Below, piece by piece: positions 1 through 32,483 of a DNA stretch of 32,483 nt. A program made the translations under genes and the position numbers. The DNA comes from Symploca sp. SIO2E6. GTDB lineage: Bacteria; Cyanobacteriota; Cyanobacteriia; Cyanobacteriales; Coleofasciculaceae. The notes under the pieces were generated by a model. The model had not been told where the DNA came from, ran no database searches, and was given only the letters and a program-made list of their open reading frames with translations. The stretch covers positions 1 to 32,483 of the forward strand of contig JAAHGR010000032.1 in the NCBI GenBank assembly GCA_010672425.1. Direction: 5' to 3'. The stretch's first letter is position 1. Each line of letters opens with the position of its first letter.

Positions 1-1
1 T

Positions 2-54
2 CGGTTGAGACACTTCACACCAGAGGTTGACTCTGGTGTGAAGTGTCTCAACCG
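2..54. repeat. Perfect 24-bp stem / 5-nt loop inverted repeat (CGGTTGAGACACTTCACACCAGAG-GTTGA-CTCTGGTGTGAAGTGTCTCAACCG)
   Basis: Read directly; arms 2-25 and 31-54 are exact reverse complements; no T-tract follows. Confidence 0.9.
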
Positions 55-176
55 TAGCGACTTCAGGTACGTCACTATTGAGTGTTGTTGCCTTATATTG
101 GTTTATTCTATCTAGCTACTGCTAGTCTGGATAAGTTATTATTTCATCCAATCCTTAATCTCCTAAATTTGCTGCT

Positions 177-1964
177 ATGACTGTAATTCATAATTTTTCA
201 GTTGGGCGTCAATCCTCCACCCGTACTGTGGGACGCAATTACCAATCTGTGGTTGTGATGTTGATCATCAGCATCTTTTTACTGGGGGGTATTGCCTCTC
301 GTTTAGCTTATTTACAACTAGTTGAAGGGGAACGCAACAAGGAACTCGCAGAAAATAACCGCATTCGTCTCATTCCCAAACCCCCCGTGCGAGGTAATAT
401 TTTTGACCGCAAGGGGAGAATTTTAGCTAGTACTCGGCTATCTCGCTCAGTGTTTGTTTGGCCTAAGACCTTGGAAAAGGAAAAATGGCCGGAAACTTTC
501 AAACGCCTCTCAGAAATTTTGAATATCCCAGAAGGAGATATTGAAAAACGCTTGCAAAATGCTGGCAACAGTCCTGTTTCCCGTATCCGCATTGCCCGCA
601 ACATCAGTCCTGGGCAAATTACAGCACTGGCTGAGTACAGCAATCAATTAGAAGGGGTTGAGGTGGATGTTGAAACAGTACGGGAGTACCCTAATGGTGA
701 TCTAGGAGCTCACGTTTTGGGTTATACTGGCGAGATCAATGAAGAAGAACTCGCAGATCGTCGAGATGAAGGTTATCGTCCCGGTGACGTCATTGGTCAA
801 ATGGGGGTCGAGGAGTCTTTTCAGGAGATGCTCAGGGGAGAATGGGGTGGACAACAAGTTGAGGTCGATGGTGCAGATCAGGTAGTCAAGGTTTTGGGTA
901 AGAAAAATGCCAAGCCTGGTAAAGATGTCAAGCTCACTTTAGATATAGATGTGCAAAAAGCAGCTGAGGCAGCTTTAGGTTATCAAAAAGGTGCGATCGT
1001 AGCAATAGATCCCAACAATGGGGCAGTATTGGCGATGGTTAGTCGTCCCACTTTTGACCCCAATATTTTCTCAACGCGCATTACCCAAGAAACCTGGACT
1101 AAGCTGCAAGGGAGAGGTAATCCCTTTGTCAACCGTGCGATACGCGGCTTTCCTCCAGCAAGCACCTTCAAGATAGTTACCGCAGCAGCAGGCATGGAAA
1201 CTGGCAAATATCCTCCCGATGTTGTCTTGCCGACTTTTGCTTATTTGCGTGTTGGTGGCACTGCTTTTGGTGAGTGGAACAAAGCAGGTTTTGGTCCCTT
1301 GGGATATGTGAGGGCCTTGGCAATGAGTAGTAATACCTTTCATGGACAAATTGGTAAAGGTATAGGAGGAGAAAAACTGATCGAATGGTCTCGTAAATTT
1401 GGTTTTGGTCAGAAAACTGGTATTGAGTTAAATGAAGAATCCTCTGGTTTAATTGCAGATGATACCTGGAAGCAGAAGAGATTCAATTGGGAATGGACTG
1501 TCGGTGATACTGTTAATATGTCCATCGGTCAGGGATTTACCCAAGCAACACCCCTACAAGTAGCGATGATGTTTGCAGTTCCTGCTAATGGGGGTTATAA
1601 GATTACACCTCACCTACTGCTTGATGATCGAAGTCCAGACCAATGGCGAAAGTCAATGAATCTCCAGCCAGCAACCCTGGAGAAGTTGCGGCAGGGATTG
1701 CGAGCAGTGGTTACTAGTGGTACGGGAAAAAATTTAAATGTGCCCCATTTACCTCCAGTAGCTGGTAAAAGTGGCACTGCCGAGGCTCCTCCTGGTAAAC
1801 CTCATGCTTGGTTTGGAGGCTATGCACCGGCTGATAAGCCTGAAATTGTGGTTGTTGCCTTTGCTGAACATTCCGGCGGCGGTGGGGGTAGTACCGCCGG
1901 ACCTATGGTGCGTCAGGTGCTAGAGGGTTACTTTAAAGCCAAGTCTGCTGCATCTCAGAAATAA
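177..1964 (+). CDS. mrdA: Penicillin-binding protein 2 (peptidoglycan transpeptidase)
   Basis: 595 aa; N-terminal TM, PVRGNIFDRKG motif, PPASTFK (SxxK), SSN and KSGTAE active-site motifs. Confidence 0.93.
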   Translation: MTVIHNFSVGRQSSTRTVGRNYQSVVVMLIISIFLLGGIASRLAYLQLVEGERNKELAENNRIRLIPKPPVRGNIFDRKGRILASTRLSRSVFVWPKTLEKEKWPETFKRLSEILNIPEGDIEKRLQNAGNSPVSRIRIARNISPGQITALAEYSNQLEGVEVDVETVREYPNGDLGAHVLGYTGEINEEELADRRDEGYRPGDVIGQMGVEESFQEMLRGEWGGQQVEVDGADQVVKVLGKKNAKPGKDVKLTLDIDVQKAAEAALGYQKGAIVAIDPNNGAVLAMVSRPTFDPNIFSTRITQETWTKLQGRGNPFVNRAIRGFPPASTFKIVTAAAGMETGKYPPDVVLPTFAYLRVGGTAFGEWNKAGFGPLGYVRALAMSSNTFHGQIGKGIGGEKLIEWSRKFGFGQKTGIELNEESSGLIADDTWKQKRFNWEWTVGDTVNMSIGQGFTQATPLQVAMMFAVPANGGYKITPHLLLDDRSPDQWRKSMNLQPATLEKLRQGLRAVVTSGTGKNLNVPHLPPVAGKSGTAEAPPGKPHAWFGGYAPADKPEIVVVAFAEHSGGGGGSTAGPMVRQVLEGYFKAKSAASQK

Positions 1965-2061
1965 GCTAAATACGGAAAACCGAATTTTGCGCAAGTTCGG
2001 TACTACACTACAATGTAACTAGAAGCAGCAATACAACCACATCGGTTGTATAAGGGGAGCA

Positions 2062-2385
2062 ATGGGTTTTTTTGATTCAGAGATAGTCCAACAAGAGGCA
2101 AAGCAGCTGTTTGAAGATTATCATTCCTTAATGCAATTGGGAGGCAGCTACGGTAAATTTGACCGAGAGGGTAAAAAGATGTTCATCGAGCAGATGGAAT
2201 CGATGATGGATCGCTATCGTATTTTTATGAAGCGTTTCGAGTTATCCGATGACTTTATGGCTCAGATGACGGTGGAGCAGCTCAATACACAGCTTGGTCA
2301 ATTTGGCATCACATCTCAGCAAATGTTCGACCAAATGGAAAAAACTCTCGAACGAATGAAGTCAGAATTGGAAAAGCAGTCTTGA
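2062..2385 (+). CDS. DUF1825 family cyanobacterial protein
   Basis: 107 aa MGFFDSEIVQQEAKQLFEDYHSLMQLGGSYGKFD...; matches my recollection of this small conserved family. Confidence 0.8.
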   Translation: MGFFDSEIVQQEAKQLFEDYHSLMQLGGSYGKFDREGKKMFIEQMESMMDRYRIFMKRFELSDDFMAQMTVEQLNTQLGQFGITSQQMFDQMEKTLERMKSELEKQS

Positions 2386-2435
2386 AATTGAGAATAGGGA
2401 ATTGGGAACAGAATTGGACTTAAGTCCAACTACTG

Positions 2436-2476
2436 CTCATTACTCATTACTCATTACTCATTACTCATTACTCATT
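2436..2476 (+). repeat. Heptad array (CTCATTA)n, about 6 copies
   Basis: ctcattactcattactcattactcattactcattactcat read directly. Confidence 0.95.
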
Positions 2477-2517
2477 TTTAGCCGTGCCGAGCTAGTACAG
2501 CGCAGCGAAAATAAGAT

Positions 2518-4074
2518 ATGGTAAATACAACCACAGATATAGTAGTGATTGGCAGTGGTGTTGGGGGACTCCCCTGCGGGGCATTGTTAGCTCGTTATGG
2601 TTATGACGTTGTCGTGTGCGAAAGCCATAGCATTCCCGGCGGTGCGGCTCATAGTTTTTCCCGTCAAGGATTTATCTTTGATTCTGGTCCATCTCTGTTT
2701 TCTGGTCTCTCCTCTCGTCCCTCCCCCAACCCGATGGCTCATGTACTGGATGCCTTGGGGGAAGATGTACCCTGGCTGAATTACGATACTTGGGGATGTG
2801 CTATTCCTGAAGGAACCTTTCTCACTCAGGTTGGTGCAGATCAATTTGTGGAAGTATTGAGGGAATTGGGGTCTTCCTCAGCAGTGCAGGAATGGCGGCG
2901 ACTACAGAAAATGATGGCTCCTTTAGGAAAAGCCGCAGTTGCTCTACCACCAGTGGAATTACGGAACGACTGGCAGGTGGTGTTTTCTGCGGCGAGATAT
3001 TTAGGGGCGATGTTACCCCATTTACCTCTGGTATCTACCTTGACTAAGCCTTATGCCGAGGTGATACAATCTACCGTCTGTGATCCCTTAATCTGCAATT
3101 GGTTAGATTTGTTGTGCTTTTTGCTATCAGGGTTACCCGCCAGTGGTACTCTGACAGCTGAAATTGCCTTTATGTTTGCCGATTGGTATCGCCCTGGAGT
3201 GCAGCTCGATTTTCCTCAAGGGGGTACTGGAGCCTTAGTCAATGCTCTGGTTAGGGGTCTACACAAGTTTGGCGGAGAATTGTGCCTGAATGCTCATGCG
3301 AGCCAGATTATTATTGAAAGCGATCGCGCTGTAGGGGTTATCCTCAAAACAGGTGAAGTGATTCGAGCTAAACGAGCAGTAATCTCCAACGCTTCTATCT
3401 GGGATACTCTGAAACTCTTGCCTCTTGATCATCAAACTTCCCCAGTTGTCAAGCGGCTACACCGGGAACGACAAAATATCTTCCCTTGCCCTAGCTTTAT
3501 GCACCTCCACCTAGGTATTGATGGCACTGATCTCCCTGCCGATTTACCCTGCCACTTCATCGTTGTTAATGATTGGGACTTAGGGATTGACGCACCGCAA
3601 AACGTGATTCTCGTCTCCATTCCCTCAATTCTTGACCCCTGTCTTGCTCCTACTGGTCAACAGGTGATTCACGCCTACACTCCCGCCAACGAACCCTTCA
3701 GCCTCTGGGCAAACTTAGACCGTACATCACAAAAGTATGAACAGCTTAAGCAGCAACGTTCTCAACCTCTTTGGCAAGCCATCGAACGCTATATTCCCGA
3801 TGTGAGGTCTCGCTGCGAGGTTACCTTAGTAGGAACACCTCTCACCCATGCTCGATTTTTGCGACGGTATCAAGGAAGCTATGGACCAGCGATTGCTGCT
3901 GGCAAGGAAATGTTTCCTAGTCCCAGTACTCCAGTACCAGGGTTATATTGCTGCGGTGATTCCACCTTCCCCGGCATTGGGTTACCCGCTGTAGCCGCTA
4001 GTGCCTTAGTTACTGCCAATTCTTTCGCTTCGTTGTCTCAACACCAGGCACTTCTAGAAGCGGTTTTAGGCTAG
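2518..4074 (+). CDS. FAD-dependent oxidoreductase, CrtISO/CrtI (phytoene desaturase / carotene isomerase-like) family
   Basis: N-terminal dinucleotide-binding motif VVIGSGVGGLPCGALLARYGYDVVVCESHSIPGGAAHSF; C-terminal LYCCGDSTFPGIGLPAVAASA. Confidence 0.85.
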   Translation: MVNTTTDIVVIGSGVGGLPCGALLARYGYDVVVCESHSIPGGAAHSFSRQGFIFDSGPSLFSGLSSRPSPNPMAHVLDALGEDVPWLNYDTWGCAIPEGTFLTQVGADQFVEVLRELGSSSAVQEWRRLQKMMAPLGKAAVALPPVELRNDWQVVFSAARYLGAMLPHLPLVSTLTKPYAEVIQSTVCDPLICNWLDLLCFLLSGLPASGTLTAEIAFMFADWYRPGVQLDFPQGGTGALVNALVRGLHKFGGELCLNAHASQIIIESDRAVGVILKTGEVIRAKRAVISNASIWDTLKLLPLDHQTSPVVKRLHRERQNIFPCPSFMHLHLGIDGTDLPADLPCHFIVVNDWDLGIDAPQNVILVSIPSILDPCLAPTGQQVIHAYTPANEPFSLWANLDRTSQKYEQLKQQRSQPLWQAIERYIPDVRSRCEVTLVGTPLTHARFLRRYQGSYGPAIAAGKEMFPSPSTPVPGLYCCGDSTFPGIGLPAVAASALVTANSFASLSQHQALLEAVLG

Positions 4075-4161
4075 AAACCGGGTTTCTCGTGGGGACAACA
4101 ACTCTCATCATTTAAAACGACCCTATGGCAAAATCCAGAAAGCAAACGAACAGTAGATGTG

Positions 4162-4320
4162 GTTTGTTGTTGGTTGTTGGTTGTTGGTTGTTGGTTATTT
4201 GTTGTTTGTTGTTGGTTGTTTGTTGTTGGTTGTTTGTTGTTGGTTGTTGGTTATTTGTTGTTTGTTGTTTGTTGTTGGTTGTTTGTTGTTGGTTGTTGGT
4301 TGTTGGTTGTTTGTCATTGG
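4162..4320 (+). repeat. Heptad array TTGTTGG/TTGTTTG/TTATTTG, about 22 units
   Basis: Period-7 read directly; explains ORFs 4112..4324-, 4125..4457+ and 4157..4342+. Confidence 0.95.
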
Positions 4321-4326
4321 TCATAA

Positions 4327-4454
4327 TATCAAATCCGGCTAAACACTTATCCTATCCTTCTACCTTACAACCTTCTTTCTTCCCTTGGAGCCTTCTGCCT
4401 TCTGCCTTGGAGCCTTATTGCCACCGAAGTGTAACTATTCCACCGGATTTGATA
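4327..4454 (+). mobile_element. MITE copy A, 128 bp, TIR TATCAAATCCGG/CCGGATTTGATA, flanked by TAA/TAA
   Basis: Perfect 12-bp TIR; 3-bp flanking duplication (4324-4326 and 4455-4457); interior collinear with the reverse complement of 21440-21567. Confidence 0.85.
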
Positions 4455-4560
4455 TAACTCATAACTCATAACTCATAACTCATAACTCATAACTCATAAC
4501 TCATAACTCATAACTCATAACTCATAACTCATAACTCATAACTCATAACTCATAACTCAT
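4454..4560 (+). repeat. Heptad array (ATAACTC)n, about 15 copies
   Basis: Near-perfect period-7 read directly. Confidence 0.97.
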
Positions 4561-4634
4561 CACTTATTCTCCCAAGCCCGACAATAGTGCTAGGATACTA
4601 CTAGTCAAGCGCTCAGCCCTTTCCACTTTCGACT

Positions 4635-5573
4635 ATGGTTGCACAGCTTCAGACCCTCTCTATTACCTGGCAAAAGCTGCCGGATAGTTTCCAACTGCCA
4701 GATGACCCTGTGGATAACATTAACCAACCTGCGATCGCTGCAGCCCTGACCGATAGTTTGCATCAGGCCAATCGCCTCCCCGACAGTGCCATCACCATCA
4801 CCAACTACGGCGTTTGTGCTACCGTCAACGGCCAACTAGTAGTCAAAGCCCCTGACTGGGCTTACGTGGCCAAAACTTGGGCACCAATAGCTGAACTGCA
4901 ACGTAGTTTCACTCCTCATTTAGAGGGAGAAGTACCGGCAATTGTCATGGAATTTCTCTCGGAAACTGAGGGTGAAGAGTATTCACCAAAATCCACCTAT
5001 CCCCCTGGCAAATGGTTCTTTTACGAAAGTATCCTGCAAGTTCCCTACTATGCGATCTTTGACCCTGTTTCTGGGGATCTAGCAGTCTACCGTCTTGATG
5101 CTACAGGCTGTTATCAAACTCAGATTATGGAAGAAAACGGCTTGTATTGGATTGAGTCGATGAATCTGTTCTTAGGAGTGTGGCAGGGGAAACGGGAAAC
5201 GCGAAGGGGTTACTGGTTGCGATGGTGGGATGCTGAGGAAAATTTGTTATTGTGGGGAACAGAGCAGTCAGCACGAGAACGACAACGAGCTGAGCAAGAG
5301 TCCTTACGAGCTGAGCAAGAGTCCTTACGAGCTGAGCAAGAGCGCTCACGAGCTGAGCAAGAGCGCTCACGAGCTGAGCAAGAGCGCTCACGAGCTGAGC
5401 AAGCCGAGCAATTTCTGGTAACAGAGCATCAACAATTAGAACAAGAGCGTTTGCGAGCTCAGCTTGCTCAACAAGCATGGGAGCAGGAGCACAAGAAACG
5501 CTTGAAATTATTAGAGCAATTGCAACAGTTAGGGTTTGACTTAGAGCAACTGCAATCTGAAGATAGGGAATAG
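4635..5573 (+). CDS. Uma2 family endonuclease (DUF820) with C-terminal RAEQE(R/S)x heptad repeat
   Basis: Fold-typical segments APDWAYVAKTW, PAIVMEFLSETEGEEY, PPGKWFFYESILQVPYYAIFDP; coiled-coil tail. Confidence 0.88.
   Translation: MVAQLQTLSITWQKLPDSFQLPDDPVDNINQPAIAAALTDSLHQANRLPDSAITITNYGVCATVNGQLVVKAPDWAYVAKTWAPIAELQRSFTPHLEGEVPAIVMEFLSETEGEEYSPKSTYPPGKWFFYESILQVPYYAIFDPVSGDLAVYRLDATGCYQTQIMEENGLYWIESMNLFLGVWQGKRETRRGYWLRWWDAEENLLLWGTEQSARERQRAEQESLRAEQESLRAEQERSRAEQERSRAEQERSRAEQAEQFLVTEHQQLEQERLRAQLAQQAWEQEHKKRLKLLEQLQQLGFDLEQLQSEDRE
5286..5406 (+). repeat. 21-bp coding tandem repeat (cgagctgagcaagagNNctNa), about 5-6 copies
   Basis: Nearly identical 21-mers encoding RAEQESL/RAEQERS. 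Confidence 0.93.
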
Positions 5574-5599
5574 GGAGTTGGGAATTGGGAATTGGGAAT
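5573..5599 (+). repeat. Heptad tract (GGGAATT)n, about 4 copies
   Basis: gggagttgggaattgggaattgggaat. Confidence 0.85.
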
Positions 5600-5640
5600 A
5601 AAATTGTTTTTTGTTTGAATGCAATAATTCGCCGTTAGGG

Positions 5641-5693
5641 GCTCATTACTTATTACTTATTACTTATTACTTATTACTCATTACTCATTACTT
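5641..5693 (+). repeat. Heptad array (CTTATTA/CTCATTA)n abutting the ruvA start
   Basis: Read directly; ends 5 nt before ATG at 5698. Confidence 0.93.
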
Positions 5694-5697
5694 CAAA

Positions 5698-6330
5698 ATG
5701 ATTAGCTATCTCAAGGGGACAGTAGCAAACATCAATAAAAATTCTGGCAATCGGGTTACTCTGATTCTAGAAGTTAACCAAATTGGCTATGAGTTACAAA
5801 TTCCTCGGCGTCTGTTACAGGAGTTGCCAACTGCTTCGGAAGAAGTGGTGCAGATTTTCTCTCATCTGCAAATTCGGGAAGAGCAACAGGTACTATATGG
5901 CTTTGCTTCAGCAGCGGAACGGGATTTGTTTCGTCAGTTAATTAGTGTCAGTGGTATCGGTACTCAATTAGCGATCGCACTGATTGATACCCTAGGATTA
6001 CCAACTTTAGTGCAAGCCATTGTTACAGGTAATATCCGCACCTTATCCAAAACTCCCGGTGTTGGTAGTAAAACAGCTGAACGCATTGCCTTAGAATTGA
6101 AAACCAAGCTGGCTGAATGGCGTCAGGTAGCTGAGGTAGAAACAACAGCTGCCTCAACTATGCCAGCAACTGCACTGCAAGAAGATGTGGAGATTACTTT
6201 ACTGGCTCTAGGATATGAAAACAATGAAATTGCTCAGGCACTAAACGCCATCAGTCAAGATCCTGTAGTGATGAAGAGTACTAATGTTGAAGATTGGATT
6301 AGAAGTGCGATCTCTTGGTTGAGCCAATAA
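5698..6330 (+). CDS. ruvA: Holliday junction branch migration protein RuvA
   Basis: MISYLKGTVANINKN..., VSGIGTQLAIALI and TPGVGSKTAERIALELK helix-hairpin-helix motifs; start re-assigned from 5611 because the upstream codons are heptad repeat. Confidence 0.95.
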   Translation: MISYLKGTVANINKNSGNRVTLILEVNQIGYELQIPRRLLQELPTASEEVVQIFSHLQIREEQQVLYGFASAAERDLFRQLISVSGIGTQLAIALIDTLGLPTLVQAIVTGNIRTLSKTPGVGSKTAERIALELKTKLAEWRQVAEVETTAASTMPATALQEDVEITLLALGYENNEIAQALNAISQDPVVMKSTNVEDWIRSAISWLSQ

Positions 6331-6331
6331 T

Positions 6332-6364
6332 TAGGTGTTAGGTGTTAGGTGTTAGGTGTTAGGT
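6332..6364 (+). repeat. Heptad array (TTAGGTG)n, about 5 copies
   Basis: Read directly. Confidence 0.93.
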
Positions 6365-6415
6365 GCTTATACTGAGATCTCACCTACTACCTATGCAAAC
6401 TTTGATAGCAACAAA

Positions 6416-6470
6416 TCACCAACAACAAACAACCAACAACAAACAACCAACAACCAACAACTAACAACCA
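6416..6470 (+). repeat. CAA-rich heptad array (CAACAAA/CAACCAA)n immediately upstream of the SbcD-like gene
   Basis: caccaacaacaaacaaccaacaacaaacaaccaacaaccaacaactaacaacc. Confidence 0.92.
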
Positions 6471-6475
6471 ATCCC

Positions 6476-7702
6476 ATGATTAAAATCCTGCACTTATCTG
6501 ATATCCATATGGGTAGTGGTTTTCCCCACGGTCAGATTAACCCAACTAATGGTTTAAATACACGATTAGAAGATTTTGTCAATACCCTGTCTAAATGTAT
6601 TGACCGCGCCATCTCAGAACCTGTGGATTTGGTAATCTTTGGCGGTGATGCCTTTCCCGATGCTACACCAGCACCCTATGTGCAACAAGCTTTTGCCGGA
6701 CAGTTTCGCCGTCTTGTGGATGCAGATATTCCTACGGTTCTGTTAGTAGGGAATCATGACCTGCATTCCCAAGGTAATGGGGGGGCTAGTTTATGTATTT
6801 ATCGTACCTTAGGAGTACCCGGATTTATTGTAGGCGATCGCATTGAAACTCACCAGATCCAAACCCGCAATGGTTCAGTGCAGGTGATTACTCTTCCCTG
6901 GCTAACTCATTCTACTCTACTAACTCGACCAGAAACCGAAGGTCTGGCACTAGCGGAAGTTAATGAGTTACTCATCTCACGGCTTAACCCAGTATTAGAA
7001 GGAGAAATCCGCCGATTAGATCCCCAAGTGCCAACTATTCTCCTAGCTCATCTCATGGCAGATAAAGCTACCTTTGGAGCAGAACGTTTTCTAGCCGTAG
7101 GTAAGGGTTTTACCATTCCTCTTTCCCTACTAACACGACCCTGTTTTGATTATGTAGCATTAGGTCACGTCCACAAGCACCAGAATCTCAATAAGTCTAA
7201 TGATCCCCCTGTAATTTACCCAGGCAGTATCGAACGGGTAGATTTTAGTGAGGAAAAGGAAGACAAGGGTTATGTGTTGCTGGAGTTGGCAAAAGGTCAT
7301 GCTAAGTGGGAATTTTGTCCTTTGTCGGTGCGCTATTTCTGTACAATTGAAGTAAATCTTGCCGAGGCGGCTGAACCCCAGAAGGATTTACTCGAAGCCA
7401 TCAAAAAACATCAGATTAAAGATGCTGTGGTGCGGCTAATTTACAAATTACGTTCCGAGCAGTTAGACTTAATTGATAATGGGGCAGTACATCAGGCGTT
7501 AGCCGAAGCTCACAACTATACAATTCGTCCAGAATTAATCAGTCAGTTAGCACGTCCTCGTTTGCCAGAACTCGGTGTTGGTAGTAGTATCGACCCGATG
7601 GAGGCGCTGAAAACTTATTTAGACAATCGAGAAGATCTCAGAGATATTTCCGCTGACATGATGGATGCAGCGCAATGCCTCCTGGCGGGGAAGGATGAGT
7701 GA
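6476..7702 (+). CDS. Metallophosphoesterase, SbcD-like DNA repair exonuclease
   Basis: MIKILHLSDIHMGSGFPHG, FGGDAFPD, LLVGNHDLHS, ALGHVHKHQ motifs; start re-assigned from 6356 (extension is repeat-encoded). Confidence 0.9.
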   Translation: MIKILHLSDIHMGSGFPHGQINPTNGLNTRLEDFVNTLSKCIDRAISEPVDLVIFGGDAFPDATPAPYVQQAFAGQFRRLVDADIPTVLLVGNHDLHSQGNGGASLCIYRTLGVPGFIVGDRIETHQIQTRNGSVQVITLPWLTHSTLLTRPETEGLALAEVNELLISRLNPVLEGEIRRLDPQVPTILLAHLMADKATFGAERFLAVGKGFTIPLSLLTRPCFDYVALGHVHKHQNLNKSNDPPVIYPGSIERVDFSEEKEDKGYVLLELAKGHAKWEFCPLSVRYFCTIEVNLAEAAEPQKDLLEAIKKHQIKDAVVRLIYKLRSEQLDLIDNGAVHQALAEAHNYTIRPELISQLARPRLPELGVGSSIDPMEALKTYLDNREDLRDISADMMDAAQCLLAGKDE

Positions 7703-7807
7703 TACCAAATCCGGTTTACATAGGCTGATTACCCATATCAACCAAATCCACTTATATCAAAGGCTTGGGCAAATTGTGATCTTGTACTTTTAAAAGCGGA
7801 TTTGGTA
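7703..7807. mobile_element. MITE-like element C, 105 bp, TIR TACCAAATCCG/CGGATTTGGTA, flanked by TGA/TGA
   Basis: Perfect 11-bp TIR; left TGA (7700-7702) is the stop codon of the upstream CDS, right TGA is 7808-7810. Confidence 0.75.
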
Positions 7808-7820
7808 TGATAAGTGACTA

Positions 7821-7856
7821 GAGAGATTTTAGATTTTAGATTTTAGATTTTAGATT
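7821..7856 (+). repeat. Heptad tract (TTTTAGA)n, about 4 copies, within a dispersed block repeated at 20709-20743
   Basis: gagagattttagattttagattttagattttagatt. Confidence 0.93.
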
Positions 7857-7894
7857 GAAGAATTAAAATGGTCACAAGCCCCTAACGGCGAATT

Positions 7895-7931
7895 TCCAAT
7901 TACCAATTCCCAATTACCAATTCCCAATTCC
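7895..7931 (+). repeat. Heptad array (CCAATTA/CCAATTC)n
   Basis: Read directly. Confidence 0.9.
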
Positions 7932-7939
7932 CTTATTTC

Positions 7940-8548
7940 TTAAGAGGAGCCCACGAGCACATTAACTAGACCATCAATGAACCGATCGCATTCCATCGGC
8001 ACAACTTCCCTACCATGTAAAATCTCTTGGGAAATGATATAATGCATAATGCTACCAGAAAACATCCTGGCTAAAACTTCCGGATCAGCAGCTTTAGAAT
8101 CGGGGTGATGGGCAAACAGATAACTCAGCTTCTCTAGAATAGGTTTCTGAACATTTTTAATAAATGTCTGAGCTAAATCAGGAAATTGTTCGGATTCTCC
8201 AATAACTAAACGAATTAAGGTAAACTTCGGTTGCTTATCGGAAAAATCATTCAGCAAAATACTGGCAAGATATTTCAAACTGTCCCGCAGGGGTGTCTGC
8301 AACAATAGACTTTCTTCTAAAACCGCCATCGGCTTATCCTGGGTAAACTGATTGATCAGAGCCTTAAACAAACCTGCCTTATCCTGAAAATAGTTGTAGA
8401 GTGTTGGCTTAGAAACCCTAGCCGCTGCCGCAATCCGATCCATAGTGGCGGCTGCGTATCCATAAGTCGCAAAGACTTGCAGTGCTCCAGCTAAAATTCG
8501 CTCAGCTTTATTGGTTACGTTGTCGATTGACTTCTTTTTACTTTCCAT
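7940..8548 (-). CDS. TetR/AcrR family transcriptional regulator
   Basis: [50 protein letters not shown] helix-turn-helix. Confidence 0.94.
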
Positions 8549-9275
8549 CTAATTTACTGCCTTGATCTGTCCTCTAATCTGAAAATAGACACGGGGACGC
8601 GGGGACGCGGAGAAAGTAATTTTTATGCATCGCTGGTGTCCAAAGCGATCGCAACAGAATCAGGCACGTCTATCTTGATATAACCTTTTCTGGAGTATGG
8701 TCAAAAAATTAGGTCTTTCTCAATTACTATATATGCGCCAAAGATTTCCCATTATATAAAATAGTAGAAAGTTAGTATAAAGTCAACCCCTTTTTTTGTA
8801 GGGGCGGGTTTAGAGATATCTTATCGCAATCGACGATAAGCATCATACAAAACCCGTCCTTTCGATAACCTTGCCGATTGATGGAATGAATCGGGGGTGG
8901 ATATCAGAAAATTCGACAAGAATCAAATAATCCCGTACATTCGTAGGAGCGGGTTGAGAGATATCTTATCGCAATCGACGATAAGCATCATACAAAACCC
9001 GCCCTTTCGATAACCTTGCCGATTGATGGAATGAATCGGGGGTGGATATCAGAAAATTCGATAATAAGCCCAAAAAGTCCGTACATTCGTAGGGGCGGGT
9101 TTAGAGATATCTTATCGCAATTGACGATAAGCATCATACAAAACCCGCCCTCTCGATAACCTTGCCGATTGATGGAATTAACTGGGGGTGGATATCAGAA
9201 AATTCGATAATAAGCCCAAAAAGTACGTACATTCGTAGGGGCGGGTTTAGAGATATTTTATCGCAATCGACGATA

Positions 9276-9400
9276 CAGCAGTTTGCTCTGCTATGCGGTA
9301 CAGTTTTGATCCCCCTAAATCCCCCTTAATAAGGGGGACTTTTGGAAGAAATAAGGGGGACTTTTGGAAGAGTGTACTTCATTACAGCGCAAAGCGCTGT
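9276..9400. repeat. Insertion 1 in the fourth tandem copy, containing CCCCCTTAATAAGGGGG and ACAGCGCAAAGCGCTGT hairpins
   Basis: Interrupts the otherwise contiguous cgacgata|agcatcata. Confidence 0.75.
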
Positions 9401-9410
9401 AAGCATCATA

Positions 9411-9506
9411 AGCTGTTGCGTTAAATTGTATATTTCGGACGGGCGAGACGCCCATCCCACCAGAAACTGATGATTTCTGTTTATTCAACTTAGCTGCGTA
9501 GCAGCT
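9411..9506. repeat. Insertion 2 in the fourth tandem copy, with AGCTGC-GTA-GCAGCT hairpin at its right end
   Basis: Interrupts the otherwise contiguous agcatca-tacaaaacc. Confidence 0.75.
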
Positions 9507-9578
9507 TACAAAACCTGCCCTTTCGATAACCACGCGGTTACCAAAACCTTCCCCAAACCTTAACTACTCGCATTCCAA

Positions 9579-9643
9579 ATCCCCGACTTCTTCTATCGGT
9601 TTGTCGAGCTAATTACAGGTTCAACCGAGAAGTCGGGGATTTT
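9579..9643. repeat. Inverted repeat AAATCCCCGACTTCT ... AGAAGTCGGGGATTT-type hairpin
   Basis: Arms read directly; shares CCCGACTTCT/AGAAGTCGGG with 16424-16462. Confidence 0.75.
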
Positions 9644-9760
9644 TGGGTGGGTTTTACCAGCCTGACTTGACATTACCATTATCCCTTACTAAACTTTATA
9701 GTAAATCTACTGAACAGTTTAGTAATTATATTAGGATTTCTCAATCTTTAGGGGGATGTG

Positions 9761-10951
9761 ATGCAAGACGCTGTTTACAACAAAAGTTTTACCCTACAGT
9801 CTGGGGCACGACAATGGTTAGCGATCGCGATCATTGCCCTGTTAGGTGTAGGAGGAGCAGCGGTTTATTGGAAATTGCGATCGCAAGCTGCCGTAACTCC
9901 CGAATCTCCTGCAATTGCTTTACCTGAGATCAAAACCGTAACTGCTTTAGGACATTTAGAGCCAGACGGCGAGGTGATTTACCTCACTGCTCCTACTTCT
10001 GGCCAAGAGAGCCGGATCGAGCAACTGTTAGTACAGGAAGGGGATGCAGTGCAAGCTGGGCAGGTAATTGCCATCTTGGATAGCCGCGATCGGCTGCAAG
10101 CCAGCTATGACCAAGCTCAGCGAGATATCGAAGTTGCCCGTGCCCGACTCGCCCAAGTAGAAGCTGGGGCTAAAGCAGGGGAGATCGCTACCCAACAAGC
10201 CGAAATTGCTCGTTTAGAGGCTGATCAACAAGCTCGAATTGCCTCTCAACAAGCTATCATTGAGCGATTGCAGGCGGAAGTTCAAAATGCCGAAGTCGAA
10301 TATCAGCGCTACGACTATCTCTATCAGGAAGGAGCAATCTCAGCTTCTAATCGCGATGCTAGACAGCTTACCCTGCAAACCACCCAGCGGAATTTACAAC
10401 AAGCCCAGGCAGACCTAACCCGATTGCAATCTACCCGCTCACCAGAACTTGCCAAAGCCCAAGCTACCTTATCGAGCATCACCGATGTGCGAACTGTGGA
10501 TATACAAGTTTTGCAAGCGGAACTCAATCGAGCGATCGCGGCAGCAGATCAAGCAAAAGCGACCCTAGAACAAGCTTTTGTCCGCTCACCGCAAGACGGC
10601 ATCATTATGGATGTCCATACCCAAGCTGGGGAAGTGATTGCGACAGAAGGCATTGTCGAAATTGGTCAAACTGACCAGATGGTAGCGATTGCTGAAGTAT
10701 ACGAAAGTGACGTGCAAAAAGTCAAGCCTGGTCAGGCGGCACGGATCTTTAGCAGTGCCCTACCCGATGAACTGCGCGGCACTGTCGCCTGGGTAGATCT
10801 CAAAGTGCAGAGACAAACAGTAATAAACACCGACCCTAGCGAAAATATTGACGCCAAAGTTGTCGAAGTGCGAGTTCAACTAGACCCACAATCAAGTCAA
10901 GCCGCTGCTAAATTTACTAACTTACAGGTTGAGGTGGAGATTGGGAATTGA
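9761..10951 (+). CDS. devB: DevB-like ABC exporter membrane fusion protein (HlyD family)
   Basis: TALGHLEPDGEVIYL, lipoyl-like and coiled-coil segments; followed by devC and devA. Confidence 0.9.
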   Translation: MQDAVYNKSFTLQSGARQWLAIAIIALLGVGGAAVYWKLRSQAAVTPESPAIALPEIKTVTALGHLEPDGEVIYLTAPTSGQESRIEQLLVQEGDAVQAGQVIAILDSRDRLQASYDQAQRDIEVARARLAQVEAGAKAGEIATQQAEIARLEADQQARIASQQAIIERLQAEVQNAEVEYQRYDYLYQEGAISASNRDARQLTLQTTQRNLQQAQADLTRLQSTRSPELAKAQATLSSITDVRTVDIQVLQAELNRAIAAADQAKATLEQAFVRSPQDGIIMDVHTQAGEVIATEGIVEIGQTDQMVAIAEVYESDVQKVKPGQAARIFSSALPDELRGTVAWVDLKVQRQTVINTDPSENIDAKVVEVRVQLDPQSSQAAAKFTNLQVEVEIGN

Positions 10952-10954
10952 GAA

Positions 10955-11030
10955 TTGTTGTTTGTTGTTGGTCGTTTGTTGTTTGTTGTTGGTCGTTTGT
11001 TGTTTGTTGTTTGTTGTTTGTTGTTTGGGA
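10955..11030 (+). repeat. Heptad array TTGTTTG/TCGTTTG
   Basis: Read directly. Confidence 0.93.
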
Positions 11031-11065
11031 ATTGGCAATGGAGAATTGGTGAGTGTAAATATCTC

Positions 11066-11173
11066 CTTGTCTTCCTTGTTTTCCTTGTCTTCCTTGTCTT
11101 CCTTGTCTTCCCATCTCCCTATCTCCCTATCTCCCTATCTCCGCGTCCCCGCGTCCCCGCGTCCTCGCGTCCC
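11066..11173 (+). repeat. Composite period-9 (CTTCCTTGT)n then period-8 (TATCTCCC)n then period-8 (CGCGTCCC)n tracts
   Basis: Read directly. Confidence 0.93.
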
Positions 11174-11198
11174 CTTAAGTAAGTGATTCAACTAGATT

Positions 11199-12374
11199 AT
11201 GATACATTGGTTGCACTCCCTAAAACGACGTACACCCCTTGGCTGGTTGCAGTTGAGCCGCCATAAAGGACGGTTGCTGGTGGCTCTATCTGGTATCGCT
11301 TTTGCTGATGTGTTGATGTTCTTGCAGATTGGGTTTCAAGAATCCCTCTACGAGAGTAATACCACAATTCGGGCTACTCTCGATACCGACATTGTCTTGG
11401 TGAGTCCCAAAGCCAAAAACACCCAAAATTTATCGACTTTTGCCCGTCGTCGCCTCTATCAAGCCAAAGATATTCCCGGTGTTGCGACTGCCCATCCCCT
11501 CTACTCCAGCATCATCACCTGGAAAAATCCTGAAACTCGACAGGATGCTGCTTTACAAATTATTGGCTTTGACCCCGATTATCCGGCTTTTAATTTGCCA
11601 GAGATGAATCAACAACTCGACAAGATTAAATTACCCTATGTGGTGCTGTTCGATCGCACCGCTAGGGGTAACTATCAACAGACTATTACCCAAATTGAAA
11701 ATCAACAATGGGTGAGTACTGAGGTGGAAAAGCGTACTATTACCGTGCGGGGTCTTTTCTCCCTAGGAGCCTCCTTTGGTACCGATGGACTACTAGTAAC
11801 TAGTCATCAAAATTTTCTGCTGTTGTTTCCTCGGCGAGATGCAGGTAGTGTTAGTTTAGGTTTGATTGATGTCGAATCCGGTTACGACTCTCAACAGGTA
11901 GCCCAAGCATTACAACAGTATTTACCCAACGATGTCGAAGCTATGACTATTGCCGATTTTATTGAAGACGAGCAACAATATTGGCGCACGGAAAGTCCGA
12001 TTGGCTTCATTTTCGGCTTTGGGACAACGATGGCTTTTGTCGTGGGGGTAGTGATTGTCTATCAGGTGCTTTCTACAGATGTGAATGCCCACCTCAAGGA
12101 ATATGCCACCTTTAAAGCCATGGGTTATCGCCATAGCTATTTACTCAGCATTATCATTGAAGAAAGCATCATTATGGCTTTGCTCGGTTTTATTCCTGGA
12201 TTGCTCTTACCCATAGGACTATATCATATAGCGGCTAAGGCAACATCACTCCCAATTTATATGACTCTAACACGAGCCATTACTGTACTGATGCTAACGA
12301 TTATCATGTGTCTATTATCCGGTGCGATCGCTACCCGAAGACTCCAGTCTGCCGATCCTGCCGATATGTTTTAA
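11199..12374 (+). CDS. devC: DevC-like ABC exporter permease (FtsX-like)
   Basis: MIHWLHSLKRRTPLGWLQLSRHKGRLLVALSGIAFADVLMFLQIGFQ...; position in operon. Confidence 0.92.
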   Translation: MIHWLHSLKRRTPLGWLQLSRHKGRLLVALSGIAFADVLMFLQIGFQESLYESNTTIRATLDTDIVLVSPKAKNTQNLSTFARRRLYQAKDIPGVATAHPLYSSIITWKNPETRQDAALQIIGFDPDYPAFNLPEMNQQLDKIKLPYVVLFDRTARGNYQQTITQIENQQWVSTEVEKRTITVRGLFSLGASFGTDGLLVTSHQNFLLLFPRRDAGSVSLGLIDVESGYDSQQVAQALQQYLPNDVEAMTIADFIEDEQQYWRTESPIGFIFGFGTTMAFVVGVVIVYQVLSTDVNAHLKEYATFKAMGYRHSYLLSIIIEESIIMALLGFIPGLLLPIGLYHIAAKATSLPIYMTLTRAITVLMLTIIMCLLSGAIATRRLQSADPADMF

Positions 12375-12375
12375 A

Positions 12376-12460
12376 ATAATTGTTATTTGTTATTTGTTAT
12401 TTGTTGTTGGTTGTTGGTTGTTGGTGATTTTTTGTTATTACTTATTACTTATTACTTAAT
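12376..12460 (+). repeat. Heptad tracts TTATTTG/TTGTTGG then (TTACTTA)n in the devC-devA gap
   Basis: Read directly. Confidence 0.88.
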
Positions 12461-12461
12461 A

Positions 12462-13160
12462 ATGACATCTGTAATTACTATCCAAGGTCTGAATCATTTC
12501 TTTGGTCAAGGTGAGCAACAAAAGCAAGTTTTGTTCAATATTGAACTTAAGATAAAGGCTGGCGAAATTGTGTTGATGACTGGTCCCTCTGGCTCGGGTA
12601 AAACCACATTACTGACCTTGATTGGTGGGCTCCGTTTAGTTCAGTCCGGTAGTTTACGATTTCTGGGTGAAGAACTCTGCAAGGCAACCCAGGCAAGGTT
12701 AGTACAGGTTCGCCGTCAGGCAGGTTATATCTTTCAAGCTCACAACTTACACGAAAGTCTAACTGCACAGCAAAATGTCCGCATGGGTTTGGAAATGCAT
12801 CCCCAATATTCAGTCGAAAAAATGAATAAGATGGCAGCTGAAATGTTAGCATTAGTAGGCTTAGACCATCGCCTCAATCACTATCCAGACCAATTATCCG
12901 GTGGACAGAAGCAGCGGGTTGCGATCGCTCGCGCCCTCGTCAGCCGTCCTAAACTCCTCCTGGCAGACGAACCTACAGCTGCCCTTGACAGCAAAACCGG
13001 ACGAGATGTGGTAAGCTTGATGCAATACCTAGCTCAAGAACAAGGTTGCACTATTTTGTTGGTAACCCACGACAGCCGGATTTTAGACATTGCCGATCGC
13101 ATCATCCACATGGAAGATGGTGTTTTGAAGAGTGATATGATTCCGGCACATCAACCATAG
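12462..13160 (+). CDS. devA: DevA-like ABC transporter ATP-binding protein
   Basis: Walker A GPSGSGKT, signature LSGGQKQRVAIARAL, Walker B LLLADEPTAALDS; start re-assigned from 12387. Confidence 0.95.
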   Translation: MTSVITIQGLNHFFGQGEQQKQVLFNIELKIKAGEIVLMTGPSGSGKTTLLTLIGGLRLVQSGSLRFLGEELCKATQARLVQVRRQAGYIFQAHNLHESLTAQQNVRMGLEMHPQYSVEKMNKMAAEMLALVGLDHRLNHYPDQLSGGQKQRVAIARALVSRPKLLLADEPTAALDSKTGRDVVSLMQYLAQEQGCTILLVTHDSRILDIADRIIHMEDGVLKSDMIPAHQP

Positions 13161-13207
13161 TATCAAGTTCGGTCATTTTCTTTTTGGACTGAAGTCCTAC
13201 TACTGCT

Positions 13208-13303
13208 CGTTACTTATTACTCATTACTCATTACTTATTACTCATTACTCATTACTCATTACTCATTACTTATTACTCATTACTTATTACTCATTACTCA
13301 TTA
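13208..13303 (+). repeat. Heptad array (CTTATTA/CTCATTA)n, about 13 units, touching the next start codon
   Basis: Read directly; ATG at 13305. Confidence 0.95.
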
Positions 13304-13304
13304 C

Positions 13305-15407
13305 ATGAGATTCGATGCTCTGCTCTCAGCTTTACAAAGACTAGATAAATTACTAGAACAAGCAGTAATAAAAGCTCAAGCTGTCTACGGTTCAGAAGCT
13401 GCAACTGATCTTTATCGAGGTCTTCGTATCGATCGCGATGAAGTTCAGCGAGTCCTAGAGCGACAGCCAGGAATTCCTTTGTTTGCTGTAAATACGGAAT
13501 CGGCTCAGGTTAATAATACACCTTTAGACTGGTTACAAAGAACTTTCGGTTTGTCTAATTTTGATTTAGATATAATTCTCGTTGCTCTAGCTCCAGAGAT
13601 TGATTTAGGTTACGAGCGTTTGTATGCTTATCTTCAGGATGATGTCACTCGTAAGCTACCTAGTGTTGATTTAGCCTTAAATTTATTATCTCCCTCTGCT
13701 GAAGCTAAGCTATTACAGCGCTCCCATTTTGCTCCCGATGCACCTTTAATTAAACATGATTTACTTCACTTAATTCCTGACCCCCATCAGGTTAAGCCAC
13801 CCCTATTGTCCCATTATCTGAAGCTCGACGAGCAGGTTATCCATTTTCTGTTACAACAGCAGTCCCTTGAACCCCATTTGGTATCATGGTGTCAATTAGT
13901 AGCTCATCCTGCTGTTGCAGACAACTTACCTCTTCGGGATGACCTCAAGCAGATACTTCCTAAGTTAGCCAATCAAGCTCAAAAGACCAACCAGCCTCTA
14001 TTTCTGTATTTCTCTGGTTTGTATCCTACTGAAAAAATTCAGGTTGCAATTACTCTAGCAGCTCAACTTAACAGGGGATTATTGATTGCGGATTTAGCCC
14101 AAGCTTTAGCAGTTAAGGAGGATTTCCACCAACTGCTGAAATTGTTGTTCCGTGAAGCCAGTTTTCACAATGCTATCCTCTATCTAGACAATTTGGAAGC
14201 ACTACAGACCAAAGAGCAACATCTGTTATCTAAAAGCTTACTCGCCAGACTCGCCGAGGCGAAAGGTGTGGTAATCTTATCGGGAATACAGTCCTGGATG
14301 GCAACTTTGACAGAGATCAACGGTGTGATTACTGTCGCTTTTCCGATCCCAGATTTTGCCCAGCGGCGTGTTTACTGGCAGGCTAATTTATCAACCAAAG
14401 ACATTACCTTAAGCGATCGCGACTTAGATACCCTCGCCAATCGTTTCCGTTTAAGTTCAGCTCAAATAGCTGCTGCAGTTACCAATGCTTGCCATCTAGC
14501 TTGGTGGTCTGCTGCTGCCGAAGGTGATGAGTTACCCTTGAATAATCGGATTAAGCCAACCCTCAATGATCTATTAGTAGCAGCTCGCGACCAATCTGGC
14601 AATAATCTAACTCAATTAGCCCGCCAAGTTAAGTCTAAGTATAGTTGGGAAGATATTGTCTTACCAACAGATCAACTCGCTCAGCTTAAAGAAATTTGCA
14701 ATCAAGCCAAGTATCGTCATATTGTTTATGAGAAATGGGGCTTTAACCGCAAGTTATCCATAGGAAAAGGGTTAAATGTACTATTCTCTGGGCCACCAGG
14801 CACAGGTAAGACTATGGCAGCGGAAGTAATTGGCCATGAACTACAACTTGAGTTATATAAGATTGATTTATCCCAGGTTGTCAGTAAGTATATTGGCGAG
14901 ACCGAGAAAAATCTCAATCGTATTTTTACCGCAGCACAAACAGCTAACGCCATCCTGCTGTTTGATGAAGCAGATGCTTTATTCGGCAAACGTTCTGAAG
15001 TTCGAGATGCTCATGACCGCTACGCTAATATTGAAGTTGGCTATTTATTACAGAAAATGGAAGAATATGAGGGTATCTCAATTTTAACAACGAACTTGCG
15101 CCAAAATTTGGACGAGGCATTCGTGCGGAGGTTAGCATTTACAGTTCACTTCCCCTCACCCGATGAGGCAAGTCGTCGCCGTATTTGGGCTGGCATTTGG
15201 CCGTCAGAAATGCCCTTGTCAGCAGAGGTCGATCTAGATCTTTTAGCACGGCAGTTTAAACTGAGTGGAGGGAATATTAAAAATATCGCCTTAGCAGCAG
15301 CTTTCCTAGCAGCTGAAACTGGTAGTTCTGTGACCATGTCCCATATACTACAGGGAACTAAGCGGGAGTATCAGAAAATGGGTAAGGTATGGGATGATAC
15401 AATTTAG
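13305..15407 (+). CDS. AAA+ ATPase, N-terminal degenerate plus C-terminal canonical module
   Basis: FSGPPGTGKTMAAEVIG (Walker A), AILLFDEADALFGKRSEVRDAHDRYAN (Walker B), LTTNLRQNLDEAFVRRLAFTVHFP. Confidence 0.92.
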   Translation: MRFDALLSALQRLDKLLEQAVIKAQAVYGSEAATDLYRGLRIDRDEVQRVLERQPGIPLFAVNTESAQVNNTPLDWLQRTFGLSNFDLDIILVALAPEIDLGYERLYAYLQDDVTRKLPSVDLALNLLSPSAEAKLLQRSHFAPDAPLIKHDLLHLIPDPHQVKPPLLSHYLKLDEQVIHFLLQQQSLEPHLVSWCQLVAHPAVADNLPLRDDLKQILPKLANQAQKTNQPLFLYFSGLYPTEKIQVAITLAAQLNRGLLIADLAQALAVKEDFHQLLKLLFREASFHNAILYLDNLEALQTKEQHLLSKSLLARLAEAKGVVILSGIQSWMATLTEINGVITVAFPIPDFAQRRVYWQANLSTKDITLSDRDLDTLANRFRLSSAQIAAAVTNACHLAWWSAAAEGDELPLNNRIKPTLNDLLVAARDQSGNNLTQLARQVKSKYSWEDIVLPTDQLAQLKEICNQAKYRHIVYEKWGFNRKLSIGKGLNVLFSGPPGTGKTMAAEVIGHELQLELYKIDLSQVVSKYIGETEKNLNRIFTAAQTANAILLFDEADALFGKRSEVRDAHDRYANIEVGYLLQKMEEYEGISILTTNLRQNLDEAFVRRLAFTVHFPSPDEASRRRIWAGIWPSEMPLSAEVDLDLLARQFKLSGGNIKNIALAAAFLAAETGSSVTMSHILQGTKREYQKMGKVWDDTI

Positions 15408-15573
15408 TTATTTGTTGTTTGTTGTTTGTTATTTGTTGTTTGTTGTTTGTTGTTTGTTATTTGTTGTTTGTTGTTTGTTGTTTGTTGTTTGTTGTTTGTT
15501 GTTTGTTGTTTGTTGTTTGTTATTTGTTGTTTGTTGTTTGTTGTTTGTTGTTTGTTATTTGTTGTTTGTTGTT
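15408..15573 (+). repeat. Heptad array TTGTTTG/TTATTTG, about 23 units
   Basis: Starts directly after the AAA+ stop codon. Confidence 0.97.
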
Positions 15574-15593
15574 TGCCAATTCGCAATTATACA

Positions 15594-15672
15594 TTCTCAA
15601 TTCTCAATTCTCAATTCTCCATTCTCCATTCCCCATTCCCCATTCCCCATTCCCCATTCCCCATTCCCCATT
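15594..15672 (+). repeat. Heptad array TCTCAAT then TCTCCAT then CCCCATT
   Basis: Period-7 with progressive unit change, ends just before rsmD GTG. Confidence 0.93.
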
Positions 15673-15676
15673 CCTT

Positions 15677-16219
15677 GTGAGAATTTACGGTAACCGGCAA
15701 CTGAAAACTGTACCAGGACAAGCAATTCGCCCTACATCGGCGCTAGTGCGGGAAGCGGTATTTAATATCTGGCAAGGTGATATAACTAATTGCCGATGGC
15801 TGGATTTGTGTGCTGGTAACGGTTCCATGGGAGCCGAAGCCATGTGTCGAGGAGCATCTTTGGTAGTAGGAATTGAAAAATGGGCTAAAGCCTGTGCTGT
15901 AATTCAACAAAATTGGCAGCAGGTTGCCCAGCCTAACCAAGATTTTCGGGTGATACGGGGAGATGTGGTGAGGCAGTTAAAATTTCTTGCCGGTGAGCAG
16001 TTTGACCGCATCTACTTTGATCCCCCCTATGCCAGTAAATTGTACCAGCCAGTGTTAGAAGCGATCGCTCATTATCAGCTACTTGATAAAAGGGGTGAAT
16101 TAGCAGTGGAACATAGTCCAAATAAAGATCAATCTCCACCCTACTCCACTCTCGAAATTTGCCGCCAGAAAGTCTATGGCAAGACTGCATTAACCTTCTA
16201 TCGGCTCCAGCATTCCTAG
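15677..16219 (+). CDS. rsmD: 16S rRNA (guanine(966)-N(2))-methyltransferase RsmD
   Basis: GTG start: VRIYGNRQLKTVPGQAIRPTSALVREAVFNIWQ; FDRIYFDPPYAS catalytic motif; start re-assigned from 15419. Confidence 0.92.
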   Translation: MRIYGNRQLKTVPGQAIRPTSALVREAVFNIWQGDITNCRWLDLCAGNGSMGAEAMCRGASLVVGIEKWAKACAVIQQNWQQVAQPNQDFRVIRGDVVRQLKFLAGEQFDRIYFDPPYASKLYQPVLEAIAHYQLLDKRGELAVEHSPNKDQSPPYSTLEICRQKVYGKTALTFYRLQHS

Positions 16220-16423
16220 GACATCAGTCCAGAAACTGGGTTTCTTGGGAAAATGCTGATGTTTTATGGTATTATTATTTCATATCAATGGTGACTACAC
16301 TTCTTCTTCAACCCTGACAACGGGAGAAATTTGTCCCAAGGCTTTTCCTGATATTGCTATTTCAGTACAACGCTTATTAGATTGAGAGACGGTTAAAGGT
16401 CTTGAGTATTCAGAGACCTGCTG

Positions 16424-16462
16424 TCGAGATGCCCGACTTCTTCAAGAAGTCGGGCATCTCGA
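16424..16462. repeat. Perfect 18-bp stem / 3-nt loop hairpin TCGAGATGCCCGACTTCT-TCA-AGAAGTCGGGCATCTCGA
   Basis: Read directly. Confidence 0.9.
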
Positions 16463-16540
16463 AGTATCCCACAATAATCCAAAGCTCAAGGGGTGACAAC
16501 AAGGCGTGCAAAGGAGACGGGGTGTAGGGTGTGGATTGAT

Positions 16541-16585
16541 CCACTCATTCTAAATCCACTCATTCTAAATTCACTCATTCTCAAC
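16541..16585 (+). repeat. 15-bp direct repeat (CCACTCATTCTAAAT)x3, third copy degenerate, upstream of acpP
   Basis: ccactcattctaaat ccactcattctaaat tcactcattctcaac. Confidence 0.9.
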
Positions 16586-16673
16586 GCTCCCTCTTTCAGA
16601 TAAGATGGAAAATGCAAAAGAGCCAGGTAAAACTGCTAACACAGTCTTAGTAATCAGGTTGAGGAATATTTTT

Positions 16674-16922
16674 ATGAACCAAGAGATTTTCGATAAAGTT
16701 AAGAACATAGTTAAAGACCAACTGGACGCTAAAGAAGAAGAGATAACCCCTGAAGCCAACTTTGCCAGCGATCTCAACGCCGATTCCCTGGATACAGTGG
16801 AACTGGTAATGGCTCTAGAAGAAGAGTTCGATATCGAAATTCCTGACGAAGCAGCTGAACAAATTACCACCGTTGGAGCTGCTGTAGATCACATTGCGAA
16901 AAAATTAGAAACTCCGGCTTAA
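16674..16922 (+). CDS. acpP: Acyl carrier protein
   Basis: [17 protein letters not shown]...[27 protein letters not shown] (DSL phosphopantetheine site); start re-assigned from 16605. Confidence 0.97.
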
Positions 16923-16984
16923 AGATCTAATGTCATCGGTAGTTGGAGCATTATGGGTGTGTAAGCCCTGTTTTACTAGGCATC

Positions 16985-18253
16985 ATGACTAACTTTGAAC
17001 ACAAGCGCGTCGTTGTTACAGGCCTCGGCGCGATCACACCGCTAGGAAATACCCTGGCTGACTATTGGGAAGGGTTGTTGGATGGACGCAATGGAATTGC
17101 GGAAATTAGTTTATTTGACCCTTCCCAGCACGATTGCCGTATTGCTGGTGAGGTAAAAGGCTACGACCCCCAGGATGATATGACACGTAAGGAGGCAAGG
17201 CGTATGGATCGCTTTGCCCAATTTGGGGTTTCTGCCAGCAAGCAGGCTTTAGTGGATGGACAGTTTGTGATCAATGAACTGAACGCCCAACAGGTAGGTG
17301 TAATCATTGGTACGGGCATCGGTGGTCTTAAGGTCTTAGAAGACCAGCAAGCAATTTACTTGAAAAATGGACCTTCTAAGTGTAGTCCGTTTATGATTCC
17401 GATGATGATTGCCAATATGGCAGCGGGTCATACGGCAATTCATACCGGTGCAAAGGGACCTAATAGTTGTACCGTAACTGCCTGTGCTGCTGGTTCCCAT
17501 GCTATAGGGGACGCCTTTCGCTTAGTACAGCGAGGCTACGCCCAAGCAATGATTTGTGGTGGAACTGAAGCTGCGGTTACTCCTTTGTCTGTTGCTGGTT
17601 TTGCAGCGGCACGAGCTTTGTCTACCCGTAATGACAGCCCTGAAACGGCTTGTCGTCCCTTTGATAAAGACCGCGATGGCTTTGTTATGGGGGAAGGCTC
17701 TGGTATTTTGCTAATCGAAGAACTCGGACATGCTCTGAGTCGTGGAGCCCGGATTTATGCTGAAATTGTGGGCTACGGCATGACCTGTGATGCCTATCAC
17801 ATGACTTCACCAGTACCAGGAGGAGAAGGTGCAGCTAGAGCTATCCAACTAGCAATGAAGGATGCCGGTTTGTCTAGTGAACAGGTGAGCTATATTAATG
17901 CCCACGGTACTAGTACTCCAGCCAACGATTCTACGGAAACAGCTGCCATCAAAAAAGTTTTGGGTGAACATGCTTACCAAGTGGCAGTTAGTTCAACTAA
18001 ATCAATGACAGGTCATTTGTTGGGTGGCTCAGGAGGTATTGAAGCTGTGGCTACAGTAATGGCTGTAGCCAATGACCAGATCCCTCCGACGATTAACTTG
18101 CAAAATCCAGACCCTAATTGTGACTTAAATTACGTACCAAACAAGAGTCGTAAGCACACGGTAGAAGTGGCTCTATCCAATTCTTTTGGATTCGGTGGCC
18201 ATAATGTTACTCTAGCGTTCAGGAAATATAGGGAAGAAGGGACTGCCAAATAA
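16985..18253 (+). CDS. fabF: Beta-ketoacyl-ACP synthase II
   Basis: [36 protein letters not shown] active site, [22 protein letters not shown]. Confidence 0.96.
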
Positions 18254-18284
18254 AAAAAACTCATTGTTGGGGGAGTGTGGGGAG

Positions 18285-18340
18285 TGTGGGGAGACAAGGG
18301 AGACAAGGGAGACAAGGGAGACAAGGGAGACAAGGGAGGA
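18285..18340 (+). repeat. Period-9 array (GACAAGGGA)n, about 5-6 copies
   Basis: Read directly. Confidence 0.93.
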
Positions 18341-18344
18341 ATTC

Positions 18345-18478
18345 CCAATTCCCGATTCCCAATTCCCAATTCCCAATTCCCAATTCCCAATTCCCGATTC
18401 CCAATTCCCAATTCCCAATTCCCAATTCCCGATTCCCAATTCCCAATTCCCAATTCCCAATTCCCAATTCCCAATTCC
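18345..18478 (+). repeat. Heptad array (CCCAATT/CCCGATT)n, about 19 copies
   Basis: Read directly; creates artefact ORFs on both strands. Confidence 0.96.
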
Positions 18479-18608
18479 AATCTTGCCCATCGATCCCTGT
18501 AATGGGATGATGGGTATATAACTTTTGGGCAACCGAGAGCCATCGAGTTCTAATTCAAACAAAATCTAACTTTAAACCTTAGTTCACCAGAGTCATTCAA
18601 GAGAAATT

Positions 18609-20627
18609 ATGGCCGTTGCAACCCAATCTCTCGAAGAAGTTTGCATTAATTCAATCCGCTTTCTAGCAATTGACGCTGTAGAAAAAGCAAAGTCTGGTCA
18701 TCCAGGGCTGCCAATGGGAGCTGCTCCGATGGCATTTGTGCTTTGGGATCGCTTCATGCGGTTCAACCCGAAAAATCCTAGCTGGTTCAACCGCGATCGC
18801 TTTGTTTTGTCCGCAGGTCATGGTTGTATGTTACAGTATGCTCTGCTCCATTTGACAGGCTACGACAGTGTCACCATTGATGACCTCAAGCAATTCCGGC
18901 AGTGGGGTTCCAAGACTCCAGGACACCCAGAAAACTTCGAGACTAAAGGGGTGGAAGTTACCACCGGTCCTTTGGGACAAGGAATTGCCAACGGTGTTGG
19001 GCTAGCTATAGCAGAAGCTCACCTAGCCGCCAAGTTCAATAAGCCAGACTGCAAACTTGTAGACCATTACACCTATGTCATCCTCGGTGATGGTTGTAAT
19101 ATGGAAGGCGTCTCTGGCGAAGCTTGCTCCCTCGCAGGTCACTTAGGCTTGGGTAAGTTAATAGCTCTATATGATGATAACCATATCTCCATTGATGGTC
19201 ACACGGATATTTCCTTCACTGAAGATGTAGGCAAGCGCTTTGAAGCCTACGGCTGGCACGTCATTACTGTAGATAATCCCAATCTCGACGAAGATACCAA
19301 GCTTGATGCAGTTCATGCTGCCATCGAAGAAGCCAAGAAGGTTACGGACAAACCCTCGATGATCAAAGTCCGCACCATTATTGGCTACGGTTCCCCCAAT
19401 AAAAGGGATACCCACGGTGTTCATGGTGCTGCTCTCGGTGGAGACGAAGTGACAGCAACTCGTAAAGAGTTAGGTTGGGAATATGAACCCTTCGTAGTAC
19501 CAGAAGATGCTCTCAACCACTTCCGTAAGGCAGTTGAGCGGGGGGCAAGCTATGAAGCTGAATGGAATCAGACTTTAGCTGAATATAAAACCAAGTATCC
19601 CGAAGAAGCAGCTGAATTTGAGCGGTTTACCAGTGATACCCTGCCGGAAGGATGGGAGAAAGTACTGCCTACTTACACCCCTGAAGATAAAGGAGTTGCC
19701 ACTCGTAAGCATTCCCAGACAACCCTCAATGCTCTAGCCCCGGTTTTACCAGAACTCATTGGTGGTTCCGCTGACTTAGCTCCTTCTAACCTTACCTTAT
19801 TAAACATCTCTGGGGATTTCCAGAAGGGACAGTACGAAAACCGCAACCTCCGCTTCGGGGTACGGGAACATGGTATGGGAGCAATTTCCAACGGTATTGC
19901 TCTGCATACCTCTGGTTTAATTAGCTACTGTGCCACTTTCTTGGTCTTTGCTGACTACATGCGGGCAGCAATTCGCCTCTCAGCTCTTGCAGAAGCCGGT
20001 GTCATCTACGTTATGACTCACGATTCCATCGCTCTTGGTGAAGACGGTCCCACCCACCAACCAGTCGAAACCATTCCTTCCCTCCGGGCAATCCCTAACC
20101 TAATAGTGATGCGTCCCGCCGATGGCAATGAAACCTCTGGTGCTTATAAAGTAGCGATTGAAAACCGCAAGCGCCCAACTCTGCTAGCACTAACACGGCA
20201 AGGTGTACCTAACTTAGCAGGTAGTTCCATCGAAGGAGTAACCAAGGGTGCTTATATCCTGGCTGATAGTGATGGTACTCCTGAGATTATCTTGATTGGT
20301 ACTGGCTCTGAAGTGCAACTCTGTGTCCAGGCAGCAGAAAAATTGACTGCTGAAGGCAAGAAAGTTCGGGTTGTTTCCATGCCAAGTTGGGAATTGTTTG
20401 ATGAGCAGGATGAAGCTTATCGGGAATCAGTATTACCCAAAGCTGTTACCAAACGGCTCGCAGTAGAAGCTGCCTCTAGCTTCGGCTGGTATCGCTACTT
20501 AGGCTCTGAAGGTGAGATGATCAGCATTGAGCGTTTTGGTGTATCTTCTCCCGGTGGTATCGCGATGGAGAAGTTCGGCTATACAGTTGATAATGTACTA
20601 GCTAAGGCCAAGGCTTTGTTGGGATAA
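18609..20627 (+). CDS. tkt: Transketolase
   Basis: 672 aa; [53 protein letters not shown], full-length match to family. Confidence 0.97.
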
Positions 20628-20660
20628 GGTTAGTGCGTTGAGCACTTCTCCAAGTTTCAT

Positions 20661-20699
20661 TGTAGGGGTACAGCAATGCTGTACCCCTACAGTTTTTTT
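20661..20699 (+). terminator. Rho-independent terminator-like hairpin downstream of tkt
   Basis: TGTAGGGGTACAGC...GCTGTACCCCTACA perfect stem followed by g-TTTTTTT. Confidence 0.8.
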
Positions 20700-20708
20700 C
20701 TAATGACC

Positions 20709-20743
20709 AGAGAGATTTTAGATTTTAGATTTTAGATTTTAGA
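20709..20743 (+). repeat. Heptad tract (TTTTAGA)n, second copy of the 7821 block
   Basis: gagagattttagattttagattttagattttagat. Confidence 0.92.
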
Positions 20744-20756
20744 TCGAAGAAGAAAA

Positions 20757-21401
20757 TTAATCTGGTAGGGATGCAATTGCTAGTCGGCTCAGATGCTTAA
20801 ATATGGACAATACTTCATAGAGCTGATTTTCTCCAGGATCACGAGTTCGAAATCCTTTTGAGAGAGCATATCGTGGTTTTCCTTCTTTGAGCAATTTGAC
20901 AAAAACGAATGTTCCTCCAGTAGTAATCATACCATAACTGAGTTGTTGTCGATGGGGATTGCTCAGCATATAAGCTAGTAATTGAGGTAGTCCAGCTTCT
21001 GTAGAATAGGTGAGCCTCTTTGATTCAATCACCATCACCCAAAATCGCTCTTTCAAGACCAAGGCATCAACCTTACCTTTGATCACAATTCCTTCATCTG
21101 CTGTCACTAATTCCACTGACTCCTCTGCTCTAATATAAAATGGCTCCAGAAAAAATCCACCAACAAAGAGAATCGGATCTAGTACTGCCATCCTGACTAC
21201 ATCTTCGAGTAGAGGTGGATATTCCAGCAGGTTAATAAAGCCAGCCTGCACTCGGTCTAACAGCTGTTGCTCAAAGTTACTGATCTCCGGTAAATCCTCT
21301 TGCCACTCTGGGAAAAAATCTCTGTCTGTGACTAATTCAATCCCAAAGTTATCTATTAAGTAGCGCAAATCTATTGCTTGTGCTTGCAGAGTTTGTACCA
21401 T
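20757..21401 (-). CDS. Restriction-type PD-(D/E)XK nuclease-like protein (often annotated restriction endonuclease subunit R in cyanobacteria)
   Basis: IVIKGKVDALVLKERFWVMVIESKR (D...E-x-K core); start set at MVQTLQ because the longer ORF N-terminus lies in a MITE. Confidence 0.72.
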   Translation of the reverse strand: MVQTLQAQAIDLRYLIDNFGIELVTDRDFFPEWQEDLPEISNFEQQLLDRVQAGFINLLEYPPLLEDVVRMAVLDPILFVGGFFLEPFYIRAEESVELVTADEGIVIKGKVDALVLKERFWVMVIESKRLTYSTEAGLPQLLAYMLSNPHRQQLSYGMITTGGTFVFVKLLKEGKPRYALSKGFRTRDPGENQLYEVLSIFKHLSRLAIASLPD

Positions 21402-21439
21402 TTGAGTCCTGCAGAGTGTCAATCTAGAATAGATAATTA

Positions 21440-21567
21440 TATCATGTCCGGTTGAATACTTAAACTTTGGTGGCAATAAGGCTCCGAGGCAGGAGGCTCC
21501 GAGGCAGGAGGGAAGAAAGAAAGTTGCAAGGTATTCGGGAATTATAAGTAATTATCCGGACTTGATA
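21440..21567 (-). mobile_element. MITE copy B, 128 bp, TIR TATCATGTCCGG/CCGGACTTGATA, flanked by TTA/TTA
   Basis: Same length and collinear interior (reverse complement) as copy A; flanks 21437-21439 and 21568-21570. Confidence 0.85.
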
Positions 21568-21701
21568 TTACCTCTAATGTACCCTATATCAAGATGGTGT
21601 GCCAACCTATTTTGTATAAATTACTAATGAATACAGGATGCTTTATTTATGATGCATAGTGCAAGATCTCAGTCTCAAGCTTATTACTTATTCAGCAGAC
21701 C

Positions 21702-23018
21702 TTAACTATTCCGATAAACTACTCCACAAATTGCTGACAACAACACCCAACTTAGGGAATTAACTCGCAAATCAAATAGGGTGACATCTACTAAATTAAA
21801 GAGAGTACAACAGCCAAAAGCGAGCAGATAGGTGAAAAGTATTAACTGATCTTGATACTTTTGATTACTAGCAGAAGTTGACCAAACTCTCAACAACTGT
21901 ACTCCCTTAACCATAATCCAACCAATTAAACTACACAAGAGCAACACTGCTGGGATACCGGTTTCAGCAGCCAACATGAGCAGTAAATTGTGGGGATGAC
22001 CGAGCCAAATACCCATTTTGGCTTCGTACAAAGGTGTAAAATTACGCAATCCCCAACCCAGCCAGGGGCGTTCCTGAGTCATGGATAAGGTAAACTGCCA
22101 TTGGGTAGTTCGGAGTAGTGCTATGGGTCGATCAGGATGCAATTGATCTGAAAGTCGCGCCCAAAAATAAGCCGGAATTAGCTGACGCAACCATTGACGT
22201 CCTAAAAATTCAGCACCAAAAGATGCCCAGAGAATACTACCAGCTGCCGTCGCTAGACTAACTACCAACCAATGCCAACCTAGGTACAGAGCAAAAGCCA
22301 GACAAGCTACAAAAGCGATACCCCAAGCATTACGAGAACTAGTTAGTACCAAAGCGATCGCATTACCAATTACTAATACCGTCAAAAACCAGAGCATCCA
22401 ATCTGGGGACTTACGAGAACCTAGTCGCCAAGCTTGAAACCTCTCTATCCACAGTCCTAAACCCAAAATCAAGACCATTTGGAGATAAGCTGCTAGGATA
22501 TTAGCATAGATAAATACTGAAGCCATACGACCAGGAGGATTGCCGTTGGCTTCTAATACCCAACCAAACAAAGCTGGCCATTGTTCTGGATAAGACCAAC
22601 CCAGAAACATTTGCCCAAAGCCAAGAATTACGACTAGTACCGAAGGTATAACTAGAATCCAGGCTAACCGCCGCAGTTGTCCAGGTGTTTGAATTAAGAC
22701 GTTATAGGTAGCTAATCCCACGAAGAAGGGGGGCAAATTTGCCAAACCCAGGAAAGCTTCAGTGGGAATCCAAGCAAAGCAAGAACTAATAATTAGCCAG
22801 AGGCTGAGGATTGCCAGTCCCCAATTAAGGGGACGGCGAATAATGGTGCGGTACTCTTGCCGCCAAATATCGATTAATGCCAAAGCTATTCCCACTGCTG
22901 CTAAGATAGGAAACCAGGGAAAGATTATAAATGCCAGCTGAAACCATTCCCAAGCTCTCTGCAAGCGAGGTTCAGGATGCTGACTATCAGTAGAGGAAAT
23001 AGGAAATGGGAAATTCAA
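21702..23018 (-). CDS. O-antigen ligase / Wzy_C (IctB-like) family membrane protein
   Basis: Multiple TM segments; SSRNAWGIAF, ERPWLGWGLRNFTPLYEAKMGIWLGHPHNLLLMLAAETG motif. Confidence 0.88.
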   Translation of the reverse strand: MNFPFPISSTDSQHPEPRLQRAWEWFQLAFIIFPWFPILAAVGIALALIDIWRQEYRTIIRRPLNWGLAILSLWLIISSCFAWIPTEAFLGLANLPPFFVGLATYNVLIQTPGQLRRLAWILVIPSVLVVILGFGQMFLGWSYPEQWPALFGWVLEANGNPPGRMASVFIYANILAAYLQMVLILGLGLWIERFQAWRLGSRKSPDWMLWFLTVLVIGNAIALVLTSSRNAWGIAFVACLAFALYLGWHWLVVSLATAAGSILWASFGAEFLGRQWLRQLIPAYFWARLSDQLHPDRPIALLRTTQWQFTLSMTQERPWLGWGLRNFTPLYEAKMGIWLGHPHNLLLMLAAETGIPAVLLLCSLIGWIMVKGVQLLRVWSTSASNQKYQDQLILFTYLLAFGCCTLFNLVDVTLFDLRVNSLSWVLLSAICGVVYRNS

Positions 23019-23032
23019 TTGAGATTGAGGGA

Positions 23033-23075
23033 ATTGGGAATTGGGAATTGGGAATTGGGAATTGGGAATTGGTAA
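23033..23075 (+). repeat. Heptad tract (GGGAATT)n
   Basis: Read directly. Confidence 0.9.
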
Positions 23076-23112
23076 CAGGCAACAGAGAGTAAGGGAAAGG
23101 AAAAGGTTTTTT

Positions 23113-23184
23113 TACTTATTACTTATTACTTATTACTTATTACTTATTACTCATTACTCATTACTCATTACTCATTACTTATTA
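23113..23184 (+). repeat. Heptad array (TTACTTA/TTACTCA)n, reaching the stop codon of the YaaW-like CDS
   Basis: Read directly. Confidence 0.94.
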
Positions 23185-24024
23185 AACCGGCTCCCAACAA
23201 TCGGCACGAGTCAGACGAATTTGTGCTAGGGCAAAAATTGTGGGGATAATACGACCATAATTAGTAGCGATCGCTCGCCAGCCCAAATCAACGAAGAAAT
23301 AACCCCACATTATGGAACTAAAACAGGCAAATACGGTACGGGTAGCAGCATAACGAGCCGCATTCAGCGTCATTCCCTGTCTGGCGGTTTGTAGTGCCAA
23401 GTAGTTCTGAAACTGTGCCGCTGCAACAGCACCACCTCGGGTGAGGGTTTGTTTGGCAACTTGATATTTAGCAAAATGAATAGCAAACTGATAGGCTATT
23501 TTTTGCAGTAGTATTGGTTTAATGATCGAACTAATGGCTAAAGCACTACCACCTTTGAGGAGCATTTCTACTGGGTTGTGCTGAATCTGTACAGGCAGCG
23601 GTTCCGAGAATTTCGATTTAGCAAGCGATCGCTGCACCTGTAATGTCAGAGATTGCTGTTCTGATGCGGGTAATTTTTTCCAGGCTTGACCGAGCAAGTG
23701 GAGGAAGATTTCTGCCTCAATATCAGTAGTCATCAGCTGTTGGGAGTAGGGAATCTTCAGGTAACGACAAACCTGAATTAGTGCTTGTCGGTAGGTAATT
23801 TCCCTACTTCTACCCTTGAGTACAGTTATCCCATCTGCTGCCAAAAAGCGAAATCGCTCCTCTAGAGTATCCAACCACGCTTCACGGTTTTGGCTTTGGA
23901 TGGCAATCAAGTCATTGCTGTAAAGGTAATCTAACGGATTAAACTTGCGGCGGAACAGAATTACCGTCAGCTGTTGTAATTCCTCTTCTGTAGCTAAATC
24001 TAAAGCAGTTCTTAGCTCATCCAA
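23182..24024 (-). CDS. YaaW family protein
   Basis: MDELRTALDLATEEELQQLTVILFRRKFNPLDYL ... resembles the UPF0174/YaaW family. Confidence 0.72.
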   Translation of the reverse strand: MDELRTALDLATEEELQQLTVILFRRKFNPLDYLYSNDLIAIQSQNREAWLDTLEERFRFLAADGITVLKGRSREITYRQALIQVCRYLKIPYSQQLMTTDIEAEIFLHLLGQAWKKLPASEQQSLTLQVQRSLAKSKFSEPLPVQIQHNPVEMLLKGGSALAISSIIKPILLQKIAYQFAIHFAKYQVAKQTLTRGGAVAAAQFQNYLALQTARQGMTLNAARYAATRTVFACFSSIMWGYFFVDLGWRAIATNYGRIIPTIFALAQIRLTRADCWEPV

Positions 24025-24277
24025 TGTTTTGCTCCTCCAGCACCAGATTCAGTATCGTTCACTATTCTACTCTAGGACTTTTTAATAGGGAGTAAGGAAT
24101 GGGGAGATGGGGGAGCTGAGGAATAGTAATACAATTGTTCTTGTCTTTGGAGCTTTCTGTATATAGAGTTTTTTTATTTACACACACTATATATAGTACT
24201 TGACAAAATGCACTAACTTATTATGGGTTCAATAAGGAGAACTTACCACAAAGACACAAAGAGCACAAAGACTGTCT

Positions 24278-24375
24278 CTAATAATTTAGTGGCTTAAAGA
24301 CAAGGAAGATGGGGAAACCTTTGGCTTCACAAATAGCTCTGGCTTCTTCACGAGCCGCTTCCACTTCATCCTCTC
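24278..24375 (-). pseudogene. Possible CP12-domain remnant (EDEVEAAREEARAICEAKGFPIFLVFKPLNY*)
   Basis: Manual minus-strand translation; AREEARAICEAKG resembles the CP12 N-terminal helix, but no ATG and no ECAAAWDAVEEL core. Confidence 0.4.
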
Positions 24376-24382
24376 TCAATTC

Positions 24383-26251
24383 TCAATTCTTAGGATAAGC
24401 CTTAAGCATTTTACCAGTTTGATAGACATGAAACACTTCTGTAACTGCTCCTCCCCGTCGAATAGGCACTGTGGCAATTTCCTGGAAACTGCTAAAGTAA
24501 GGCCGATAGGAATCCGTTAGTTCCAAGAGTTCATGAAAACGCTCTAGGGTAACATATAGCCCTGCTTTTCCTAGCCATTGTTCTGGTTCAGACCAAAAAG
24601 CAAAACCTCGTACATCTTCACCAAAGCAAGTAATTGGTGTAGTAGTAATCGGACTCAGTGCCATACCTACCATGCCACCTAGGTAAAAGCCATTGGTGAA
24701 GACAAAGCCAGAATCCTGCAAAGCCTGGTTGAGGATAGGGGATTCCTGAAAACCACGCCGCAGTTGCATAATATCGATCAATTCTGTCGAAGGGTCATTT
24801 TTAACTGGTAAGAATCCTCCTAGTAGAGCATATTGACCCGACTTTTGCAATGTACCGGTGGTTACATGTAAGAGTACCAAGAGGATACAGCTGCCCAAAA
24901 ATAGTGCTGAACCTTGCAACCAGCGTCGTACCCAACGCCGAGATTGCTGCTGCCAGCCAAGAGCCTTGTATCCTAGTAACAAAGTTAACCCCCAAAATCC
25001 CGGCATTGACCAAGTTGGTAAAATTGGTTGGGCTCCTCCTAGAAGAGTAAATCCGATTGTTAGGGGTAGGGATACCCATAAAATCAACAATTGCTTGGTT
25101 GTTTGTTGTTGGTTGTTGGTTGTTTGTTGTTGGTTGTTGGTTGTTGGTTGTTGGTTATTGGTTGTTTGTTGTTTGTTGTTGGTTGTTGGTTGTTGGTTAT
25201 TGGTTGTTTGTTGTTTGTTGTTTGGGAATTGAGAGTTGGCAATATCTCCCTTATCCTCCTTGTCCTCCTTGTTTCCCTTGTCTTCCATCTCCGCGTCCCC
25301 ACGTCCCCGCGTCCCCGCGTCTCCCCATCTCCCCATCTCCCATAAAGCTCGCCAACTTACCCACCACAAAGGTAATCCCATGGTTGGAAACAAATAACCT
25401 ATCCCAGCTAGAAAAGTAACTGCTAGCCCTAGCAAATCATAGCTACTTTTGGTTTCCTCTGACCCTGGTTGAAAGCGCAAGGATAATTGAAAGCGGAAAG
25501 ATACCCAATCATGCTGCATATTCCAAAACCAAATGGGAAAGAGGGTGAGGAGAAATAAGCCTAACCCTAACCATGCCCAAGGGGAGAGTAAGGCACAGCG
25601 ATGCTGAGGACTGGTTAAACAAAAACCTAGTAGTCCCAAACCTAAAATAAAGCCATGATATTTAGCCAAACAAGCCAAGCCGACTAAAACACTCAGGATG
25701 GCTAAGCGATAACTGGGTTGGTAGGAAATAAACTGGTTTTCTCGTGAGGATGACAAGGAAATATCGGCATTTTTCCCCAAGCAACCTGGTTGCTGTCCGA
25801 AAAACTCGTAAGCTGCCAAACAGAAACTAGCCGACCAGAAAAACATCAGAGGAGAGTCTGGTAAGCTGAGAACACCAAAGCCAACCTGAAAAATGGGAAT
25901 GATGGTAGCGATCGCTAAAGTTAGTCTAGCAGCTTTCACACCAAAGAGTTGTGCACTAGTCAGATAGAGGAGAAATAAACTACCGGTATACAAAATCAAG
26001 GTTGCCAGACGGATCGTGAATTGAGAGACAACTCCTGTTACCCAAGGACCAAAGCCAGTCGTGAGAGCTACCAATACTGGATGATCAAAATAACTCCAAT
26101 CCAAATGCAGGCTGTAGAGGTAGTAGTAGGTCTCATCAATGCCTGGATAGAGACAAAAAGCAATGATGCTGCGAAATAGTAGTCCCCCAAGCAGTAACCA
26201 AAGTACTAACTGATTAGCTGGATCAGCCAACCATTTTTGAACCGTCTGCAT
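24383..26251 (-). CDS. Glycosyltransferase family 39-like (ArnT/PMT-like) membrane protein with an in-frame repeat insertion
   Basis: LYPGIDETYYYLYSLHLDWSYFDHPVLVALTTG motif, many TM segments; start set at MQTVQKW because the longer N-terminus is repeat-encoded. Confidence 0.88.
   Translation of the reverse strand: MQTVQKWLADPANQLVLWLLLGGLLFRSIIAFCLYPGIDETYYYLYSLHLDWSYFDHPVLVALTTGFGPWVTGVVSQFTIRLATLILYTGSLFLLYLTSAQLFGVKAARLTLAIATIIPIFQVGFGVLSLPDSPLMFFWSASFCLAAYEFFGQQPGCLGKNADISLSSSRENQFISYQPSYRLAILSVLVGLACLAKYHGFILGLGLLGFCLTSPQHRCALLSPWAWLGLGLFLLTLFPIWFWNMQHDWVSFRFQLSLRFQPGSEETKSSYDLLGLAVTFLAGIGYLFPTMGLPLWWVSWRALWEMGRWGDAGTRGRGDAEMEDKGNKEDKEDKGDIANSQFPNNKQQTTNNQQPTTNNKQQTTNNQQPTTNNQQQTTNNQQQTTKQLLILWVSLPLTIGFTLLGGAQPILPTWSMPGFWGLTLLLGYKALGWQQQSRRWVRRWLQGSALFLGSCILLVLLHVTTGTLQKSGQYALLGGFLPVKNDPSTELIDIMQLRRGFQESPILNQALQDSGFVFTNGFYLGGMVGMALSPITTTPITCFGEDVRGFAFWSEPEQWLGKAGLYVTLERFHELLELTDSYRPYFSSFQEIATVPIRRGGAVTEVFHVYQTGKMLKAYPKN
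25084..25345 (-). repeat. Composite short-tandem-repeat cassette inside the GT39 coding sequence
   Basis: (TTGTTGG/TTGTTTG)n, gggaattg, (CCTCCTTGT)n, (GCGTCCCC)n, (ATCTCCCC)n on the + strand; encodes ~79 aa including NNQQPTTNNKQQTT. Confidence 0.93.
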
Positions 26252-26292
26252 GAAATTACCTTTGCCCTTGATCAAAATGTGTACTAATAGAT

Positions 26293-26385
26293 ATATAGCG
26301 TTTCTCATACTTGTGAGGTTTTGGGAATTGGGAATGGGGAATTGGGAATAGGAGATGTACCTCACGGATACAAGAACTGCTATAT
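26293..26385. repeat. Foldback element with ~27-bp imperfect arms ATATAGC...GTGAGGT / ACCTCAC...GCTATAT and a heptad array in the loop
   Basis: 20 of 27 arm positions pair by my alignment; loop 26320-26358 is (GGGAATT)n-like. Confidence 0.7.
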
Positions 26386-26408
26386 TGCAATTTAATTAAA
26401 ATTGTTGA

Positions 26409-27527
26409 TTACCCAGAACTATTTCTGAGGAAAACTAACCCACTATACAACTGAAATGCCGGGTCCCAAGGTGTTTGTTCCCAGCGAGACAGGTTAATGT
26501 AAGACGGTAGATGTCCCAACATATCTGGGTAGTCGATTGCAGTATTCGCAAAAGTAGTAAAATCAGACCAGATTGGGAGTTCAGGTAATTTACGATTGAG
26601 GAAATCCAGTAAACTGTTCCATTTGCTTCTCGTAGTTCCTTGCCCAAGAGCAGGTTCTGGTGACCCCTTGAGTTGGGAGTTGGACTGTAGTGAACTAAGA
26701 GCAATTCCCTGCTGAAATTGATAATGGCGATCGCATAAGCGAATAATACTGTTTCTAGAGGGCAAATGTAAGTCACAAAACTGTGCATAGTCCAGGGTTT
26801 TGGTTTTCCGCTGTAATTTGCGGCGCACATCCATCTCCACAACTTCTTCAAACAGCGGCAGTAGTCCTTCTACTCTTTGAGAGATTTCGGACCAATGGAA
26901 AGTCAGGGAACCCAACTGTTCTTGGGGATTACGGCAAAAAATAGTAGCTCCTTCGTAACTGATTTCGGAAAAATAATTGAGGCTAAAAACATTAATTTTC
27001 CGAATATCTGCTAGAGCCACACTAAAACAAGGAATCTCGGCTTGGCGTAAGGACGAAGCATAAAATTCCAGTTCCCCCACCAGTCCTGTACGGTAAAGAC
27101 GCCAACCCCTACTAGGCAGTTGCAAGCGAGCACTATAAGGATCTAGCTGCATAATCCTAGCTAATTTTTGAGCAGCTGTCTGTTTTACTTCTGTAGGAAC
27201 AGCTTCTAGGATAAATACCCCTAGTTCCTGGCTGTCGGGAGTAGCAGTTGCCTGAGCAAGAGCCTGCTGACGTTGTTGTTGTTCTAGTGATAGCAAGCGC
27301 TCTAATCCCTGACGCGCCTGGGACATAATCTTAGGATTAGTGGTACTTTTGAGTAATTGTCGGTAGTTATCTTCTGCTGCTTCCAGCTTACTAGTTTCCT
27401 CATATAAGCGTCCCAGATAGAGCCTAACCCAAGGGTTATCTGGCTCCTGTTTCAGCAGCTGTTTGAGTAATCGAGCAGCTGTTTTATACTCCTTACGCTT
27501 CAAAGCATCGGCAACTTCGTTAATCAT
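26409..27527 (-). CDS. TPR-containing protein
   Basis: DALKRKEYKTAARLLKQLLKQEPDNPWVRLYLGRLYEETSKLEAAEDNYRQLLK. Confidence 0.8.
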   Translation of the reverse strand: MINEVADALKRKEYKTAARLLKQLLKQEPDNPWVRLYLGRLYEETSKLEAAEDNYRQLLKSTTNPKIMSQARQGLERLLSLEQQQRQQALAQATATPDSQELGVFILEAVPTEVKQTAAQKLARIMQLDPYSARLQLPSRGWRLYRTGLVGELEFYASSLRQAEIPCFSVALADIRKINVFSLNYFSEISYEGATIFCRNPQEQLGSLTFHWSEISQRVEGLLPLFEEVVEMDVRRKLQRKTKTLDYAQFCDLHLPSRNSIIRLCDRHYQFQQGIALSSLQSNSQLKGSPEPALGQGTTRSKWNSLLDFLNRKLPELPIWSDFTTFANTAIDYPDMLGHLPSYINLSRWEQTPWDPAFQLYSGLVFLRNSSG

Positions 27528-27768
27528 TGTTGTTTGTTATTGGTTGTTTGTTGTTGGTTATTGGTTGTTTGTTGTTGGTTATTTGTTGTTTGTTGTTGGT
27601 TATTTGTTGTTTGTTGTTGGTTATTTGTTGTTTGTTGTTGGTTATTTGTTGTTTGTTGTTGGTTATTTGTTGTTTGTTGTTTGTTGTTTGTCGTTTGTTG
27701 TTTGTTGTTTGTCGTTTGTCGTTTGTTGTTTGTCGTTTGTCGTTTGTCGTTTGTTGTTTGTTGTTGGT
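27528..27768 (+). repeat. Heptad array TTGTTTG/TTGTTGG/TTATTTG/TCGTTTG, about 34 units
   Basis: Read directly; starts at the base adjacent to the ATG of the minus-strand TPR gene. Confidence 0.96.
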
Positions 27769-27775
27769 TATTAAT

Positions 27776-27938
27776 TATTACTCATTACTCATTACTCATT
27801 ACTCATTACTCATTACTTATTACTTATTACTTATTACTCATTACTCATTACTCATTACTCATTACTCCTTACTCCTTACTCCTTACTCATTACTCATTAC
27901 TCATTACTCCTTACTCCTTACTCATTACTCATTACTCC
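27776..27938 (+). repeat. Heptad array (CTCATTA/CTTATTA/CTCCTTA)n, about 23 units
   Basis: Read directly; overlaps the rsmE stop codon. Confidence 0.96.
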
Positions 27939-28680
27939 CAGCAACTAAAGACATGGCAACAATCGGAGCAGTAACGGCTCGCAGAATGAGATTTCCTAAA
28001 GACACAGGTTGGAATCCCGCTGCCGTGGCTTGCTCTACTTCGGTAACTGTCCAACCACCTTCTGGTCCGGTAGCTACTACTACTGATGGGAGTTGATGGT
28101 TGTGAGGTTGAACAGTTTCCCATAGTAATTCCCGATTTAATAAACAATTTAGGAGATGAGGAGCGTCACTGCGAGCTACACAAATATAACGATGAGCGTT
28201 TGGGTTGTTAGTCAGTTGAATACCCGTGGTAAAATTAACTGGCTCCAGAACTGTTGGTACAACCTGACGTTCCGATTGCTCTGCCGCTTCCTGAGTGAGC
28301 CGTCGCCAACGTTGAATTTTTTGGTGGCTGGGATTGAGTAGAGTGCGATCGCTCTTCACTGGTATAATAGTAGTTGCACCTAACTCCGTTGCCTGAGACA
28401 CCACCTGCTCAAATCCACTGCCTTTTGGCATAGCCACCATCAAAGTCACCTCTAAGGGCAACTCATTCTCAACACAGAGAGATTCAATAATTTTAGCTTG
28501 GGTTAGACTCTCTGTTAACTCACACAGCCACCAGCTTCCTTGTCCATCCATCGCAATAAAGCTCTCACCACTACCTAGTCGCAATACTCGCACCAGGTAG
28601 TGCTGTTGTACATCAGTTAGGGATATCTGACTGTTTTGTTGTTGTGCTGGTGTAATCACCAATCTTTGTAGCTTAGCCAA
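27925..28680 (-). CDS. rsmE: 16S rRNA (uracil(1498)-N(3))-methyltransferase RsmE
   Basis: HYLVRVLRLGSGE, KGSGFEQVVSQATELGATTIIPVKSDRT, VVATGPEGGWTVTEV. Confidence 0.94.
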   Translation of the reverse strand: MAKLQRLVITPAQQQNSQISLTDVQQHYLVRVLRLGSGESFIAMDGQGSWWLCELTESLTQAKIIESLCVENELPLEVTLMVAMPKGSGFEQVVSQATELGATTIIPVKSDRTLLNPSHQKIQRWRRLTQEAAEQSERQVVPTVLEPVNFTTGIQLTNNPNAHRYICVARSDAPHLLNCLLNRELLWETVQPHNHQLPSVVVATGPEGGWTVTEVEQATAAGFQPVSLGNLILRAVTAPIVAMSLVAGSNE

Positions 28681-28707
28681 GTTAGGTGTTAGGTTTCAGG
28701 GTGGTAG

Positions 28708-28832
28708 TGGCGTGACACAGCTAAATGGAATAAGTAGGTTGGGTGAAGCGGTAGCGTAACCCAACATTGGAGCAGGTTTCGTTGGGTTTCACTCCGTTTC
28801 ACCCAACCTACATTTTTTGGTGTACTACGCCA
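28708..28832. mobile_element. Foldback/MITE-like element, ends TGGCGT/ACGCCA, inner arms GTAGGTTGGGTGAA/TTCACCCAACCTAC, flanked by GTAG/GTAG
   Basis: Inverted arms 28734-28747 and 28798-28811 exact; 4-bp flanking duplication 28704-28707 and 28833-28836; sits between TTAGGTG heptad remnants. Confidence 0.65.
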
Positions 28833-28873
28833 GTAGGTGTTAGGTAGGATCTTATCTATTGATAATCACGATA

Positions 28874-30856
28874 TTACGATACCTTGACGCAAACAACTCG
28901 AAAACCGACGTTGAGGTTCCGGAATCCGGGTTCATAGTAGACGCGATAGGCACTTCGACAGTTCTTGGGTTGGTCGTGCCAAGACCCCCCCCGCAGCACA
29001 CGAGAACGGTTATCACTCTCATTTTCGGCTACCCAGGCACTCCCATCCATTGGTGCTCCATTATAGTTGTCATGCCAACGATCCTCACACCATTCCCAGA
29101 CATTCCCATGCATATTCGATAAGCCAAAAGCGTTGGGTACTCGAAAACTGCCCACGGTGATCGTTTTGTGTCGATACTCTCCGGTGGGGGCTGAGCCGTA
29201 GGTATAATTACCGTTGTAGTTAACTACATTAGTGGTAATTGTTTTGCCCAAGTGGAAAGGGGTTGTTGTGCCAGCACGACAGGCATATTCCCATTGAGCT
29301 TCGCTGGGTAGCCGGTAGGTATGTCCGGTTTCTCGGGAGAGTCGAGCACAGAACTCCTGAACATCATACCACGATACCCGCTCTACTGGTAAATTATCAC
29401 CTTTGAAGTTAGAGGGATCAGCATTTAAATTGCGATTAACTTTATCTAAGGTGGCTACGGCTTTCCACTGTGCCTGAGTGATGGCAAATTTACCCACATA
29501 GAAAGGCTTGATGCTTACTGGGTGTAGAGGACTTTCCTGACGACCTCTTCCCTCCTCAGTATCTGAGGAACCCATGATCAAGGAACCACCAGGAATTGCT
29601 ACCATTTCCAGTCGGATACCCGGGCCTAAGTCTTCGGTAAAGGATTTGGCTTGGCGACGTTTGCGACTATTTTCTTTTCCTTGGGAGTCTAGGGTTACTA
29701 GCTCAAAATCAAAGTCTTGAAGTTTCTTTCCGGAAGGAGGAGGAGGTAAATCTTTCCAGTTTATAGTTTGGGAGTAGGTGAGGGCATGATGGACAATTAC
29801 TCCTCCCACTAACCCAGCAACACCCAAACCAGCCACCCCAATAAATTGTCTTCTGTTCCATCTACTTCCAAGACTTGTAAATTGTCCTATTTCTGTTTTT
29901 AACAATGTACCAAGACTTGTAGACTGTCCTATTTCTGTTTTGGAGGATGTACGATCATTAAGTATTTGCTTAATTTCTGCCAATCGTTGTAAAATTTCCT
30001 GAGTATCCGCCGGACGTTGATTCGCTGAATGGCTCATCAACTTATCGATAAAATCGGCCAATTGAGGCAAAAGATTAGGAGTACAATAGCGCCAGTTTAA
30101 CTTATTATTTTGGGCATCGTAAATTGTGGGATCAGTCGGTTGCTTACCTGTCAGCAAAAAGACAAAAGTACGTCCTAAAGCAAAGAAATCTGACTGCGGT
30201 ACTGCATGATTGTTAAGTTGTTCTGGGGATGTGTAACCAAACGAAGCGATCGCTGTTACTTGTCCAGCTGGTTGTTTTTCCAAGTAGGTAGGAGTAATTG
30301 CTCTGGCAGAACCAAAATCAATTAACACTAACTGTCCATCTGATCTGAGGATAATATTCGACGGCTTAATATCCCGGTGGAAAAACTGTTGCTGATGCAC
30401 AACCTGTAGAATTTCTGCCAACTGCTGGAGCCATTTTAGAGCTAAGTCCTGATCAATCGGCTCATTCTGCCGCTGTTGCTGATATTCCTCCAAATCCAAA
30501 CCTTCAATCTGTTCCATCACCAGGCAATGTAAGGGTTGCTTGCTCTTTCTGGCAAAGTAGGTAAAGTATTCGTATCCCTGAGGAATACCCGGATGATGTA
30601 GCTGCTGAAGAACTCGCGCCTCTTGTTGAAATAATTCAATAGCTCTAGGTTCATCTTGCTTAATCAGAACTTTGAGTACTTTAGGTTTACTATCTTGACT
30701 CACTTCATAAGTTTTACCAAACCCCCCTTTCCGACTGAGTAACCGATTTACCCGATATCGTCCTATCAGCAGTAATTCTGAACCACAGGCTTGACAGAAG
30801 AGGACATGATCGGGATTTTCCGGATAGGGACAGTTGGGATTAATACAGAGACTCAT
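28874..30856 (-). CDS. Ser/Thr protein kinase fused to a formylglycine-generating-enzyme/SUMF1-type domain
   Basis: Zn-ribbon-like CxxC N-terminus, FFHRDIKPSNIILRSDGQLVLIDFGSAR, then MVAIPGGSLIMGSSDTEEGRGRQESPLHPV...SEAQWEYACRAG...GFRVVCV. Confidence 0.92.
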   Translation of the reverse strand: MSLCINPNCPYPENPDHVLFCQACGSELLLIGRYRVNRLLSRKGGFGKTYEVSQDSKPKVLKVLIKQDEPRAIELFQQEARVLQQLHHPGIPQGYEYFTYFARKSKQPLHCLVMEQIEGLDLEEYQQQRQNEPIDQDLALKWLQQLAEILQVVHQQQFFHRDIKPSNIILRSDGQLVLIDFGSARAITPTYLEKQPAGQVTAIASFGYTSPEQLNNHAVPQSDFFALGRTFVFLLTGKQPTDPTIYDAQNNKLNWRYCTPNLLPQLADFIDKLMSHSANQRPADTQEILQRLAEIKQILNDRTSSKTEIGQSTSLGTLLKTEIGQFTSLGSRWNRRQFIGVAGLGVAGLVGGVIVHHALTYSQTINWKDLPPPPSGKKLQDFDFELVTLDSQGKENSRKRRQAKSFTEDLGPGIRLEMVAIPGGSLIMGSSDTEEGRGRQESPLHPVSIKPFYVGKFAITQAQWKAVATLDKVNRNLNADPSNFKGDNLPVERVSWYDVQEFCARLSRETGHTYRLPSEAQWEYACRAGTTTPFHLGKTITTNVVNYNGNYTYGSAPTGEYRHKTITVGSFRVPNAFGLSNMHGNVWEWCEDRWHDNYNGAPMDGSAWVAENESDNRSRVLRGGSWHDQPKNCRSAYRVYYEPGFRNLNVGFRVVCVKVS

Positions 30857-30954
30857 TGGAATTTAGAATTGATAATGGGGAATTGGGAATTGGGAATTGT
30901 TTACCCATCTCCACGGTTTGTCGGCTAAGGGATTTTAAAGGCATAAGTACCTAC

Positions 30955-30981
30955 CACCTAACACCTAACACCTAACACCTC
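30955..30981 (-). repeat. Heptad array (GTTAGGT)n on the minus strand, providing the stop of the next CDS
   Basis: cacctaacacctaacacctaacacctc. Confidence 0.9.
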
Positions 30982-32478
30982 ATTCCTAAGACAGACAACC
31001 CGAAAACCAATACCTTTATCCTTGAAAAATGGTGCGTCGCCGTGGCGGAAGGTACTACGACAGTCCCAGGGATTGTAAAACCAGGAACCCCCGCGTACTA
31101 TGCGACAAGGATTATTCTGATCATCTTTTAACCAAGCACTACCATCTTTGGGAGCTCCATAGTAATTGTTATGCCAATGATCCTCACACCATTCCCAGAC
31201 ATTACCATGCATGTCATATAAGCCAAAAGCATTGGCTACTTGAAAACTCCCTACTGGGGTAGTTTTTCTTCGATCCTCTCCCCTGAGACCAGAACCGTAG
31301 GTATAGTCATTATGGTAGTTAGCCAAATCAGTGTTAATCGTCTCCCCAAAGTGGAATGGGGTTGTTGTGCCAGCGCGACAGGCATATTCCCATTGAGCCT
31401 CACTAGGTAATCGGTAGGTACGTCCGGTTTTTCTGGAGAGTCTGGCACAGAATTCTTGAGCATCAAACCACGATACCCGCTCTACTGGTAAATTATCACC
31501 TTTGAAGTTAGAGGGATCAGCATTTAAAGAGCGACTAACTTTGCGTAAGGCGGCTACGGCTTTCCACTGTGCCTGAGTAATCGTAAATTTCCCCAAATAG
31601 AAGGGTTTGACAGTTACTGAGTGCTGGGGAATTTCCTCAGCAACTCGTCTCTTCTCCCTATCTGGGGAACCCATCATAAAAGTACCACCAGGGATTGCCA
31701 CCATCTCCAGCAGGATTCCCTTACCCAAGTCTTCGGTAAAGAAATTTGCTTGGCAGAGATTGCGACTATTTTCCTTACCCTGGGAGTCTACGGTGACTAC
31801 TTCAAAGTTAAAGGATTGGAGTTTGATATCCCCGGGTTGAGGCGAATTAGAAAACCAGTCAGCGATTCTCACCAATGGGGTTTTTCGTGAAGAAGACAAC
31901 GACTTATCAGCCTTTCCCCCAAAGAAACCTGCTTTCTTCACTGATGCTTGAGCAGAATTTCCCTCACTTCCACTCTTCCTGAGCAGTGGTGGCGGATTGA
32001 CTATCCGGTCAATCTCTGCCAACCGTTGTAAAATTACCTGAGTATTCGCCGGACGTTGACTGGCAACACGCATCATCAACTCATCGATAAAGTCTGCCAA
32101 TTCCGGTACAATATCAAGACAATGAGAGCGCCAGTTTAACTGATCATTGAGAGGGTCATAAATTGCTGCATCGTTTGGTTGCTTACCCGTCAGCAGAAAA
32201 ACAAAGGTGCGTCCTAAAGCAAAGAAATCTGACTGGGGTACTGCTCGATAGTTAAACTGCTCTGGGGGTGTGTAGCCAAAGGAAGCAACCCCGGTAACTT
32301 GTCCTTTTACTTGTTTAAGCTGATAAGTAGCAGTCATTTCCCTAACTGAACCAAAATCAATCAAAACCAACTGTCCATCTGTCCTGAGGATAATATTCGA
32401 TGGCTTAATATCGCGGTGGGAAGAGTTCTGCTGTGGCACAACGTGCAGAATTTCTGATATCGGAAGATCACACCTCAT
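30958..32478 (-). CDS. Second kinase-FGE paralogue lacking the kinase N-lobe (truncated at or near the window edge)
   Basis: Starts SEILHVVPQQNSSHRDIKPSN; HRD and DFG present, no glycine loop or VAIK-type lysine; FGE-like domain intact. Confidence 0.85.
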   Translation of the reverse strand: MRCDLPISEILHVVPQQNSSHRDIKPSNIILRTDGQLVLIDFGSVREMTATYQLKQVKGQVTGVASFGYTPPEQFNYRAVPQSDFFALGRTFVFLLTGKQPNDAAIYDPLNDQLNWRSHCLDIVPELADFIDELMMRVASQRPANTQVILQRLAEIDRIVNPPPLLRKSGSEGNSAQASVKKAGFFGGKADKSLSSSRKTPLVRIADWFSNSPQPGDIKLQSFNFEVVTVDSQGKENSRNLCQANFFTEDLGKGILLEMVAIPGGTFMMGSPDREKRRVAEEIPQHSVTVKPFYLGKFTITQAQWKAVAALRKVSRSLNADPSNFKGDNLPVERVSWFDAQEFCARLSRKTGRTYRLPSEAQWEYACRAGTTTPFHFGETINTDLANYHNDYTYGSGLRGEDRRKTTPVGSFQVANAFGLYDMHGNVWEWCEDHWHNNYYGAPKDGSAWLKDDQNNPCRIVRGGSWFYNPWDCRSTFRHGDAPFFKDKGIGFRVVCLRNEVLGVRC

Positions 32479-32483
32479 AACTC

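Follow-up and report, generated by a model that had tools for sequence, protein, structure and literature searches.

The gap between the devB-type and devC genes in the window analysed here, a stretch of 32,483 nt from Symploca sp. SIO2E6, carries a patchwork of short repeats that a preliminary description had also recognised inside a glycosyltransferase gene of the same window, which raises the question of whether such a patchwork was copied from place to place or grew independently at each. Sequence reading and a repeat scan found the same composite in both places on the + strand, at 10940-11174 in the gap and at 25095-25341 in the gene. Along one strand it runs from block A (TTGTTTG, a 7-mer) through block B (GGGAATT, 7) and a short spacer to blocks D (CTTCCTTGT, 9), E (CATCTCCC, 8) and F (GCGTCCCC, 8). 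The likeness of the two copies was borne out by global alignment: the score was 197.5, whereas the reverse complement gave -103 and the reversed sequence 14. We consider it reasonably probable (roughly 0.6) that the two loci are copies of a dispersed compound minisatellite, A7-B7-core-D9-E8-F8, whose history would combine ancestral descent, turnover in place and array-anchored transfer of blocks between copies.

The devB-devC copy is the easier of the two to read. The devB-type gene (9758-10951, + strand; TIGR02971 heterocyst_DevB, E 1e-104) precedes devC (11199-12374, + strand; TIGR01185, E 1.7e-139), and the copy starts with two B-like units ahead of the A array, the devB stop codon (10949-10951) falling within the first of them. 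All blocks lie on the + strand: about 10 copies of the TTGTTTG/TTGTTGG heptamers of block A (10955-11027, TRF), degenerate heptamers of block B reading GGGAATT-GGCAATG-GAGAATT (11024-11049), a non-repeat B-D core, GGTGAGTGTAAATATCTCC (11048-11066), about 5 nonamers of block D (11064-11111, TRF), about 4 octamers TATCTCCC of block E (11109-11142, TRF) and about 4 octamers of block F (11141-11174, TRF). Predicted folding of the copy is confined to local structures, namely a small hairpin at the B-core and short hairpins in F. In Symploca sp. SIO1C2 (G004), which together with Symploca sp. SIO2C1 (G005) provided the same-genus comparison genomes, the corresponding gap reads GTTTGTTGTTTGGGAATTG(GGAATTG)n and continues with an array of TTTTGAA; the two genomes have the A-B part in common, but not the D-E-F part. 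Upstream of devB, at 8798-9280, the window also holds 3.3 copies of a tandem repeat with a 146-nt unit.

The second copy lies in frame in a GT39/PMT_2-type membrane glycosyltransferase gene (24383-26365, - strand; PF13231, E 5.9e-11, and ortholog alignment), in a loop between hydrophobic segments, where the - strand reads EMGRWGDAGTRGRGDAEMEDKGNKEDKEDKGDIANSQFPNNKQQTTNNQQ... and the + strand gives the order A>B>short core>D>(E)F>E. Block A comprises 18 heptamers with a 42-nt higher-order period (25095-25222, TRF) and is followed by a B remnant with a core that is 7 nt shorter (25224-25249, from the sequence and the alignment), by block D (25249-25287) and by the E/F blocks (25287-25341), the last two delimited by TRF and ortholog alignment. 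The same unit order had been claimed for both copies, and this holds for A>B>D; the tails differ, the devB-devC copy ending in E and F and the GT39 copy in F and E, with a short E unit before F. Of the non-repeat spacers that had been put forward as shared, ttggcaat did not survive inspection, since alignment and contexts reveal no homology between the two loci there. TTGGCAAT is no single shared spacer: in the devB-devC copy it belongs to block B, as a variant unit that lies upstream of the B-D core, and in GT39 it is the join of B to the shortened core (TTGG[TGAGTGT]CAATATCTCC).

These two copies are members of a large family, and as a pair they are not special. The genome of SIO2E6, a draft assembly of 1437 contigs, contains 59 BLAST matches to the devB-devC copy, self included (E up to 1e-3), and the best non-self match (89% identity over 169 nt) is on a different contig and is not the GT39 copy. 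For the A-B join GTTTGGGAATTG this genome has 72 occurrences, against 4 for a backward control; the join is by itself no proof of copying, because the heptamers TTGTTTG and TTGGGAA are in the same 7-nt register on TTG. Sampling of the genome was incomplete and in part selective, covering 361 kb of selected contigs plus the loci; it yielded 46 composites with both A and D, a few of which are overlapping extracts of a single locus; in the array census of these 361 kb, period 7 accounted for 176 of 404 arrays. Array lengths may be wrong throughout, because these are draft genomes whose contigs frequently end in the repeats.

Array classes were then set blind to order and adjacent same-strand pairs tallied, which gave A/B before D/E/F in every case, 29:0 in SIO2E6, 7:0 in SIO1C2 and 17:0 in SIO2C1 (total 53:0), counts that overstate independence because orthologous-site copies and copies in histidine-kinase paralogs are not independent of one another. 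Samples of five other genera contained the same kinds of array singly and no forward-order pair of this type. A search of 391 genomes of the order with an A-B-D pattern returned 18, 16 and 7 matches in the same-genus genomes (controls 2, 0 and 2); outside the genus it gave at most 4 per genome, near the control and at chance level. Among the genomes sampled, the compound repeat is restricted to one genus of marine filamentous cyanobacteria, whose members carry the labels Symploca and Caldora. The first 400 kb of a large SIO1C2 contig, which had not been picked for composites, contained 9 of them, and extrapolation from this single 400-kb sample suggests about 200 composites per genome.

Comparison of the same sites between species indicates how individual copies may have changed. 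In most outgroup genera the GT39 loop is short and without these arrays, whereas SIO1C2, SIO2C1 and Caldora SIO3E6 carry the F/E block and, after it, a unique linker ending in ...DLAAKQLLILW or similar; where that linker stands, the window genome alone has D-core-B-A. Site counts, which are weak, place the window beside SIO2C1 (11 sites) and pair SIO1C2 with Caldora (9 sites). On that grouping the simplest account makes the linker ancestral and has D-B-A gained later. The GT39 copy would then have been built in stages, F/E being older and D-B-A having replaced the linker in the window lineage, and the gained blocks sit beside F/E in canonical order. The preliminary interpretation as copying is thus supported as far as shared descent is concerned, although on different grounds from those first given (the order, the strand and the B-D core); a single cassette pasted into GT39 is not supported, as F/E is already present in the three relatives. 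The SIO2C1 gene (L236) has in addition a 24-nt in-frame insert, GCTTGCAGCAGCGTTTCGCTATCG, beside the F block, which the other species lack.

A third window composite at 18268-18480 (- strand) reads D-B with an GGGGAGTGT array beyond D; in two relatives the order is unchanged and block A is present as well, all three species agree in strand, and the window has lost A and expanded B. At 27525-27939 (+ strand) the window has a long related array, A>C (C = ATTACTC), where the array of two relatives, on the same strand, is short and made up of A alone. Another C-family array, (CTCATTA)n, lies at 13206-13304, and SIO2C1 holds about 20 copies of this family, about 95% identical over 99 nt on separate contigs, a near-identity that suggests recent spread or homogenisation. 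On contig C1061 of SIO2E6, three histidine-kinase ATPase domains each carry a composite in the same loop (NAIKFT..V.LRV - insert - IIFEVEDTG.GI), and a further composite lies inside a receiver domain; the orthologous sites in SIO1C2 and SIO2C1 have inserts in the same place and order with other lengths and sometimes other blocks, and one SIO2C1 site is filled by unrelated heptamers. Orthologous sites in general keep the order and differ in unit numbers and block sets. In SIO1C2, the receiver/kinase inserts of L151 (G004:C24) and positions 5781-5924 of L095 show a short dispersed TTTGCGCAGCATGGTGAGCAAAGCGAGG-like repeat nested in composites with the frame kept.

One rival possibility is that the composite is an element of the MITE, small-dispersed-repeat or Rickettsia palindromic (RPE) type, moved whole by an enzyme encoded elsewhere, its arrays drifting afterwards. 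Dispersed copies that share the core at many unrelated sites, genes included, are what such an element would leave behind. However, the composite ends on either side in a simple array (TTGTTTG, GCGTCCCC), the two are not mutual complements, and no inverted repeats were seen; neither a target duplication nor a clean empty site was found when these were sought at the devB-devC and GT39 loci, the other aligned sites likewise have no target duplication, and the alignable sites in relatives hold related arrays or linkers with no clean empty site among them. Since related species moreover share sites and the GT39 copy is staged, we regard movement as a transposable unit as unlikely, although it is the rival that survives best.

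Still less likely, in our judgement, is independent growth, in which slippage at each locus and a mutation bias would have repeated both the units and their order. Block B can indeed arise from A through the common TTG heptamer phase, and the GT39 linker of the relatives is filled by differing heptamers (AATTCTC in Caldora SIO3E6, ACCTTCG in SIO1C2). What independent growth leaves unexplained is the non-repeat core at a dozen loci, the D9-E8-F8 order of units of unlike period, and the restriction to one genus of a compound whose single arrays are widespread. The core GGTGAGTGTAAATATCTCC is found in many composites and is missing or shortened in many others. A 14-nt core pattern, GTRTMAATATCTYC, matched 24 times in SIO2E6 (control 0), 14 times in SIO1C2 (control 0) and 3 times in SIO2C1 (control 2), and 12 of the 13 SIO2E6 matches inspected read B-array, GGTGAGTGTAAATATCTCC or a near variant, D-array. 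Matches adjoined a composite or related arrays in 6 of 8 cases in SIO1C2 and in all 3 in SIO2C1, compared with none of 11 in other genera. This core is the strongest evidence that the composites are of common descent, which is also supported by an order and a strand of the blocks that stay fixed across three species and many unrelated loci.

Many copies lie inside genes. With an in-frame composite defined by at least 60 open codons on each side, 15 of 54 composites in the SIO2E6 sample qualified, as did 13 of 20 in SIO2C1 and 5 of 9 in SIO1C2. All 15 from SIO2E6 are in the F'-E'-D'-B'-A' reading and none in the opposite one, and one SIO2C1 copy is open in both. The coding reading (ETRGRGDAEMGRWGDKEDKEDKGD...) gives a hydrophilic GRGD/KEDKG/NSQFP/NNQQTT linker, while the opposite strand would encode LFVVCCLL-like hydrophobic runs. 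The GAC|AAG frame is used by 56 of 64 D nonamers and at 20 of 24 loci, a bias consistent either with selection for the encoded peptide or with copying from one coding copy to another. The Pfam domains interrupted are UvrC, NFACT_N (NFACT/RqcH) and DUF1688, and other hosts include PriA (between the helicase domains), a Gfo/Idh oxidoreductase and a GH38 mannosidase that carries two inserts. The UvrC insert has an identical position in all three species, before DLxMIDGGKGQL, and different contents, long F'/E' + D' + B' + A' in the window genome, D'-B'-A' in SIO1C2 and F'/E'-B' in SIO2C1. The SIO1C2 uvrC gene (L330 on G004:C68) has a second in-frame insert of NNSPNVGAKQLG repeats that is lacking in the window genome. 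Elsewhere in the window, the ORF at 4635-5573 contains an in-frame 21-nt repeat (AEQERSR-like, 5285-5403), and the translations of two adjacent genes at 28874-32478 resemble serine/threonine kinases fused to formylglycine-enzyme-like domains.

The frequency of coding copies also weighs against a functional element selected between genes, such as a G-quadruplex, a terminator or a transcript-stability element, which we consider very improbable as an account of the family. The B arrays and the complement of E/F do form G3-G4 tracts with short loops that might adopt such structures, and the devB-devC copy is placed within an operon, but contents at the same site differ greatly between species and Rfam returned no family match for the region. 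A regulatory role for single intergenic copies is possible and is not needed to explain the family. The idea that misjoined repeats in draft metagenome assemblies created the composites, to which contigs ending within these repeats lend some colour, is extremely improbable, because the arrays are crossed by reading frames that go on into conserved domains, and sites and order are the same in three separate assemblies.

For the compound minisatellite that we favour, dispersed, old and lacking a transposase, the steps might be as follows. The copies would derive from one ancestral composite and would no longer jump as units. Slippage would shift unit numbers in place, and blocks would pass between copies through template switching, gene conversion or recombination wherever a common array offers an anchor, no recombination event as such having been observed. 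Because the transfer would be anchored in a shared array, neighbouring blocks should land in the right order, which would explain how D-B-A arrived correctly ordered beside F/E in GT39. Within genes, only the orientation that yields a stop-free hydrophilic linker would survive. The compound repeat itself probably serves no function in the cell, and what it brings about is linker insertion and length variation. A bolder extension, which we put forward only tentatively and hold to be rather unlikely, is that this transposase-less minisatellite propagates itself, its arrays anchoring recombination and its blocks spreading into gene loops as linkers, and that slippage by 7 or 8 nt acts as a frameshift switch of uvrC, priA and sensor kinases.

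Among known systems, the short tandemly repeated repetitive heptamers of cyanobacteria, which go by the name STRR, are the nearest: they too are heptamer arrays of filamentous cyanobacteria, many per genome and mostly intergenic, and blocks A and B would qualify. However, STRR are described as single arrays, whereas the compound repeat sets 7-, 9- and 8-nt units round a core in the fixed order A-B-D-E-F, is limited to one genus and is often in frame in genes. With MITEs and the small dispersed repeats of cyanobacteria it shares the many short genome-wide copies; its ends lack terminal inverted repeats, and no target duplications were seen at the sites aligned. Heptanucleotide repeats of the STRR kind, from Calothrix PCC 7601, are mentioned in PMC4692102, according to which the heptamers GGGAATC and GGGGA(C/T)T, known from Xanthomonas and from Nostoc PCC 7120, were shown to form G-quadruplexes. 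These G-rich heptamers are the type to which block B (GGGAATT) belongs, and PMC4692102 also reports that, in related species, they stand at matching places between genes while their unit numbers differ. They are unlike the compound repeat in being single-class arrays that are under-represented in coding regions as a whole, and the parts of the paper covered describe no ordered compound with octamers and nonamers. Selfish RPE repeats occur in frame in Rickettsia genes (review PMC10969869). Like them, the compound repeat is dispersed, in frame in unrelated genes (here UvrC, PriA, NFACT, DUF1688, GH38 and kinases) and tolerated as an extra peptide segment (PMC10969869). RPE are palindromic and about 150 bp long, whereas the compound repeat consists of non-palindromic arrays of variable length. 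In effect, by analogy, the two may be comparable. No account of in-frame compound repeats in cyanobacteria was found in the mostly non-subscription literature covered, and an earlier description of the compound order is possible. Bacterial tandem repeats are usually viewed as lone arrays growing by slippage; here, several arrays of unlike period form an ordered compound with a conserved core, in frame within proteins such as UvrC and PriA, and this offers a setting for following, stepwise and across related species, how dispersed minisatellites and low-complexity protein linkers originate.
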